A stretch of DNA of 64,000 nt from Methanotrichaceae archaeon. GTDB lineage: Archaea > Halobacteriota > Methanosarcinia > Methanotrichales > Methanotrichaceae. The DNA lies in the NCBI GenBank assembly GCA_013178225.1, contig JABLXE010000002.1, positions 62,001 through 126,000 on the forward strand, written 5' to 3'. This document shows, piece by piece, positions 1-64,000 of the stretch; within the stretch, counting starts at the first letter, position 1; every line of letters starts with the position of its first letter. The notes beneath the pieces were generated by a model. The model saw only the letters and a list, made by a program, of their open reading frames with translations, made no database searches and was not told the DNA's origin. Both the position numbers and the translations under genes were made by a program.

Positions 1-177
1 AGTATCGCTTTTGTGAAAACGTTTTGTGCGCTTTCCGCATAACGGTCTTGGAGACTCTCAGAGAAATCATGATATTGGCAGGCCTGTGTCTCAAATCTCT
101 AAGCCGTTCTTGCTTATGGAATGATAATGGCTGCAAAATATTTTTACTCACTTAAAACCATATTTGCTGTGAATATA

Positions 178-250
<73 letters not shown>

Positions 251-255
251 GCTGG

Positions 256-329
256 TGGGCTCGACGCGATTCGAACGCATGACCTCCGCCATGTCAAGGC
301 GACGTCATAACCGACTAGACCACGAGCCC
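256..329 (-). tRNA. tRNA-Val (anticodon GAC)
   Basis: Cloverleaf on the minus strand: acceptor GGGCTCG/CGAGCCC, anticodon stem TCGCC/GGCGG (one T-G pair) around the loop TTGACAT, T arm ATGCG/CGCGT with loop TTCGAAT. Anticodon GAC reads GUC and GUU (valine); an Asp tRNA would carry GUC. The discriminator is A at 256 and the next three bases on the strand (255-253) are CCA, so the 3' CCA appears to be encoded here, unlike the following tRNA-Phe. A TATA-like CCTTTATCAGG about 30-35 bases upstream (near 355-366) could start the two-tRNA transcript. Confidence 0.93.
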
Positions 330-371
330 GCAGGCACCTTTCTTGTCTCCTACTCCCTGATAAAGGCTTCG

Positions 372-401
372 GTCTGGCCCGAAAAAAGTGTCCGGCCAGA
401 C
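372..401 (-). terminator. Inverted repeat after carB, probable terminator
   Basis: An 8-bp perfect inverted repeat (gtctggcc at 372-379, ggccagac at 394-401) lies 15 bases past the carB stop. Read on the minus strand, the 14-base loop holds a run of six T. It separates the carAB operon from the tRNA promoter. Termination is inferred from position and structure. Confidence 0.45.
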
Positions 402-415
402 TCGATCAATCCCGG

Positions 416-3400
416 TTAATACGTTACTTCCCGGTGGTACTCATCCAGGGCCTTGATGGTGATCATGTCCTTCCCGGCCCGGATGATGGCATCGGCCGCC
501 GCCTGGGCAGCCTGGACGGTCGTGATGTAGGGCACGTGGTAGTCCACGGCGCTCCTCCTGATCTGGTTTCCGTCCTTCACCGACTGCTTGGTGGTAGGGG
601 TGTTGATGATCAGCTTGACCTCGCCCCGCCTCATGTAGTCGAGCACATTAGGACTGCCGTTGTAGATCTTCTTGACCTGCTCTACAGGTATTCCCGACTT
701 CCTGAGGTACTCGGCCGTCCCGTCGGTGGCGATGATCTTCAGCCCCAGGTCAGACAGCTTCTTGGCTGCTGCAGCCGTTGCGGCCTTGTCGTCGTCCCTC
801 ACCGAGATGAAGACCAATCCTTCCAGCGGCAGGCAGTTGTCTGCAGACAGCTCGGCCTTGAAGAAGGCCAGGCCGGGATTGTAGTCGATGCCCATGACCT
901 CTCCGGTCGAGCGCATCTCCGGGCCCAGCATGACGTCGGCTCCAGGCAGCTTGTCGAAGGGCAGCAGAACCTCTTTCACCGACACGTAGGGCGTCTTGGG
1001 CTCTTCAGTTGTTCCCTGCTCCTTCAGGGTCTTTCCGACCATGACGTTGGCCGCGATCTTGGCCAGCGGGAGGCCCACCGCCTTGGAGACGAAGGGTATG
1101 GTCCGGCTGGATCTGGGATTGGCCTCCAGTATGTAGACCGTGCCGTCCTTGTAGGCCATCTGCAGGTTCACGATGCCGACCACGCCCAGAGCCAGGGCGA
1201 TCCTGCGCACGTAATCCCGCACCACTTCCAGAACGGTGGCCGGCAGGTTCTGGGGCGGGATCATGCAGGCGCTGTCTCCGGAGTGAATCCCGGCCTCCTC
1301 GATGTGCTCCATGATGGCCCCAATCAGGACGTCGGTCCCGTCGCAGACCGCATCCACGTCGATCTCCACCGCGTTTTGCAGGAAATCGTCGATTAGCACC
1401 GGGTGCTCACGCGAGACCCTGACCGCCTCACGCATGTAGGTCTCCAGCCCCGACTCGTCGTAGACGATCTCCATGGCCCGTCCGCCCAGGACGTAGGAAG
1501 GCCGGACCAGCACCGGATAGCCGATGCGAGATGCCACTTTTCGGGCCTCCTGGGGAGAGAAAGCGATTCCTGCGTCGGGCTGAGGAATGTGAAGGTCTCT
1601 CATGAGCTTGTTGAAGCGGTCGCGGTCCTCGGCCATATCGATGCTGTCCGGGCTGGTGCCGAGGATGCGGGTGGATAGGCCCCTTCTGGCGATCTCCTTT
1701 TCCAGCGGCACCGCCAGGTTCACCGCGGTCTGGCCTCCGAACTGTATCATGACCCCGTAAGGCCTCTCCTTCTCGATGATGTTCATCACGTCTTCCAGGG
1801 TCACCGGCTCAAAGAACAGCTTGTCAGAGGTGTCGTAGTCGGTTGAGACCGTCTCAGGGTTGTTGTTGATGATGTGGGCCTCAATTCCCTGCTCCCGCAG
1901 AGCCATTACGGCGTGTACCGTGCTGTAGTCGAACTCGATTCCCTGGCCGATCCGGATCGGGCCCGAGCCCAAGATCAGCACCTTCTTTCTGTCCGTCGGC
2001 TTCAGCTCGCACTCGGTATCATAAGATGAGTAATAGTAGGGAGTGGCGGCTGCAAACTCGGCCGCACAGGTGTCGACCATCTTGTAGGTGGGGATGATTC
2101 CCAGGGACAGCCGGTAATCGGTCACATCCTCCCGGCTCTTTCCGGTGAGCATGGCTATGCGTTCATCGGTGAAGCCCATGCGCTTGGCCCTGCGGAGAGT
2201 ATCCGGGTCAAGTTCCCTCTTGACCAGATCCTCCATCTCTATGATGTTCCGGATGCGATAGATGAAGTAGGGCTCAATCATGGTCAGACGCGAGATCTCT
2301 TCTGCCGCCATTCCCCTGCGCAGTGCCTGGTAAATGGCGAAGAGCCGCTCGTCGGTGGGCTTCTTCAGCAGTCCGACCACATCCTGGTCCGACCAGGTGG
2401 TGTACTTGCCGGCATAGCCGAAGTCCATATCGATATCCAGCGAGCGCACTGCCTTCATCAGGGCTTCCTCGTAGCTCCGGCCAATCGACATCACCTCGCC
2501 GGTGGACTTCATGGCCGTGGTAAGAGTCTTGTCGGCCTTCACGAACTTATCGAAGGGCCAGCGCGGGATCTTGATCACCACGTAGTCCACGGTGGGCTCG
2601 AAGGAAGCTGGAGTCTCTTTGGTCACGTCGTTTCGGATCTCGTCCAGAGTCATTCCAATGGCGATCTTGGCCGTGACCCGGGCGATGGGATAGCCGGTGG
2701 CCTTGGAAGCCAGGGCGGAGGAACGGGAAACCCGGGGGTTGACCTCGATTACCCGGTACTCGCCGTTCTTCACCGCAAACTGAATGTTGCAGCCGCCTTC
2801 GATTCCCAGAGTCCTGATGATGTTGATGGCAGCGCTTCTCAGCATCTGAATCTCGCGGTCGGAGAGGGTCTGAATGGGCGTGGCAACGATTGACTCGCCG
2901 GTGTGAATGCCCATGGCGTCCATATTCTCCATGTTGCAGATGGTGATGCAGGTGTCCTGAGAGTCCCTCATCACCTCGTACTCCACCTCAGTCCAGCCCT
3001 CCACGCTCTGCTCCAGCAGAACCTGGCTGATCCTGGAACGCTTGAGCCCCAGCTCGCAGATGCTGATCAGCTCCTCGCGGGTGTGAGCCATTCCCCCGCC
3101 AGAGCCGCCCAGGGTGTAAGCCGGCCTGACAACCAGAGGAAGGCCCAGCTCTTCCATTGCAATCAGCGCTTCATCCATGTTGTTCACGGCCGCGCTGAGG
3201 GGAACGGGCTCACCCACCCGCTGCATGGCCTTCTTGAAAAGATCCCTGTCCTCGGCCTCCTGAATGGAGTGAACCGATGTTCCCAGGACCTCCACCTTGA
3301 ACTTGTCGAGCACTCCCATCTCGGCCAGCTCTGAGGTGATGTTCAAGCCGGTCTGGCCGCCTATTCCGGCGATGATTCCATCAGGCCTTTCCTTCTCGAT

Positions 3401-3631
3401 GATCTTGGCCACGATATCAGGCACCAGCGGCTCGATATAGACCTTGTCCGCGGTGTCGGGATCGGTCATGATGGTGGCCGGGTTGGAGTTGACCAGCACC
3501 ACTTCGACCCCCTCTTCTTTCAGAGATTTGCAGGCCTGCGATCCGGAAAAATCGAACTCTGCCGCCTGTCCGATCTGAATGGGGCCTGATCCGATCAATA
3601 GAACTTTCTTGATTTCAGGGCGTTTGGGCAT
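416..3631 (-). CDS. carB: Carbamoyl-phosphate synthase large chain
   Basis: Makes carbamoyl phosphate from ammonia (delivered by CarA), bicarbonate and two ATP, feeding pyrimidine and arginine synthesis in the cytoplasm. At 1071 residues it matches the full-length bacterial and archaeal enzyme. Two homologous synthetase halves are visible: both begin with a nucleotide-binding segment (KVLLIGSGPIQIGQAAEFDF near residue 9 and KVLILGSGPIRIGQGIEFDY near 555), and each has an ATP-grasp glycine loop (LGGSGGGM near 174 and VLGGRAMEI near 714). The last ~130 residues form the MGS-like allosteric domain. It begins 6 bases after the carA stop, so the two subunits are translationally coupled. No break or missing motif was seen. 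Confidence 0.98.
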   Translation of the reverse strand: MPKRPEIKKVLLIGSGPIQIGQAAEFDFSGSQACKSLKEEGVEVVLVNSNPATIMTDPDTADKVYIEPLVPDIVAKIIEKERPDGIIAGIGGQTGLNITSELAEMGVLDKFKVEVLGTSVHSIQEAEDRDLFKKAMQRVGEPVPLSAAVNNMDEALIAMEELGLPLVVRPAYTLGGSGGGMAHTREELISICELGLKRSRISQVLLEQSVEGWTEVEYEVMRDSQDTCITICNMENMDAMGIHTGESIVATPIQTLSDREIQMLRSAAINIIRTLGIEGGCNIQFAVKNGEYRVIEVNPRVSRSSALASKATGYPIARVTAKIAIGMTLDEIRNDVTKETPASFEPTVDYVVIKIPRWPFDKFVKADKTLTTAMKSTGEVMSIGRSYEEALMKAVRSLDIDMDFGYAGKYTTWSDQDVVGLLKKPTDERLFAIYQALRRGMAAEEISRLTMIEPYFIYRIRNIIEMEDLVKRELDPDTLRRAKRMGFTDERIAMLTGKSREDVTDYRLSLGIIPTYKMVDTCAAEFAAATPYYYSSYDTECELKPTDRKKVLILGSGPIRIGQGIEFDYSTVHAVMALREQGIEAHIINNNPETVSTDYDTSDKLFFEPVTLEDVMNIIEKERPYGVMIQFGGQTAVNLAVPLEKEIARRGLSTRILGTSPDSIDMAEDRDRFNKLMRDLHIPQPDAGIAFSPQEARKVASRIGYPVLVRPSYVLGGRAMEIVYDESGLETYMREAVRVSREHPVLIDDFLQNAVEIDVDAVCDGTDVLIGAIMEHIEEAGIHSGDSACMIPPQNLPATVLEVVRDYVRRIALALGVVGIVNLQMAYKDGTVYILEANPRSSRTIPFVSKAVGLPLAKIAANVMVGKTLKEQGTTEEPKTPYVSVKEVLLPFDKLPGADVMLGPEMRSTGEVMGIDYNPGLAFFKAELSADNCLPLEGLVFISVRDDDKAATAAAAKKLSDLGLKIIATDGTAEYLRKSGIPVEQVKKIYNGSPNVLDYMRRGEVKLIINTPTTKQSVKDGNQIRRSAVDYHVPYITTVQAAQAAADAIIRAGKDMITIKALDEYHREVTY

Positions 3632-3637
3632 CTCTTC

Positions 3638-4741
3638 TCACCTCCCACCTGCTGTGACTTTTCGCTTCAGGCTGCGCTTCATGGAGCTGAAGAAGGGGTC
3701 TTCGGTGCACAGGGGTCCGGGATGAGCCTCAGGGTGATACTGTACCGCCGAGATCTTCAGTCGATCGCTCTTTATTCCCTCCACCGTTCCGTCGTTGGCA
3801 TTGAGCTGGGTGATCTCCAGGCCCGTTCCCTCCACGGAGCCGGGAACCACTGCGAAGTTGTGGTTCTGAGAGGTGATGTAAACTATGCCTTTGGCGAGGT
3901 CTTTCACCGGCTGGTTTCCCCCGTGATGGCCGAACTTGAGCTTGAAGGTCTCCCCTCCCAGGGCCAGAGAGATGATCTGATGGCCGAGGCAGATGCCGAA
4001 GATCGGAACCTGTCCGGCGAAGTGCTTTACGGCCTCGATGGCCTTGTAAGCCCTCTCCGGGTCGCCCGGTCCGTTGGAGAGGAAGAGCGCGTCAGGCTCT
4101 GTGGCTTCGATATCGGATATGGTCGAATGGGCGGAGAGAACCTGAATGTCGAAGTCCCTGGCCTCGAGGCTTCTGAGGATATTTCTCTTGATCCCCAGGT
4201 CGATCATGGCAACTCTTGGTCCCTTTCCCGGAATGCGATATGGGCCCTTGCAGGTCACGTCCCCCAGGAGGTCTTGGGCAGAGATATCGGGCTGGGAGCG
4301 CGCCATCTGAACCACATCCAGGCCGGAGACCTCCTCAGGTTCTCCGACCGCCAGGGTAGCCCGCATGCATCCTTGTGTCCTGACTTTAAGGGTCAGCATC
4401 CTGGTGTCCACACCGCAGATGCCGGGCCGTCCTTCGTCCTTCAAATACCGATCAATCGTTCTCCCGGAACGGAAGTGGGTCGGAAGGTCCCACACCTCCC
4501 GGCAGACCATGGCCTTGGGCCACATCTGATCGGACTGAAAATCGTCTCCAGAAACGCCGTAATTGCCCTGCAGGGGGTAGGTGAACATCAGCATCTGGCC
4601 GTGGTACGAGGGATCGGTTAAAGCCTCCTCGTATCCGGACATGATGGTGGTGAAGACCAGCTCCCCCGAGACCACGCCGGGCGCACCAAAACCGGTACCT
4701 ATAACCTTGGTCCCGTCTTCTAACCCTAAGACCCCAATCAT
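3638..4741 (-). CDS. carA: Carbamoyl-phosphate synthase small chain (glutaminase)
   Basis: Hydrolyses glutamine and channels ammonia to CarB. The class I glutamine amidotransferase domain is in the C-terminal half: nucleophile loop FGICLGHQ and the downstream HPEAHPGP segment holding the His and Glu of the triad. The open frame extends upstream to 4861, but the start chosen is the ATG at 4741 (product begins MIGVLGLEDGT) because family members begin at this point and a GGTGG lies 7 bases upstream. The extra 40 residues of the longer frame (rich in W, P and S) do not look like the family. Product about 367 residues. First gene of the carAB operon and divergent from the DUF3467 gene. Confidence 0.96.
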   Translation of the reverse strand: MIGVLGLEDGTKVIGTGFGAPGVVSGELVFTTIMSGYEEALTDPSYHGQMLMFTYPLQGNYGVSGDDFQSDQMWPKAMVCREVWDLPTHFRSGRTIDRYLKDEGRPGICGVDTRMLTLKVRTQGCMRATLAVGEPEEVSGLDVVQMARSQPDISAQDLLGDVTCKGPYRIPGKGPRVAMIDLGIKRNILRSLEARDFDIQVLSAHSTISDIEATEPDALFLSNGPGDPERAYKAIEAVKHFAGQVPIFGICLGHQIISLALGGETFKLKFGHHGGNQPVKDLAKGIVYITSQNHNFAVVPGSVEGTGLEITQLNANDGTVEGIKSDRLKISAVQYHPEAHPGPLCTEDPFFSSMKRSLKRKVTAGGR

Positions 4742-4894
4742 AGTATCGCCACCACAAGTAGCGAGGTCATCTAAATACATTTCGATGAGCTGAGGCGGCC
4801 CTGGCAGTGGCCAAAAAGACCGGAATGCAGAAAGCCGGGAGCCTGGGTGCCAGATCACCATCTATTTTAATCTTGAGTTCGAATTTTTCCTTTC

Positions 4895-5242
4895 ATGGAA
4901 GTTTCTATGGAGATCGTCAGGAGCCCGGATTTTAAGCAGATCTACGCAATTGGAGCCATAGGCGGCCACAGCCCTTACGACTTTCGCATCGCCTTCTACA
5001 ACGACTCGCCCAGGTCGGTGGTGGAAGGCGGAAAGCAGGCCACCGTCATGGAGCGAAAGATGGAGACCGAGATCATCCTCTCGCCCCTGGCGGCCAAGGA
5101 GCTGGCCCAATGGCTGAGCGGCCATATCAAGGACTATGAGAAGATCTTCGGCGAGATCAAGAAGCCGGGCGCAGCTCCCTCTCAGCAGTCTGGAGCCGCA
5201 CCCCAGGGGAGCGAATCCTCTCACATCCAGGGCTACATGTGA
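4895..5242 (+). CDS. DUF3467 family protein
   Basis: A small 115-residue soluble protein. The block MERKMETEIILSPLAAKELA (about residues 52-71), followed by WL and a helical stretch, is the recognisable core of DUF3467 proteins, found in archaea and bacteria without a firmly assigned role. The N-terminal part (FKQIYAIGAIGGHSPYDFRI) is strand-rich. The last 25 residues are low-complexity (PSQQSGAAPQGSE). It is divergent from carA and followed 25 bases later by a TPR gene on the same strand, so the two may share a transcript. Family assignment is from pattern recognition only. Confidence 0.75.
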   Translation: MEVSMEIVRSPDFKQIYAIGAIGGHSPYDFRIAFYNDSPRSVVEGGKQATVMERKMETEIILSPLAAKELAQWLSGHIKDYEKIFGEIKKPGAAPSQQSGAAPQGSESSHIQGYM

Positions 5243-5267
5243 GGGGCCTTGGGAGGTGACAGGTGGC

Positions 5268-5762
5268 ATGAACAGCAAAGAGAAGGTCCTGATCCACAAG
5301 GGCATGGATCTGGTCAAACGCATGCAGTACGAGAATGCCCTTGAAGTATTCGACCGGCTCCTGGAGCTGAATCCCGAGATAGCCGAGGCCTGGAACAACC
5401 GCGGCGTGGCTCTGTTCGGAATGGGGCGGGTTGACGACGCCCTTGAATCCTATGACCGGGCCCTGGCACTCGACCCATCCAACCTGGAGGCCCTCAGGAA
5501 CCGGGGATTCGTCCTGAGAAGCGCCGGCCGCCTGGAGGAGGCCCTGCAATGCTACGGGATGGTGCTTTCGCTTGGCGGCGACGCCTTCGATCACGAGTCG
5601 GCGGCTGCAGTGCTGGCTGGATTGGGCCAGCTGGAAGAAGCGCGGGACGAATTGATGAGGGCGATTGAAATTGCCCGCGTGGACCGCTTCGAGAATGAGC
5701 TGGCGGTTCTGCAAGACCTCATCGAGCAGAAGGCAGGCGCTTCTCCCCAAGGAAAAGAATAA
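5268..5762 (+). CDS. TPR repeat protein
   Basis: About 164 residues with tetratricopeptide repeats: EAWNNRGVALFGMGRVDDALESYDRAL followed by LEALRNRGFVLRSAGRLEEALQCYGMVL, and more degenerate repeats on either side. Such proteins act as protein-binding scaffolds; no partner can be named. The frame is open from 5136, but the ATG at 5268 is preferred: a strong GGAGGTGA lies at 5252-5259, and the upstream extension is an arginine/serine-rich overlap with the DUF3467 gene. No signal peptide is seen, so it is probably cytoplasmic. Confidence 0.85.
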   Translation: MNSKEKVLIHKGMDLVKRMQYENALEVFDRLLELNPEIAEAWNNRGVALFGMGRVDDALESYDRALALDPSNLEALRNRGFVLRSAGRLEEALQCYGMVLSLGGDAFDHESAAAVLAGLGQLEEARDELMRAIEIARVDRFENELAVLQDLIEQKAGASPQGKE

Positions 5763-5800
5763 TATTAATATAACGACTATTTGATCACGAGGCGGTCTGG

Positions 5801-6034
5801 TTGAAGGGTTTTATCATGATCAACGTCGAGCCGGGCACGGAAAAGGCGGTGCACGATGCTCTGGAGAAGATCAAGGGCGTACGCGAGGTGGTTCCCGTTT
5901 ACGGCGAGCGGGACTTCATCGCCATAGCGGACGTGGAAGGCATCTCAGACCTCAACCGGGCGGTGCTGGACATCCGAGAGATCAACGGGGTCACTTACAC
6001 TCAGACCATCCTGGGCATGGAGCTCAAGTTCTAA
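5801..6034 (+). CDS. Stand-alone Lrp/AsnC ligand-binding (RAM) domain protein
   Basis: A 77-residue protein that is only the alpha/beta ligand-binding domain of Lrp/AsnC regulators (KGFIMINVEPGTE, VREVVPVYGERDFIAIADV, TYTQTILGMEL), with no DNA-binding helix-turn-helix. Single-domain RAM proteins bind amino acids or modulate other Lrp proteins; the ligand is unknown. The start is given as TTG at 5801 because the first strand of the domain needs LKGFIMI; the alternative ATG at 5816 would cut into that strand. A GAGGCGGT upstream may be the ribosome binding site. Confidence 0.8.
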   Translation: MKGFIMINVEPGTEKAVHDALEKIKGVREVVPVYGERDFIAIADVEGISDLNRAVLDIREINGVTYTQTILGMELKF

Positions 6035-6092
6035 GGAGCAGGGATCTGAAATCTCCAGAGACATTGGGTCTTTAGCTCCGCTTTACCTGGCC

Positions 6093-7223
6093 GTGTTCGT
6101 GGCCGTTTTGGGCTTCTCCCTAGTTGCTCCCATCTTCCCCCTCTACGTCCTGGACCTGGGCGGGTCCTACACGCTGCTGGGATTTGTGGTATCGGTCTAT
6201 GGAGCAGTTCAGCTGATAACCCAGATACCGCTGGGTAAGCTGTCTGACCGGAGAGGTAGAAAGAGGCTCATGATCGCCGGCCTCCTGGTTTTTGCGGTAA
6301 TGCCGCTCCTGTACCTGTATGCGACCAACGCCTACCAGCTGATACCCATTCGCATCCTGGGCGGAATCGGAGCTTCGGCGGTCTGGCCGCTGGCCATGGC
6401 CATGATAATCGACCAGGCGAAGCAGAGGGGAGCGGCGATGGGCTGGTACAATGCCACCTTCTATTCGGCCCTGGCGTTTGGTCCCCTCATCGGCGGAGGC
6501 CTCTACGACCTCTTCGGCCTCGGTGCGCCCTTTTATTTCTGGGCCCTTTTGGGAGGGGTGTCGGTGGTGATCGCTCAGATCAAAGTCTCCGAATCCCCTC
6601 AAAGACCGATGACCGCAATTGCCGCTCATAAGAGCAGGGATCCCCTGGTGATGCGAGGCTACACCCTGACCTTTCTGGCCTGCTGTGGAGCGGTGCTGTG
6701 GGCGGGAATTGTTGGCGGCTTCAACTTCACCATGCTCCCGAGCTATGCCTCCCGCCTGGGATTCTCCACCACGGAGGTGGGTGTCTTGTACCTGGTTTAC
6801 GGAGGAACGACTGCTCTTTCCAACATCTACTTCGGGCGGCAGGCCGACCGGGGAAGAAGAAAGCTCTTGATCTTTTCCGGCTGCCTGACCGGAGCTGCGG
6901 CCTTCGTGCTGCTGGTGGAAGCCTCGAGTCTTCTGCAGGTGATCTTGCTCTTGGCCGCCCTCGGAATCGGCCTGGGAGTCAGCAATCCCGCAGCAGCAGC
7001 GTTGATTGCCGATTCAACTTGTGAGTCCCGCCGGGGCGAGATCTTCGGCATATTCAATACCTCTCGCATGGCCGGTGTGGTCATCGGACCTCTGATCGCC
7101 GGTATATTCGCCGATATTTATGGAATCGATGGGTCCCTGGCTGCTTTCATCGTCATCGGGGCCGTGATAACCCTTTTTACCCTGGGGATCAGGGATGTTT
7201 CCAGCACACCGAAAGCGATATGA
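6093..7223 (+). CDS. MFS transporter
   Basis: A membrane transporter of the major facilitator superfamily with about 12 predicted membrane helices. The MFS loop 2-3 signature is present in both halves: GKLSDRRGRKRLM (about residues 49-61) and GRQADRGRRKLLI. Substrate cannot be read from sequence. The start is uncertain: GTG 6093 leaves helix 1 short, while the frame is open further upstream (SLAPLYLAVFV) with no in-frame ATG, GTG or TTG, and a GGAG at 6035-6038. An unusual start such as ATT 6063 is possible. It lies between a RAM-domain gene and mutS on the same strand. Confidence 0.85.
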   Translation: MFVAVLGFSLVAPIFPLYVLDLGGSYTLLGFVVSVYGAVQLITQIPLGKLSDRRGRKRLMIAGLLVFAVMPLLYLYATNAYQLIPIRILGGIGASAVWPLAMAMIIDQAKQRGAAMGWYNATFYSALAFGPLIGGGLYDLFGLGAPFYFWALLGGVSVVIAQIKVSESPQRPMTAIAAHKSRDPLVMRGYTLTFLACCGAVLWAGIVGGFNFTMLPSYASRLGFSTTEVGVLYLVYGGTTALSNIYFGRQADRGRRKLLIFSGCLTGAAAFVLLVEASSLLQVILLLAALGIGLGVSNPAAAALIADSTCESRRGEIFGIFNTSRMAGVVIGPLIAGIFADIYGIDGSLAAFIVIGAVITLFTLGIRDVSSTPKAI

Positions 7224-7251
7224 GGGCCGGAAAAGATACAATTGAGGAGTC

Positions 7252-9849
7252 ATGTCCAGGCTCTCCCCGCTAATGGAGCAGTACTACCGGCTCAAGAAGG
7301 AATATCCGGATGCGTTACTGCTCTTCAGGGTGGGCGATTTCTACGAGACCTTTGCCGAGGATGCAGTCGTCGTCTCCCGCGATTTGAACATAACTCTCAC
7401 CTCCCGCCAGAAGGACGACGAGGGATGCCGCATTCCTCTGGCTGGGGTTCCCTATCACGCCCTGGATGTCTACCTGTCCCGGCTGGTGAAGGCGGGCCAC
7501 AAGGTGGCCATCTGCGAGCAGGTGGAAGACCCCAAGACCGCCAAGGGCCTGGTCAAGAGGGAGATCACCCGGGTGGTCACTCCGGGCACAGTGATTGAGC
7601 CTTCGATGCTGGAGGAGTCCAGCAACAACTACCTGGCCGCGGTGGTGGAGGAAGAGACGTTTGCAGGTCTGGCCCTGGTGGACGTCTCTACCGGCGAGTT
7701 CCTGGCGGCAGAGATTCCCTCGGAGAGGCTGGCGGCAGAGATGGCCAGGTTCAGGCCGGCGGAGTGCCTGGCAGCATCGCCTCGAGCTTACGATCAGGTT
7801 CGGGTGCAGCTTCTGGAGGAGAGCTGCTTTTCTCTGGAAAACGCCTCTGCCTCGCTGGAGGAGCGCTTCGGTCCGGAGTGGACCTCTTGGCTGAAAGACA
7901 AAGAGCTTGCCATCAGGGCCTGCGGAGCGGTGCTCGCCTACCTTCACCGGTCTCATTTCGATGCCCTCGGCCATCTGAACGAGATTCGGCTGTACTCGAC
8001 TGCAGATTTCATGGTTCTGGACGAGATCACCTTACGAAACCTGGAGATATTGAGAAACATCCGCGACCGTTCTCGCCGGGGCACGCTGCTGGATTACCTG
8101 GGGCAGACCCGAACCCCCATGGGCGCTCGCACCCTCGCCAAATGGATCCAGATGCCGCTTTTACAGGAGGATCTGATTTTAGAGAGACTGGATTCGGTGG
8201 AGGAGCTTTTAGGCGATCCTCTCCTGCGGGAGAGCCTGGGCCAGGAGCTGAGGGAGACCTCGGATCTGGAGAGGCTGGTGGGAAGAATCTCCTGCGGCTC
8301 GGCGGCTCCCAAGGACCTGATACTTCTCAAGAACTCGCTGCAGCGGCTTCCCTCAATTGTCAAGGTCATGGAAGGCACAAATTCCGACCTCCTGAAGCGC
8401 CTGAGGGTGCGGCTGGCTCCTCAGGAAGAACTGGTGGCGCTAATTGATCGGGCTATAGTGGATGATCCTCCCTCCAACCTCCGGGACGGCGGGGTCATCA
8501 GGGACGGATTCGATCAGGATCTGGACCAGGTCAGGACCGTTCTGCGAGACGGGCGGGGCTGGATTTCGCAGCTGGAGACCTCTGAGCGCAAAAGGACGAA
8601 AATCAAGTCGCTGAAGGTCGGATACAACAACGTCTTCGGCTACTATCTGGAGGTATCGCGTCCCAATCTATCCCTGGTTCCCGAGAACTACGTCCGCAAG
8701 CAGACTCTGGCCAGCGCCGAGAGGTTCATCACTCCGGAGTTAAAGGAGATGGAGACCCGGGTTCTCTCGGCGCAGGAGAGGTCCACGACTCTTGAGGCGG
8801 AGATCTTCAACCGCCTGCGGCTGATGATCGGCTCGCACTGCCGGAAGATCCAGTCGCTGGCCTCCGCGCTGGGCGAGCTGGACGTGATCTGCGCCTTTTC
8901 CCTGGCCGCCAGAGAGAACAACCTGGTCCGGCCCGAGTTCAACGACCAGGGCTCCATAGCTCTGCGGGCCGCCCGACATCCGGTGCTCGACCGGGCCATG
9001 CGCGGAAGCTTCGTTCCCAATGACGTTTACCTGAACCGCGATGACAGCAGGCTGGTGATCCTCACCGGGCCCAATATGGCCGGGAAGTCCACCTTCATGC
9101 GCCAGATTGCCCTGGCGGTAATAATGGCCCAGAGCGGCAGCTTCGTGGCGGCAAGCCATGCCACCATCTCTCTGGTGGACCGGATCTTTACCCGGGTGGG
9201 GGCCTACGACGACCTCTCCGCCGGACAGAGCACCTTCATGGTGGAGATGACCGAGGTGGCCAACATCCTGACCCAGGCCGGACGGGACAGCCTGGTCCTC
9301 CTGGACGAGGTGGGACGCGGGACCTCCACCTTTGACGGGCTGAGCCTGGCCTGGGCCATCTCCGAGCACCTGCACAACGTCATCCGGGCCAAAGCGGTCT
9401 TTGCAACCCACTACCACCAGCTGACCCAGCTGGAGGACCTCCTTCCTGGCGTCAAGAACTACAGCATCGCTGCCCGGGAGGAGAAGGGGTCCATAGTCTT
9501 CCTGCGGACGGTTGTGCCCGGAGCCACCGACAAGAGCTACGGAGTGCAGGTGGCCCGGCTGGCCGGAGTTCCCTCAGCCGTCACCAGACGGGCAGAGCAG
9601 ATACTAAAGGAGATCGAGAGCGAGGTGTCTATCGAGCCCCTGGCCGGAAAAAAGAGTGCCAGGAAATCGCGCTACACGCAGCTCATCTTCTTTGACAGCC
9701 CGGAGGAGCGGGTCTTGAGGGCTCCGGAAAAAGATCCCCTGCTGGATGAGATAGCCGGCCTGGACCTGGATGACCTGACGCCCCGGCAGGCCCTGGATAA
9801 GCTGGCTAAGCTTCAGGAAATAGTCAGAGGTCGATATGCCCAAGATTAA
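7252..9849 (+). CDS. mutS: DNA mismatch repair protein MutS
   Basis: Full-length MutS1, 865 residues. The mismatch-binding domain starts LMEQYYRLKKEYPDALLLFR and keeps the Phe and Glu of the mismatch-contact motif (GDFYETF, residues 26-32). Connector, lever and clamp domains follow; the ATPase has Walker A GPNMAGKST (about residues 606-614), Walker B LVLLDEVGRGTSTFDG and an ATHYHQL signature loop. It recognises mismatches and recruits MutL. The start is preceded by GAGGAG. Its end overlaps mutL by 14 bases, so the pair is translationally coupled. MutS1/MutL are rare in archaea and generally considered acquired from bacteria. Confidence 0.98.
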   Translation: MSRLSPLMEQYYRLKKEYPDALLLFRVGDFYETFAEDAVVVSRDLNITLTSRQKDDEGCRIPLAGVPYHALDVYLSRLVKAGHKVAICEQVEDPKTAKGLVKREITRVVTPGTVIEPSMLEESSNNYLAAVVEEETFAGLALVDVSTGEFLAAEIPSERLAAEMARFRPAECLAASPRAYDQVRVQLLEESCFSLENASASLEERFGPEWTSWLKDKELAIRACGAVLAYLHRSHFDALGHLNEIRLYSTADFMVLDEITLRNLEILRNIRDRSRRGTLLDYLGQTRTPMGARTLAKWIQMPLLQEDLILERLDSVEELLGDPLLRESLGQELRETSDLERLVGRISCGSAAPKDLILLKNSLQRLPSIVKVMEGTNSDLLKRLRVRLAPQEELVALIDRAIVDDPPSNLRDGGVIRDGFDQDLDQVRTVLRDGRGWISQLETSERKRTKIKSLKVGYNNVFGYYLEVSRPNLSLVPENYVRKQTLASAERFITPELKEMETRVLSAQERSTTLEAEIFNRLRLMIGSHCRKIQSLASALGELDVICAFSLAARENNLVRPEFNDQGSIALRAARHPVLDRAMRGSFVPNDVYLNRDDSRLVILTGPNMAGKSTFMRQIALAVIMAQSGSFVAASHATISLVDRIFTRVGAYDDLSAGQSTFMVEMTEVANILTQAGRDSLVLLDEVGRGTSTFDGLSLAWAISEHLHNVIRAKAVFATHYHQLTQLEDLLPGVKNYSIAAREEKGSIVFLRTVVPGATDKSYGVQVARLAGVPSAVTRRAEQILKEIESEVSIEPLAGKKSARKSRYTQLIFFDSPEERVLRAPEKDPLLDEIAGLDLDDLTPRQALDKLAKLQEIVRGRYAQD

Positions 9850-11539
9850 GCTCCTGGACCCGGATACCGTTTCCCAGATCGCTGCCGGAGAGGTGATCGA
9901 GCGGCCGGGCTCAGTGGTAAAAGAGCTGGTGGAGAACTCGCTGGACGCCGGCGCAGGCCGGATAGTGATCGAAGTCTCTGAGGGCGGAAAGAGGCTGATC
10001 AGGGTCACCGACGATGGATGCGGAATGGAGGCCGACGATCTGCAGGTCGCGTTCCTGCGGCACGCCACCTCCAAGATAGCGAATGCAGACGACCTGTACA
10101 GAGTGAGCACCCTGGGATTTCGGGGCGAGGCGCTGGCCAGCATCGCCAGCGTGGCCAGGACGGTCGAGGTCACGACCAAGACCAGATCGGCACTCAGCGG
10201 GACCTACATGAGGCTGCAAAACGGGCTTTGTGAAGAGATCAAAGAGGCAGGATCACCCCGGGGAACGACCATCATCGTTCGCGATCTGTTCTACAACCTG
10301 CCCGCCCGGAGAAAGCACCTTCGAAGCGCCGATGCCGAGCTGGCCGCAATTGTCGACCTGGTAACCGAGATGGCGATCATCAATTCCGGGGTATCTTTCG
10401 AGCTTTTCAGCGGCAGAAGGACCCTCTTCAAGTCCTCGAAGTCCGCCAGCTGGGATGACTGTCTGATTCAGGTCTTAGGGCTGCAGGCGGCAAGGTCCAT
10501 GCGTTCTTTTCAGGCCGAGGGGCCGCAATGGACGCTAAAAGGGCTGGCTTCCGACCCTGTGAACACCAGGAGCAGCGCAGACCGGATCTTCATTCACGTG
10601 AACTCCCGTGCGGTCTATTCCAGAGCACTGATTTCCGCCCTGAGGGAGGCCTATCGCAACCTGATACCGACTGGCAAAAGTCCCGTGGCCGTGGTGTCTT
10701 TGCAGATCGCCCCCGAGCTGGTGGACGTAAACGTGCACCCGGCCAAGAGAGAGATCCGGCTCCTTTCCGAAGAGGAGATATCAGGCCAGCTGTTCTCGGC
10801 CGTATCCCGGGCTCTTCAGGCCGGGGCGGCCAGCAGACCTGCGGCCTCTGCTCCCAGGGCGGAGCTTCCCGACCGCCCGGAGTTGAAGGTGGCCGGAATA
10901 AGCGAGCAGAGCACACTTCCGCTCGATCTTTCCGGCCAGGGGGTGGAGGTGGCCTTGCCGGAGAAGCCTCAGCTTCGTGTTTTAGGCCAGATACTTCAGC
11001 TCTACATCGTGGCCGAGGGAGAAGACGGCCTGGTCCTGATCGACCAGCACGCTGCTGCGGAGCGGATTCGATTCGAGCGCCTGCAGGAGAGGTACGAACG
11101 GAAGAACATCTCCCAGGAGCTGGCCAAACCCCTGACCCTTGAGCTGGCCCCCAACGAACGGCTGCTCTTGGAGTCCTGGCAGGATGTTCTGGGCGATATG
11201 GGCTTTGCAATCGAGCCCTTCGGCGGGTGCACCTACCAGGTACGCGCGGTTCCGGCTCTCGGCTCCCGGCTGGAGAAGGCGGAAGCGGTACACGACATCC
11301 TGAGAGACCTCTTCACTTCAGGAAAAGTCAGTCCTGCCTCTTCAAACCGTGATGAGATCTTGAAGCTTTTAGCCTGCAGGGGCTCCATAAAATCGGGCAA
11401 AGATCTCTCGATCTCCGAGATGCTCAGGCTCTTAGAGGGGCTTTTTTCCTGCAAGAACCCCCTCACCTGTCCTCACGGGCGGCCGGTGATGGTTGTGCTG
11501 CGGCCATCCGAGCTGGAGAGGCTGTTTTCCCGCAGATGA
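9836..11539 (+). CDS. mutL: DNA mismatch repair protein MutL (endonuclease type)
   Basis: 567 residues. The N-terminal GHKL ATPase has QIAAGEVIERPGSVVKELVE with the catalytic Glu and NSLDAGA, then DDGCGM and GFRGEAL. The C-terminal domain carries the metal-binding nuclease motif DQHAAAERIRFE (about 403-414), ACRGSIKSGK (about 513) and CPHGRP (about 545), the set found in MutL proteins that nick DNA and absent from the E. coli type. It therefore probably acts without MutH, which was not seen here. Overlaps mutS by 14 bases. Confidence 0.97.
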   Translation: MPKIKLLDPDTVSQIAAGEVIERPGSVVKELVENSLDAGAGRIVIEVSEGGKRLIRVTDDGCGMEADDLQVAFLRHATSKIANADDLYRVSTLGFRGEALASIASVARTVEVTTKTRSALSGTYMRLQNGLCEEIKEAGSPRGTTIIVRDLFYNLPARRKHLRSADAELAAIVDLVTEMAIINSGVSFELFSGRRTLFKSSKSASWDDCLIQVLGLQAARSMRSFQAEGPQWTLKGLASDPVNTRSSADRIFIHVNSRAVYSRALISALREAYRNLIPTGKSPVAVVSLQIAPELVDVNVHPAKREIRLLSEEEISGQLFSAVSRALQAGAASRPAASAPRAELPDRPELKVAGISEQSTLPLDLSGQGVEVALPEKPQLRVLGQILQLYIVAEGEDGLVLIDQHAAAERIRFERLQERYERKNISQELAKPLTLELAPNERLLLESWQDVLGDMGFAIEPFGGCTYQVRAVPALGSRLEKAEAVHDILRDLFTSGKVSPASSNRDEILKLLACRGSIKSGKDLSISEMLRLLEGLFSCKNPLTCPHGRPVMVVLRPSELERLFSRR

Positions 11540-11554
11540 CCTTTTTATGTAGCG

Positions 11555-12883
11555 ATGGCTACATCCCTGGTCATGGATCTGGAAGGATTTGCCAAGAGGG
11601 GTCTTAGGAAGGGCGACCCCCAGATTAAGGACAAGCTTGTGACGCTCATAAGGGAGGTCAAGTCCATCCCTGAGCCTCAGGCCGAGGCCCTGGCGCAGGC
11701 GGTAATCGAGGAATCCCTGGCCACCCTGAATCCGCGCGGCGAGGTCTTCGATCTGGAGCCGGTGGGGGTCACAATGGGCGACTTCGGCGTGGGCTCTCGC
11801 GGTTCCGGCGACTTCTACACCCACACCAAGATCGCAGAGGTGATCGGAAGGACCGGGGCGGTGTTGGACTCCGCAGAGCTTGACGATTCAGGCGTGGTCA
11901 GGGCGGGCGGTCAGTACGTGGTGGTGACGGTTGACGGAATGCACTCCCGCCTGAGCGACTACCCCTTCCTGGCCGGATTTCACGTGACCAGAGCGGCCCT
12001 GCGGGACGTGTACGTCATGGGCGCAAAGCCGGTTGCACTTCTATCCGATATTCACCTGGCCGACGACGGCGACGTCTCCCGGCTCTTCGATCACATCTCC
12101 GGAATCGCGACCGTATCCGAGCTGATCGGCGTTCCGCTGGTCACCGGAAGCACCCTGAGGATCGGAGGAGACATGGTCATTGGGGACCGGCTGACCGGCT
12201 GCGTGGGCGCAGTGGGCGTCTCCGAGAGGCTTACCCCGAGAAAGGACGCGAGGGCCGGAGACGTGATCATGATGACGGAGGGCGCAGGCGGCGGGACCAT
12301 CTGCGCGGCGGCTCTCTACTACGGCCTGCACGAGGTGGTGGACGAGACCTTGAACATCAAGTTCCTCCAGGCCAGCGAAGCGCTTCTGGACGCTGATCTA
12401 GAGATTCACGCCATGACCGACGTAACCAACGGCGGCATTCGCGGGGATGCCAAGGAGATCGCCCACACCGCCGGAGTGAAGCTGGTCTTCTGGGAGGACC
12501 GGATGAGAAATCTCGTGAACCGCAGGGTGCTGAATATGCTGAACTCCCTGCAGATCGATTATCTGGGTGTCTCCATCGATGCTCTGCTGATAATCGCCCC
12601 GGCCGAGGAGGCATCTGAGATCGCCCGCACCATAAGGAAGACCGGCGTGGCCATTGACGAGATCGGGCAGGTAGAAAAAGGAGGCGGTGCTGATCTGCAC
12701 ATCGATGATCGCGTGACCGATTTCGCACCTCTGTTCAGGGAATCCGCTTACACCCCGATCAAAAAGGCCGTGGGAACGGAGGCTCGAAGGGATGTGCCCG
12801 CCATGCAGAAGCTGGTGGACCAGGCAGCTCTCCGCGCTGTGGAGAAGAAGAGACGCTTCGTCGAGCGAATTAGAAGACAATAA
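11555..12883 (+). CDS. AIR synthase / HypE / SelD superfamily protein
   Basis: 442 residues of the PurM-like ATP-binding fold: an N-terminal half with GSGDFYTHTKIAEVIG and the ATP/metal region VVVTVDGMHSRLSDYPFLAG, and a C-terminal half with GDVIMMTEGAGGGTICAAAL and MTDVTNGGIRGDAKEIA. This family includes PurM, PurL, SelD, HypE and several uncharacterised archaeal proteins. The extra helical N-terminus (about 60 residues) suggests one of the archaeal AIR-synthase-related groups rather than PurM itself; the substrate is unknown. It starts 15 bases after the mutL stop, so it may be co-transcribed with the mismatch repair genes. Confidence 0.8.
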   Translation: MATSLVMDLEGFAKRGLRKGDPQIKDKLVTLIREVKSIPEPQAEALAQAVIEESLATLNPRGEVFDLEPVGVTMGDFGVGSRGSGDFYTHTKIAEVIGRTGAVLDSAELDDSGVVRAGGQYVVVTVDGMHSRLSDYPFLAGFHVTRAALRDVYVMGAKPVALLSDIHLADDGDVSRLFDHISGIATVSELIGVPLVTGSTLRIGGDMVIGDRLTGCVGAVGVSERLTPRKDARAGDVIMMTEGAGGGTICAAALYYGLHEVVDETLNIKFLQASEALLDADLEIHAMTDVTNGGIRGDAKEIAHTAGVKLVFWEDRMRNLVNRRVLNMLNSLQIDYLGVSIDALLIIAPAEEASEIARTIRKTGVAIDEIGQVEKGGGADLHIDDRVTDFAPLFRESAYTPIKKAVGTEARRDVPAMQKLVDQAALRAVEKKRRFVERIRRQ

Positions 12884-12946
12884 TCTTAATTTTTACATAG
12901 TGATTAATTATATTGGGCCAAAAACATGTAGTAATAGTAGCTAAAA

Positions 12947-12954
12947 TTTATATA
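12947..12954 (+). promoter_or_regulatory. TATA box upstream of HTH regulator
   Basis: TTTATATA in an A/T-rich context, about 80 bases before the start at 13027. This matches the archaeal TATA consensus and predicts a transcript starting near 12975-12980 with a short leader. Confidence 0.55.
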
Positions 12955-13026
12955 ACAGAAATAAACTATTTATAGCATAACGTACTTGATCTGATCTCAA
13001 GGGAAATATTGAGGGAGTAGATAGCA

Positions 13027-13416
13027 ATGAAGGAATCTTTTGTATTGAGATTCGACGACAAAGACCTTGAGGTCGTAGAGACGCTTAAGAGCCTGGGGGT
13101 TCCGAGGAAGGTCTCCAATATGCTGGCGTATCTGGCCAGCGGAGTGGAGGCTACCTCCAGAGACATCGAGCGGGGTTCGGATTTGAGACAGCCTGAGGTC
13201 AGCATCGCCCTTCGAACCTTGCGCAAGCATAAATGGATCGAGGAGAAGGTCACAAAGAGCGATGGGACCGGCCGGCCCATGAAGGTATACCGCCTACAGA
13301 CTCCTATTGAGGAGATACTGGAATATTACGAGCGAGAGAAACTGGAGGAAGCAAACCGGGCCATGCAATCCATTCAAAAGCTAAAGGAGTTGCTCACCGA
13401 AGCTGATTCCAGCTAA
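13027..13416 (+). CDS. Winged-helix transcriptional regulator (COG4738-like)
   Basis: 129 residues. A winged helix-turn-helix is visible at about residues 24-85: KVSNMLAYLASGVEATSRDI, then DLRQPEVSIALRTLRKHKWI as the recognition helix, then the wing TKSDGTGRPMKVYRL. A C-terminal helix of about 35 residues (EEILEYYEREKLEEANRAMQ) probably dimerises. Similar proteins are common in methanogens as predicted transcriptional regulators with unknown targets. It has its own promoter (TATA at 12947), GAGGGAG upstream of the ATG, and a T-rich terminator after the stop. Confidence 0.8.
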   Translation: MKESFVLRFDDKDLEVVETLKSLGVPRKVSNMLAYLASGVEATSRDIERGSDLRQPEVSIALRTLRKHKWIEEKVTKSDGTGRPMKVYRLQTPIEEILEYYEREKLEEANRAMQSIQKLKELLTEADSS

Positions 13417-13742
13417 GACGACAATTTTTGCGCTTTCTATTTTTTATTAATTCTAATCTGACTGAGGCTTCTCCTAGCGATTTTGATTTTGGCATCCGTA
13501 GAGCCAGGGTCGACTGCAGCAGACTGTTTAAAAAAAATTTTCACGATGGGGATTTATAGATGTAATGTGCAATATATAAACTGTGGTCTATCTAAGGAGC
13601 CAGATTATAGCCTCCCGTCATGAAATGTCAAGTGATGCATCAGTAACGATGATTGAGTACACGTGGAATAGTAGTGGCGGAATGCCGGTTCAGATGGTCG
13701 CAAACAGTTATACTTCATATACATCACTCGGGTCGTGATCTG
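13417..13742 (+). promoter_or_regulatory. Intergenic region with the tfe promoter and a short upstream ORF
   Basis: A 326-base gap. After the T-rich terminator it holds a clear TATA box (ATATATAA, 13573-13580), predicting a start near 13605. Within the leader an 8-codon ORF (ATG 13620, product MKCQVMHQ, stop 13644-13646) lies in the same frame as tfe. A second TATA-like element (TTCATATAC, about 13714-13722) lies close to the tfe start. The rest of the gap shows nothing recognisable. Confidence 0.45.
13424..13450 (+). terminator. T-rich terminator after HTH regulator
   Basis: Two T runs (ATTTTTG and ATTTTTTATT) follow 8-35 bases after the stop of the HTH gene. Oligo-T tracts without a hairpin are typical archaeal termination signals. 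Confidence 0.5.
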
Positions 13743-14240
13743 TTGGCAGCAGTGCAGGAGACAATTTACAGGGCATATCTTAACAAGCTGGTAGGAGATG
13801 AGGGTCTCTTGATTGTGGAGAACATTCCCTCAGAAGAGATAACGGATGAGCGTCTGGCAGAAATTACCGGGATCAGCCTGAATACCGTCCGCCGAACACT
13901 CTATCTCCTATACGAGCACAGGCTGGCCGTATACCGGCGAAAACGCGATCCCGATTCGGGATGGCTCACTTATCTGTGGCAGCTTTGTCCCGAGAACTTT
14001 GACAAAGCTCTGGAGTCCGAGGCTCGCAGGCTGTTGCGCAAGCTGGAGGACAGGCTTTGCTACGAAAAGAACAACATATTTTATGCATGTACCGAGGGAT
14101 GCGCCAGGTTCGTCTTCGATGATGCAAGCGACGCCAACTTCATCTGTCCATATTGCCAGAACAGCCTCGAATACATGGAAAACGCGAAAGTTGTGGAGAC
14201 CATCGAGAGACAGATTGATGAGCTGAGACGCTGTCTATAA
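13743..14240 (+). CDS. tfe: Transcription factor E (TFIIE-alpha homologue)
   Basis: Archaeal TFE, which stabilises the open promoter complex with RNA polymerase, TBP and TFB. The N-terminal winged helix is clear (EEITDERLAEITGISLNTVRRTLYLLYEHRLAVYRRKRD, then SGWLTYLW). A C-terminal zinc ribbon has Cys pairs in YACTEGCARF and FICPYCQNSL. The frame opens at a TTG at 13653, but homologues begin near the AVQETIYRAYL segment, so TTG 13743 is preferred. It is preceded by GGTCGTGATC, which matches GGAGGTGATC at 8 of 10 positions. GTG 13752 is an alternative. Product about 165 residues. Confidence 0.92.
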   Translation: MAAVQETIYRAYLNKLVGDEGLLIVENIPSEEITDERLAEITGISLNTVRRTLYLLYEHRLAVYRRKRDPDSGWLTYLWQLCPENFDKALESEARRLLRKLEDRLCYEKNNIFYACTEGCARFVFDDASDANFICPYCQNSLEYMENAKVVETIERQIDELRRCL

Positions 14241-14636
14241 GTTTTCCAAACTTTTATTCAACACTGCCGTCCACCACCACCTGGCCATATCCGCCAGGTC
14301 GCGGCTGAACATCCCCGATAACCTGTATTCTCCGCCTCTGTTGGTTATCAGCCCTGCACCCAGAAGCTTGTTTCTCATAGCGTAAAAGGCAGAGCGGCTC
14401 ACCTTCATCTCCTCTAGAAGCTCCTTCCATTCCCTAGTTTTCAAAGGATCGCCACTTCGCTGTCTCTCCTCAACCAAAGACAGGAATGCTCGTCCCCTCT
14501 GAGCGGTCGTCTCGTCCTGAAAGAGCCGAAGCATCAGTTCTTGATAGGGATCGCGCGACCGGCTTATGGCATGTTCAGATTTCGACCGGATCTTTATAGT
14601 GGTGGCGGTTCTCGGTGCACTCTTAACGGTGGTCAT
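14235..14636 (-). CDS. Winged-helix DNA-binding protein downstream of DUF2551
   Basis: About 133 residues. The N-terminus is basic and Ser/Thr-rich; the middle (REWKELLEEMKVSRSAFYAM RNKLL, about residues 74-98) reads as a helix-turn-helix with recognition helix SRSAFYAMRNKL, followed by the wing GLITNRGGEYRLSG and an unusual tryptophan triplet (ARWWWTAV). No named family is recognised. The ATG at 14636 overlaps the stop of the DUF2551 gene (ATGA), so the two are coupled; the longer frame up to 14750 is that gene's shadow. It ends 6 bases into the 3' end of tfe on the other strand. Confidence 0.75.
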   Translation of the reverse strand: MTTVKSAPRTATTIKIRSKSEHAISRSRDPYQELMLRLFQDETTAQRGRAFLSLVEERQRSGDPLKTREWKELLEEMKVSRSAFYAMRNKLLGAGLITNRGGEYRLSGMFSRDLADMARWWWTAVLNKSLENL

Positions 14637-14941
14637 AGCGTATTCAGCAGAGCCGATTCTGCGACATCTGCGTATTCGCTTCGCAGCACATAGGTTTTTG
14701 GAGCGCGATAGGATTTTTTGGCGACATGAAGTATCCCCAACCGTGAGCAAATGTATCCGATCATCGAAGCCAGCACTTTTACGGAAATGTTGAACCTTTG
14801 GCTGACAATTGCGTGCAGGGATGCAACTGTAAACTCGCCTCCCTCAACGATGTACTGTATAATGAACCGCCTCAGCCCGTCTGTATCCATGTCGAGGAAT
14901 CGGACCAAGCGGCTCAGTATCTCAGACCGCTGTTGCCTCAT
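14633..14941 (-). CDS. DUF2551 family protein
   Basis: 102 residues. The pattern RLVRFLDMDTDGLRRFIIQYIVEGGEFTV followed by VLASMIGYICSRLGIL and the C-terminal TYVLRSEYADV matches DUF2551, a small family of methanogens predicted to fold as a winged helix. Function unknown; the fold and the coupled HTH gene suggest a DNA-binding pair. Its promoter lies in the divergent region with the TPR gene: a minus-strand AGTATATATTGC centred near 15003. Confidence 0.8.
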   Translation of the reverse strand: MRQQRSEILSRLVRFLDMDTDGLRRFIIQYIVEGGEFTVASLHAIVSQRFNISVKVLASMIGYICSRLGILHVAKKSYRAPKTYVLRSEYADVAESALLNTL

Positions 14942-14996
14942 CTGACACCCCTCTCGCAGGACCCCCTCGATATTTGCATTTTGTTTACTAACTTGT

Positions 14997-15022
14997 GCAA
15001 TATATACTTTTCTATATAACTC
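14997..15022. promoter_or_regulatory. Divergent promoter region (DUF2551 / TPR)
   Basis: Two TATA-like elements sit close together: GCAATATATACTT (minus-strand use, for the DUF2551 gene) and TCTATATAACTC (plus-strand use, for the TPR gene). Each is 60-100 bases from the respective start codon. Assignment to strand is inferred from distance. Confidence 0.4.
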
Positions 15023-15126
15023 TGTGCAAACCCCGATCTAGGATCTATGAATCCGAACCGCCATTGGTATAAGCCTACTGGCACATAAGCTCAGGAATAA
15101 AGATCTTGCGGTATGAGTTGGATTCA

Positions 15127-15858
15127 ATGTCTGAAGAGCGGGAAGAAAGTGCTGCAGTGAAGGGCGACGTGTTCGAAAAAGGGCCCGATGAAGCCTTGAG
15201 ATGCCTGAGGCAGGCCGCAAGCGAACCGCCGGAAGATGCAGCACGCTGGCTTGATCTGGGCATAGCTCTGCGAAAGATGGGCAGATACGAAGAGGCGATC
15301 GAGGCCCTGGATCGGGCGATCGGCCTTGACAGGGGTTCTGCGGCCTCCTGGAGAAACCGGGCTGTGGCCTTGAACAATCTGGGCCGGTTTGCGGAAGCTC
15401 TGAGTTCATCTCAAAAATCGATAGCTATTGATGCCAATAACGCCCGGACCTGGATCGTTAAAGGTTTTTCCCTGCACAATTTGGGAAGATATGAGGAGGC
15501 TGTGGTCTCTTACGCGCGGGCAATCGAGCTGAACCCGGCTGGAGCTGACGGCAGAAGGGCCTGGAATAACCGCGGGGCAGCACTGGATAATCTGGGAAGG
15601 CACGAAGAGGCCATCGAGAGCTACGACCAGGCTATCGTGATCGATCCGTTTGATTACTATGCCTGGAACAACAAAGGCGTGGCTCTGGTCGCTCTGAAAC
15701 GGCATGATGAGGGGCTGAAGTGTTTTCAGAAGGCTCTGGCAGTTGAGCCGCTCTATGCCACCGCCTGGAAGAACCTCGGCATGGCCTACAGAGCGCTAAA
15801 TCGCGAAACAGAGGCGTCAGAATCTTTTCAGAGGGCGCGGGAGCTGGGGCTGGATTGA
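15127..15858 (+). CDS. TPR repeat protein
   Basis: About 243 residues made almost wholly of tetratricopeptide repeats: five or more copies of the W-LG-AL---GR-EEAI--YD-AI---P pattern (for example ARWLDLGIALRKMGRYEEAI, RAWNNRGAALDNLGRHEEAI, YAWNNKGVALVALKRHDEGL). It has no signal peptide or membrane helix, so it is probably a cytoplasmic scaffold. Start: ATG 15127 is preferred; a TTG at 15106 in the same frame is possible, and neither has a good ribosome binding site. It resembles the TPR gene at 5268 in style but is not a close copy. Confidence 0.85.
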   Translation: MSEEREESAAVKGDVFEKGPDEALRCLRQAASEPPEDAARWLDLGIALRKMGRYEEAIEALDRAIGLDRGSAASWRNRAVALNNLGRFAEALSSSQKSIAIDANNARTWIVKGFSLHNLGRYEEAVVSYARAIELNPAGADGRRAWNNRGAALDNLGRHEEAIESYDQAIVIDPFDYYAWNNKGVALVALKRHDEGLKCFQKALAVEPLYATAWKNLGMAYRALNRETEASESFQRARELGLD

Positions 15859-16175
15859 AGTTGGGTCTTTCGACCTTTGAGAAAAGGCTCAACCGGAAAA
15901 TGGTATTGCAGGAAGCCCGGGTGGTAACTCAAACGACTTCCTGCAGATGGTGCCCACAGCATTAGGGCGGTTATCCTGTTGTACTGCCGAAGCGTATTAA
16001 TCTTGTTGAGATTACTTGTGGACGATTCATATCTGTTAATATTTTGTATGTCAATATAGACGATCTCTTTTGGGGTTGGCCCGTCTCGACTTTTAGATTA
16101 TCTTATTAAAATATTTATAGTATGGGCGCTGATATTGATATCGCCTCGCTTGGAAACGGAGGGACGGAAAGAGAG
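15859..16175. other. Intergenic region with hairpin and GH5 promoter
   Basis: A 317-base gap (264 bases if GH5 starts at 16122). It holds a 9-bp perfect inverted repeat (tgcaggaag at 15907-15915, cttcctgca at 15937-15945, loop 21 bases) about 50 bases after the TPR stop, which may be a terminator or a structured leader element. A TATA box (AAATATTTATA, 16109-16119) predicts transcription from about 16140 toward the GH5 gene. No further gene is seen. Confidence 0.45.
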
Positions 16176-17543
16176 ATGGCGCATCACGTCGGGTGGAAGG
16201 GCCACGGTTTGATCCTGGAAAAAGACGGCTTTCACGATCAGGAGGGCAGACGCGTCTGTTTCAGAGGCGTCAATATCGCCGGAAATGCCAAGGTCCCTCC
16301 ATTCCTTCCCTTTCGAGAACCGCACTGGTGGGACCGGCTTTCCGCCTGGGGGTTCAACATGGTCCGTTTAACCCTGTTCTGGGAGGCGATCGAGCCGGAG
16401 CCGGGCCTTTACGACCAAAGCTACCTGGATTACCTAGCAGAACTGGTGAGCCAGGCCTCGCAGAGAAATATTTACCTGCTGATGGATATGCACCAGGACC
16501 TGTACAGCCGCTGGCTGTGCGGAGATGGTGCCCCTTCCTGGACCTTTCCGCCGGGGGTGAATCCCAACCGAAACGACAGCTTTAGCGGACAGTTCTGGGG
16601 CGCGGCCTATGTTCTCTCCCGCGATGTGCGTGCCTGCTTCTCCCATTTTTTCAGATCGGAGCTGCTGCGGGAGCATTATTGCCGGGCATGGGCGAAGATA
16701 GCCTCTCTGGTGAAAGACAATCCCTTCATACTCGGATACGATATCATGAACGAGCCCAGCGGGGGCGACATTTCCAACCTTCGCGGTGAGTTCGAAAACC
16801 AATTTCTAAAGACCCTGTACCAGGAGGCCTTGACGGCCATAAGAGCCGTCCACCCGGAGGCAGTGGGCTTTGTCGAGCCTCACGTCCTGGACATGTTCAC
16901 CTCCCGGCTGACCGGCTTTGACCTGGATGGCCTGGTTTACGCCCCGCATCTCTACGATCCGATCTCCGTCTCCTTCCGCTTCTCGCCACTCTCCGAAGAG
17001 ATCTCATTTCGAGCCTTATTGCACCTCCACCGGCAAAAGGCCAGAGGCCTCGATCTGCCTCTTTTCATCGGCGAGTTCGGGGCTCCCTGGGGAATGCAGC
17101 CCGGATATGCGCGCAGCACTGCAGTAAACGATCTTCTGGAGGTCCTGGAGGGCCAGTTCGTGGACAGCGCCTACTGGGACTTCAGCGTAAAGGATGTCAG
17201 GATCTGGAACGACGAGGATTTCTCATTGATCGACGAAGAAGGCCGGCCAAGAGGCCTGGAAGTGAACGCCCGGCCCTACATATCAAGGCTGCATGGCATT
17301 CCGCTCTTCCAGCACTTCGACTGCACCGACAGGAACTTTGTGGCCGTATTCAAGAGCCCACCAGGGCTGCCGCCCACGGTGATTAAGATACCCGAAGAGG
17401 TTCAGTATCCCAGGGGCTTTCGCTTCCGGATATCTGATGGCCGGGCGGAGTATTGCCAGGAGAAGCAGGAGTTGTGTTACTATCCGGCCTATGATGGGAG
17501 CCATCAAGTGAGGCTGTCCCCGCTATTTGAGGCCGTCCGGTGA
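16176..17543 (+). CDS. Glycoside hydrolase family 5-like protein
   Basis: About 455 residues with a TIM-barrel glycosidase of GH5 type, closest in pattern to the endoglycoceramidase-like branch: RGVNIAGNAKVPPF, WGFNMVRLTLFWEAIEPEPG, LLMDMHQDLYSR. The acid/base Glu is in GYDIMNEPSGG (about residue 193) and the nucleophile in LFIGEFGAPWG (about 300). A C-terminal strand-rich domain of about 70 residues follows. No signal peptide, so it acts in the cytoplasm or is exported by an unseen route. ATG 16176 is chosen (GGAGGG at 16158); ATG 16122 lies only 3 bases after the TATA box. The substrate is unknown. Such enzymes are uncommon in methanogens. The 3' end overlaps the THEP1 gene by 21 bases. Confidence 0.85.
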   Translation: MAHHVGWKGHGLILEKDGFHDQEGRRVCFRGVNIAGNAKVPPFLPFREPHWWDRLSAWGFNMVRLTLFWEAIEPEPGLYDQSYLDYLAELVSQASQRNIYLLMDMHQDLYSRWLCGDGAPSWTFPPGVNPNRNDSFSGQFWGAAYVLSRDVRACFSHFFRSELLREHYCRAWAKIASLVKDNPFILGYDIMNEPSGGDISNLRGEFENQFLKTLYQEALTAIRAVHPEAVGFVEPHVLDMFTSRLTGFDLDGLVYAPHLYDPISVSFRFSPLSEEISFRALLHLHRQKARGLDLPLFIGEFGAPWGMQPGYARSTAVNDLLEVLEGQFVDSAYWDFSVKDVRIWNDEDFSLIDEEGRPRGLEVNARPYISRLHGIPLFQHFDCTDRNFVAVFKSPPGLPPTVIKIPEEVQYPRGFRFRISDGRAEYCQEKQELCYYPAYDGSHQVRLSPLFEAVR

Positions 17544-18074
17544 TCTTCGCGCCTGGCCGGACCTTTCAGCTGCAAACTCGCGGGCCAGCTCTTTGGCCAG
17601 GCCGTCCCGGTTCTCCCTGGTCACGGTGATCACTTTGAAGCTCTCCCGGATCTTCCTGGCCAGGGGATGGGAGGACCACTCATGAAGCACCACCAGCATG
17701 GGCTTGTCGGAGGCGATCGCCTTCTCAACCGCCTTTACAAAGCGCTTCGAAGACAGCTCCATGGGACCCACTTCGTCCACTATTATGAGGTCGCAGACCA
17801 GGGCATTCTCAATTGCCTGAGCGCCCACTTCGTCCAGGTCTTCCGGATGCACGCGGTATTTTCCCAGCTGGGGCCCCCGTCCGGCCTCATCGGCCAGGAT
17901 GCCTGTGGCCCCGGTGGAAAGGTCCAGAAGCTCGAATCCCACCCTCCGCTCCTTGAAACGCCTGTCCCTGGCCAGAACGCCGCCAACCTTCAGGCTTGTC
18001 GTCTCCCTCACCTTATCCACCAGGGTGGATTTGCCTACTCCTGGTGATCCCGTTACCGCAATTCTTTTTGCCAT
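17523..18074 (-). CDS. THEP1-family nucleoside-triphosphatase
   Basis: 183 residues, P-loop NTPase of the THEP1 group. Walker A GSPGVGKSTL is at residues 8-17, the Walker B-like LIIVDEVGPMEL near 96-107, and the KVGGVLARDRR and GFELLDLSTG segments are characteristic. Family members hydrolyse nucleoside triphosphates in vitro; the cellular role is unsettled. Its start lies 62 bases inside the end of the upstream Toprim gene, an unusually long overlap. Last gene of a three-gene minus-strand operon and convergent with the GH5 gene. Confidence 0.9.
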   Translation of the reverse strand: MAKRIAVTGSPGVGKSTLVDKVRETTSLKVGGVLARDRRFKERRVGFELLDLSTGATGILADEAGRGPQLGKYRVHPEDLDEVGAQAIENALVCDLIIVDEVGPMELSSKRFVKAVEKAIASDKPMLVVLHEWSSHPLARKIRESFKVITVTRENRDGLAKELAREFAAERSGQARRSPDGLK

Positions 18075-18486
18075 ACAGCTCTCTCATCCTCTCAGTATAG
18101 ACGGCCAGGCTCTCCACATCTTTTATCTCTTTCTTGACCAGCTTCCTGAGCCTGCCCCTGATCTCCAGATCGGCCACGGCAGGGGTGTGGCGCAGGAATT
18201 TCTCCAGAAGCCTTGCCATCTCTTCCCCTTTCTGGTCCCAGTCGGTCAGCACAATGACCTCCCGGTAGCTTTCACCTGCGTCCTCAGCCAGATCCAGGGC
18301 CGGCCTTCTGGAGGCCAGGATCACCGGTCCTGAGGCTCCGAGCCTCCGGAGCGCCATCTCATCTCGCCTTCCCTCCACAATGATGACTGCGCCCCGGCTG
18401 GAGGCCTCCAGGATCGACGAGATCAGCTCCTCAAGAGCCTCCAGGTCATAGGTCTTCTTCTGGCGGGAGGGGTTTGTGTTCTTCAT
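18013..18486 (-). CDS. Small Toprim domain protein (UPF0292-like)
   Basis: 157 residues. The Toprim fold is seen from GAVIIVEGRRDEMALRRLG (catalytic Glu in VEGRRD) to the DxD-type motif VIVLTDWDQKGEEM, as in DnaG primases and nucleases. Stand-alone small Toprim proteins of archaea are thought to act in RNA or DNA processing (one is linked to ribosomal RNA maturation in related nucleases), but this one has no assigned function. The ATG overlaps the stop of the DUF167 gene upstream, and its 3' end overlaps the THEP1 gene by 62 bases. Confidence 0.82.
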   Translation of the reverse strand: MKNTNPSRQKKTYDLEALEELISSILEASSRGAVIIVEGRRDEMALRRLGASGPVILASRRPALDLAEDAGESYREVIVLTDWDQKGEEMARLLEKFLRHTPAVADLEIRGRLRKLVKKEIKDVESLAVYTERMRELYGKKNCGNGITRSRQIHPGG

Positions 18487-18800
18487 GGTTCGTTTCCGGA
18501 ACGAAGGGCTTCCAAAGCCTCCTCCGTGTTTATTCCTCTGACCAGCAGCACCTTTAACGCGGATTTGTGGCCGCTCAATACCTCAACCTGGGTTGCCGGT
18601 AGGGAGAACAGCCTGGCCACCTCCCGTGTCAGCTGCCTGTTGGCCTTTCCGCGGCTCGGCTCTTCGGTGAGCCTGGCTTCTAAAGCCCGCCTCCAGGGGT
18701 TGAATCCGGAGGGCACCTCCAATTCTGAGGATCCCGGAGCCACCTCGAACCTTATGGTCAGGCCCAGAGGGTGAGGCGAGAGGGCGTCTCGAAGGTTCAT
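18483..18800 (-). CDS. DUF167 (UPF0235, YggU-like) protein
   Basis: About 105 residues. The segment ALEARLTEEPSRGKANRQLT followed by AVEVLSGHKS-type residues (TQVEVLSGHKSALKVLLVRG) identifies DUF167, a small conserved protein of unknown function. The frame is open to 18860, but the ATG at 18800 is chosen: a minus-strand TATA box (CAATATTTAAGC) is centred 29 bases upstream, which fits a leaderless mRNA, and the extension lacks family similarity. First gene of a DUF167-Toprim-THEP1 operon. Confidence 0.85.
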   Translation of the reverse strand: MNLRDALSPHPLGLTIRFEVAPGSSELEVPSGFNPWRRALEARLTEEPSRGKANRQLTREVARLFSLPATQVEVLSGHKSALKVLLVRGINTEEALEALRSGNEP

Positions 18801-18823
18801 GAGCCCAACTGTTATCGGCCATA

Positions 18824-18835
18824 GCTTAAATATTG
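18824..18835 (-). promoter_or_regulatory. TATA box of the DUF167-Toprim-THEP1 operon
   Basis: CAATATTTAAGC on the minus strand, centred about 29 bases before the ATG at 18800. At the usual archaeal spacing the transcript would start at or within a few bases of that ATG. Confidence 0.5.
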
Positions 18836-18984
18836 TCTTGGCCTGCCGGAAACTCTCCAAATTTGGCTTCTGGCGTCAACATCTGGATAAATAAATTTTT
18901 TAAGAACTGCTTTATTGTTCTAAGGAGATGCATTTTGCTGCAAAAAGTTAAAATAGCGTAAGCACGGAAGGTAGTGAGGTTCTA

Positions 18985-20322
18985 ATGCAGATAAGTCAAG
19001 TCGTCGTCCTGGACGTTATGTCCCAGGTGGCAAGCACCATCCTTCCCGACTTGGAACAGCTCGGCCTAGAGATAGGCAGCTCATTTTCTTCCAATGGTTC
19101 AGAAAGTCTTCTCCTGTGCGACGCCGGTTTCGTGAACGGCCACGAGGGGGAAGCTGCAGTCCGTCATGCTCTGGAGAGCGGTTGCTGTATCCTCATGGAG
19201 GCCGCGCGCGCTCCTGCCATCGCAGAGGAGATCCGACTGACAGGAGGCCTGTGCAGACAAACCAGGAACGACCTGGCTGCTCTTGCTCTTTATTGCTGTC
19301 TGGAAAAGGATGCCCGCCTGCTGGCAGCTTTGCAGGGAGAAATTCCACGCTATGTGGTGAACGCGTTTGAGAAGGTTCAAGACCTGCGCTACGGCGAGAA
19401 CTGGCACCAGAGGGCTGCCCTTTACAGGAAAAAGGACGGTATGGGCCTTGCGGGGGCTCAGAAGCTCAACGGGCGGGAGATGTCCTACAACAACTACGTC
19501 GACGCGGAGACCGTTCTGGAGATGTTAATAGATCTCTCTGGCTATGACGGAGTGAGAGTCGATGAGCCTTTATCGGTGATCGTCAAGCATGCCAATCCCT
19601 GCGGAGTGGCCTATGGAAAGAGCCTACCTGAAGCCTACCGGCTGTCCTTTGCCACCGATCCGAAATCGGCCTTTGGCGGAGTCATAGGCTTCAACCGTCC
19701 CGTGGATCTGCCGACTGCCCGGGCAATTGGCGACAGCTTTGTTGAAGTACTGCTCGCACCGGGGTTTGAGCCTGAGGCCCTAAAGGTCCTGACCGAGAAG
19801 AAGCCCAATCGCCGGATTCTGGACATCGGAGATCTGCTGGAGCGAAAAGAGGAATTATATCAGGGACTTTACCAGAAGAACATCTTTGGGGGCATGATGT
19901 TGCAGGATTTCGATACTGGTGACATCAAAGAATGGAAGGTGGTGACCAGGCGGGCTCCCACCGACGCCGAGACCCGGGCCCTCAGGTTTGCCTGGAAGGT
20001 GGCCAAGTACGTGAAATCCAATTCTCTGGTGTACGCAACCGAGATGCAGACCATAGGCATAGGGTCCGGACAGGTCAGCCGGGTGGACGCGGCTCGATTC
20101 GGCGCGGAGAAGGCGGAAGAACACGGCCTCTCCACCAAGGGCACAGCTGCTGCTACGGATTCATTCTTCCCCTTCAGAGACGGCCTGGACGCTGCCCATT
20201 CCGCAGGGGCGACTGCGGTTGTGCACCCCGGCGGATCGATAAGGGATAACGAGGTGATCGACGCTGCCAACGAACATGGCATGGCCATGGTCTTCACCGG
20301 CATGCGGCATTTCAGGCATTGA
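18985..20322 (+). CDS. purH: AICAR formyltransferase (PurH C-terminal type) with short N-terminal domain
   Basis: 445 residues. The C-terminal part is a complete AICAR transformylase domain: RYGENWHQ (135-142), catalytic VKHANPCGVAYG, DPKSAFGGVIG, GIGSGQVSRVDAA, DSFFPFRDG and VHPGGSIRDNEVID. It carries out the penultimate step of IMP synthesis. In bacterial PurH about 200 residues of IMP cyclohydrolase precede this domain; here there are only about 130, so that activity may be lost and supplied by another enzyme such as PurO. Start ATG 18985 follows GTGAGGT. Its last 47 bases overlap the next gene. Confidence 0.93.
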   Translation: MQISQVVVLDVMSQVASTILPDLEQLGLEIGSSFSSNGSESLLLCDAGFVNGHEGEAAVRHALESGCCILMEAARAPAIAEEIRLTGGLCRQTRNDLAALALYCCLEKDARLLAALQGEIPRYVVNAFEKVQDLRYGENWHQRAALYRKKDGMGLAGAQKLNGREMSYNNYVDAETVLEMLIDLSGYDGVRVDEPLSVIVKHANPCGVAYGKSLPEAYRLSFATDPKSAFGGVIGFNRPVDLPTARAIGDSFVEVLLAPGFEPEALKVLTEKKPNRRILDIGDLLERKEELYQGLYQKNIFGGMMLQDFDTGDIKEWKVVTRRAPTDAETRALRFAWKVAKYVKSNSLVYATEMQTIGIGSGQVSRVDAARFGAEKAEEHGLSTKGTAAATDSFFPFRDGLDAAHSAGATAVVHPGGSIRDNEVIDAANEHGMAMVFTGMRHFRH

Positions 20323-21724
20323 TCTGTTCTTTGCAATCGGTATCGTCCTGGCGATTGCCATGCCTGGCTTTGCTGCCGAACCCATTTATTCGAGCCAGGA
20401 CATTCAGGCGACTATCGCCTCAGCCAGCGCTGGGGACACCATAGTTGTGGGACCGGGGGAGTACGGTCCCTTTGAGGTGGACAAGGCCCTTACCATAATT
20501 GGCCAGGGAAACCCGGTCGTCAAGTCAGCCATCCAGAGGCCTGGTATCACCATAGAAGCTGATGACGTCTCCGTTTCCGGATTTTTGATAAGTGGCATCG
20601 CCAAAGACACCCAGTCGAAGTACGACTACTACATGAATAATCCCTCAAAGGCCTACGGGCAGAACTTGAACCTCCCCAATGCCGCGATCATTATTGAGGC
20701 CAACGGAGTCCTTTTAAAGGACCTCCAGGTCTTCGGCGCAGAGGTAGGAGTCCTGGCGGAAAACGCCCGGGAGATCGGCGTTGAGAACAGCAGCTTCGTG
20801 AGCTGCGGACGGGGATTGAGGCTCACCTACTGTAGCGCCAGCAGCGTCGCCAACTGCAGCTTCAGCAACTGTGATGCCGCGGGAATAGATATCTCCTCTT
20901 GCCGGGAGATGGCCTTTTCCAACAACGTCATCGTCAATACCACCAATGCCGGGCTGATGCTGAAGGAGTCAGAGGATTGCGGCGTGTCCAACAATTCACT
21001 ATCCTGGAATCGAGAGGGACTGTTCCTCTGGAACTCATCCCGCAACGAAATCCGGGATAACAGCGCAGACCACAACTACTACGCCATAATTTTATCCGGA
21101 TCGCACAACAACTCCGTTCTGGGGAACAGGGTTTTCGAGAACAGCCGCAATGAGATCATTAGCGGCTTCGGAATCGGGATCAGTTTGCAGGAGAACAGCA
21201 CTTACAACGTGATCGCCGAGAATACGGCTAAAGAGAACTTCAACGGCCTGGAAATGACCAGAGGATGCCGGCTTAACACGGTTTTCGCCAATGCCATCTC
21301 GGAGAATAAACACGGCATCAGGCTGGACAAAAACTACAACAACCTGGTTTTCGGCAACAACTTCGTTCGGAACACGATCTCTGCCTATGACAATTCCAGC
21401 AACAACTACTGGAATACGACTTTTGGCAACTATTACAGCGATTACCGGGGAAAGGATGATAATGGAGACGGAATCGGAGATTCGCCCTATTCAATTCCCA
21501 TGGGTGACCACGATGAGTCCGACCTCCGCCCTCTGATGAAACCCTATCAGGCAGAAGACCTGAACCTTACACAGCTTCGATCTGAGGTTCAGAAATATGC
21601 CTCTTTTATCCCCCTGGACACCAGGCCCATGAAGGTGGAGGGCGGAACCGTAGTCATCTCCTCGCCGCGCCCCACTTCGCCACCGACCTGGTCAAGTTCC
21701 CCGCCCCTGATCCAGACCATCTGA
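20276..21724 (+). CDS. Exported right-handed beta-helix (NosD-like) protein
   Basis: 482 residues. A hydrophobic segment with an Ala cleavage site (LFFAIGIVLAIAMPGFAAEP, about residues 17-36) acts as signal peptide. Then DIQATIASASAGDTIVVGPGEYG opens a NosD/pectate-lyase type helix with repeated N-x-x-x-x-N rungs (SSVANCSFSNCD, CGVSNNSLSWNREG, NNSVLGNRVFENS, YNVIAENTAKEN). The C-terminal DDNGDGIGDSPYSIP is typical of these proteins in methanogens. There is no terminal membrane helix. Such proteins coat the cell surface or bind sugars; no catalytic residue can be assigned. The ATG at 20276 overlaps purH by 47 bases. Confidence 0.85.
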   Translation: MAWPWSSPACGISGIDLFFAIGIVLAIAMPGFAAEPIYSSQDIQATIASASAGDTIVVGPGEYGPFEVDKALTIIGQGNPVVKSAIQRPGITIEADDVSVSGFLISGIAKDTQSKYDYYMNNPSKAYGQNLNLPNAAIIIEANGVLLKDLQVFGAEVGVLAENAREIGVENSSFVSCGRGLRLTYCSASSVANCSFSNCDAAGIDISSCREMAFSNNVIVNTTNAGLMLKESEDCGVSNNSLSWNREGLFLWNSSRNEIRDNSADHNYYAIILSGSHNNSVLGNRVFENSRNEIISGFGIGISLQENSTYNVIAENTAKENFNGLEMTRGCRLNTVFANAISENKHGIRLDKNYNNLVFGNNFVRNTISAYDNSSNNYWNTTFGNYYSDYRGKDDNGDGIGDSPYSIPMGDHDESDLRPLMKPYQAEDLNLTQLRSEVQKYASFIPLDTRPMKVEGGTVVISSPRPTSPPTWSSSPPLIQTI

Positions 21725-21800
21725 AGGGCGGGAACTGGACATTTGCGGTTGCAGGGATTGGGTAAGATTGGGCCAAAAAAGAATGTCTTCCGGAACGGTC

Positions 21801-22613
21801 TCAGGTTCCGATCTTCACCGGTTCGACGATAGATCGAAGGGTGGCGATGGCCGAGAGCGCCGCCAGGTAGCTGGTGCGCGGGTTCTTGGGCGAGGGCACG
21901 TTCTCCACTTTGGTGGTGATCCGTCCGAAATCGCCCTCTATTTCGATCTCGTGCTTGTTCACCCGGATCTCGGGATCGGCAATGATTCTCACCTTGACCT
22001 CGCCTTCTCTGGCTGCCAGGCAGATCGTGGCCGCCACGTTCACATTGGCGGGAAAGGCCCGGACCGCATCCGCCGCAGATCCCTCAAAGATCACCGTAGC
22101 CGATCTCAGGGCGGACAGGTCGATCTTCCTCTCCAGAATGTATGGTGCGCCTTCAAGCCCGGCGGGATTTTTGGTGGTGGTGAGGGTCACCTTCCTGATC
22201 TGTCCGATGCTGGCGGATTTGAGGCCGTCCAGTCCTGAGATGGCCCCGGATGGCAGGTAGACCCGCGCCCCGTGCTCTTCCGCGGTCTTCTTGACCTCGC
22301 GGTAAAGATCGGGATTTGCCAGGGCCCCGACGCTCATGATCATCAGGATCTTGCCTCTTTCCAGAGCCGCGCGGGCCACTGCCGGCACGGCCTGCTGCGA
22401 GGCTGCTTCCACCACCACGTCTGAGAGGTTCACCAGCTCGGTCAAGCCGGTCAGAAGCGGCTTTCCATTCAAGCTTCCAATCAGTTCCTCTGCCTGGGAG
22501 CGGTTTCGATCGCAGACTGCCACCAGATCTGCAGCTATCTCTCCTCTGTCTATTGACCGGGCAATCTCGGACCCGATGGCGCCACATCCCACCAGCCCTA
22601 TCTTGAGATGCAT
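21801..22613 (-). CDS. nadX: L-aspartate dehydrogenase
   Basis: 270 residues. Converts aspartate to iminoaspartate with NAD(P), the first step of de novo NAD synthesis in organisms lacking aspartate oxidase. Visible are the Rossmann motif IGLVGCGAIGSEIA (residues 5-18), VVEAASQQAV, SGAISGLDGLKSA, FPANVNVAATICLA and the C-terminal PRTSYLAALSAIATL, all typical of NadX. The gene is divergent from nadC with only 40 bases between start codons, so the two NAD genes share a compact promoter region. nadA, the middle step, is not in this window. Confidence 0.93.
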   Translation of the reverse strand: MHLKIGLVGCGAIGSEIARSIDRGEIAADLVAVCDRNRSQAEELIGSLNGKPLLTGLTELVNLSDVVVEAASQQAVPAVARAALERGKILMIMSVGALANPDLYREVKKTAEEHGARVYLPSGAISGLDGLKSASIGQIRKVTLTTTKNPAGLEGAPYILERKIDLSALRSATVIFEGSAADAVRAFPANVNVAATICLAAREGEVKVRIIADPEIRVNKHEIEIEGDFGRITTKVENVPSPKNPRTSYLAALSAIATLRSIVEPVKIGT

Positions 22614-22619
22614 CGGTGG

Positions 22620-22628
22620 CTATAAATC
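22620..22628 (+). promoter_or_regulatory. TATA box of nadC
   Basis: CTATAAATC centred about 30 bases before the nadC ATG (22654), inside the 40-base gap between nadX and nadC. The distance fits a leaderless nadC mRNA. Confidence 0.5.
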
Positions 22629-22653
22629 AATCAGACATCAAAACCTTTGCGGT

Positions 22654-23484
22654 ATGCTGAGTTCTGAGCTGGAGAGATTCGTGGCCGAGGATCTGGGGGA
22701 GTGGGACGACTCGAGCACCATCGCCCCTGAGCTGGAGGCCTGGGCATCCATCACCGCCAAAGAGGACTGCGTGATCTCTGGCCTCTCAGAGGCGGTGGAG
22801 ATCTTCGCCTATTTCGGCATTCATTGCGAGCAGCTGTTCGAGGACGGGGAGTTCGTGGTCGCCGGCTCGCAGGTGCTGTCTGTTCGCGGATCGGCCAGAG
22901 CCATTCTTCAGGCTGAGAGGCTGGCCCTGAACTTCCTGGCACGAATGAGCGGCATATCCACGCTCACCCGTGAATGCGTGCTGAGGGCGAAAAGCGTAAG
23001 CGATAAGGTGCGGGTGGCGGGCACCCGTAAGACCACACCGGGATTTAGGCTCTACGAGAAGAAGGCGGTGTTCCTGGGCGGTGGCGATACCCACCGTTTC
23101 AACCTCTCCGATGCGGTGCTCATAAAAGACAACCACATCAAGCTCCTGGGGCTCGCGGAGTGCATAACCCAGGCTCGCTCTCGGGCAAGCTTCACCAAGA
23201 AGATCGAGGTAGAGATTGAAAACCTCTCCGACCTGGTTTTGGCCGCCGATCTGGGGGCCGATATAATCATGTTCGACAACATGGCTCCCCCGGAGATCGA
23301 GAAGGGTGTGCGGATGCTGCAGCAGAGGGGATTGCGAGATCGCGTCCTCCTGGAGGCCTCCGGTGGAATTTTGCCCTCCAATATCGAAAAATATGCCGAG
23401 AGCGGAGTGGACGTGATATCTTTAGGCGCTCTGACCAGGGACGCCAGGTGGATCGATCTCAGCCTGGAGATAGAGCAAGGCTAA
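22654..23484 (+). CDS. nadC: Nicotinate-nucleotide pyrophosphorylase (carboxylating)
   Basis: 276 residues. Makes nicotinate mononucleotide from quinolinate and PRPP. The motifs AERLALNFLARMSGIST, RVAGTRKTTPGFRLYEKKAV, GGGDTHRFNLSDAVLIKDNH, and the TIM-barrel strands IEVEIENL, DIIMFDNM and LLEASGGI are all present. The frame is open from 22336 but those residues are a shadow of nadX; the ATG at 22654, 30 bases after a TATA box, is the start. It shares the intergenic region with nadX. Confidence 0.96.
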   Translation: MLSSELERFVAEDLGEWDDSSTIAPELEAWASITAKEDCVISGLSEAVEIFAYFGIHCEQLFEDGEFVVAGSQVLSVRGSARAILQAERLALNFLARMSGISTLTRECVLRAKSVSDKVRVAGTRKTTPGFRLYEKKAVFLGGGDTHRFNLSDAVLIKDNHIKLLGLAECITQARSRASFTKKIEVEIENLSDLVLAADLGADIIMFDNMAPPEIEKGVRMLQQRGLRDRVLLEASGGILPSNIEKYAESGVDVISLGALTRDARWIDLSLEIEQG

Positions 23485-23531
23485 GATGGAAGGCAATTTT
23501 TATATGGTTTCTCGATATATGGTGGACCAGA

Positions 23532-24692
23532 ATGCGTTGGATATACCTGGCAATCCTTATTCTGCTGGTGATCGGGGTCCATGCCAAGGACTCGGATGAC
23601 AGCGACGAGATCACTTTCAGCGATTTTACGCTTAATGTCGGAGATCATATCGATATCGGTAACTATCGTGCCGAGCTGATAGAGATTCAGTCGATCGCTG
23701 ATGGCATAGTGGTGATGAGAGTATTCGAGCCGGCGGGGGGTCTGGATGAGCAGAGGGCACTCCTGCTGAACAGCGCGAACAACTTCAACGGCGGGGCGGA
23801 AAAGGGCGGAGTCACCCTTACCCTTATGGACATATTGGACGATGAATCCGCCAAAGTGAGATTGGAGTACAAAGATGGCCTGGGAACTCCCAGGAAACGC
23901 AGCTCTGAAAGGCCGCGCACCTCCGCCGACGTCCCTAACCTGGCAATCGACAAGACCTTTGATCGAACGGAGATTCCCGTAGGCAGCGATGTAAGAGTAA
24001 CTATAAGCATCAAGAACCTGGGTTCCGGAGCGGCATCACAGGTGTCGGTCCAGGATCTACCCCCTCTGGCCGAGTTCTCGTACATAGCCGGCTACCCGCC
24101 CAAGATGAAATCCGATCTGGAGCCCGGCGAGTCGGACTCAGCCATCTACGTCATGACGGCAGTAAAAGAAGGTCTGGTTTCTGTGCCGGCAATTGAAGTG
24201 AAATATCAAGATTCCAGGAAAAACGTCAAATCCAACAGTTCATCCCCCTTCAGCGTTACGGTCGAACCCAAGCCCAAGCCGAACCTGCAGCTCTACCTCG
24301 ACCCTTCAGGCTCGATCTCCGAAGGCGGTGAAGGCAGTCTAAACGTGACCCTCAGCAACTTAGGCCAGGCCTCTGCCACCAGGATCGAGGTTCGGGGAAG
24401 CATCAAACCGTCGGAAGGCCTGGAGGCGGTGGGGCTCGAAAAGAGCTTCTTTGAGATACCTCCCGGTGAAGAGCAGAGCTATGCTGCGACTCTCAAGGGC
24501 AATCGGCCCGGCAACTACACCATCTCGCTTCAAGCCAGCTTCCTGGATGGCAGCACCTCGCTCTCCAGCGAGGGCATAGCGGATGTATCGGTGAAAGAAC
24601 GAGAATACAAATATCTGTACTACCTACTGATCGTACCGGTTCTGGCAATTGCCGTGTTGATGTTCAGAAGATACCGAGAGTATAAATATTGA
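23532..24692 (+). CDS. Exported S-layer-type (COG1361/CARDB) membrane-anchored protein
   Basis: About 386 residues. Signal peptide MRWIYLAILILLVIGVHA, a strand-rich ectodomain, two CARDB-like Ig-fold domains (LAIDKTFDRTEIPVGSDVRV and LSNLGQASATRIEVRGSI) and a C-terminal membrane helix (YLYYLLIVPVLAIAVLMF) with a short basic tail RRYREYKY in the cytoplasm. Such proteins occur in archaeal envelopes. The frame opens at 23448, but ATG 23532 gives a clean signal peptide and has GGTGGA 5 bases upstream. A TATA box (TTTTATATGG) lies at 23497-23506. The next gene, a tubulin-like GTPase, begins 65 bases downstream. Confidence 0.82.
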   Translation: MRWIYLAILILLVIGVHAKDSDDSDEITFSDFTLNVGDHIDIGNYRAELIEIQSIADGIVVMRVFEPAGGLDEQRALLLNSANNFNGGAEKGGVTLTLMDILDDESAKVRLEYKDGLGTPRKRSSERPRTSADVPNLAIDKTFDRTEIPVGSDVRVTISIKNLGSGAASQVSVQDLPPLAEFSYIAGYPPKMKSDLEPGESDSAIYVMTAVKEGLVSVPAIEVKYQDSRKNVKSNSSSPFSVTVEPKPKPNLQLYLDPSGSISEGGEGSLNVTLSNLGQASATRIEVRGSIKPSEGLEAVGLEKSFFEIPPGEEQSYAATLKGNRPGNYTISLQASFLDGSTSLSSEGIADVSVKEREYKYLYYLLIVPVLAIAVLMFRRYREYKY

Positions 24693-24757
24693 GGGTGTGA
24701 ATATTATCCTGATCGAAAGACTAATCACGAAATCAAAGCTCAATTGGATATGATATC

Positions 24758-25867
24758 ATGCTCAACGTCCTCATTCTTGGCGTGGGTCAGTGTGGCAACC
24801 GCATACTGGATTCCATAAACCGAGAGGCTTTTGGAGGCGGTACCGCTTCCCGACTTTCCAAGTATTACCTGCGCCCCAAGTTTCCCAGCCGGGTGGAGAC
24901 CATAGCCGTCAACACGGCTGTAAACGACCTGAAAGAGCTTCGCTTCACCACCGCCAAAGACCGTTTGCATGTCCCGAACCTGCACGGGGTGGGCGCCAAC
25001 AGAAACGTGGGCAAGCAGGCCTTCATGGATAACCGCGAAATGATCATGGGGGAGATCGAAAAGAGGGGCGACTTCGATCTCGCCTTTGTGATCACTTCCA
25101 CCTCCGGTGGCACCGGCTCTTCGTTCACGCCGCTGCTCATAAACGAGCTGAAAAGGCAGTATCGCAATATAACCGTGATCACAGTGGCCGTTCTGCCCTT
25201 CCGGGAGGAGGGCTCCATCTATCTGCAGAATGCTGCCTTCAGCATGAGGGAGCTGATGGATGTGGATGCCGAAGGCTTGCTGCTGGTGGATAACCAGTAT
25301 ATGAAGCGGTTTTCCGGAGACATCGCCTCGGCCTACGACAAGATCAACAGCATGGTGGCATCGCGCCTTCTGTTCCTGATTGAGTCTCTGGACAGCGAGA
25401 TGCTCTCCGTGACCGATCTCGGCGATTTCAAGACGGTGATGAACGGCGGACTTCGCATCGGAACCATGGGGTTCTACCAGGCCGATCGCAAGAACGTCTC
25501 GGTAAAAGATGCCATAGAGAACAGCCTGAAGCCCGGGAACCTGCTTTATCCGGCCAATGTGCTGGACGATGCCGCGAGGGCCATGGTAATTGTGCAGGGC
25601 TCACGCGAGCACCTGAACGTGGATGAGATCACCAAGGAGGTGGAGAAGCTCTCGTCCTGCGCGGGCCACGTCTTCAAGGGGATCGTGGTGAAGAAGGGTC
25701 CACCTAAGGTGCTATCCATATTCACTCTGGCCAGTGCGCCCGAACTGGAATCTATCTATGCTCAGGCTGCACGGGCCATGCAGGACGAGAAAGAAAAGAG
25801 ACAAAGAGCGCGAAAGCAGCTGGACGACGCCTTCGCCCACATCGAAGATCTGGAAGAGATCTATTAA
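24758..25867 (+). CDS. Non-canonical tubulin/FtsZ superfamily GTPase
   Basis: 369 residues. The nucleotide-binding strand and loop LILGVGQCGNRILD (residues 5-18) and the tubulin signature loop ITSTSGGTGSSF (about 110-121) show a GTP-binding tubulin/FtsZ fold; IAVNTAVNDL is a further match to the second strand region. It lacks the usual FtsZ C-terminal tail and departs from the common FtsZ and CetZ N-terminal patterns, so it belongs to a divergent branch. It ends in a charged helix (DEKEKRQRARKQLDDAFAH). Likely role is cytoskeletal or membrane remodelling, inferred from the fold and from the membrane protein gene just upstream. Confidence 0.8.
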   Translation: MLNVLILGVGQCGNRILDSINREAFGGGTASRLSKYYLRPKFPSRVETIAVNTAVNDLKELRFTTAKDRLHVPNLHGVGANRNVGKQAFMDNREMIMGEIEKRGDFDLAFVITSTSGGTGSSFTPLLINELKRQYRNITVITVAVLPFREEGSIYLQNAAFSMRELMDVDAEGLLLVDNQYMKRFSGDIASAYDKINSMVASRLLFLIESLDSEMLSVTDLGDFKTVMNGGLRIGTMGFYQADRKNVSVKDAIENSLKPGNLLYPANVLDDAARAMVIVQGSREHLNVDEITKEVEKLSSCAGHVFKGIVVKKGPPKVLSIFTLASAPELESIYAQAARAMQDEKEKRQRARKQLDDAFAHIEDLEEIY

Positions 25868-25876
25868 CGGGAAAAT

Positions 25877-26773
25877 TTAGAGGGCAAATCTTCGATACAT
25901 CATGGCATAAAGCGGGGCCTGGCAGAGCGTTCTTCCAACTGCCGCCAGCTCTGAAGGCGATAGCATGTAGGCTCTGGCGGGAGGTACCGGCTTTGCCTCT
26001 CGTGCGTAAACATTTCCGCCTTTCATGCGGGCACAGGTGAAGCTTCCGGCATTCTTTTCTACAAAGATCTCTCCTCCGCGCATCTCGGCTCCGGTGAAGT
26101 CCTGGCAGCTTCCTCTGATTACCACTCTTCCGCCCCGCATCAGCACCCCGGTGTTCTGGCCTGCTCTACCCGAAACATCGATCGAACCGGAGCTGAGCAG
26201 GATTCCTGTGCTCATGCCGGCCTCGCCCTGAATGCAAATGGTTTTATCGATATCGTTTCTGGCTCCCACAGTGTCCCGCAGTACCCCGTCGCAGATGACC
26301 AGGCCTGAACCGTCGGAGACGTTGGGAGATGCTACCTTCAGGCCTTTTAGGAGCACTTCGGTGATGGAGACAAACTTTCTAAAGCCGCTGCGGTCGCTCT
26401 CGACCTCGATCACGTTTCCCAGAGGCGGCTGTACTTTTCCCGAGACGTATATCTCCCCACGCAGCATGCTGATGCCCATGCGACTTCCCGCGTCCCCGTC
26501 GACCGCTATCGCTCCGGTCCCTTCCAGCGGTCCTCCAGTTCCTCCCAGCCTTTTCAGAGACACGCCCATGCTCGAGCCCAGGCGGGAGCCCGCATCGCCT
26601 TTGATATGCACGGTCTCCCCGTTCTTCAGCGCGTCAACTACCCGGCGGTAGGAGGTCCCGGCGACCTTGCCGTCGGGGTTCAGCCTCGATCCTTGGTGCT
26701 GCCAGTAAAAATCGAAGGTGAAATCGCCAAGGCAGCTCTCGCCATTGCCCGGGATCTCGATTGAGGGAATCAC
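25877..26773 (-). CDS. GXGXG beta-helix protein (GltB C-terminal / FwdC-like)
   Basis: 298 residues. A long right-handed beta-helix with repeated G-x-x-G rungs: GDAGSRLGSSMGVS, GDAGSRMGISMLRG, GEAGMSTGILLSSGSI, GRAGQNTGVLMRGGRV, FTGAEMRGGEIFV. This is the GXGXG domain of glutamate synthase alpha subunit and formylmethanofuran dehydrogenase subunit C, here without their other domains. No catalytic function follows. The open frame extends to 27106, but that part is a shadow; the GTG at 26773 overlaps the stop of the DUF373 gene (GTGA), giving a coupled pair. Confidence 0.8.
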   Translation of the reverse strand: MIPSIEIPGNGESCLGDFTFDFYWQHQGSRLNPDGKVAGTSYRRVVDALKNGETVHIKGDAGSRLGSSMGVSLKRLGGTGGPLEGTGAIAVDGDAGSRMGISMLRGEIYVSGKVQPPLGNVIEVESDRSGFRKFVSITEVLLKGLKVASPNVSDGSGLVICDGVLRDTVGARNDIDKTICIQGEAGMSTGILLSSGSIDVSGRAGQNTGVLMRGGRVVIRGSCQDFTGAEMRGGEIFVEKNAGSFTCARMKGGNVYAREAKPVPPARAYMLSPSELAAVGRTLCQAPLYAMMYRRFAL

Positions 26774-27858
26774 TTGATCGGCCCTGCAATGCGCTTGGAT
26801 ATATTTACTCCGACCAGGGCGATCAGCACTGCGACCACGGCGGAGACTGCAAGGTACTGGATGGACTGCACCATGCCTATGCCGAAGTTGAGTTCGCTGT
26901 TGCTGGCCAGGATGAAGCCGCTCGCCGACCAGATCACGAGGCCTGTCGCTATCAGGAAGAAGAGATAGGAATAGGTGCGCGCGTCCCTCTGCCCCTCCAG
27001 GTACATGTCCATGATTTTCCCCAGGTTCACGCAGATGGCGGCGGCCACGTACCACCAGATGCTCTTGTTGATGTAGATCATGATCAGGGTAAAATAGCCG
27101 TGCCACATGGGGTCATGCCAGTACTGCCAGAAGGCTGCAGCTCCCTGAATTGTGGCTATGATCACCAGCATGGCGGCCATGATGTAGGTGATGAAGGTGA
27201 TCTTGCCGGCATAAAGAGAGGTTCTAAGAGTCTGCTTGGCCTCTTCCATGGTGTCGTCGAGCCCGAGGCCCCGGAAGAGGAGATAGAGGCCCACTGCACC
27301 GGTAATTGCAATCCAGGCTCCTTCCGGAAAGCGCAGGATGGAAAACAGGGAGAACATCAGCAGCGCCAGGGCCGGCGGAATGAAGACTGTATGGCTGATC
27401 TTCGGATCGGTGAATATCTGTTTTAACAGGTAGTAGGTGCTCTCCAGGTTAGGGCTCTGCTTTACCAGCACCCTTCGAACTCCATTCACCTTGATCCGGG
27501 ACTGAATTATGGGAAGGATGGCCTCATCCTCGGCCCCGTCAGACACCACTATTACCCCCTCTGGCTCCAGCTTCTCTATGAGCGTCTCCAGCTGAGCCGA
27601 GAGGCGGCTGTCGGAGGACAGTCCCACCTTGATGTCTCCGGCAATGGAGGCGATCTCCACCTGCTGGCCTGAGGTTTCCAGCTCGTCGAAGACCTTCACC
27701 CCGCCGAAGATGGTGTTGATGTCGGAGTCCTCCGGATCGACCATGGCCAGCCTGAGGGCGGCATCTATATTGGCCGCCCGTCCAACGACCGGGCTCTCTA
27801 CGTTGGCCTTCCTGCCCAGGTCGTTGTCACGATCGATGCAGAGAACAAGGGTGCTCAT
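26770..27858 (-). CDS. DUF373 family membrane protein
   Basis: 362 residues. The soluble N-terminal half (STLVLCIDRDNDLGRKANVE, GRAANIDAALRLAMVDPEDSD, GVIVVSDGAEDEAILPII) is the conserved DUF373 region, with a possible nucleotide- or metal-binding CIDRDND motif. The C-terminal half has about six membrane helices starting HTVFIPPALALLMFSLF. The family is archaeal and uncharacterised. It is coupled to the GXGXG gene by a 4-base GTGA overlap. Confidence 0.85.
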   Translation of the reverse strand: MSTLVLCIDRDNDLGRKANVESPVVGRAANIDAALRLAMVDPEDSDINTIFGGVKVFDELETSGQQVEIASIAGDIKVGLSSDSRLSAQLETLIEKLEPEGVIVVSDGAEDEAILPIIQSRIKVNGVRRVLVKQSPNLESTYYLLKQIFTDPKISHTVFIPPALALLMFSLFSILRFPEGAWIAITGAVGLYLLFRGLGLDDTMEEAKQTLRTSLYAGKITFITYIMAAMLVIIATIQGAAAFWQYWHDPMWHGYFTLIMIYINKSIWWYVAAAICVNLGKIMDMYLEGQRDARTYSYLFFLIATGLVIWSASGFILASNSELNFGIGMVQSIQYLAVSAVVAVLIALVGVNISKRIAGPIK

Positions 27859-28024
27859 TTGGATTCCCTATTTGGGAAGGAATATACTTAAAGGATTCTG
27901 TGGTTTTTCTGCGGTTTTTGGAGGAAGGTTGGTGACACAATCCAAATGCTTGGAGCCGCTTCGTCCTGTAAGCAGTGCGTTGGCTGCCATAAGATATTTA
28001 TTTAAAACAGATATATTGGTCCTC

Positions 28025-28486
28025 ATGAGATATTCAATTCTGGCAGTTCTGGTTCTGCTGCTATGCTTGCCAGTTGCCAATGCCTCTTTTGGCTATCCGA
28101 CCGTGGAAAAATATGTGGATATTTACAACGACAAGGTGAGCGGGGCTCCCGACATACTCAAAAACTTATTGGGGAACGAGAAGATCGATATCAGCGTCAC
28201 CATGAGCAACGGCAGCGTCCTGAGGGTGGGGCTTGAGACCGACAACGGGGCCATAAGTCAGGTGATCAAAGGCGAGGTGGAGAATCCCACCATCGTTGTG
28301 GTCACCACTGAGTCCGCCATATCTGCGGTCACCGGGTCGTCCGATCCCATCAGCGCCTTCCAAAAGCAGATGGACATGGGCCAGGTCAGGATCGAGGGAG
28401 AAAACCTGGTCACGCGCATGAAGCTTAATGCGGTCCTGTCCAGCACCAGTGTGCTCAAGTTCTTTGCGAACATATTCTTCGGTTAG
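28025..28486 (+). CDS. Exported SCP2-like lipid-binding protein (tentative)
   Basis: 153 residues. A signal peptide (MRYSILAVLVLLLCLPVANA) is followed by about 130 residues resembling the SCP2 sterol-transfer fold: a strand-rich part (SVLRVGLETDNGAISQVIKG, PTIVVVTTESAISAV) and the typical end (DPISAFQKQMDMGQVRIEGEN, then MKLNAVLSS). If so it would carry a lipid or other hydrophobic ligand outside the membrane. The frame opens at 27629; the ATG at 28025 gives the signal peptide and follows a TATA-like TTATTTAAAAC. It ends 4 bases into the thiC stop region (convergent). Confidence 0.6.
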   Translation: MRYSILAVLVLLLCLPVANASFGYPTVEKYVDIYNDKVSGAPDILKNLLGNEKIDISVTMSNGSVLRVGLETDNGAISQVIKGEVENPTIVVVTTESAISAVTGSSDPISAFQKQMDMGQVRIEGENLVTRMKLNAVLSSTSVLKFFANIFFG

Positions 28487-29766
28487 CGGGCCATATCGAT
28501 ATTCTCTTTTATAATTTTTAGGGCACAGTAATCCCCACACATGGTGCATACCCGGCGGTCCGAAGGAGCACGCTCATCTCTGATCCGCATTGCCGTGTCC
28601 GGGTCCATAGCCAGCTGAAACTGCCGGTCCCACTGCATATCTCTGCGGGCTCTCCCCATCTCCAGATCCTGTTCTCGTGCACCCAGCTTGATCATATCTC
28701 CGATATGTGCGGCGATTCGAGAGGTCATTACTCCCTGCTGGACATCTTCGACATTGGGCAAAGCCAGATGCTCGGCCGGCGTCACGTAACAGATGAAGTC
28801 CGCTCCATAGGCGCTGGAGAGGCTGGCTCCAATGGCCGCAACTATGTGATCGTATCCGGGTGCCATGTCGGTCACCAGCGGGCCCAGCATGTAGAAGGGG
28901 CGCTCGTTGGTCACGCGTTTCATTACCTTGACGTTGGCCTCTATCTCGTCTATGGGGATATGCCCCGGCCCCTCAACAATAGTCTGCACGCCTGCAGCCT
29001 GGGCGCGATCGGCCAGCTCGGCATTAATTATCAGCTCTTGCATCTGGGCTCGGTCGGTGGAGTCGTGAACGGCACCGGCACGAAGTCCGTTTCCCATGCT
29101 CAGCGTGACCTCATGCTCTTTCAGGATCTCCAGCAGATAATCGAACCGGCTGTATAGCGGATTCTCCTTCTGGTTGTGGATCATCCAGCCGATCATGAAG
29201 GCTCCGCCGCGGCTGCAAACTCCTCCAAAGCGCCCTCCCTGGCCGCGAAGCCGCTGAACACAGATGCTATTGATGCCGGTGTGAATGGCCATAAAGTTGG
29301 TGCCCAGCTTGGCCTGCTCTTCAGTTGCCCGGAAGAGGTCGTCCTCAGTCATGTCCACACCAGCTCCGTGCTTCCTTATGGCCTCAATAAAGGCCTGGTA
29401 GAGGGGGACTGAGCCCACGCTGAGATCGGTAGCCGCAATTACCTGCCTGCGGATCTCATTGAAGTCGCCGCCGGTGGAAAGCTCCATCAGGGTGTCTGCT
29501 CCAGCCTCTTTGGCCGCCTTAGCCTTGGCTACCTCCATTTCGATGTCAACGATATCGCTGCTGGTGCCTATTGAGGCGTTGACCTTTGTCCGCAGGCCTT
29601 TGCCTATTCCCACCGGCCTGGTTTGCCGGTAAGGGCTCAGCGGAATGACGATCCGCCCGCTGGCTATCCCGCGGCAAATGAACTCGGAACTCTTCCCCTC
29701 ATCTCCCGCGACGATCTTCATCTCCTCGGTAATTCTTCCGGCTATTGCGTCTTCCATGATTCCCAT
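28483..29766 (-). CDS. thiC: Phosphomethylpyrimidine synthase ThiC
   Basis: About 427 residues. A radical SAM enzyme that converts aminoimidazole ribotide to hydroxymethylpyrimidine phosphate in thiamine synthesis. Visible motifs: VNASIGTSSDIVDIEMEVAK, ADTLMELSTGGDFNEIRR, VPLYQAFIEA, SRGGAFMIGWM, SMGNGLRAGAVHDSTDRAQM, VEGPGHIP, YMLGPLVTDMAPGYDHIVAAIG, and the iron-sulfur motif CTMCGDYC near the C-terminus. There are three residues between the last two Cys, one fewer than the bacterial CX2CX4C. The ATG at 29766 is chosen (AGGTGA 5-10 bases upstream); GTG 29775 is also in frame. No TPP riboswitch was recognised upstream. Confidence 0.96.
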   Translation of the reverse strand: MGIMEDAIAGRITEEMKIVAGDEGKSSEFICRGIASGRIVIPLSPYRQTRPVGIGKGLRTKVNASIGTSSDIVDIEMEVAKAKAAKEAGADTLMELSTGGDFNEIRRQVIAATDLSVGSVPLYQAFIEAIRKHGAGVDMTEDDLFRATEEQAKLGTNFMAIHTGINSICVQRLRGQGGRFGGVCSRGGAFMIGWMIHNQKENPLYSRFDYLLEILKEHEVTLSMGNGLRAGAVHDSTDRAQMQELIINAELADRAQAAGVQTIVEGPGHIPIDEIEANVKVMKRVTNERPFYMLGPLVTDMAPGYDHIVAAIGASLSSAYGADFICYVTPAEHLALPNVEDVQQGVMTSRIAAHIGDMIKLGAREQDLEMGRARRDMQWDRQFQLAMDPDTAMRIRDERAPSDRRVCTMCGDYCALKIIKENIDMAR

Positions 29767-29940
29767 CTGCTTCACCTGATACTTCGCAAGTCAGGGTGTT
29801 ATTTAAAGATGGCTAAAAAACACAGCTTAATTATTAGCAAGCAAAATTTATCTCCTCTGGAGCATCCTCTCAAATCCCATCACAAAGTTGAAATCTTTTT
29901 GGATGTGATACAGTTAAGGATAGACTGGGTGGATAAGAGA

Positions 29941-31077
29941 GTGTACGACCTGATTGTTGTTGGGGCAGGTCCGGCAGGATCATCAGCCGCCAGAATGGCG
30001 GCAAAATGCGGCCTGGATGTTCTGGTAATCGAAAAAGAGAAGTTTCCCCGCTACAAGCCCTGCGGGGGCGCATTGTCGGAGCGGGCGGTTTCTGCTCTTG
30101 ACTTCTCCCTGCCGGAGAACTTGTGCGAGAGGACCATTACCGGCACTCGAATACATTTCAAAGACCTCGCTCTGGAAAAGCACAAGAACTATCCTTTAAC
30201 CACACTGGTCACCCGCAGCAGATTCGATTCGTTCCTGCTGGAGAGGGCAGAGGAGGCCGGAGCCGGAGTGTTGATGGACTGCAGAGTTGAAGACTTCCGG
30301 GAGAAGGCGGATCATGTGGAGGTGAGATGCAAAGATGACTCTTACCAGTCTCGATTCCTGGCCCTTTGTGGCGGTTGCCAGAGCAGCCTCAAGGATCGGG
30401 TCAGCGGGCAGGAGAGTGGCCGCAAGTCCGGCATCTGCCTGGTGACGGAGATCGAGGCCTCCGAGGACGAGATGAAAAGGCGGCTGCATGAAACGCTGGA
30501 CATCTACTTCGGAGTGGCCGAAGGCGGCTACGGCTGGATCTTCCCTCATCGCGGCTACTATTCGGTGGGAATCGGAGGGCTTTCTTCCCGCCTGAAGCAC
30601 CCCCGAACAGCCATGAAAAATTTTCTGAGAGACAACGGCTTTTTGGGCTGCTATCAACTTCACGGACACACTATCCCCTTAGGGCGCTTTAAACCCCGGC
30701 TGGCCAGTGAAAGAGTGCTTGTAGCCGGTGATTCTGCCGGTTTTGTGGACGGCTTCACGGGAGAGGGGATATTCTACGCCATACGGTCCGGCCAGATTGC
30801 AGCAGAGAGCGTCGCCGAGAATCTGCAGGTCGGTGGCAAGAGGCTGTCTGAAGCCTACCGATCCAGGTGCAAGGTCGAATTTGGAGATGACCTGAGGTAC
30901 GCCTTCATGCTCTCAAGATTGCTGCACAGCCGCCCGGACATCTTCTTCCGCATCCTCGCCAGCCAGGAAGAGGTGCTGGAGAGGTATATAGACATAGCAA
31001 CTCCCCGCACCAATTATCGCGAGTTCATGCGCTGGCTGCTTCCCCGTCTGCCGGTTCGCATTCTCAGAGCGCTGTAG
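29941..31077 (+). CDS. Geranylgeranyl reductase family flavoprotein
   Basis: About 378 residues. FAD-dependent reductase that saturates the isoprenoid chains of archaeal membrane lipids, or a related enzyme. FAD-binding motif YDLIVVGAGPAGSSAARMAA (residues 2-21), PRYKPCGGALS (the YKPCGG signature), and VLVAGDSAGFVDGFTGEGI near 270 are characteristic. The frame is open from 29623; GTG 29941 is the natural start before the Rossmann motif and has GGGTGGAT upstream. Upstream residues do not match the family. Exact substrate (geranylgeranyl chain or a quinone) is undetermined. Confidence 0.92.
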   Translation: MYDLIVVGAGPAGSSAARMAAKCGLDVLVIEKEKFPRYKPCGGALSERAVSALDFSLPENLCERTITGTRIHFKDLALEKHKNYPLTTLVTRSRFDSFLLERAEEAGAGVLMDCRVEDFREKADHVEVRCKDDSYQSRFLALCGGCQSSLKDRVSGQESGRKSGICLVTEIEASEDEMKRRLHETLDIYFGVAEGGYGWIFPHRGYYSVGIGGLSSRLKHPRTAMKNFLRDNGFLGCYQLHGHTIPLGRFKPRLASERVLVAGDSAGFVDGFTGEGIFYAIRSGQIAAESVAENLQVGGKRLSEAYRSRCKVEFGDDLRYAFMLSRLLHSRPDIFFRILASQEEVLERYIDIATPRTNYREFMRWLLPRLPVRILRAL

Positions 31078-31141
31078 CGCTCCCAGGATCGCGCTGTGCC
31101 AGGTGAATAAATCCGGAAAATATCCTGAAAAAAAGGGGAAA

Positions 31142-31471
31142 TTATGGGAACTTCTCTCCGGTTCTCACTTTCCCTGACATCTCCACCGGGCTTACGAATA
31201 TTCTGCCGTCGCCGGGCCTCCCGGTCCGGCCGGCATCGCAGATGGCCCTCATAGCGGAGTCCACGTCCTCGTCCCGGATGAAGAGCTCCAGCTTGAGCTT
31301 GGGCAAAAGGTCCACATCCAGGGTTCCGCCCCGGTACTGGAGCTTGATTCCCTTCTGCTCGCCTCGACCCAGGACCTCGCAGATTGTCAATGCTACAAAC
31401 CCTTTCTCTTCAAGGGCCTTCTTTACCTGTTCCAGCCTCTCAGGGCGAATTATCGCTTCGATCTTTTTCAT
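31142..31471 (-). CDS. glnK: PII signal protein GlnK (variant T-loop)
   Basis: 109 residues. PII family protein regulating the ammonium channel encoded just upstream (11-base gap). The core is clear: [29 protein letters not shown] and GDGRIFVSPVEM. The T-loop reads QYRGGTLDVDLLPK, so Tyr51, the usual modification site and a key channel contact region, is replaced (Leu at 51), and basic Lys/Arg positions differ from the other two GlnK proteins here. ATP or 2-oxoglutarate binding residues around the T-loop base appear kept. The frame to 31813 is a shadow of the transporter. Confidence 0.93.
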   Translation of the reverse strand: MKKIEAIIRPERLEQVKKALEEKGFVALTICEVLGRGEQKGIKLQYRGGTLDVDLLPKLKLELFIRDEDVDSAMRAICDAGRTGRPGDGRIFVSPVEMSGKVRTGEKFP

Positions 31472-31482
31472 GGCCAGCCACC

Positions 31483-32691
31483 TCAGGCGTATGCCTTCTC
31501 GCCATGTTGAGCGATATCGAGTCCCACGTATTCTTCGTCTTCGGTCACACGCAGGCCCATGAGCGAACTCACGATCTTTGCCAGGACATAAGTCAACACG
31601 AAGGCATAGACTACTGCTACCACTGCTGCTATGATCTGGGCCACGAACTGATCTACGTTTCCGTACAACAGGCCGGAGTAGCCGTTGACGGCCGGGTTTG
31701 CGAAGATTCCGGTGGCAATAGCGCCCCAAAGTCCGCCCATGCCGTGAACCGCCCAGGCATCGCAGCTCTCGTCCAGCCCTTTGTTCACGCGGAAGAGAAG
31801 CATGCTGTAGCACAGGATACCCGCGACGGCGCCGATGACTATGGCGGATGCATTGTCCACGAAGCCCGCGGCCGGGGTGATCGCCACCAGGCCGGCGATG
31901 GCCCCGGAGACCATGCCCAGAGCGCTGGGCTTTCCTTTCAGCCAGCTGGCGAAGAGCCAGGTCAGGGCACCGGCGGCGGCTGAAGTGTTGGTGACCAGGA
32001 AGGCCGAAGCGGCAAGACCATTAGCGGCAAGCGCGCTTCCGCCGTTGAAGCCGAACCATCCGAACCACAGCAGGCCTGCTCCGATCATGGCCATGGGAAT
32101 GTTATGGGGCTCCATTACGTAAGAGCCGTAGCCGATCCTCTTGCCTATGACCAGGGCAATGGCCAGGGCAGAGAAGCCCGAGCTGATGTGCACCACCGTT
32201 CCGCCGGCAAAGTCAAGTGCTCCCAGGCCGGCAAGCCAGCCTCCGCCCCAAATCCAGTGAGCCAGAGGGTCGTAGATCAGGGTGGTCCAGAGCAGACCCA
32301 GCACTATGAAAGAGCTGATCTTCACCCTCTCGGCCACAGCAGAAGTTAGAATGGCCAGCGTTACCGCTGCAAATGTCAGCTGGAAGGCCACGTACAGGAA
32401 GTGAGGTATGTTTCCCGCCAGCGGAGCGGGATCCACTCCTACGCCCTGCAACCCGGCGAACTCGAAACCGCCTATGAAGCCGGAGATGTCCGTTCCGAAG
32501 GACAGGCTGTATCCCAGCAGCACCCACTGGATGGAGGCCAGGGCAAAAGCCAAGAAAGAGAGGCCTATCATCGATACTACGGTCTTGGAGCGCACCAGAC
32601 CGCCATAAAATAATCCTACACCTGGCGTCATAAGCATAACCAGTGCTGTTGATGCCAGGATCCATGCTGTGTCACCACTGTTTAATACCAA
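31483..32691 (-). CDS. amtB: Ammonium transporter (Amt), first copy
   Basis: About 402 residues, 11 predicted membrane helices. Amt signatures: [45 protein letters not shown] (first pore His), [27 protein letters not shown] and AVHGMGG (second pore His). It carries ammonium into the cell. The TTG at 32691 is chosen: GGGTGAGG lies just upstream and the product ([11 protein letters not shown]) matches family N-termini; the frame continues to a TTG at 32718. There is no signal peptide. Followed at 11 bases by its glnK. A TATA-like CCTTTTAAATATCC near 32805-32818 gives a leader of about 90 bases. Confidence 0.94.
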
Positions 32692-32938
32692 CTGCCTCAC
32701 CCGTTGAAAGATATGCAAAGCTAACTTAATTAATTTTTTCAGGCAAATTTCTGCACCTTCTGCCGGAAGATGTAACCTAAAGCTTCACATAATCCCCTCT
32801 GGGCGGATATTTAAAAGGATATTTGATAATTCATCGTAATGTCTATGAAAAATTCATATTAATTCTGAGCCAGACAGGACCTAACAAAATGAGATCGGCA
32901 ACTGGCAATTTAAATCGCGCTTTTGAGAAAATATCGCA

Positions 32939-32963
32939 AGACAGCATGAAATGCATGCTGTCT
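32939..32963 (-). terminator. Hairpin after glnK2, probable terminator
   Basis: A 10-bp perfect inverted repeat (agacagcatg at 32939-32948, catgctgtct at 32954-32963, loop 5 bases) lies 13 bases past the stop of the second glnK. It is the strongest hairpin in the Amt region and separates the second Amt/GlnK pair from the first pair's upstream region. Confidence 0.5.
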
Positions 32964-32975
32964 CAAATGGGACTC

Positions 32976-33323
<348 letters not shown>

Positions 33324-34586
33324 TCACACATAGGCACCCTCGCCGTGCTGGCTGATGTCCAGTCCTACGGCCTCCTCCTCGTCTCTCACCCTCAGGCCCA
33401 TAGTAGAATCTATGACCTTGGCCAGACCAAAGGTGACGGCGAAGGAATAAACCCAGGTCACGACCACGGCCAGAGCCTGCATGGCCAGCTGATTGGGATT
33501 TCCGGCCAGAAGCCCGGCCGCACCGATGCTGGCGAAGATGCCGACGGATAAAACGCCCCAGGTGCTGCCGATTCCGTGGCAGGCCAGCACATCCAAGGAG
33601 TCGTCCACCTTCTTTCCTCCCCGAATCAGGATGATTGCGTAGTATCCGGCGATTGCGGCCACTATGCCTATTGGAATTGCAGCCAGCGGGGTCACAAATC
33701 CGGCGGCGGGAGTTATAGCTGCCAGGCCCGCGACAGCGCCGGTCACAATTCCCAGGGCGGATGGAGCGCGGTGTCTCCAGGACAGCAGCATCCAGGTAGT
33801 GGCCGCGGCAGCAGCCGAGGTGTTGGTGGTGACAAAGGCGTTTGCAGCCACGCCGTTGGCTGCCAGTGCCGATCCGGCATTAAAGCCGAACCACCCGAAC
33901 CACAGAAGGGCAGCACCCATCACCGTGGTGGGTATGTTGTGGGGCTCCATGGGATCGGTTCCAAAGCCCTTGCGGGCCCCGATGACCATGGCCACGGCCA
34001 GCGCCGAGACTCCCGCGGTGATGTGAACCACGATTCCGCCCGCGAAGTCCAGGACCCCCAGGCCCGCCATCCATCCGCCTCCCCACACCCAGTGAGCCAC
34101 CGGATCGTAGACCAGGGTTGCCCAGGCCAGGGAGAATACCAGGAAGGAGCTGAACTTGATGCGCTCGACATAGCTTCCCGTGATCAGTGAAACGGTGATG
34201 ATGGCGAACATGGCCTGAAAGATCATGAAGGTCAGGGCGGGTATGGTCATGCCCGAGATGGGTTCCATCCCCACTCCCATCAGGCCCAGGTGTTCCAGGC
34301 CGCCGATCACGCCACCGATGTCTTTTCCAAAGGCCAGAGTGTACCCGAATAGGATCCACTGCAGGCTGATGATCCCCATGATGGCAAAACTGAGAATGAT
34401 TGTCGATATGGCGTTCTTCTTTCGCACCATGCCGCCGTAAAACAGGCCAACGCCGGGAATCATCAGCAGGACCAGAGCGGCGCTGATCATCACCCAGGCA
34501 TTGTCCGCACCGCTGATCTCCTGGGCCGAGGCAGGGCCCGCAAGCATCGCCAGAGCTAACAATGATAATCCGCAAATTGACCGCAA
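33324..34586 (-). CDS. amtB: Ammonium transporter (Amt), second copy, with signal peptide
   Basis: 420 residues. A signal peptide (MRSICGLSLLALAMLAGPASA) precedes the Amt domain: [62 protein letters not shown] and ACHGIGST, so both pore His residues are kept. Start is TTG at 34584-34586, 4 bases after GGTGG. The C-terminal tail has DEEEAVGLDISQHGEGAYV, the conserved cytoplasmic element linked to GlnK control. First gene of the second amt-glnK pair, divergent from the third. Confidence 0.95.
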   Translation of the reverse strand: MRSICGLSLLALAMLAGPASAQEISGADNAWVMISAALVLLMIPGVGLFYGGMVRKKNAISTIILSFAIMGIISLQWILFGYTLAFGKDIGGVIGGLEHLGLMGVGMEPISGMTIPALTFMIFQAMFAIITVSLITGSYVERIKFSSFLVFSLAWATLVYDPVAHWVWGGGWMAGLGVLDFAGGIVVHITAGVSALAVAMVIGARKGFGTDPMEPHNIPTTVMGAALLWFGWFGFNAGSALAANGVAANAFVTTNTSAAAAATTWMLLSWRHRAPSALGIVTGAVAGLAAITPAAGFVTPLAAIPIGIVAAIAGYYAIILIRGGKKVDDSLDVLACHGIGSTWGVLSVGIFASIGAAGLLAGNPNQLAMQALAVVVTWVYSFAVTFGLAKVIDSTMGLRVRDEEEAVGLDISQHGEGAYV

Positions 34587-34916
34587 GTTACCACCTGAAA
34601 TTCACAATATGGCTTATCGGATAAGCATATTTGGGAAAATGTATGCGGATTTCACAAAGCATGTGAAAAGATCATAATGGTCCTGGTGCCCGATTTTCTC
34701 GGGCGACGGTTCATAAGAATCTTTACCAAACAAATAAATTGGAAATATTTAGAGGACCAATAGCGTATCCATCACCCTCACGTTTGAGAATTGACTGCAT
34801 TAATTCTTTCTTTATGAAAAGGAGATTACCAATTCATAACCAGTATGACAATTTTTTAACAAAGTTCTTATAGCATCGCTGGAAGGGATCTGTTCCATCA
34901 ACCATTGAGGAATGTG
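34587..34916. promoter_or_regulatory. Divergent control region of amtB2 and amtB3
   Basis: A 330-base gap without a gene. It holds a perfect palindrome GCTTATC-G-GATAAGC (34612-34626) close to amtB2, a 6-bp hairpin (gcccga/tcgggc, 34688-34704), an ATTGG...CCAAT inverted repeat (34738-34761) around AAATATTTA, and several AT-rich TATA candidates. The palindrome may be an operator for nitrogen control; it does not match the GGAA-N6-TTCC operator known for NrpR. Confidence 0.45.
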
Positions 34917-36341
34917 ATGAAATTTATGAGGTGTGCAGCCGATGGAGCAGCGGTCCTGATATTGCTGCTGCTCCTGACAACCACCGCGTTGGCTGGAGAC
35001 CCGAGCGGTGCTGATACTTACACAGATGATGTATCTGGTGTGGCGACAGCCACTAACTTTGCCTGGACACTCATGGCTGCGTTCCTGGTCTTCTTTATGC
35101 AGGCCGGATTCGCTTTCCTGGGTGCAGGGGCTCTGCGGGTGAAGAATACTGTGAACTATTTCACCAAGAGCTACATGGACTTCTCCATAGGCGCTCTGGC
35201 CTTCTGGGCGGTTGGCTTTGCCCTCATGTTCGGAGGCTCACAGCTCTTCTCCGGCCTGGAAAGCGGAAACAGCTTCATAGGCTGGAGCGGTTGGTTCTTG
35301 GCCGGTGATGCCTATGACGTATCGACCATAATGTTCTGGATGTTCCAGGTGGTCTTCGCCGCAACAGCCGCCACAATCGTGGCCGGCGCCTGTGCGGAGA
35401 GGATGAAGCTTCAGACCTACCTGATCTACAGCGGCATTGTGACTGCCGTGATCTACGCCATCTACGGGCACTGGGTCTGGGGCGGCGGATGGCTGTCCAC
35501 CCTTCCCTACGGCGTCGGAGTGAGAGACTTCGCCGGCTCAGGCGTGGTCCACGCTGTAGGAGGCTTTGTGTCACTTGCCGCAATAATGCTGCTAGGTCCC
35601 AGGATCGGCAAGTTCGGGAAAGACGGCAAACCCAACGCCATTCCCGGTCACGATGTGGGCTATATAGTGCTGGGCACGTTTGTGCTCTTCTTCGGGTGGT
35701 TCGGGTTCAATGCCGGATCAACGCTCGCAGCGACTGATCTCAGGATTTCGGTGGTGGCCGTCAACACCTTCCTGGCAGGGTCTGCGGGTGCGGTCCTGGT
35801 GTGCTACTGGACCTTCCTGAAAACCAAGAAGGTAGATATAGCGCTCACCTGCAACGGCGCTTTAGCCGGGCTGGTGGGAATTACCGCACCCTGTGCCTAT
35901 GTGCCGACCTGGGCTGCTGTGGTGATCGGACTCGTAGCAGGCCTGATCGTGATGTACGGCATCAAGTTCAACGAATGGGTCCTGAAAGTGGACGACCCCG
36001 TTGGTGCGGTGGCGGTACACGGATACAACGGCCTGTGGGGCCTACTGGCGGTGGGCATATTTGCCGATGGGACCTACGGAGATGTTCAAGGACTGATCGT
36101 CGGCAGCAGTGGACAGTTCATTGCCCAGGCTATAGATGTGGTCACGGTAGTGATTTGGGCCTTCGGAACGGGATTCATACTGTTCTCGATCCTCAAACGT
36201 ACCATCGGAATCAGAGTCTCAAGGGAAGAAGAGATCGAAGGACTGGACATATGCGAGCACGGATACTCCGCTTACCCGGAGTTCATCACGCCGGGGCCCG
36301 GAGAAGGACTGAGGGCGGGGCAGACATCCAATTCTCGCTGA
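34917..36341 (+). CDS. amtB: Ammonium transporter (Amt), third copy, divergent type
   Basis: About 474 residues with a signal peptide (ILLLLLTTTALAGD) and 11 predicted helices. It keeps both pore His (GHWVWGGGWLST, AVHGYNGLWG) and the Amt core (FFGWFGFNAGSTLAATD), but the N-terminal part (VFFMQAGFAFLGAGALRVKN, SYMDFSIGALAFWAVGFALM) differs clearly from the other two copies and resembles the other Amt branch with a longer loop. The ATG at 34917 (GAGG 6 bases upstream) is preferred to TTG 34905. Long C-terminal tail. Followed by glnK3. Confidence 0.94.
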   Translation: MKFMRCAADGAAVLILLLLLTTTALAGDPSGADTYTDDVSGVATATNFAWTLMAAFLVFFMQAGFAFLGAGALRVKNTVNYFTKSYMDFSIGALAFWAVGFALMFGGSQLFSGLESGNSFIGWSGWFLAGDAYDVSTIMFWMFQVVFAATAATIVAGACAERMKLQTYLIYSGIVTAVIYAIYGHWVWGGGWLSTLPYGVGVRDFAGSGVVHAVGGFVSLAAIMLLGPRIGKFGKDGKPNAIPGHDVGYIVLGTFVLFFGWFGFNAGSTLAATDLRISVVAVNTFLAGSAGAVLVCYWTFLKTKKVDIALTCNGALAGLVGITAPCAYVPTWAAVVIGLVAGLIVMYGIKFNEWVLKVDDPVGAVAVHGYNGLWGLLAVGIFADGTYGDVQGLIVGSSGQFIAQAIDVVTVVIWAFGTGFILFSILKRTIGIRVSREEEIEGLDICEHGYSAYPEFITPGPGEGLRAGQTSNSR

Positions 36342-36365
36342 TCGTGAAATGAACGGGTGAAAGCC

Positions 36366-36704
36366 ATGAAGATGATACAGGCCATAATCAGGCCCAGCAA
36401 AATCGAAGACGTAAAGACCGCTCTGGACAGCGCAGGATATGCCAGCATCACTTCGATTGAGGTGAAGGGCAGAGGGCGGCAGAAGGGCATAACACAAACC
36501 TGGCGCGGTGAAGAGTACAAGGTGGACATGCTTCCCAAGGTGAAGGTGGAGGTGGTCGTGGCCTCGGACAAAGCTGACGAGGTGGCGGAGATCATCAGGA
36601 AGAGCGCCTACACCGGGAGCATCGGCGATGGCAAGATCTTCATCCTGCCGGTGGAAAAGGCGATACGGATAAGGACTGGCGAGTCGGACGGAAAGGCGCT
36701 GTAG
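36366..36704 (+). CDS. glnK: PII signal protein GlnK, third copy
   Basis: 112 residues, canonical PII with Tyr51 (T-loop TWRGEEYKVDMLPK). [29 protein letters not shown] and GDGKIFILPVEKAIRIRTGE are conserved. The ATG at 36366 has GGGTGA 6 bases upstream and is preferred to the in-frame GTG 36357. It lies 24 bases after amtB3 and is paired with it. Confidence 0.95.
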   Translation: MKMIQAIIRPSKIEDVKTALDSAGYASITSIEVKGRGRQKGITQTWRGEEYKVDMLPKVKVEVVVASDKADEVAEIIRKSAYTGSIGDGKIFILPVEKAIRIRTGESDGKAL

Positions 36705-36718
36705 AATATAGCGCCTTT
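36692..36718. terminator. Bidirectional terminator between glnK3 and the phosphatase-like gene
   Basis: A 9-bp perfect inverted repeat (aaaggcgct at 36692-36700, agcgccttt at 36710-36718) spans the glnK3 stop and reaches the stop of the convergent gene at 36717. The plus strand continues with C and T runs (CCTCCTCTTTTTTG). Confidence 0.55.
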
Positions 36719-38033
36719 ATGCCTCCTCTTTTTTGATTATTCTGATTATTATCAGCGCTCCGATCAGGTTGATGGCCAGGATCAATATGATGCCTATGAT
36801 CTTCCTGTATTCCGGATTCAGAGTTGCGGCATCTTCGAGGCTCTGGGCCAGCTCCAGGGCAAGATCGCCGTTGATGCGCACAGCGCGTTCCTGGCCCCCG
36901 CATCTGACCGAATACAGCCCGCGGGAAAGCCCTCTGAAGGTCACCTCGCGGTCGGCCCGTGCGCTGGCCAGGAGCTGGCCGTCCCGGTACAGCTCCACCG
37001 GCTCGTGCGCTCCCAAAATCTGCAGATCGTAGCTCTCCTTGATTGGCAGCGCCCGGCCCTCAGAGGAGAGGTCTCCGGGGATCTCCAGCAGATCCAGCAC
37101 CGTCGGTGCCAGGTCCGTCTGAAACCAGATTCCGCCCAGGTTCAGGTCGTCCACGCCTGGACCGAATGCGGCCAGGGGGACCCTCAGGCTCTGCAGCTGC
37201 GAGGCGTACTTCTCTGAAGCATGGCCGCCTTTGGCGGTCTGGGTGGGAAAGGCCATGCCGTGGTCGGCGGTCACCAGCAGGACCACGCCCTTCTCCAGAC
37301 AGGCCTCCCGCAGGCTGCCCAGCCCCTGGTCCAGGCTGCGGATGCACTGCAGATAGCCGTCAGGGCCCAGGTTGTGGCCGCTGCTGTCCACCGACCCCAC
37401 GTTTACCAGCAGCAAGAATTTTCGGTTCCCCACATTCCGCACCAGATCGGCGGCGGCATCCAGTCCCCAGCAGCCGTAAGCGGCGTAGGCGGAGGCTCCG
37501 TCGCCGGTCACATAGGTCGGCATGAGGTCGCGCCATCTTTCCATCAGCCGCAGCAGATCTTGGGGAGACTCTTCCCGGAAGGCCAGGGAGGGCTCGGCGT
37601 GAAGTGAGTTGTCGTCGAAATAGAGGGCCAGATCCTGCTCTCTGACCATCTCCAGAAAGTCGCCCCTCTGCAGCACCGCCAGGCATAGAAGGCCGCTTTC
37701 CCTCGCCGCGTCGAAGATGGTAGGCCCCAGCAGTTCGGGCTCGGCCTCTGGCGATCCGGTGACCAGGACGCTGTGGCTCTTGGAGGTCTCCGGAACCGGA
37801 ACCCGCAGGTCCAGGACCCGTGTTCCGTTGCCGGTCAGGTTGAATAGAACCGCCCTTTCGAGAGCAGTTCCGTCCAGAGCATAGGGATTGTACTCAGGGT
37901 AAACGTAAGATGCACCCATGCCGTCGATTACTACTACCACCAGGCCCAGGGGCGTGGCTGTCGGTCCGACTTCGACTTCAGCAGCATTACAGCTGCCGAT
38001 TATGAGCAAAAAAATGAGGAGCTTCAGGATCAT
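36717..38033 (-). CDS. Alkaline-phosphatase-superfamily membrane-anchored hydrolase
   Basis: 438 residues. Signal peptide MILKLLIFLLIIGSCNA, a phosphatase/sulfatase fold with metal-binding segments LVVVVIDGMGASY, NVGSVDSSGHNLGPDG and VVLLVTADHGMAFPTQ, then GGHASEK, a small strand-rich domain, and a C-terminal membrane helix (IIGIILILAINLIGALIII) with a KKEEA tail. The likely nucleophile is Thr or Ser near ETSKSHSVLVTGSPE. It acts outside the membrane; substrate unknown. The ATG directly follows the fae-hps stop (TAA then ATG), so it is in the same operon. Confidence 0.8.
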   Translation of the reverse strand: MILKLLIFLLIIGSCNAAEVEVGPTATPLGLVVVVIDGMGASYVYPEYNPYALDGTALERAVLFNLTGNGTRVLDLRVPVPETSKSHSVLVTGSPEAEPELLGPTIFDAARESGLLCLAVLQRGDFLEMVREQDLALYFDDNSLHAEPSLAFREESPQDLLRLMERWRDLMPTYVTGDGASAYAAYGCWGLDAAADLVRNVGNRKFLLLVNVGSVDSSGHNLGPDGYLQCIRSLDQGLGSLREACLEKGVVLLVTADHGMAFPTQTAKGGHASEKYASQLQSLRVPLAAFGPGVDDLNLGGIWFQTDLAPTVLDLLEIPGDLSSEGRALPIKESYDLQILGAHEPVELYRDGQLLASARADREVTFRGLSRGLYSVRCGGQERAVRINGDLALELAQSLEDAATLNPEYRKIIGIILILAINLIGALIIIRIIKKEEA

Positions 38034-39218
38034 TTAGAAGTCGGTCATGATCCTGTACTGGTCTATCTCGGTCTGCTTTAGTCCGGACAGGAACTGCTCG
38101 GCCATGTCACGTATATCGCGAGAGCGGGTAATCGCACGGCCCACCACCAGCACGTCTGCGCCGGCGGAAAGAGCCTGGCCTACCGTATCCACCCTGATTC
38201 CGCCGGCCACGGCCACCAGCAGCCTGCGGTCCTTGGCCAGAGCCTTCATCTCGGGAATGTTCTGCCAGGCGTGAGCTGAGGCCTCCATGTCTATGGCCCG
38301 GTGAAGCTCCACCACATCAGGAAGAACCGATAGTCCCTTCAGCACCTCCAGGGGGTTGGGGACGTTTAGCATGTCGATTATGGCGTAGATGCCGGTCTTC
38401 CTGGCCTCGTTAATCGCGAGTTCGATGGTCTTCTTGGGTGCCAGGCCCGAGACCACCACGGCATCGGCGGTGGCGTCTGCGGCCAGACGGACCTCCAGGT
38501 TGCCGGTGTCCAGAGTCTTGAGATCCAGGATCACAAAGGCTCCCGGTCGGGCGGCGCGAATCTCCTTGACCACGTTTACGCCCAGCATCTTGACCAGCGG
38601 GGTTCCCACTTCAATTAACAGGTGGTCGCTGTCAGGAAGAGCTGCCAGCACGCGTCTGACCTCGCCCAGATCCACCAGGTCGAAGGCCACCTGCAGATAG
38701 GGCGGGTCCCACAGCCTGGTGACCCGGTAGCCCATCACCGGGTGGGTGGATCTGTCCTTCTCGTAGAGGACTTTGTCGATGTCCGGGAATCCGGCCATGG
38801 CCCGCTCCAGCGCCAGCTTGGTGGCACCGTAGTTGTAGCGGAATATGGCATCGTAATCCTTGGCCTGGGGATGAATGAAGACCGATACCACGATCACCAG
38901 GTCTTCCACCTGGTCCTTGGGAATTACGCCTTCGGCCACAGCATCAGCTACTGCCTTGGATACCGCCGTCTGGGCCGGCCCAAAGATCTGGGCCGCCTGC
39001 TCCATGTTCTTGACGGTTACCTTGGGAACGATGAGCGTGGAAGGTTTGGGCGGCAGATTTGGCCGGATCACTCCCAGCAGGGGTGTGTGTCCTGCCGAGA
39101 GCTGTACGAGCCCGCTCGCGAAGGCCGAGCCCACCGGCCCGTTCTTATCTCCAATAAGCAGATCTATGTGAGCTATTTCGGGCTCTTTTCCGATAAGAGC
39201 CTCTCCTACTAAAAACAA
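38034..39218 (-). CDS. fae-hps: Bifunctional formaldehyde-activating enzyme / hexulose-6-phosphate synthase
   Basis: 394 residues. The N-terminal domain (1-160) is Fae, joining formaldehyde to tetrahydromethanopterin: GEALIGKEPEIAHIDLLIGD with active His17, and QAKDYDAIFRYNYGATKLAL. The C-terminal domain (about 165-394) is hexulose-6-phosphate synthase (LQVAFDLVDLGEVRR, VILDLKTLDTGNLEVR, DVVELHRAIDMEA, VAGGIRVDTV, VVGRAITRSRDI). In methanogens the fusion makes ribulose phosphate or releases formaldehyde during pentose synthesis. Start is TTG 39218, 4 bases after GAGGTG. First gene of an operon with the phosphatase-like gene. Confidence 0.96.
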   Translation of the reverse strand: MFLVGEALIGKEPEIAHIDLLIGDKNGPVGSAFASGLVQLSAGHTPLLGVIRPNLPPKPSTLIVPKVTVKNMEQAAQIFGPAQTAVSKAVADAVAEGVIPKDQVEDLVIVVSVFIHPQAKDYDAIFRYNYGATKLALERAMAGFPDIDKVLYEKDRSTHPVMGYRVTRLWDPPYLQVAFDLVDLGEVRRVLAALPDSDHLLIEVGTPLVKMLGVNVVKEIRAARPGAFVILDLKTLDTGNLEVRLAADATADAVVVSGLAPKKTIELAINEARKTGIYAIIDMLNVPNPLEVLKGLSVLPDVVELHRAIDMEASAHAWQNIPEMKALAKDRRLLVAVAGGIRVDTVGQALSAGADVLVVGRAITRSRDIRDMAEQFLSGLKQTEIDQYRIMTDF

Positions 39219-39276
39219 AGGTTCACCTCGTAACTTCGAGAGGCGTTATCTCTTTATTAATCCTTTTGCCACGGCC

Positions 39277-40461
39277 TCAGATGATCTGCCAGTATATGAG
39301 CGGAGCAAGCAATAGCAGTGTCAGGCCGGTAATCAGACGGATCTTGGCCCGGTGGTCTTTTCGGAAGGCGTCCACCTGCTCGGGGCTCATTCCCAGGGCC
39401 ATGAAGGCACCCAGGATAATTATGGGCAGGATGATCCCCAGGTTGTAGAACAGCAGATAGACCGATCCAGCCAGATAGCTCTGGGTGGAGATCAGATCCA
39501 GGATGGCCAGGTAGACCGCTCCCACACACGGTGCCTTGACCAGTGAGAACAGAGCACCGAGGAGGAAGTAGGAGCTGAGCCGCCCACCAGAGAGGCCCGC
39601 CTCTACGTATTTCATGGACCAGTCGGTCCTGAAAAGCGACTCTTTCCCAACTGATAGCCTGCGTGCGTCCTCGATGTGCAGAAGGCCGATTACCACCAGA
39701 AAAGCCGTCAGGACATATCTAAATCCCGCGGCCACCATCTCCCCCTGCAAGAGGCGCTGCATGCCCAGGCCAAAGAGGAAGTACATGGTGAATATCCCCA
39801 GCGAGAAGAAGACCACCATCATCACCAGATCCCTTCTGCGACCGGCGCTGGAGAGCACGGCGGCCGCCAGGAATACCAGAATTCCCAGCAGGCAGGGGTT
39901 GAATCCGGCTACCAGCCCGGCCCCCAGAACTGCCGAGACCGTATAAAGGGATACCTGGCTCAGGTCCAGGCCTGCGTCCACGCCGAAGATGCCGCCGCTC
40001 AGGTTCAGGCTCTGATTGGAGCGATTATCATTTGGAGTTATATTGTTAATATTATTCGTAATATTAGCATTACCGATATTTTGACTGGCATTCCAGCTAT
40101 CCTGGGGGCGGCTCTGTTTGGACAGAGCCTCTTTTATCAGCCTTTCCAGCTTTTCAAGGTCGCCGTCATAGCTCTTGTATCCGATGACCTGGCTGCCTAT
40201 GATCACCGAGGGGACTTCCTTTGCACCTAGCTTCTTGATGATGGCGTGCCCATCGTCGGAGAAGTAGTCGGTGGAAACGATGGTCAAATTTTCCTCCGGG
40301 GCCATCTTTTCCAGCACCCTCTCTGCAGCAGCGCACTTCTGGCATCCCGGCGATTCTATCAGAATTACATCTGTGGAGGCCGCCATGCCGCACAGGAGCG
40401 TCAATACGGAGACCACAGCTAAGATGTACAAGCCCCTTCTCAGGTCACCGGCGGAACGCAT
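39277..40461 (-). CDS. Thioredoxin-CcdA fusion, exported reductant carrier
   Basis: 394 residues. N-terminal signal/anchor helix (GLYILAVVSVLTLLCGMAA), then a thioredoxin-like domain with SPGCQKC (C40-C43) and EVPSVIIGSQVIGY, an Asn-rich linker (about 124-155), and six CcdA/DsbD-type helices. The CcdA cysteines are GFNPCLLG (C190) and KAPCVGAVY (C312), the pair that passes electrons across the membrane. It probably moves reducing power from cytoplasm to the outside, where its own thioredoxin domain is displayed. The gene lies 2-7 kb from the rhodanese-like array, whose proteins have external Cys motifs. Substrate is inferred. Confidence 0.87.
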   Translation of the reverse strand: MRSAGDLRRGLYILAVVSVLTLLCGMAASTDVILIESPGCQKCAAAERVLEKMAPEENLTIVSTDYFSDDGHAIIKKLGAKEVPSVIIGSQVIGYKSYDGDLEKLERLIKEALSKQSRPQDSWNASQNIGNANITNNINNITPNDNRSNQSLNLSGGIFGVDAGLDLSQVSLYTVSAVLGAGLVAGFNPCLLGILVFLAAAVLSSAGRRRDLVMMVVFFSLGIFTMYFLFGLGMQRLLQGEMVAAGFRYVLTAFLVVIGLLHIEDARRLSVGKESLFRTDWSMKYVEAGLSGGRLSSYFLLGALFSLVKAPCVGAVYLAILDLISTQSYLAGSVYLLFYNLGIILPIIILGAFMALGMSPEQVDAFRKDHRAKIRLITGLTLLLLAPLIYWQII

Positions 40462-40542
40462 CAGTACCTACCTGCCTGAGGATATATAAAAAGGAGACAT
40501 CAAGGGAAAAATAAGATGGTAAAAGGCTCTAGGCCTTTCATC

Positions 40543-41109
40543 TCATTCGGGAGTAATATACTGCAATGATGCCCCTTCCTCCGAGGACTCCTGGGAGGCA
40601 AATCCGATGGATGCATCGCCATCTGCTACCAGAACTATGGAGTAAGGACATCCGTCAACGCAAAGCTCCACTGCCTTCTCGATCAGCGAAGTTATGTCGA
40701 TTGCGTATTCGCCTTCTTCAGCAATCTCCACCGACGCGGAGATGTCGCTTATATATTCAGGCTTGTCCTCCCATCCAACTCCGGGAAGCGTGGCCTCATG
40801 AGCCAGGTAGGCTGTAACCTCTCCCGGAATTTCCACATCGCTCGCATAGATTGTTAAGGTGGCAGATTCTATCGAATCAGGTGAAAAGACCCCCACCGCT
40901 CCGAAGTTGTTGATGAAGCTCAGGTACACTTCATTTTCCGGCACTCCGCTAACTGATGTAGCCCAGAGTACCTCTTCTTCGTCAAAGCTCTGGCTGGCGT
41001 CCGTCTGATCCATATAAGTGTCCACATCCAGTTCGGCCTGGAATTTCCCGGCAGAGGCCGAGGATACCAAGACCGCGATCAGCCCCAAAATTATCATCCA
41101 AGATCTCAA
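40543..41109 (-). CDS. Secreted DNRLRE-like surface protein
   Basis: 188 residues. Signal peptide MRSWMIILGLIAVLVSSASA. The rest is a beta-sandwich resembling DNRLRE domains: KFQAELDVDTYMDQTD, VYLSFINNFGA, SATLTIYASDVE, GVGWEDKPEY, YAIDITSLI and a terminal SSEEGASLQYITPE. Such domains occur in secreted cell-wall proteins. Acidic overall. There is no membrane anchor. Its upstream region (41110-41305) holds only AT-rich sequence between divergent genes. Confidence 0.7.
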   Translation of the reverse strand: MRSWMIILGLIAVLVSSASAGKFQAELDVDTYMDQTDASQSFDEEEVLWATSVSGVPENEVYLSFINNFGAVGVFSPDSIESATLTIYASDVEIPGEVTAYLAHEATLPGVGWEDKPEYISDISASVEIAEEGEYAIDITSLIEKAVELCVDGCPYSIVLVADGDASIGFASQESSEEGASLQYITPE

Positions 41110-41305
41110 AGCAAATCCTCCAAAAGACAGGATACTGGATAAATAAAAAGGCTTACGTTCATATACGACCTACATAACCCAGATGAGGCCTATACGAGTC
41201 TTACGGGCTTATATCTTTGTTAAGTATTTGGAGAGTTCCGCGATCTGAGGCCTGATTTAGCTCTACGTTAATTTTATTAACCCAACAGACTGCTTTGGAG
41301 CAGGG

Positions 41306-42739
41306 GTGAAGTGTTTGAGAACGACGGCCTACTGTTTGCTGGGCACGATCCTGCTGCTCTCAGCCGCAGCCTGTGGAGCCACCACCAAGGTCAGCGGAGA
41401 CCTGCAGGCAGCCATCGATGCTGCCTCTCCCGGCGATACCCTGCTGGTATCAGCGGGTGTGTATGATAAGATTACCATAGAGAAGAGCCTGAACCTGGTG
41501 GGCGAAGGGGCCGTGATTTTAGCCGGCCAAAGAGACGCCGGCGTTGACGTACGGGCGGATCGAGTCAACATCTCCGGGTTTATGGTCAGAAACGGCTTTT
41601 ACGGGATAAAGCTCAACAGCGTGCAGGGCTGCCGCATCTCCAATAATACCGTATTAGATTGCGTCCAGCCGGGAATAGCCCTGCTGTTCTCGGACAACAA
41701 CACCATCGTGGGCAATAACGCCAGCTTCAACGGCCTGGGCGGAGAGGGCTGGTACGGCATTTACCTCTCCAACTCCAACCACAATCAGATCAGGAACAAC
41801 GTGGCCTGCAACAATGGCGCCTACGGCATAGACCTCTTTCCTTCCTGCAGCAACAACACCATTGCCGGAAACGTTCTCAAGCGGAACATGTACGGCCTTT
41901 ACATGTTCACCGACTGCGCCGATAATTTGATCGAAGGAAACGTCATGTCGGAGAACACCAACTCCGGCCTGGACATGCGCTTCAACTGTCACCATAACGC
42001 CGTTCTCAACAATACCATTGAGAACAACGTTGTCGCAGGTGTGACGCTCATTAGTTCCAGCCGAAATCTAATCAAAGGGAACTTGATCGATGCCAACGGA
42101 AGGTACGGCCTGCAGATCCAGAGCGGCTCGGATGACAATCTGATCACCAACAACACCATATCTCAAAGTCAAACCGGTTTGTTCATGGACTCAACCGGCA
42201 ATCGCATCTATAGCAATACAATTGCCGAAAATGTGGTCCAGGCTGAGGACCGGGATTCCAACATCTGGAACGCCTCCTATCCGATAGGGGGCAATCTGTG
42301 GAGCGATTATATCGGAACAGATGAAATGAGCGGCGTGAATCAGGACTTCCCAGGCGGGGACGGATTTGGGGATTCTTCTTACCAGATCAACGAAAGGGCC
42401 GAGGATCGGTACCCCGTGATGGGCGGACAGGTACAGCAGATCGCCCTGGTGCAAAAGAGCCTCTCGCCGCTAAAGGCAAGAATTGGCGACAATATCAACA
42501 TCCAGGCGGCTCTTTCGTCCAAGTACGATCTCTCCCAGGTGGTTGTGCGAGCCTTCCCTGAGGGAGGATCGGAATCCTGCGGATATGCCCGGTTATCGCC
42601 ATCCGGTAATGCTTATGCGGGAAAATTGTCCACCGGGCTCATGGACCAAGGAAACTACGAGATCGTCCTGATTGCTCGCGACACAAGAGGATACGAGCTA
42701 GTGGAGAACCTGGGCCTGATAGAAGTCTCGTCCAGGTAG
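41306..42739 (+). CDS. Exported right-handed beta-helix (NosD-like) protein
   Basis: 477 residues. Signal peptide (CLLGTILLLSAAACGA), DLQAAIDAASPGDTLLVSAG, then many N-rich helix rungs (CRISNNTVLDC, NTIVGNNASFNG, NNTIAGNVLKRN, NLIEGNVMSENTN, NNTISQSQTG). After about residue 345 comes a separate Ig-like domain (QKSLSPLKARIGDNINIQAAL). The GTG at 41306 has GGAGCAGGG upstream. It is a surface protein of the same type as that at 20276, with 43 bases to the next rhodanese gene, so it may lead that array. Ligand unknown. Confidence 0.87.
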   Translation: MKCLRTTAYCLLGTILLLSAAACGATTKVSGDLQAAIDAASPGDTLLVSAGVYDKITIEKSLNLVGEGAVILAGQRDAGVDVRADRVNISGFMVRNGFYGIKLNSVQGCRISNNTVLDCVQPGIALLFSDNNTIVGNNASFNGLGGEGWYGIYLSNSNHNQIRNNVACNNGAYGIDLFPSCSNNTIAGNVLKRNMYGLYMFTDCADNLIEGNVMSENTNSGLDMRFNCHHNAVLNNTIENNVVAGVTLISSSRNLIKGNLIDANGRYGLQIQSGSDDNLITNNTISQSQTGLFMDSTGNRIYSNTIAENVVQAEDRDSNIWNASYPIGGNLWSDYIGTDEMSGVNQDFPGGDGFGDSSYQINERAEDRYPVMGGQVQQIALVQKSLSPLKARIGDNINIQAALSSKYDLSQVVVRAFPEGGSESCGYARLSPSGNAYAGKLSTGLMDQGNYEIVLIARDTRGYELVENLGLIEVSSR

Positions 42740-42782
42740 GATCTTGAGGCCTGGACATCAGCTCAAATAGAAGAGAATAGAG

Positions 42783-43883
42783 ATGAAACTCATGAGTAAT
42801 CTAACATCAAAGATGATGTTCATCCTGGGATCAGGCGTCGTGCTAATCGCTCTGATCGCTTTGGCTCATGGCGGCCCGGAATGTGAGTCTCTGGGCGGAG
42901 ATTGTGCAACTGATGGCGGCTGGGATCCCATGGCCAAGCTGGATGAGATCGGCACGGGAAATTACGATAAGGCTGCATCCAGCATCGGCACCAACTGGCC
43001 GCAAAAGTCCAGAGAGGTTCGCTGGAACCAGCCGGTATCTGCCTTTGAGAATGAAACTGCAAACGAGACCGAGGCTGCCACCGTTCAGAATGTGGTGACA
43101 CCGTCCGCGTCCAAAACGGAGGAGCAGAAGGAGCCACTATCCAGGAGCAGTCAGTTCCAGGAGTGGCTGGTGCCCTTTGATGCCATCACCGACCAGGATC
43201 TGCTTCTGGACATCAGCGAGAACGCCAGTGAGCATATACCCGGTTCGGTGTACCTGCCTTATCCGGAGTTCATGCTAGATGGAAACCTGAAGTCGGTGGA
43301 AGAGGTCGTCTTGATATTGGGTGATGCGGGCGTATCCGAGAACGACTCGGTCTTGATCTACGGCGAGTGCCTGCCCTGTGGCGGCGGTCCCTCGGCTGCC
43401 ACCTACGTCTACTGGATGATGAAGTCGCTGGGCCATGAAAATGTCAGAGTTCTGGATGGGACGGTAGAGGACTGGAAAGAGGCAGGGAATGCTGCCACTT
43501 CAGAGAGCATGGTTCTTCCGGGTACCGTTTACACGCCGCATATTACAATGCAGTACATCGGCAGCTACGAGTTCATAAAAGAGGGCAATCCCCAGATCAT
43601 CGATGCCAGATCCATGCAGGATTTCGGCATCAACTCCATCCCGGGGGCCATCAACATCCCTTACGAGAGCGTGCTGGACGAAAAGAAGCTGAAAGACGAG
43701 GCCACTTTGAGGAGGATCTTTGCGGTGATCAGCAAAGACCGTCCGGTGGTGGTGTACACCAATACCGGCATCAAGGCCTCGGTGGAGTGGTTCGTCCTGG
43801 AGCTATTGGGCTACGATGCAAAGCTTTATTCCTGGCAAGATTGGCTTTATAATCAGCAGCCGGAAGGGAACTTGAGCGGCTGA
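42783..43883 (+). CDS. Exported tandem rhodanese-like protein 1
   Basis: 366 residues. N-terminal membrane helix (MMFILGSGVVLIALIALAHG), then Cys pair CESLGGDC, a linker, and two rhodanese-like domains (about 130-245 and 255-365). The first has VLIYGECLPCGGGPSAATYVYW, a CxxC (C196, C199) in place of the usual active-site loop; the second has VVVYTNTGIKAS, with Thr at the position of the catalytic Cys. It probably sits outside the membrane. Function is not established: it may bind or relay sulfur, or be structural. Start ATG 42783; 9 bases before rhodanese 2. Confidence 0.82.
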   Translation: MKLMSNLTSKMMFILGSGVVLIALIALAHGGPECESLGGDCATDGGWDPMAKLDEIGTGNYDKAASSIGTNWPQKSREVRWNQPVSAFENETANETEAATVQNVVTPSASKTEEQKEPLSRSSQFQEWLVPFDAITDQDLLLDISENASEHIPGSVYLPYPEFMLDGNLKSVEEVVLILGDAGVSENDSVLIYGECLPCGGGPSAATYVYWMMKSLGHENVRVLDGTVEDWKEAGNAATSESMVLPGTVYTPHITMQYIGSYEFIKEGNPQIIDARSMQDFGINSIPGAINIPYESVLDEKKLKDEATLRRIFAVISKDRPVVVYTNTGIKASVEWFVLELLGYDAKLYSWQDWLYNQQPEGNLSG

Positions 43884-43892
43884 GGTTGATGT

Positions 43893-44774
43893 ATGAACGG
43901 ACTTGGAGTTTATAGATGGATCTTGGCGCTGCTTTTGATCGCCTGCACGTTATTGGGCTCGGCCAGTGCAGGATGTTCCGCCTGCGGCGGCGGAAGCGGG
44001 GGCCGTGATATGGCCGCCTGGCAGGAGAGCATCAATAGCTGGGCGGGAGAGGAGATAATTGCCACCTCCTCGCCTGCTCCGGCGGAGACCGCTGCTCCTC
44101 GCGAGGGGAGCTTTGCCGAGGCCCTGGTTCCGGCCTCTTCTGTCGTAAGCTCGGACAAAGTGCTGGACGTGAGAGCTGAAGGCTCCGGCCATATCGGTGG
44201 GACGGTTGCTCTTCCCTACACCAGCCTCCTGAACGACCAGAGCATGCCGAAATCTGTTGACGAGACGGCGGAGGCCCTCGGCGCTGCAGGCATCAGTCAA
44301 AACGATGCGGTAATTCTGGTGGGAAGCGATCCTTCGGAGGTGGCTTACGTCTACTGGGCCCTGAAATACCTGGGACACCAGAACGTCCAGATACTTGATG
44401 CAGTGGCCGCGAACTGGAAGCCGGGGCAGAGGGAATCGCAGACTCTCCTGTCCACGACCTACACGCCCAGCCCGAACCAGCAGCTCTTGTCCGCATCAGA
44501 TGACCTGAAAGATGGCAGCGCTCAGATTATCGATGCCAGATCCATGCAGGATTTCGGCATGGGCTCTGTCCAGGGTGCGGTAAACGTTCCCGCAGAAGCC
44601 GTAACCAAAGATGGCCTGATCAAGGACCAGGCCGCTCTCGAAAAGGTCTTTGGCTTCTTGAACCGTCAAAAGCCGGTCATAGTCTATGCAAAGTCCGCCC
44701 AACAGGGTTCTCCGGCGTGGCTTGCGCTCACATTGTTGGGCTACGATGCCAGGCTCTATCCTGAGCAGAGCTGA
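43893..44774 (+). CDS. Exported tandem rhodanese-like protein 2 (both catalytic Cys lost)
   Basis: 293 residues. Signal peptide (WILALLLIACTLLGSASAG), then CSACGGGSGG, a spacer and two rhodanese-like domains. The first lacks the CxxC loop (VILVGSDPSEVAYVYW); the second has VIVYAKSAQQGS in place of the catalytic Cys. It is shorter than its neighbours and lacks a C-terminal extra domain. It shares near-identical DNA with rhodanese 1 at 44523-44560. It may act as a non-catalytic partner; inference only. Confidence 0.8.
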   Translation: MNGLGVYRWILALLLIACTLLGSASAGCSACGGGSGGRDMAAWQESINSWAGEEIIATSSPAPAETAAPREGSFAEALVPASSVVSSDKVLDVRAEGSGHIGGTVALPYTSLLNDQSMPKSVDETAEALGAAGISQNDAVILVGSDPSEVAYVYWALKYLGHQNVQILDAVAANWKPGQRESQTLLSTTYTPSPNQQLLSASDDLKDGSAQIIDARSMQDFGMGSVQGAVNVPAEAVTKDGLIKDQAALEKVFGFLNRQKPVIVYAKSAQQGSPAWLALTLLGYDARLYPEQS

Positions 44775-44828
44775 TTTGGCGGACGGGAAAATAAGGGATC
44801 AAAGGGACACAAAGGAAGGACTGAAGCG

Positions 44829-46361
44829 ATGAACGTGCGCAGATTTGGGCTGCTGGTGCTGCTGGTGACATTTGTTCTGGCCTGGGATGCCTCAGCCGTT
44901 TGTTCCACCTGCGGCAACAGCCTGGAACAGCAACAGGCAGCGGTAGAAGCAGGCTGGGCCACCTTCTTGGGAACGGCTCTCGGTGCCCAGACGATCAACC
45001 AGATTGCAGATGGTTCGCAGACGGGGCCGGTCCCGGCTAATAATTCGGAACCTGAAAATGCCTCGCAAACAGAGGCTGCAATCCCGGTGGACCAGAGGAG
45101 CGGCAGCCTTGCCCGGGTTCTGGTGCCGCTGTCGGCCGTCGGGAACCAGGATGTAATACTGGACATAAGTCCCTCGGCAACAGAGTACATACAAGGCGCT
45201 GTGGCCATCAACTATGAGACTTTGCTCGATGAGAACAAGCGCCTCCGGCCGGCATCGGAGCTGGCCAGGCTATTTGGAGATGCCGGCATATCGGAAAACG
45301 ACTCGGTACTGATCTACGGCGAGTGCCAGCCCTGCGGCGGCGGTCCCTCGGCTGCCACCTACGTCTACTGGGCTATGAAGTACCTGGGACACCAGAGGGT
45401 GCAGGTTCTGGATGGCGGAATAGACGACTGGGTGGCTGCCCGCATGCCTACCGAGGCTGAACCTGCAACGCTTCCTCCCGTGGCTTACAGGCCCACCATA
45501 CGGCCGGAGCTTATGGCCAGCTATGAGTACGTCGTGAACGGCCAGGCCCAGATAGTGGATGCGAGAACCGCACCGGAATTCGAGGCAGGTTCCGTCCCCG
45601 GAGCCATCAACATCCCCTACGAGAACGTACTGGACGAAAAAAAGATCAAGGACCAGTCCGGGCTGGAGCAGACCTTTGCCGCATTGACCGAGGACCGCCC
45701 GGTAGTGGTCTACACCAACACCGGCGTCAAGGCCTCTATGGTCTGGTTCGCGCTCAGCCTGATGGGCTATGATGCCAGGCTCTTCACCTGGCAGGACTGG
45801 CTGGAAAACCAGCCCACTCTTGGAATCCGGCTTCAGAACGTCTCCGCTCTCCCCAATCCTGCTCAAACCGGAAGTGTAGTCACGATCACGGCAGTCTTTG
45901 CCGAGAAGTCAGCAAAACCTCTTGCCGAGCCTTTGGAGGATGCGGTCCTTTCCGCGGAAAATGTCTCTGAAAACTATACCAATAACACCATCCTCACCAT
46001 AAAGGGATGCGCCACCTGCGGCTTTGGATCGCCCCAGGGCTTTGCTGACATCAGCTCGGATTCGGGAATTGTGCAGATAGGCTCCACCACGAGGACCGTA
46101 AAGGCCAATGCCTCCGATAACGGTTTCAGCTGCAGCGGCCGGATCACCACTCAATCGGGGACGCAGGTGGCCAAGGTCATCATGAAGCGCGTCTCAGGCG
46201 ATGAGTTTTCTGGAATCTGGAACGCGAACGTAGCCTCAGGAAACTACAGCCTCACCCTGGAGGCGACAGGAAACGGGATTACAGAGACTTTTGCCAATGT
46301 GCTGCAGATCGAGATAGTGCCGCCGGCCAGCAAATATAAGAACCTTGGAAAATATAATTAG
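44829..46361 (+). CDS. Exported tandem rhodanese-like protein 3 with C-terminal domain
   Basis: 510 residues. Signal peptide with CSTCGN just after it (AVCSTCGNSLEQQQA), two rhodanese-like domains: VLIYGECQPCGGGPSAATYVYW (C166, C169) and VVVYTNTGVKAS (Thr at the catalytic position), then about 150 residues of strand-rich C-terminal domain with another Cys pair (KGCATCGFGSPQ) and a Cys in NGFSCSG. Its active loops are those of protein 1. It leads directly, 9 bases later, into the subtilisin gene. Confidence 0.82.
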   Translation: MNVRRFGLLVLLVTFVLAWDASAVCSTCGNSLEQQQAAVEAGWATFLGTALGAQTINQIADGSQTGPVPANNSEPENASQTEAAIPVDQRSGSLARVLVPLSAVGNQDVILDISPSATEYIQGAVAINYETLLDENKRLRPASELARLFGDAGISENDSVLIYGECQPCGGGPSAATYVYWAMKYLGHQRVQVLDGGIDDWVAARMPTEAEPATLPPVAYRPTIRPELMASYEYVVNGQAQIVDARTAPEFEAGSVPGAINIPYENVLDEKKIKDQSGLEQTFAALTEDRPVVVYTNTGVKASMVWFALSLMGYDARLFTWQDWLENQPTLGIRLQNVSALPNPAQTGSVVTITAVFAEKSAKPLAEPLEDAVLSAENVSENYTNNTILTIKGCATCGFGSPQGFADISSDSGIVQIGSTTRTVKANASDNGFSCSGRITTQSGTQVAKVIMKRVSGDEFSGIWNANVASGNYSLTLEATGNGITETFANVLQIEIVPPASKYKNLGKYN

Positions 46362-46370
46362 AAGGCAAGT

Positions 46371-48218
46371 GTGAAAGCCAAGCCCTTGCTATATTTTATC
46401 CTTCTGGCCTGTCTTCTCAGCTCTGCGGCCGCCACTTCACCGGGTCTCCCGGAGAACAAGGCCACCCGGTGGTTCCAGCAGGAGTACGAGAGCTATCTTG
46501 CACCCGGCAAGTCCGATCAAACGCCGCCGGCGATTTATGGAGTATCGGTCTCGCCAACGGTCTTGAAGTGCGGCGATCCCAGGTCTGAGATCAACGCCTA
46601 TATTCACGACCAGGCCGGCATCGAGATGGTTTATGCCGATATCGGCAGCCGCATGAATCTGATGCTGGATCTGGACCTGGATCACAGGTACACCGGCTAT
46701 TGCGGGTCGAACCTTCATGCGGGAACTTACAAGGTCACTATCGTGGCCATAGACAAATCCGGAAATGCAGCTCGAGATGAGACTGCCAGGCTCACCATCG
46801 TCGATCCCGGTGACCTGAACGGCAACCGCATTGAAGACAGCCTGGAGAAGCAGAAGGATGAGAATCTGAAAGTGATTGTTCTGCATGACGGCAATCTGAG
46901 CGGCCTTCCGGCGGCAGAGAAGCTGGAGGTCTTGCCGGCCAGCTCCGTGACCCTTCCCGGGGACCGGCTGGAAGAGATCTCCAAAATAAAAGGGGTCAAG
47001 GGCATATACCAGGATCAGAAGCTGAAAGTGATGGCCGGTCCTGGCTCTGGCGTCTCCCGCGTTGGCGCTGATGCGGTCAGAGAGTCGGGCCTTGATGGCA
47101 AAGGAGTGACCGTTGCGCTGATTGACACCGGAGCCGACGCAAATCACCAGTCGTTGAAGGACAAGATTGTGGCCTTCAAGGACTTCGTGAACGACCAGAC
47201 GGAAGCCTACGACGACAACGGCCATGGCACCCATTGCGCCAGCCTGATCGCCGGAGGTGATGGAGTCGGCATAGCTCCGGGAGCAAAGCTGGCCGTGGTC
47301 AAGGTCATGGACCGGGAAGGAGCATGCTATCTATCCGATGCCCTCAAGGCGCTGGACTGGTGTCTGGAGAACAAGGATCGCTATGGAATCGAGGTTGTCT
47401 CCTTCAGTGTCGGCGGAGATGGCCCATCAGACGGCACATCCCTGCTTGACGAGGCCTGTGACCGCATGGTTGACGAGGGGCTGGTGATGTGCGTTGCCGC
47501 CGGGAATTCAGGGCCTGACGAGGGATCGATAGTCATTCCCGGCGATGCCGACCAGGTGATCACAGTCGGGGCCATCGATCAAGATGATGTCGTCTTCGAG
47601 CTGTCCTCAAGGGGGTCGTCCTCGTCCGAGGACATCAAGCCGGACCTGGTAACCCTGGGTGTGGACGTGGTATCGGCTCTGGCTGGATCAAAGGACGGCT
47701 ACAGCTCCATGAGCGGCACCTCCATGGCTGTTCCTCGGGTCTCGGGAGCAGCGGCGCTGCTGCTGCAGGCAGACCCGGATCTTGCGCCCTCTGACGTCAA
47801 GAGGATCCTCCTCAAGACCGCCGATGACCTCGGCGCTGAAGGTCCTGACTACGTTTACGGCTACGGCGCTCTGAACCTGTCCCGGGCTTTATCGAGCACG
47901 ACTCACAGGACTGCGGAGTTGAGGGCCCCGGAGCTTGAGTCTGTAGAGCTTTCTCGCGACGAGGGCCAGGTGGGGGACGCGGTCATGATCGAGGCTCGCG
48001 CGGCGGGCGATATCAAGGCCATAAGCTCGCTGGTAAAGGGCCCGGACAGAGGGCTGGAGATACCGATGGATGACTTCGATATGAACGGCATTTACACAGC
48101 CCGCTGGGAGACCAGCTTCTGGACTCCGGGCAGTTACGATATCAATGTCGAGATGCAGGGGAAATTTGGAGAGAAAGCATCTCTGGCAGTCCCTTTTTAC
48201 CTGAATCCCAGGATGTGA
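46371..48218 (+). CDS. Exported subtilisin-like serine protease (S8)
   Basis: 615 residues. Signal peptide (LLYFILLACLLSSAAATSPG), an Ig-like N-terminal domain (ending ARLTIVDPGDLNGNRIED), a propeptide-like segment, and a peptidase S8 domain. Catalytic triad: Asp252 (ALIDTGAD), His285 (NGHGTHCAS) and Ser451 (SGTSMAVP); AAGNSGPDEG carries the oxyanion Asn. A C-terminal beta domain of about 90 residues follows. It would act at the cell surface. Start GTG 46371, 9 bases after rhodanese 3, so it is likely co-transcribed with the array and might process these proteins. Confidence 0.92.
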   Translation: MKAKPLLYFILLACLLSSAAATSPGLPENKATRWFQQEYESYLAPGKSDQTPPAIYGVSVSPTVLKCGDPRSEINAYIHDQAGIEMVYADIGSRMNLMLDLDLDHRYTGYCGSNLHAGTYKVTIVAIDKSGNAARDETARLTIVDPGDLNGNRIEDSLEKQKDENLKVIVLHDGNLSGLPAAEKLEVLPASSVTLPGDRLEEISKIKGVKGIYQDQKLKVMAGPGSGVSRVGADAVRESGLDGKGVTVALIDTGADANHQSLKDKIVAFKDFVNDQTEAYDDNGHGTHCASLIAGGDGVGIAPGAKLAVVKVMDREGACYLSDALKALDWCLENKDRYGIEVVSFSVGGDGPSDGTSLLDEACDRMVDEGLVMCVAAGNSGPDEGSIVIPGDADQVITVGAIDQDDVVFELSSRGSSSSEDIKPDLVTLGVDVVSALAGSKDGYSSMSGTSMAVPRVSGAAALLLQADPDLAPSDVKRILLKTADDLGAEGPDYVYGYGALNLSRALSSTTHRTAELRAPELESVELSRDEGQVGDAVMIEARAAGDIKAISSLVKGPDRGLEIPMDDFDMNGIYTARWETSFWTPGSYDINVEMQGKFGEKASLAVPFYLNPRM

Positions 48219-48225
48219 AGCTGAT

Positions 48226-48786
48226 ATGCCTTTAGAGCCCTGGCAGGAGATCTCCCGCATAGGACTAAAACTGGTAAATGGCGGCCTGACCAACTCTCGC
48301 TTCGGAAACATCAGCCTTCGCGAGGGAGGGAAGATCTACATTACCTGCACCGGTTCCATGCTGGATGAGATCGCCTCAGATCAGGTGGTGGAGGTCGATT
48401 TGGAGGGCAGCTGCCCCTCGGCCAGCAGCGAGACCTGTGTGCATCAGGCTATCTATCGATGCGGTGACTGCCGGGCCGTGATTCACACTCACTCACCCTA
48501 TTCAGTGACGCTGTCGCTGGTCGAGGAAGATCGGATCGTGCCCATAGATAGCGAGGGCATCGCGTTCCTTGGAGCCGTACCGGTAGTGAAAGGCAGGTTC
48601 GGCAGCCAGGAGCTGGCCGATAGCGTCTCTCGGGCTTTGAGATTTCACAAGGCCTGCGTCGCGCGAGGACACGGCGCTTTTGTCACAGGCGAAAGCCTGT
48701 TGGAGGCCTATACCACCGCCTGCATGGTCGAGCACAGCTCTCAGGTGGGTTATCTGGTGAAGGTATTTCAGCGAAACGTGCCGTGA
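48226..48786 (+). CDS. Class II aldolase/adducin family protein (fuculose-phosphate aldolase-like)
   Basis: 186 residues. A zinc-dependent class II aldolase: NGGLTNSRFGNISLRE, ITCTGSMLDEIASDQVVEV, SSETCVHQAIYR, the zinc His pair IHTHSPYSVTLS, and RGHGAFVTGESLLEAY. Archaeal members cleave fuculose or other sugar phosphates or act in aromatic or pentose metabolism; the exact substrate cannot be told. The ATG at 48226 is 7 bases after the subtilisin stop. No signal peptide, so it is cytoplasmic. Confidence 0.88.
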   Translation: MPLEPWQEISRIGLKLVNGGLTNSRFGNISLREGGKIYITCTGSMLDEIASDQVVEVDLEGSCPSASSETCVHQAIYRCGDCRAVIHTHSPYSVTLSLVEEDRIVPIDSEGIAFLGAVPVVKGRFGSQELADSVSRALRFHKACVARGHGAFVTGESLLEAYTTACMVEHSSQVGYLVKVFQRNVP

Positions 48787-49169
48787 GGTGCCGGTAGATG
48801 TTTTTAGCAACGGGCTGGTCATTAGATTGATTTTGGAGGAGTTTAGGCGCGTGGGAACGGGCCGGGTGATTGGATAAACCCCTTGTTGCCGCCTTTGCTT
48901 CTCGCTCAAGGCGTTCTCTTGTTATTGGTCTCTGGATCCTGCCAGCTCGGCCCGACAATGGGCAGTGGGGGAAAGATTTATATCTTAAATCTTCATCTTT
49001 TTAATTGAGCGGGTAATTCTAATTTTCATAATCCACACTGAACCCCCACTCTCCTACCCGCTCACATTCTAATGACTTCCTCTCTGCCTCGGGTAGTTTC
49101 ATCCATAGATCCATAATCCTGTAGATAACTTGTCAAAAAGTCTATTAATCCAGCAGTTGATTTAAAAGC
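48787..49169. other. Intergenic region between aldolase and site-2 protease, candidate ncRNA
   Basis: A 383-base gap. The first 180 bases show nothing recognisable. A TATA box (ATTTATATCT, 48975-48984) predicts a transcript start near 49005. At that point a 9-bp inverted repeat begins: gagcgggta (49007-49015) and tacccgctc (49055-49063), loop 39 bases. The site-2 protease ATG is 165 bases further on, so this could be a structured leader or a separate small RNA. Confidence 0.35.
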
Positions 49170-50300
49170 ATGAACTCCTCCTTCCAGATAGGCAAAGTTA
49201 TGGGGATACCGTTGCGTCTCCATATCACCTTTCTGGCCATCATACCCTGGATCGCGCTGATATTCGGGTCGGTCTCCATGCCGGACCCGTTTTTCGGAAA
49301 GACTTATGGATTTGGGGCAGTTGAGCCGCCGCTGGTCAGATGGGCTTATTCATTTGCTTTTGCCATTCTGCTGTTTGTGTGCGTGGCCCTGCATGAGCTG
49401 GGCCATTCTTATGTCGCCAGGGTAAACGGCATCAGCATCAGGAGCATCACCCTCTATCTTTTCGGCGGAGTGGCGGCAATGGAGGAGATTCCCCGCGAGC
49501 CCCGTCTGGAACTGAAGATGGCCTTTGCCGGTCCCGGCGTGAGCGGGGTTCTGGGAATTCTATGTATGCTTTTGTACAGCCAGTCGGCGGCATTTCTCGG
49601 AGAGGAGCACCCATTCTCCACCCTTCTCCTGACCCTGGGGGTCATGAACCTGATACTGATGGGCTTCAATCTGCTTCCGGCCTTTCCCATGGACGGGGGT
49701 CGTCTCCTGAGGGCATATTTTGCAACCAGGATGCCCTACGTCACCGCCACCAGAAGAGCGGCCAGCCTGGGCAAGATGTTCGCGATATTCATGGGCATTC
49801 TGGGGCTTTTCTCCTTCAACTTCCTGCTGCTGCTCATTGCCTTCTTCGTCTACATCGGGGCCTCTGAGGAGGAGAAGGCCACTGCCATTGATATCAGCCT
49901 GGAAGGAATTCATGTTCGGAACATCATGTCCTCACAGGTCCAGACTGTCGGCCCGAATATGAGCTTGAGGGCGTTAATGGACCTCATGTTCAGGGAAAAG
50001 CACCGGGGCTATCCGGTGATGGATAGCGGTGCGCTGCAGGGAATTGTGACCATCAGCGACGTGCAGAGAGTTCCCGATTCCCAAAGGGATTTAACGACCG
50101 TAGGAGAGGTCATGTCCAGAAAGCTATTTGTAATTGGGCCCGAGGAAGAGGCATCAGCGGCCATGAAGATGATGCAAGAAAAGGGCATCCGAAGACTTCC
50201 GGTGATGGAGGAAGATAAAATGGTGGGAATAGTGTCCAGGGAGGACCTGGTAAGAGCCATAGAGCTCTGGTCCGAGAGGCAATTTTCTGAGAGGTCGTAG
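49170..50300 (+). CDS. Site-2 protease family (M50) membrane protease with CBS pair
   Basis: 376 residues. An intramembrane metalloprotease: zinc motif HELGH at residues 75-79 and the second metal ligand in PAFPMDGGR (Asp175). The N-terminal half has about six helices. The C-terminal half (about 250-370) holds two CBS domains (VRNIMSSQVQTVGPNMSLRA, VGEVMSRKLFVIGPEEEA), which in related proteins sense adenine nucleotides. Substrates unknown; it may process membrane-bound regulators. The ATG at 49170 gives an intact N-terminus. The TraB gene follows at 3 bases. Confidence 0.94.
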   Translation: MNSSFQIGKVMGIPLRLHITFLAIIPWIALIFGSVSMPDPFFGKTYGFGAVEPPLVRWAYSFAFAILLFVCVALHELGHSYVARVNGISIRSITLYLFGGVAAMEEIPREPRLELKMAFAGPGVSGVLGILCMLLYSQSAAFLGEEHPFSTLLLTLGVMNLILMGFNLLPAFPMDGGRLLRAYFATRMPYVTATRRAASLGKMFAIFMGILGLFSFNFLLLLIAFFVYIGASEEEKATAIDISLEGIHVRNIMSSQVQTVGPNMSLRALMDLMFREKHRGYPVMDSGALQGIVTISDVQRVPDSQRDLTTVGEVMSRKLFVIGPEEEASAAMKMMQEKGIRRLPVMEEDKMVGIVSREDLVRAIELWSERQFSERS

Positions 50301-50302
50301 AT

Positions 50303-51559
50303 TTGGAAGATAACGGAGCAACAGCAGCGTCTTCGCAGAGACCGGATGTCGCAAATGAAAGCAGCAATCACATTTCTGCAAGCGGAGTTCATGAGGTAAT
50401 AATAGTTGGAACGGCTCACGTCTCGGAGAAGAGCGTCCAAGAGGTTACAGCAGCCATAGAGGAGGCAAAGCCCGATATTGTGGCGGTGGAGCTATGTCCT
50501 GCCCGGTACCGCGCGCTGACCGGACAGGAAGAGGAGCAGGAGATCAAGATCAGCGAACTCCTAAGTGGCGGTAAGCTCTACATTTTCATGGTGCAGTGGT
50601 TCCTGGCTTACATCCAGAAGAAGATCGGCTCGGAGATGGGGGTGAAGCCTGGAGCTGAGATGCTGGCGGCAATTGAGGCCGCGCAGAAGAGCGGCGCGCG
50701 AGTGGCGCTTGTTGACCGAGATGTGAGCATCACCATTCAGCGTTTCTGGTCGGCCATGGGTATCGTTGATAAGATCCGGCTCATCTCATCGCTGATTCCC
50801 GCGGCCCTGGGATGGGGCGAAGAGGAGATCGATATCGATAGCATAACCCAGGATGACATCGTCTCTCAGATGATCGCCGAGTTCCGCAAGATATCGCCCT
50901 CGGCTGCAGCAGTGCTGGTGGACGAGAGGGACGCCTACATCGCTCAAAACCTGGTTCAGCTCTCCCACGAGGGCCGGGTCCTGGCGGTGGTGGGCGCGGG
51001 CCACAAGGGCGGAATCAAGAACTACCTGGCCCACCCGGAAACCATTCCGGCAATTGAGCCTCTGCAGGTCAAGTCGGCTCGCAAGTTCACCTTTGCCAAG
51101 GCCTTTGGAATTGCAGTAACTCTGCTGATCGTGGCCACCTTCGGACTGGTGCTGCTGAAGGGGGCCTCCAGCCAGAACATACTTCTGGCCATGGGCATCT
51201 GGTTCCTGGTCACGGGAGGCTTGAGCGGCCTGGGAGTGGTCATCGCCAGGGGCCATCCGCTCTCGGCTCTGACCGCGTTCCTGGTGGCCTGGATGACCAC
51301 TCTTAACCCGCTGGTGGCAGCAGGCTGGTTTGCCGGCATGGTCGAGGCCTGGAAGCTGAAGCCCACGGTATCCGACCTGAAGACGCTGGCCCAGGCCGAG
51401 AGCTTTGATGAGATGATGAAGAACAGGCTCTTCAAGGTGATACTGGTGGCTGCTCTGGCAAACGTGGGCGCTATGGCCGGGACGTTCCTGGGAATCTACC
51501 TAATCTGGCAGAGGCTGGGCCTGATCAACCCGGCGGAGCTGTTGCAGGGCATAATCTAG
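50303..51559 (+). CDS. TraB family membrane protein
   Basis: 418 residues. The TraB/PrgY domain is seen at about 30-265 (VIIVGTAHVSEKSVQEVTAA, DIVAVELCPARYRAL, VALVDRDVSITIQRFWSAM, VLVDERDAYIAQNLV, VLAVVGAGHKGGI), with GTAHVS and the C-terminal H of GAGHKGG among the conserved residues. Four helices follow. TraB proteins are predicted metalloprotease-like or peptide-binding; function is unproven. Start TTG 50303, 3 bases after the site-2 protease stop, so the two are co-translated. Confidence 0.87.
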   Translation: MEDNGATAASSQRPDVANESSNHISASGVHEVIIVGTAHVSEKSVQEVTAAIEEAKPDIVAVELCPARYRALTGQEEEQEIKISELLSGGKLYIFMVQWFLAYIQKKIGSEMGVKPGAEMLAAIEAAQKSGARVALVDRDVSITIQRFWSAMGIVDKIRLISSLIPAALGWGEEEIDIDSITQDDIVSQMIAEFRKISPSAAAVLVDERDAYIAQNLVQLSHEGRVLAVVGAGHKGGIKNYLAHPETIPAIEPLQVKSARKFTFAKAFGIAVTLLIVATFGLVLLKGASSQNILLAMGIWFLVTGGLSGLGVVIARGHPLSALTAFLVAWMTTLNPLVAAGWFAGMVEAWKLKPTVSDLKTLAQAESFDEMMKNRLFKVILVAALANVGAMAGTFLGIYLIWQRLGLINPAELLQGII

Positions 51560-51576
51560 GGTCCAGCAGCTGGACC
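51560..51576 (+). terminator. Hairpin after TraB gene
   Basis: A 7-bp perfect inverted repeat (ggtccag / ctggacc, 3-base loop) starts at the base after the TraB stop. Probable terminator; no T run follows. Confidence 0.35.
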
Positions 51577-51684
51577 GGGTCCTGGGAAAGCACAACCTGC
51601 AATCACTGCCCCCTGAATATATTTTGGCCCATCTCATCTGGGCTGCGGCAACCAGATACTCTCATGAAAGAATATCAAAAAGAA

Positions 51685-52338
51685 TTATCTCTCAGAGACT
51701 ATCTTGATTCCGGCGTCCTTTATTTTATTTTTTCGAGCCACATTGAGGAGCATGGGTGTTAAGCTCTCCACCATGGCCGAGGCCTGCAGAGGCCCGCCTT
51801 TAAGAGGTCGCAGGCTTTTTATCTCCCCCGCCAGTCCGGCCACGGTGTCCAGGGCCTCGGCATCGTCACCGCACATGATCACGTCTGCCTTCAGCTCTTT
51901 ATCTCTTTCCTGTAAAGCGGCCGCACAGATGGTGTGAAAAGCAGATACGATCTTCACTTCCTCGGGAAGCAGAGACCGTGCCTGCATGGCGGAGCTTCCT
52001 GCCTCCGGGGGCACGAACTGGAAGAACTTGCCGCTGTAGACCATGGGAACCACGGGAGAGATCACCAGCTGGTGCGAATAGGAATTCTTCAGGTCCGAGG
52101 TAACGGAGATCAGATGCTCGTGGGGAACGCACAGCACCACCACATCTGCAGCTTCTACCGCCCGGGCGTTATCCGTTCCCCGTATCTTTCCGTCATTCAC
52201 CATTTCGGCCACCTGAGACGCGCTTTCAACTGCTTTATCAGCCTTGCGGGAGCCGATGATGATCTCGTGCGATCCTGCCCAGCGCAGGGCAAATCCCATG
52301 CCTATGTCGCCGGTGCCACCAACCAGAGCTATCTTCAT
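51685..52338 (-). CDS. fno: F420H2:NADP oxidoreductase
   Basis: 217 residues. Transfers hydride between F420 and NADP. MKIALVGGTGDIGMGFALRW (NADP-binding GGTGDIG), IIIGSRKADKAVE, VVVLCVPHEHLI, ISPVVPMVYS, and FHTICAAALQERDKELKADV are the family's characteristic segments. It supplies NADPH for biosynthesis in methanogens. The ATG at 52338 starts directly with the Rossmann fold. DUF3147 lies upstream on the same strand (27 bases). Confidence 0.95.
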   Translation of the reverse strand: MKIALVGGTGDIGMGFALRWAGSHEIIIGSRKADKAVESASQVAEMVNDGKIRGTDNARAVEAADVVVLCVPHEHLISVTSDLKNSYSHQLVISPVVPMVYSGKFFQFVPPEAGSSAMQARSLLPEEVKIVSAFHTICAAALQERDKELKADVIMCGDDAEALDTVAGLAGEIKSLRPLKGGPLQASAMVESLTPMLLNVARKNKIKDAGIKIVSER

Positions 52339-52365
52339 GTCCTGGGGTTTGTACTGCCTCTTATT

Positions 52366-52746
52366 TTACATTTTTGTGCCCAGGAACAGGTGAGACAGCA
52401 CGGCAGAGAGGATCACATAAAGCAATATTCCCAGGCCCAGGCTTTTGAAGATGCCCAGCCGCTCCATGCCCAGCATGACCGTGGCCACATAGCAGAGCCA
52501 GGGAGGCGTAAATATCAGAAGTCCTTGAGCGTATTCCAATACCGTCTCCTTTCCGCCCTCGACGTAGATGAGCACAAAGCTGAGGACGGTCAGCAGCGGA
52601 AGGGTGGCGATGAAGGCCGATACCGTGCCCCGTCCCTGGCTGGCATAGTAGGCGGTAATTGCGGTCACGGCTCCGCCCAGGATGAAGTAAAATACCAGCC
52701 GCAGCTCGGAGTCGGCCCAGTAATCCAGGTAGGGAAGAAAGTGCAT
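52366..52746 (-). CDS. DUF3147 membrane protein
   Basis: 126 residues with four predicted membrane helices. The pattern ITAYYASQGRGTVSAFIATLP and EYAQGLLIFTPPWLCYV identifies DUF3147, a small integral membrane family of unknown function. It lies 27 bases upstream of fno on the same strand and may be co-transcribed. Confidence 0.78.
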   Translation of the reverse strand: MHFLPYLDYWADSELRLVFYFILGGAVTAITAYYASQGRGTVSAFIATLPLLTVLSFVLIYVEGGKETVLEYAQGLLIFTPPWLCYVATVMLGMERLGIFKSLGLGILLYVILSAVLSHLFLGTKM

Positions 52747-52783
52747 ATTTAAACCATACTATTTTTAGAAGGGATGGCACGAG

Positions 52784-52900
52784 ATGCGAAAGGGAGTAGC
52801 AATGAAGGGGGTAATAAACGTCACCTCGTGCCGCATTTGTCTGCAGAGGTTTACTTTGCAGCTATCACTATTACGTCCTTTCTCCTTTATTAAGTTTTAG
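52784..52900 (+). CDS. Possible small protein (38 residues), doubtful
   Basis: A 38-codon ORF in a gap between opposite-strand genes: MRKGVAMKGVINVTSCRICL then QRFTLQLSLLRPFSFIKF. An internal ATG (52802) has GGGAG upstream. It overlaps an inverted repeat (ggcacgag 52776-52783, ctcgtgcc 52825-52832). No homologue is recognised; it may be chance. Confidence 0.15.
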   Translation: MRKGVAMKGVINVTSCRICLQRFTLQLSLLRPFSFIKF

Positions 52901-52921
52901 GTGGCAAATGGACAAAAATTT

Positions 52922-53998
52922 TTATAAATTCTGGCCGCCACCGGCCCCGATCATGGCAGCCTCCACTTCCCGGAGCGGGGCATCCGTCTTTATGCCTACT
53001 CCGCAAAAGTGAGTGCGAGAGGCCCTCCATCCTCTGCTGCGCAGATCATCCAAGAGGACCTCTATTTTTCCCGGGGTGAGGTTCAGCCTCTCGCAGATAC
53101 TATGATGATCGTAGTACATGGGCGCATCTATCTCGCGCGCGCAGGAATCGAGCAGCTTTTCGGCTGGCCTGTTGCCTTGCAGCTGTTCCAGAGCCGGGCC
53201 GATGACCTCCTGCTCCTGAATTTTCCCGAGCCACAGGGGACCGGCCAGCGTGGTGGCCTCGTTGCAGGCTCTGCACCTGCCCTCCGGGCGGGGCTCTGCC
53301 AGCAAGTGGAAGGACCCGCATCTGAAGCAGTGTTCCAGATATCCCATCTCCTGCAGGCACCGATCGGCCAAAGCTGCGCCCTTGCATACTCGCAGATAGG
53401 TTCTCAGGTAGTGCTGTGTGGCATGGGTCAGCAGGGGCTGCATGGCTTTGTCCACGCGGGCCAGCTCCCGGGCCGCCAGCCCCAGCAGCACGCGGGCTCC
53501 CATCTCCCGGTGGTAGTCGGTGTTGAGCGGCCGGGCCATGTACTTTCTGATGCCGCTACTGAGGTGGGCTCCACAGAGCGGAGCCGTGTCTGTCGCGGTT
53601 ATGAATAGATACGAGCGAGCTGAAGACGCGGCGGCTGAGAGGAAGGGGGAAGGAGAGCCAAAAGGGTCCAGATCCACGGCCTCAAAGTGCCTGCTGTGCA
53701 TCAGCACATTGGCATCGCAGTTGCAGACCTCAAGTCCTTCCAGCTCATTTCTGGCCGCGTTGCGGGCTATCAGCTCGCAGGCCCTGGGGCTGATGTCGTT
53801 GAGGACCACCTTCTTGATCCCTCCTTCTTTGGCCATTCGCAGCCCGCGAATGCCGCTGGCGGAGAGGGCATCCAGATAGTCGCTGACCCCGAGGGAGCGG
53901 GCCATGGCCACGCCGATATCCCGGTTGAGCTTCATCCTCGGATTGTAGAAGGCGCCGTCACCCTCGAAGGTGATCGTGCCTTCCAAGAGCAGATTCAT
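52922..53998 (-). CDS. trm1: tRNA (guanine26-N2)-dimethyltransferase Trm1
   Basis: 358 residues. Methylates G26 of tRNAs. LEGTITFEGDGAFYNPRMKL, LDALSASGIRGLRMAKE (SAM binding), LNDISPRACELIARN, the catalytic motif VDLDPFGSPSPFLSAA, ITATDTAPLCGAH, and the zinc-binding pair HCFRCGSFH/GRCRACNEA are all present. Start ATG 53998. Terminates 22 bases into the gap that holds the small ORF. Confidence 0.96.
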   Translation of the reverse strand: MNLLLEGTITFEGDGAFYNPRMKLNRDIGVAMARSLGVSDYLDALSASGIRGLRMAKEGGIKKVVLNDISPRACELIARNAARNELEGLEVCNCDANVLMHSRHFEAVDLDPFGSPSPFLSAAASSARSYLFITATDTAPLCGAHLSSGIRKYMARPLNTDYHREMGARVLLGLAARELARVDKAMQPLLTHATQHYLRTYLRVCKGAALADRCLQEMGYLEHCFRCGSFHLLAEPRPEGRCRACNEATTLAGPLWLGKIQEQEVIGPALEQLQGNRPAEKLLDSCAREIDAPMYYDHHSICERLNLTPGKIEVLLDDLRSRGWRASRTHFCGVGIKTDAPLREVEAAMIGAGGGQNL

Positions 53999-54137
53999 CG
54001 AGAAAGGACCTGAGGCCGACCAGGATATAATTCTTGGGGCTCCCTTGACGCTCTGATCCCAGCTTCTGCAATGCCGGGACCGGCGCTCTTGCGGGGATTA
54101 GCTATAAGCATAATAGTATCATTAATAATTAATTGAT

Positions 54138-54710
54138 ATGGATGTGATCGGCGGCGATGTTCCGGCAGGTTTGGAGGTCGTGCGGACCACCAGCAGCGGG
54201 CTTGGCCTGGTTCTCCGGCCGGCCAGGAGTGATGACCTGCCGCGGCTAAAGGAGTTCTTCGGCTCGCTATCGGATCAGAGCATGTATCAGCGTTTTTCCT
54301 CCGCGCGCAGGGAGGTGCCGGAACAGAGGTTGCAGCAGTTCCTGTCCGTCGACTGCAGCCGAAACATGCTGATCCTGGCTGAAATTAAGGGAAAAGAAGA
54401 GGTAGTGGGGCTTGGACAGTACAGCCTGAACCCTGAGACCCATCTGGCGGAAGTGGCGCTGGTGGTGAGAGACGACTATCAGAGCCGGGGGGTGGGGCGT
54501 GAGATCCACCGCCGTTTAACAGAGATTGCCAGGGGAAAGGGCGTCCTTGGTTTCACAGCCGAAGTCCTCCAAAGCAACTACAAGGCGCTTTCTCTCCTGC
54601 AGGAGATGGGATTTGAATCCGTCAGCCGGGACGACGAGAGCTGTGAGATGCGGCAGATCTTTGAAGAAGAGGTGGCACGCCGGACAGAGCTGCCTCAGAA
54701 TACTCCGTGA
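54138..54710 (+). CDS. GNAT acetyltransferase (Pat/AcuA-like)
   Basis: 190 residues. A GNAT domain: LRPARSDDLPRLKEFFGSL, MYQRFSSARREVPEQRL, VALVVRDDYQSRGVGREIHR (acetyl-CoA loop QSRGVG), VLQSNYKALSLLQEMGF. The pattern resembles the GNAT part of Pat-type protein acetyltransferases, which acetylate acetyl-CoA synthetase. It converges on and overlaps by 16 bases a deacetylase gene of AcuC type. Target inferred, not proven. A TATA-like run (AATTAATTGAT) precedes the ATG. Confidence 0.75.
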   Translation: MDVIGGDVPAGLEVVRTTSSGLGLVLRPARSDDLPRLKEFFGSLSDQSMYQRFSSARREVPEQRLQQFLSVDCSRNMLILAEIKGKEEVVGLGQYSLNPETHLAEVALVVRDDYQSRGVGREIHRRLTEIARGKGVLGFTAEVLQSNYKALSLLQEMGFESVSRDDESCEMRQIFEEEVARRTELPQNTP

Positions 54711-55819
54711 AGATCTCTGTGCAGCTTCTTGAGGCCGTCCAGAGTCTCGCGCAGCTCGGCCGAGATTCTCTTGCGGGTTTCGTTGCCCGCCTTCATCTCG
54801 ATATCCGGCAGGGTGAAAGGCTCGCCGCCTGCCAGGTTGATGAAGAACTCCACCCAGTAGGGCGGAAGGTATTCTGGCAGCGGTTCGTCCCTCATGAGCT
54901 GCAGCACGCTTGCCCAGGCTACAGGCACCACCTGAAGGTTGTACCCGCCCCCGCCAAGGGCCAGCATCCTTCCGGCAGCATATTTTCGGCTCAGCTCCAC
55001 TATCCTTCCGACCATCTTGGTATAGCCGTTCAGCGTCAGATTGAGGCTGGTCAGGGGGTCGGAGTAGTGAGCATCCACGCCCACCTGGGCCACTACCACA
55101 TCCGGCCTGTACCACTCAAACAGGGGTGGCACAACCTCCTCGAAGGCCAGCAGGTATTCCTCGTCTCCGGAATACATGGGCATGGGGACGTTCACGGAAT
55201 AGCCCAGTCCGAGGCCGGAGCCCACCTCGTCGGTGAAGCCTGTTCCCGGAAAGAGGTATTTTCCAGACTCGTGCAGAGAAATGGTAAGGACGTCGGGGTC
55301 CTCATAGAAGATCTGTTGCACCCCATCTCCATGATGGCCGTCTATGTCGATATAGAGGATGCTCTTCCACCTCTCCTTGAGCACGCATATGGCCAGTGCC
55401 GGGTCATCGAAGATGCAAAACCCTGCTGCCTGGGTGGGCATGGCATGGTGGAGCCCTCCTCCCAGGTTAAAGGCGCTGCAGTCCTCGGCCACCATGCGTC
55501 GGGCTGCGTCTATGCTTGCTCCGGCTAAAAGACGCGAGGCGTCGAAGACGCCGGGAAAGACGGGCGTGTCCTGGCTTCCCAGCCCAAAGGCTGGATCGGG
55601 CTCCTCGGCTCGCACCGCCTCGATGTATTCCAGGGTGTGGACCAGGTGCAGATCTTCTTCTGTTGCCGGGCAGGGCTCAACCAGACGTGTCTTGCGATCG
55701 TCGAAGACGCCCATCTCCTCCATGAGCTTGCAGGCCATCATCATGCGTGCCGGCTTCATGGGGTGCTCAGGCCCGAAATCGTAAGCCTGGAACCGATCAG
55801 TGTAGTAAAGATAAATCAT
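54695..55819 (-). CDS. Histone-deacetylase-family protein (AcuC-like)
   Basis: 374 residues. A zinc-dependent deacetylase of the AcuC/HDAC fold: DFGPEHPMKPARM at the N-terminus, NLGGGLHHAMPTQAAGFCIF (HH charge relay), YIDIDGHHGDGVQ (zinc Asp/His), QVGVDAHYSDPL (second zinc Asp), and LALGGGGYN. It likely removes acetyl groups from lysine of a metabolic enzyme; AcuC in Bacillus acts on acetyl-CoA synthetase. It is followed in the operon by no gene but overlaps the convergent GNAT gene, and its start overlaps the zinc-ribbon stop (ATGA). Confidence 0.93.
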   Translation of the reverse strand: MIYLYYTDRFQAYDFGPEHPMKPARMMMACKLMEEMGVFDDRKTRLVEPCPATEEDLHLVHTLEYIEAVRAEEPDPAFGLGSQDTPVFPGVFDASRLLAGASIDAARRMVAEDCSAFNLGGGLHHAMPTQAAGFCIFDDPALAICVLKERWKSILYIDIDGHHGDGVQQIFYEDPDVLTISLHESGKYLFPGTGFTDEVGSGLGLGYSVNVPMPMYSGDEEYLLAFEEVVPPLFEWYRPDVVVAQVGVDAHYSDPLTSLNLTLNGYTKMVGRIVELSRKYAAGRMLALGGGGYNLQVVPVAWASVLQLMRDEPLPEYLPPYWVEFFINLAGGEPFTLPDIEMKAGNETRKRISAELRETLDGLKKLHRDLHGVF

Positions 55820-56016
55820 TTATAGCCTTTCTCAACCAGGCCGTCGCTCCAGTAATTGTCGCAATTCTTGCAGTAATAGATGCTTTCAATCACTATCTTC
55901 TTCCACTTATCGGCATCCAGAGCCCGCCTCAACTCCTTGGGTTCGCACTCCTGGCCGCATTTAGGACAGAAGGGAACGAAGCTCTCCAGGACTGCCAGGT
56001 CTTGATCTACCATCAT
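55816..56016 (-). CDS. Small zinc-ribbon protein
   Basis: 66 residues. Two Cys pairs (FCPKCGQEC and YYCKNCDNYW) form a zinc ribbon around a charged helical middle. The ATG at 56016 has AGAGGAATA just upstream and is chosen over the longer frame to 56136, which carries no family similarity. It is coupled to the deacetylase by an ATGA overlap. The ribosome binding site lies in a small hairpin (cctct/agagg, 56021-56036). Function unknown. Confidence 0.75.
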   Translation of the reverse strand: MMVDQDLAVLESFVPFCPKCGQECEPKELRRALDADKWKKIVIESIYYCKNCDNYWSDGLVEKGYK

Positions 56017-56135
56017 TATTCCTCTAAATTCAGAGGTGCCGAGCATGGCAAAAAAGGTGTCGGTGACGGGCCATTGGCGACGAACTGTTGGGGAAAAATC
56101 CGTTCGAAGGCAGCTGGACTGGCGGTGAACTATCA

Positions 56136-57011
56136 TCAGATGGGCGGTACGCCGGCTGCCAGAGAGAACAGGAGAAATCCCAGGATGGCTCCGGAGTTCA
56201 GAAAGGGCAATCCCGCCTGAGGCCTGTCACGGGAGGTCTGCAGGAGCGCCAGGAAGCCGGCGCAAGTTCCCAGCATGGCGCCGATGGCCGGCAGGTTGAT
56301 GCCGAGAATGCTGGGGGCCTGCAGGTAGGCATTGGCGGAGATCACCAGGATGGTGGGAATTATGGCGTCTCCCAGTCCCAGGAAATAGGCCCCTCTTCTG
56401 GCCGTTTTCTCCTCAGAGAATGCGATCTGATCCTTTCGGAAGCTGTATCCCTTGGATCTGGGAACCACAAAGAGCAGCGGAGCTTTAGCGCCTATCACAC
56501 CCTCTGCCAGCGAGACCATATGGCGGGTCTTGTAGACCGATATGGCGTCGTAGACGGCCAGAACCACCAGCAAGATCAGCACCGGAAGGGTGGTCATGGA
56601 GATCCCGAAAAGCGCACTGATGCCGGCACAAACCAGTATGCCGAAGATATCTATCACGTACCACTCCGGGTAGTAGCGCAGCAGCAGCATGACGGCCAGC
56701 GTCGGAACCAGGGCCAAAACGGGTGAGACGAAGGCCAGGAAGACGTAGTAAACGGAAGCTGCAACCGAGATTATGATGAAGCCCGAGACCATCCATCCCT
56801 TCTTGAATTTCAGAGCCAGGAGCAGCAATGCGGTGAAGATCAGGATCAATACCACATAGACGAACGGATTGGCGGTCGATTGCGGGTCCTCAAAGACCCT
56901 GGCATCGCCTGCCTGCATGGATGGAAGAAGGGCCAGGGCCAGCAGCTGCACAGCTATTATGAACAGCAGCATGGCATACATCGGCCCCTGGCTCTCGGAA
57001 TTTTGCGGCAT
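56136..57011 (-). CDS. Presenilin/signal-peptide-peptidase-type intramembrane aspartyl protease
   Basis: 291 residues with nine predicted helices. The A22 catalytic motifs are present: YDAISVYKTRHM with Asp155, and GLGDAIIPTI with Asp215; the C-terminal AGLPFLNSG stands in for the PAL motif. Archaeal presenilin homologues cleave transmembrane substrates. Substrates are unknown. Starts at ATG 57011 in AT-rich sequence; CYTH gene upstream is 37 bases away. Confidence 0.9.
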   Translation of the reverse strand: MPQNSESQGPMYAMLLFIIAVQLLALALLPSMQAGDARVFEDPQSTANPFVYVVLILIFTALLLLALKFKKGWMVSGFIIISVAASVYYVFLAFVSPVLALVPTLAVMLLLRYYPEWYVIDIFGILVCAGISALFGISMTTLPVLILLVVLAVYDAISVYKTRHMVSLAEGVIGAKAPLLFVVPRSKGYSFRKDQIAFSEEKTARRGAYFLGLGDAIIPTILVISANAYLQAPSILGINLPAIGAMLGTCAGFLALLQTSRDRPQAGLPFLNSGAILGFLLFSLAAGVPPI

Positions 57012-57048
57012 AATTGATTATTATTAGAATTATACGAAATTATAATAA

Positions 57049-57579
57049 TTATTTACTTCTCAATATTCGATCCTCTTCCAGCAGTTCAAGATAGGATTTT
57101 CTGATCGACTCACCCAGCTCAAGCTGCTCCAGAATCTCGATCACTCTGGCTTGCTGATCTTCCCAATTCTCGTCTCCGATCATCTCTATTTCCAGAAAAG
57201 ATCCCAGCCCTTCGACCTCATCAAGAGCCATCGTCGCTGCTCCAAGCTTATACTTCGACCTGCATTTGCGGACTACGGCAGACCGGGAAAATCCAAGAGC
57301 GGCCAGGATCTCTTCCATCATGGCCGGATCGTCTACCTCGACCGTCATCTCCTGGCGTGATTTGGTCTTCTGGTCCAGTTTGGGACCCTTGTAGGTCAGC
57401 CGGGCTCCCCCTTCCTTGATGCGGATGCGAAGGGCCTCGTCGCTCTCCAGGAAGGAATGAAGGGGGGAATTGAAATAAATGTCGCAGTGGTTCTCCACCT
57501 TGATCGGGACCGCGCCCAGAGACAGGATTTTCTGCAGGGTATCGGGCCGGGCCCTGGCCTTGACCTCGACCTCGATCAT
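57049..57579 (-). CDS. CyaB/CYTH-domain protein
   Basis: 176 residues. The CYTH tunnel fold is marked by the N-terminal ExExK ([10 protein letters not shown]), [37 protein letters not shown]. Family members are class IV adenylate cyclases, thiamine triphosphatases or inorganic triphosphatases; the reaction here is undetermined. The start overlaps the valS stop (ATGA), so it is translated after valS. Confidence 0.88.
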
Positions 57580-60152
57580 CTCTTCACGAGAACGGTTGCC
57601 CCGTCCACCTCAATTATGTCCACGGCCGCTCCTGCAGACAGGGTCTGCATAGCGATCTCGACTGCATCGGGCGGAAGCGGGATCTGCTCTCCGGAGATCT
57701 CCACCTGAATGGACCCCGTCTCTTTCTGCCGGAAGACCTCGGATGCGTCCATGGCCTCCAGGGCCTTCATGATCGCCCCGCTCTTTCCTTTGAACTTGGG
57801 GCCCAGGACCTTCATCTGCGGCTTGACCGCTGTTGGCCGCATCTCGATCTCCGGGCGGCCCGAATGGCTCTCCACCGATGCGTTTGCCACTCCGGCCAGG
57901 TCTACGGTCTCCAGGTTCAGGTATGAGTACACGGCTATTCCGGAGAGGGGAGCGTTTAATGGCAGGCCTTTTTCCGATTTGTAGCGCCTGACCGCGGCGG
58001 CGATGTCCTTGATGGCCCTTCCGGCAGAATCGGCGGTCGTTCCGGAGGCCTCCGGCCAGGGCTGAAGGTGAACGCTCTTTCCGGCCAGTGTGCTGTAAAT
58101 CTCCTCGGAGATGAAGGGCATGAAGGGAGACATCAGCCTGGAAAGCGTCTCCAGAGCCACAAAGAGCGTGTTCTGGGCCGCCCTTTTCTCCTCACAGTCC
58201 GGCCCGTACAGCCTGGCCTTTACCAGCTCGATGTAGTTGTCGGCCAGGACGTCCCAGGCCCAGACCCTGATCTGGCGGAAGGCCTCGTCGAACTGGTACC
58301 GCTCCATGGCCCAGGTCACGTTTTCGATCAGCCGGTTCAGCTCTCCTTCCAGCCACCGGTCAACCTGGCCGGGCTGGGCGTCGGTCCTGGCCATGAAGGG
58401 AGATGCAAACCGGTAAATCGACCACAATTTTTGCTGGAAGCGGCTGGCGGCAGTGATCTCCTTCCACTGGAACATGATGTCGTTTCCGGGGCTGCCTCCG
58501 AGAGCTGCCCACTGGCGCAGCGAATCGGCCCCGTTGGTGTCGAAGACCTCCTCCGGACGGATGAAGTTGTTCAGAGACTTGGACATCTTGTGGCCGTCTT
58601 CACCCAGAGCCATGCCGTTGACCAGGATTGCGTCCCAGGGCCTGGCTCCCACCAGGGCCCGGCTTCTCAATATGGTGTAGAAGGCCCAGGTGCGTATGAT
58701 GTCGTGTCCCTGCGGTCGGAGCTGAGTCGGATATCGTGCGTCCTTCCGGTCGGGCCAGCCGCTGACGACCAGCGCGGAGATCGAGCTGTCCATCCAGGTG
58801 TCCAGGACGTCCTCCTCGGGAACGAAATTGTCGCTGCCGCATTTGCACTTGACGGGCGGCTTTTTCCTGGTGGGGTCCAGCGGCAGCCATTCTTCTTCAG
58901 CCACCATTACTTCGTCGCAGTCCTGGCAGTACCATACCGGTATGGGGGTGGCAAATATCCTCTGCCGCGAGATGCACCAGTCCCATTCCACCGAGTCGGC
59001 CCAGTTCCTGAGCCTGGTCTTCATGTGCGGCGGAATCCATTCGATCTCGTCCGCCGTCTTCTTGATGTCCTCGGAATCGATCTTCACGAACCACTGCCTC
59101 TCGGAGAGAATCTCGATGGGGGTCTTGCACCTCCAGCAGAGTCCTACGTTCTGGTCCAATGGTTCCTGCTTGAAGATAATGCCCTTCTCAAGCATGTCGT
59201 GGATGATGGCCTTCTTGGTCTCGTCCACGGTGAGGCCCGAATAGGGTCCGGCGATCTCGGTCATGCGGCCGCTTCGGTCTATGGCCTGGCGGAGCGGCAG
59301 GCCGTGCTCCATCCACCAGCGAACGTCCTGCTTGTCTCCGAAGGTGCAGATCATCACAATTCCGGTTCCGAAGGCCGGGTCAACAGCCGGATCGGAGAAG
59401 ACCGGGACCTCGTACTCGAATAGAGGGACGGTGACCTTGGAGCCGATGTATTTCCGGTAGCGCTCGTCCCCGGGATTGACGGCTACCGCGACGCAGGCCG
59501 GCAGGAGCTCCGGACGGCTGGTGGCAATCTCCACCTGACCGTCCCCGGCGGCAAAGCGCATGTAGTTGAGGGTAGTGGTGCGAGAGTCATACTCCACCTC
59601 GGCAAAAGCGATGGCTGTCCCGCAGCGTGGGCACCAGTTGACGGGGTGATCCTCGCGGTAAATCAGGCCCTTTTTGTGCATCTGAACGAAGGAGCGCTGG
59701 GTCTTGACGTAGTACTCCGGGTTCATGGTGACGTACTCGTTGGACCAGTCGATGGACAGGCCCAAACGGTCCATGGACAGGTGAAAGCGATCTATGGCCT
59801 GGTGGGTCAGATCCTCGCACATCCGCCGGAACTCCTCTCGCGGAACCTCGTTCTTGGTGATGTGGTGGATCTCCTCCACCTTGACCTCTGTCGGCAGGCC
59901 GTGGCAGTCCCAGCCCTGGGGAAACATCACGTTGTAGCCCCTCATGCGCTTGTAGCGGGCCACGAAGTCCATGTAGCACCAGTTGAGGGCGTTGCCAATG
60001 TGGAAGTTCCCGGTGGGATAGGGCGGCGGCGTGTCTATGATGTACTGAGGCCGATTCGATTCCCAGTCGAAGTAATAGGCCGACTTGTCCCAGCTGCGGA
60101 CCCACTTCTCCTCTACCTGCTTGAAGTCGTATTCCTTTGCTACCTCGCTCAT
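57576..60152 (-). CDS. valS: Valyl-tRNA synthetase
   Basis: 858 residues. Class I synthetase with HIGH motif [13 protein letters not shown] (about residue 50), the editing (CP1) domain, a zinc-like segment [10 protein letters not shown], and KMSKS as [12 protein letters not shown]. The C-terminal part carries an archaeal-type anticodon-binding domain. The ATG at 60152 (AGGAG 8 bases upstream) is preferred to 60194. Divergent from tsr3, with a gap of 79 bases. Confidence 0.97.
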
Positions 60153-60231
60153 CGGTAAGCTCCTGCCCAATGGCTGGGAAAGGGAGATGAACACAATGTT
60201 AATAGGATTATCGGTGGATAAAACGCCCGCA

Positions 60232-60729
60232 ATGAATTTAGTTGTTTACCACGCTGCTCAGTGCGATCCCAAGAAGTGCACAGGCAAGAAGCTGGCCCGC
60301 TTCGGCCTGGTTCGGCTGACCACCCATATGAACGACCTGCGGCGCTGTCTGGTGTTAAGCCCCGTTTCTCCGAAGGCCCTGTCTCCGGCTGACCGGGACG
60401 TAGCATGTCTGGCCGCCCTGGACTGCAGCTGGGAGCGGGCCGAGGAAGTCTTCTCCCGGCTGAGCCTCAAATCCAGGGCCCTCCCGTTTCTGCTGGCCGC
60501 CAATCCGGTGAACTTCGGGAAGCCTTTTATGCTCTCGACCGTGGAGGCCCTGGCCGCTGCCCTGTACATCATGGGAGACCGGGAAAGGGCAGAGACGATC
60601 CTATCCAAGTTCTCCTGGGGCCAGGTCTTCCTGCAGCTGAACCGCGAGCCGCTCTCGGAATATGCCGCAGCTCGTGACTCTGCGGAAGTGGTGAAAATTC
60701 AGGACGCGTATCTATCGGAACAAATATAA
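60232..60729 (+). CDS. tsr3: rRNA aminocarboxypropyltransferase Tsr3 (DUF367)
   Basis: About 165 residues. [26 protein letters not shown] is the characteristic start of DUF367/RLI-like proteins; [35 protein letters not shown] and the C-terminal [14 protein letters not shown] follow. Tsr3 adds an aminocarboxypropyl group to a small-subunit rRNA nucleotide. ATG 60232 is preferred as family members start here; ATG 60187 and 60196 in frame would add 12-15 residues. Confidence 0.9.
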
Positions 60730-60761
60730 GTTGTCGGCCCGCATTTATTGCAGGTGATAAT

Positions 60762-61262
60762 ATGGCAGGCATAATTCCCTACGATGAGGTAAGACGGCTG
60801 CAGAAGAGGATGAACCGGCTAATGGAAGACCTGGGGCTCTCCGACTTCGAGTCCAAATCCGTCGATGAAATGCAGAAGCTTCAGAAGAGGATGAACGAGC
60901 TGATGGAAGAGGCGGAAAAGACGCCGCTGGACCGGTCCGTCATGATGCCCCTTGCAGACATGAAGGAGACCGACGAGAGCTTGATCGTGACCATGGACCT
61001 TCCGGGAATCGAGAAGGAAGACGTGGATATCAGCATCGCCGAGGACGAGCTGCGGGTGGTGGCCGAGAGGAAGACGGAGGCCGAGGTCTTGGAGAAGGAC
61101 TTTCACAAGCGCGAGCGTACCTACAGGAAGTTCGAACGCATATTGAAGCTGCCCGTGGCCGTAAAAGTGGATGAGGCCAGTGCCAGCCTAAAGGAAGGGG
61201 TCCTGGAGATCACGCTGCCCAAAGAAGTGGTCACCGCCAAGACCCGCATCACCATCGACTAA
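60762..61262 (+). CDS. Small heat shock protein (Hsp20)
   Basis: 166 residues. The alpha-crystallin domain is at about 68-155 (LIVTMDLPGIEKEDVDISIA, ERTYRKFERILKLP, GVLEITLPKE). The N-terminal 60 residues are helical and charged with repeated KRMN-L elements (QKRMNRLMEDLGL and QKRMNELMEEAEK). Acts as a holdase chaperone. CAGGTGATA precedes the ATG. It ends 3 bases before the convergent ribBA gene. Confidence 0.92.
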   Translation: MAGIIPYDEVRRLQKRMNRLMEDLGLSDFESKSVDEMQKLQKRMNELMEEAEKTPLDRSVMMPLADMKETDESLIVTMDLPGIEKEDVDISIAEDELRVVAERKTEAEVLEKDFHKRERTYRKFERILKLPVAVKVDEASASLKEGVLEITLPKEVVTAKTRITID

Positions 61263-61265
61263 TCA

Positions 61266-62474
61266 TCAAGTGGATTCGTTCTGGAGCAAGAGGTGGTTGA
61301 GCTTGTCCCTCTTGGTCTCCAGATACCGGCGGTTAACGCTGTTCGGCGGTATCTCCAGCGGCACCCGCTCCACGATCTGCAGCCCGTAACCCTCCAGGCC
61401 GATGATCTTGCGGGGGTTGTTGGTGAGCAGCCGGATCCTGGCCAGGCCCAGGTCGGCCAGGATCTGGGCCCCGATTCCGTAGTCCCGGAGGTCGGCCGGA
61501 TAGCCCAGCTTCCGGTTGGCCTCTACGGTGTCCGAGCCGTTTTCCTGCAGCTTGTAGGCCCGGAGCTTATTGGCGAGACCGATGCCCCGGCCTTCCTGCC
61601 GCATGTATAGCAGAACACCGTTGCCGTTCTGGCTGATCATCTTTAAAGCCCGGGAGAGCTGCTCTCCGCAGTCACAGCGTCTGGAGCGGAATACGTCTCC
61701 GGTCAGGCACTCGGAATGCACCCTCACCAGCGCGTCCTCTGCAGTCGGGTCGCCTGCCACCAGGGCCACGTGACACTGGCCGTCCAGAATCGATTCATAT
61801 CCTACAGCCCGGAAATCGCCGTATTCGGTAGGCATGGACACGTCGGAGATCTTGCGAATGAGTTTTTCCAGCTTCAGCCGGTGCCTTATGAGATCTTCTA
61901 TGGTCACCATCTTGAGGCCATGTTCAGCAGCGAACTTCTCGAGCTGCGGCAGCCGGGCCATGGTGCCGTCTTCGTCCATGACCTCACAGATCACTCCTGC
62001 CGGGTAAAGTCCGGCCAGCCGGCACAGGTCCACGCAGGCTTCGGTATGGCCGGTTCTCCTCAAGACGCCCCCCCTTTTGGCTCGCAGGGGAAATAGATGG
62101 CCCGGAGTCATCAAATCATGCCGCGTTGTCTCAGGTTCGATCAGGGCTTTGACGGTTGCCGCACGGTCAAAGGCCGATATCCCGGTCGTGGTATTTCTCC
62201 GGGCATCCACAGATACGGTAAAAGCCGTGCCCATCGATTCGGTATTGTTGGTGGTCATCAGCGGCAGATCCAGTTCATCGAGCCGGTCTGCAGTCATGGG
62301 CATGCAGATCAGACCGCGGCCGTATTTCGCCAGGAAGTTTATGGACTCCGGCGTGACGTTTTCCGCGGCCATCATAAGATCGCCTTCGTTCTCGCGGTTC
62401 TCGTCGTCAAGTATTATAATGAACCGGCCCTTCCGGACGTCTTCAATGGCCTCCTCTAAGCTGCAAAACGGCAT
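61266..62474 (-). CDS. ribBA: Fused RibB (DHBP synthase) / RibA (GTP cyclohydrolase II)
   Basis: About 402 residues. The N-terminal domain (1-200) is DHBP synthase: [61 protein letters not shown]. The C-terminal domain is GTP cyclohydrolase II with zinc Cys in [18 protein letters not shown] and [20 protein letters not shown]. Two early steps of riboflavin synthesis. This fused bacterial form is unusual for archaea, which generally use ArfA. ATG 62474 fits a leaderless mRNA (minus-strand TATA CCTATATCTTTATC about 32 bases upstream). Confidence 0.95.
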
Positions 62475-62499
62475 GAACGATTTTATCGGCCTGTTTGCA

Positions 62500-62513
62500 G
62501 ATAAAGATATAGG
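62500..62513 (-). promoter_or_regulatory. TATA box of ribBA
   Basis: Minus-strand CCTATATCTTTATC centred about 32 bases before the ribBA ATG. The first bases overlap the tail of the upstream radical SAM gene's region. Confidence 0.4.
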
Positions 62514-62514
62514 T

Positions 62515-63546
62515 CTAGCGCCATACTCCAGCAATCCGCGAACCGCATTTGGGGCATAGGCCGTCGGACACCGAATTTCTCATGACCCTGAATCCCAGGC
62601 GCTCAATCAGGATCTCTCCACAGGACGGACACCTGGTGTTCTCATCCTCTCCGGGGATGTTTCCGGCATAGATATACTTCAAACCTGCCTGACGGCCGAT
62701 TTCCACCCCTTTTCTCAGTTGCCCGGCACTTGTTGGGGGCGCGTCTCTGAGCTTGTAGGTAGGATAAAAAGCCGTCACATGCCAGGGTATGTTCGGGCTC
62801 ACCTCTGCCAGGAAGGCAGCAATTTCTCGGAGAATCTCTTCAGAGTCATTGTAGCCGGGAATAATCAGGGTTGTGACCTCCACCCAAACCCCGCGATCCC
62901 AGAAGAACTTGATGTTTTGCTTTACAGGTTCGAGCTTTGCTCCGCAGACTTTGCGGTAGAATTGGTCATCGCCTTTGAGGTCGATATTTATGGCATCAAG
63001 GACCGGAATTATCGATTCTGCGGCTTCCTGGCCCATGTATCCATTGCTTACGAAGACGTTCTTGAGTCCGTCCTCTTTCGCCAGAGCAGCTACGTCATGG
63101 GCGTATTCGAAGAAGATGGTGGGTTCGGTATAGGTGTAGGAGATGGACTGGCAGCGGTCTGCGATGGCCTCGGCTACCACCTCTTTGGGAGGGACGAAGC
63201 CTCCTGGAACCTGTCCCGTTTCTCTGGGAAGCTGCGAAATGTCGGCATTCTGGCAGTGAAGGCAGCGGAAGTTGCAGCCGGCGGTGGCGATAGAATAGGA
63301 GAGGCTTCCCGGCAGAAAGTGAAATAGCGGTTTCTTCTCGATCGGGTCTACGTTGGCTGCGATCAAATTTCCATACACCAATGTCATCAGGGTTCCGTCT
63401 CGGCTTTCCCTCACACCGCACAACCCTCGTTTGCCGGGTCTGATGCGGCACATCTGATTGCACAGCGTACACTGTACGTCGCCATCGAGCTTATGCCAGA
63501 ACTGGGCCTCACGAATGCTCTGGTTTGGGATAATATCACTCTCCAT
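62515..63546 (-). CDS. amrS: AmrS-type radical SAM protein (AmmeMemoRadiSam)
   Basis: About 343 residues. The radical SAM cluster motif is [18 protein letters not shown] (Cys with CX3CX2C spacing). An N-terminal Cys-rich segment ([20 protein letters not shown]) and a C-terminal zinc-binding part ([15 protein letters not shown]) frame it. This matches the AmmeMemoRadiSam radical SAM group, whose substrate is unknown; the partner Amm and Memo genes are not in this window. ATG 63546 lies about 29 bases after a TATA box. Confidence 0.88.
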
Positions 63547-63564
63547 CCTAATATTATTATGCAA

Positions 63565-63690
63565 TTATGACTTATAACGCTTTTTAGTCCTGCGTTATGT
63601 GCCGGCAATATCGCCGCAATCGAATAAGACATCATTAAAAATATAAATATTATTATTAAATATAAAAATTTTGGGGGTGCAATATCCGAC
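63565..63690. promoter_or_regulatory. AT-rich intergenic region: amrS promoter, fasciclin terminator
   Basis: Holds the minus-strand TATA box GCGTTATAAG (63571-63580), centred 29 bases before the amrS ATG, and long A/T runs after the fasciclin gene (TTTTTATATTTAATAATAATATTTATATTTTT region) that probably end its transcript. No gene is seen. Confidence 0.45.
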
Positions 63691-64000
63691 CTAGCTTCTT
63701 CTGCCAAAGGTCATATATGCCACGGCCATTATGCCTGCCAGGGCCAGGACAATTTCGAATCCTGGAGCAGGTGTAGCGGCTTGCTGTGGGGGAACGGTCT
63801 CCTCTGCATGCCCTTCAGCTGGCTTCTCGATGCTGGCTTTGACCTCTTCTGCACCTGTCTTTAGGTCTTCCATGACGCTCTGCACTTCAGACATTGCCGG
63901 GGGCATCAGAACGGTATCGATTGCATGGATGACACCGTTACTGGCCATAACATCAGGCTGGATGACCTTCGCGCCGTCTATCATTACGCTTCCGTCGGTG
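63691..64000 (-). CDS. Fasciclin (FAS1) surface protein, 3' end (5' truncated by window)
   Basis: The last ~100 residues of a FAS1-domain adhesion protein: IDGAKVIQPDVMASNGVIHA is the conserved second FAS1 box, with IDTVLMPPAM. A charged stalk (EEVKASIEKPAEGHAEETVP) leads to the C-terminal TPAPGFEIVLALAGIMAVAY and FGRRS. This is PGF motif, hydrophobic helix and basic tail: a PGF-CTERM-type sorting signal recognised by archaeosortase. The start is beyond the window. Confidence 0.85.
   Translation of the reverse strand, partial: TDGSVMIDGAKVIQPDVMASNGVIHAIDTVLMPPAMSEVQSVMEDLKTGAEEVKASIEKPAEGHAEETVPPQQAATPAPGFEIVLALAGIMAVAYMTFGRRS

Follow-up and report, generated by a model that had tools for sequence, protein, structure and literature searches.

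Among the described systems closest to the locus reported here are the two-domain sulfurtransferases, in which the first domain is normally inactive. Thioredoxin is able to reduce rhodaneses (PMC3276061), and in TsoB (a rhodanese/DsbD fusion-like selenoprotein) and ExtH (from a Geobacter selenite/tellurite operon) rhodanese domains are linked with DsbD or with surface redox. A further point of comparison is the archaeal sheath, whose hoops are linked by disulfides and for which no assembly factors are known (PMC11576556, PMC6242892, PMC10593813). A 2024 survey obtained no sheath-assembly candidates from gene context; it noted DsbB/DsbD in sheathed archaea, named no rhodanese, and casts doubt on MspA as the main sheath protein (PMC11576556).

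We analyzed a 64,000-nucleotide stretch of a Methanotrichaceae genome (“the window”), in which a preliminary description had picked out three tandem exported rhodanese-like paralogues followed by a subtilisin. The three genes, here called R1, R2, and R3, lie on the same strand and each encodes two Pfam Rhodanese stretches (E 2e-20, 7e-17, and 4e-22; PF00581 scores of 62–79 bits against a cut-off of 22.2), as described. R2 and R3 are 40% and 44% identical to R1, and the signal peptides of all three were judged by eye. The spacings from NosD through R1, R2, R3, and the subtilase to an aldolase gene are 43, 9, 54, 9, and 7 bases, so the subtilase does follow the array at the distance given. It scores 199 bits against the Peptidase_S8 cut-off of 21.8 (Pfam) and has all of the D/H/S motifs (ALIDTGAD, NGHGTH, and SGTSMA).

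Table 1. Features of the rhodanese-like locus (positions within the window).
Feature	Coordinates	Strand	Basis
Fusion of an exported Trx/Grx-like domain (SPGCQKC) with DsbD_TM (“Trx-DsbD”), divergent	39277..40461	-	Pfam DsbD_TM E 6e-11
Exported CBM96/DNRLRE-domain protein, divergent	40543..41109	-	Pfam CBM96 E 4e-12
Exported parallel beta-helix protein of NosD type, 5' of R1	41306..42739	+	Pfam NosD E 2e-41; order conserved
R1, exported two-domain rhodanese-like, 366 aa	42783..43883	+	Pfam Rhodanese x2; syntenic orthologues in Methanotrichaceae MAGs
R1 domain-1 loop GECLPCGGGP	43362..43390	+	pattern match G000:C12:105362-105390
R1 Thr326 codon at domain-2 catalytic-Cys position (YTNTG)	43758..43760	+	aligned to solved sulfurtransferases (YCRIG) and relatives
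R2, degenerate extra paralogue, 293 aa	43893..44774	+	loop-1 Cys absent; domain-2 catalytic residue is Ala
R3, exported two-domain rhodanese-like with C-terminal beta domain, 510 aa	44829..46361	+	Pfam; AF2; Foldseek
R3 N-terminal CxxC (C25-C28), just past presumed signal peptide	44901..44912	+	conserved in most R3 relatives
R3 domain-1 loop GECQPCGGGP (C166, C169)	45318..45346	+	pattern match; conservation; helix start
R3 Thr296 codon at domain-2 catalytic-Cys position	45714..45716	+	alignments to solved sulfurtransferases and relatives
R3 C-terminal CATC (C394-C397)	46008..46019	+	most long R3 relatives share GCATCGFGSPQ
Exported subtilase (S8), GTG start	46371..48218	+	Peptidase_S8 E 1e-58; 3' of R3 in relatives' main locus

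Structure prediction, one of the checks that had been proposed, gave a good model of the R3 rhodanese region (AF2 pLDDT about 90 or more). Its best Foldseek matches were two-domain sulfurtransferases, and the two-domain rhodanese fold of TST/MST enzymes is thus present. The catalytic Cys that active TST/MST enzymes carry in domain 2 is missing from all three R proteins, as had been claimed: alignments to solved sulfurtransferases and to relatives place Thr at this position in R1 and R3 (YTNTG) and Ala in R2 (YAKSA). These alignments, together with relatives that retain the residue, rule out a Cys hidden by misalignment. On the NCBIfam equivalog PRK11493.1 the R proteins score 66.9, 39.3, and 63.1 bits, below the cut-off of 250. 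Among 102 rhodanese-like ORFs, the domain-2 Cys is changed to T, S, or A in 97 and kept in two, both of which are ordinary SseA-type enzymes. In our tree no member of the Methanotrichaceae clade has it and the ANME-1 clade does; the relatives that carry it come from a subset of ANME-1 genomes and a single further genome (G289). For two of the ANME-1 genomes (G134 and G217) we rejected contamination as the source of the family copy, since it lies on one contig with mcrA; the McrA of G134 gave a full-length match to 3SQG, the ANME-1 structure.

When 220 eleven-residue windows from the two-domain region of R1/R3 relatives were compared, the highest conservation was that of the domain-1 sequence YGECxPCGGGP. 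In alignment A2 the loop GECxPCGGGP is invariant save for one position, with both C166 and C169 invariant, and a CxxC occurs at loop 1 in 90 of the 102 ORFs. Our alignments show the loop to exceed canonical rhodanese loops by several residues, and Cys169 sits 5 residues ahead of a helix that starts at position 174 of the R3 model. C166/C169 form a conserved CxxC at an active-site position, as in thiol-disulfide oxidoreductases. According to Foldseek the R proteins have the rhodanese fold and not the thioredoxin fold of those enzymes; they could nevertheless work like a thiol-disulfide oxidoreductase without membership of the Trx family. The N-terminal Cys pair, said to be shared by all three, has the spacing C-x6-C in R1, and only R2 and R3 have it as a CxxC. 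Another conserved pair lies in the C-terminal part of R3.

The loop had been presented as new (CLPCGGGPSA/CQPCGGGPSA). It is indeed found in R1 and R3, and R2 lacks it, but it is not unique to the array: other genera of Methanotrichaceae have it too, and some ANME-1 genomes have it in the form CxxCGG. When coded as a motif it matched 33 of 50 Methanotrichaceae genomes and none of the sampled genomes of the phylum outside this family. The reversed pattern, used as a control, gave no matches, and the motif is not a chance occurrence. The strict loop-1 CxxC is absent from 5 of the 10 ANME-1/G289 copies.

Genome-context analysis revised the idea of a three-gene array. The genes are real and NosD-R1-R3-subtilase is a conserved block of Methanotrichaceae, but R2 has no orthologue at the other loci compared and forms a long branch beside the R1 clade. 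As R2 is private to the window genome, we rejected the array of three as the functional unit; the conserved unit consists of R1 and R3 only.

The same analysis linked the family to redox genes. The Trx-DsbD protein scores 42.4 bits for DsbD_TM (cut-off 27.1), as expected of a DsbD-type membrane reductase, and 31.7 bits for the DsbD family NF001419, below its cut-off of 330. Its C40, C43, C190, and C312, which comprise the CxxC and both membrane cysteines, are invariant. The N-terminal domain has a Trx/Grx-type fold in the AF2 model, which was used for this domain alone as its mean pLDDT is only 63. Although divergent from the operon at the main locus, Trx-DsbD is found both in synteny with the family and at a second, unlinked locus, and 21 of the 29 Trx-DsbD genes have a family member no more than 5 kb away (0.68 expected), in seven cases no more than 0.5 kb away. 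At the second locus type a family gene stands beside the Trx-DsbD fusion and DGC genes; the CBM96 protein adjoins Trx-DsbD and R genes at four such loci (L040, L043, L046, and L100), and ArsP_1 permeases adjoin two. DGC genes are similarly linked, 14 of 19 being within 2 kb of a family member (0.2 expected). A Redoxin-DsbD fusion was found near CxxC-less paralogues. In the ANME-1 loci read, no Trx-DsbD was seen next to a family gene.

Of 53 genomes from outside Methanotrichaceae, the same 7 have both the family and a cysteine-rich sheath protein; these represent few lineages, G231 gave a weak sheath match (E 2e-4), the profile used to score most ANME-1 negatives was less sensitive (it missed G251), and the sample leaves out sheathed Methanomicrobiales. 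The sheath proteins examined have 4–10 Cys, of which the C-terminal one is invariant. A fixed sheath-gene linkage was rejected: just 2 of 29 genomes have MspA homologues, and in M. thermoacetophila the R-DGC locus and the sheath genes do not adjoin. In this species Mthe_1071 is directly downstream of mspA and Mthe_1070. In one MAG (L010) a sheath gene directly follows the aldolase of the main locus.

From the sequences, their conservation, linkage, and co-occurrence, we infer that the R proteins use a two-domain rhodanese fold for thiol-disulfide exchange: they would be exported oxidoreductases fed by Trx-DsbD, with the sheath as the likeliest client. We give this reading a probability of a little under one half (about 0.45). 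The domain-2 sulfur-transfer site would be dead (Cys to Thr, Ser, or Ala), while the lengthened active-site loop of domain 1 would bear the working CxPC pair, its second Cys at the helix start in the place of the rhodanese nucleophile and its first Cys as a possible resolving partner. Electrons would leave the cytoplasm by way of the DsbD membrane domain and the fused extracytoplasmic Trx-like domain, reach the CxPC loop, and go on to cysteines of surface proteins; the N- and C-terminal CxxC pairs may serve as relays. The likeliest of these would be the cysteine-rich sheath (SH) protein, whose disulfides would be reduced or reshuffled during assembly or remodeling, and processing or scaffolding of surface proteins would fall to the subtilase and the NosD-type protein encoded alongside. 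It could be speculated further that this is a dedicated system for sheath disulfides, in which sulfur transfer has been lost and a CxPC acquired in the normally inactive domain uses Trx-DsbD electrons to remodel disulfides of SH proteins in Methanothrix and also in ANME-1, where the form with the domain-2 Cys would be ancestral; this more specific proposal is doubtful.

The preliminary description had suggested a surface sulfur or disulfide system. Trx-DsbD, DGC, and the sheath co-occurrence strengthen the disulfide half, and sulfur transfer stays a rival. Cys169 could act as a relocated persulfide nucleophile, resolved by Cys166, so that sulfane sulfur (polysulfide or thiosulfate) is moved or reduced extracellularly. 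The fold is closest to two-domain sulfurtransferases, the position of Cys169 relative to the helix resembles that in CxxGxxA loops, and ANME-1 and G289 relatives keep the normal domain-2 Cys. We nonetheless consider this unlikely, given that the loop is longer than the canonical one, the usual site is gone throughout Methanotrichaceae, and the neighboring genes encode disulfide-redox proteins and are not known genes of sulfur metabolism.

Another possibility is metal or metalloid handling, in which the several CxxC pairs per protein would bind zinc, copper, or arsenic with DGC, the ArsP_1-type permease, and the NosD-like protein as partners. The linkage of DGC and the ArsP_1 permeases beside two second-type loci fit this proposal, which is rather unlikely: the window genome keeps the main locus and has no DGC match, the NosD match denotes a beta-helix family and is not evidence of copper binding, and loop 1 occupies the rhodanese active-site position. 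Lastly, loss of the normal active site, the C-terminal beta domain, and the persistence of CxxC-less paralogues among the rhodanese-like ORFs would all suit non-catalytic pseudoenzymes that serve as surface or sheath building blocks, their cysteines forming structural disulfides. A strictly conserved glycine-rich CxPC loop would be unusual for a structural disulfide, however, and the linkage to DsbD-type genes also makes this explanation quite improbable.

Methanothrix is a major methane producer and ANME-1 are methane oxidizers; both are relevant as hosts for sheath tests. No protein is known to carry out assembly or cross-linking of the archaeal sheath. As far as sampling goes, the family is confined to genomes with this type of cysteine-rich sheath protein, and its new cysteine center and DsbD-type neighbors offer a direct test target. 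If thiol-disulfide exchange is its function, a rhodanese fold has been converted from sulfur transfer to thiol exchange.

In open-licence papers we found no described system with this make-up, nor any description of the family under rhodaneses in ANME-1 or with DsbD or CxxC. R3 shares its two-domain fold with SseA (3-mercaptopyruvate sulfurtransferase), bovine rhodanese, and M. tuberculosis CysA2/SseA (Foldseek TM, target, mostly about 0.67–0.75; 22–27% identity). In contrast to these enzymes, the R proteins are exported, have the domain-2 catalytic Cys replaced, and carry their Cys pair in domain 1, and R3 has extra CxxC pairs and a C-terminal domain. The Trx-DsbD neighbor resembles DsbD/CcdA in its extracytoplasmic Trx/Grx-like CxxC domain and its DsbD_TM with two conserved membrane cysteines, but differs in domain order and length, and its proposed partner has a rhodanese fold. 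The NCBIfam matches to TsoB and ExtH are weak, with scores far under the cut-offs (20.7 of 805 and 18.6 of 200), and no selenocysteine or cytochrome context was seen here. Archaeal sheath (SH) proteins, in which disulfides matter for sheath integrity, have hosts in common with the family (Methanotrichales and part of ANME-1). The sheath study mentions no rhodanese, and gene context was not conserved in it (PMC11576556); relative to that study, the family is a new candidate sheath factor.

The tandem arrangement of three exported rhodanese-like genes (R1, R2 and R3) followed by a subtilase gene was borne out, with intergenic gaps of 9, 54 and 9 bases. Pfam recognised two rhodanese stretches per R protein, and the fourth gene product matched Peptidase_S8. 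The window belongs to contig C12 of genome G000, a Methanothrix-like archaeon of the Methanotrichaceae. Named metagenome-assembled genomes (MAGs) of this family share a gene order: Trx-DsbD (an exported Trx/Grx-like domain fused to DsbD_TM) and CBM96 genes in divergent orientation, NosD, R1, R3, subtilase, aldolase, site-2 protease and TraB. No R2 counterpart was found in the main locus of these MAGs; R2 itself lacks cysteines in loop 1 (the domain-1 loop, C166 and C169 in R3) and forms a long branch in the tree. Several other genera carry a single R3-like gene at the equivalent place. A contig titled Candidatus Methanosuratincola (JACIVP010000034.1) has R3, subtilase, aldolase and site-2 protease arranged as in Methanothrix and is probably a mis-binned Methanothrix contig.

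Locations of features in the window and at related loci (SH, cysteine-rich sheath protein)
Feature	Location	Strand
Two tRNA genes side by side (Phe, Val)	window 178-329	-
R1, R2, R3	window 42783-46361	+
Subtilase gene	window 46371-48218	
SH-type genes beyond the window	G000:C12:140113-145280; C12:57828-58613	
SH-type gene directly after main-locus aldolase, one Methanothrix MAG	L010:12093-12902	
Repeat protein (N/Q-containing repeats, CxxC pairs) just 3' of an R-family member, G044	L042:10525-11250	

As the preliminary description had claimed, the catalytic Cys of domain 2 is missing: it has been replaced, as shown by the alignment of YTNTG with YCRIG of solved sulfurtransferases. Among 102 rhodanese-like ORFs this position is T in 64, S in 24, A in 9, G in 2, D in 1 and C in 2, and both ORFs with C are SseA-type enzymes. 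Loop-1 CxxC is present in 90 of the 102. Across 28 aligned R1/R3 proteins, YGECxPCGGGP (positions 163-173) ranked first in conservation among 220 eleven-residue windows. The motif search suggested earlier found the coded loop motif in 33 of 50 Methanotrichaceae genomes, where the reversed pattern gave zero matches, and in none of the sampled genomes of the phylum beyond this family. Divergent paralogues have altered loops and usually keep CxxC (YGSCMECGDP, DCPTCLGGP, YGECLPCGTGP). AlphaFold2 gave confident rhodanese domains, with the helix following loop 1 beginning at residue 174, five past Cys169; Foldseek matches were two-domain sulfurtransferases.

In a 295-genome sample of the phylum, relatives outside Methanotrichaceae (E <1e-40) were confined to an ANME-1 family, f9, and one genome of another family, f8. 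The McrA checked from the former (G134) matches ANME-1 structure 3SQG over 579/579 residues. All 10 outside copies have the domain-2 Cys (YCxSG, or YCW in one truncated ORF) and five have a strict loop-1 CxxC. In the tree they form a clade separate from the Methanotrichaceae clade lacking that Cys; a single loss at the base of the latter would fit. In two ANME-1 genomes (L118, L116) an R-family gene lies ~6 kb from mcrA, and in L116 a Peptidase_U32-like gene lies downstream of it.

A second locus type, unlinked to the main one, groups CBM96, Trx-DsbD and R genes, in many cases joined by a DGC gene, and lacks NosD and subtilase. In 24 mutually related genomes, whose counts are non-independent events, 21 of 29 Trx-DsbD genes lay <5 kb from an R-family gene, against 0.68 expected under chance placement, and 14 of 19 DGC genes lay <2 kb from one, against 0.2 expected. 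The window Trx-DsbD has a Trx/Grx fold in its N-terminal domain, and CxxC and both membrane cysteines are kept in 13/13 aligned proteins. In a third locus type, CxxC-less R paralogues lie near a Redoxin-DsbD fusion. At L053, L091, L095, L096, L098, L101 and L103, R paralogues, several of which lack CxxC, have a DsbD_TM fusion nearby, and several of these fusions include a Redoxin/AhpC-TSA domain. The G044 repeat protein had no match in a Pfam search.

SH proteins are found throughout the Methanotrichales and in part of ANME-1; sheath hoops are joined by disulfides, and their assembly factors are not known (PMC11576556). As queries we used three probable M. thermoacetophila SH proteins, picked by position and sequence character rather than locus tag, which recovered SH proteins from the window genome and from G015. 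Among 53 non-Methanotrichaceae genomes (51 of the ANME-1 family, two of f8), seven carried the R family; SH matches were found in six of these by a first profile, that in G231 being weak, and in the seventh (G251) by a better one. None of the 53 was SH-positive and R-negative; for the 46 negatives, scoring relied mainly on the less sensitive profile. Fisher's exact test gave 3e-7 for the first profile and 6e-9 for the combined result; counted by genus, the association was 3/15 (p 0.002). The better profile, which may miss Methanospirillum-type SH, found none in 74 further genomes, presumed Methanomicrobiales, Methanosarcinia and Archaeoglobus-like, and none in G294 on rescoring. The SH proteins examined have 4-10 cysteines, the C-terminal one invariant. 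Sheath-profile matches in the window genome numbered 34, and an SH-type tandem array lies ~14 kb beyond the end of the window.

The qPCR primers published for Mthe_1071 ('sseA', rhodanese domain protein; PMC10470525) find matches in L086 that delimit a 102-base amplicon; Mthe_1071 is therefore an R-family member (YGECRPCGG). It lies directly downstream of Mthe_1070 and mspA, both assigned by gene order and size. This adjacency is only suggestive of a sheath link, since a later study considered the identification of MspA as the main sheath protein probably mistaken (PMC11576556).

Given the loop-1 Cys pair, the lost sulfur-transfer Cys and the DsbD-type neighbors, we favor a role for the R proteins in extracytoplasmic thiol-disulfide exchange. 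They may instead transfer sulfur from a relocated Cys, bind metal or play a purely structural role. That the sheath is a client of the R proteins would be the most interesting step of the proposed exchange role, and it is the least certain. Among known systems, rhodaneses accept electrons from thioredoxin (PMC3276061).
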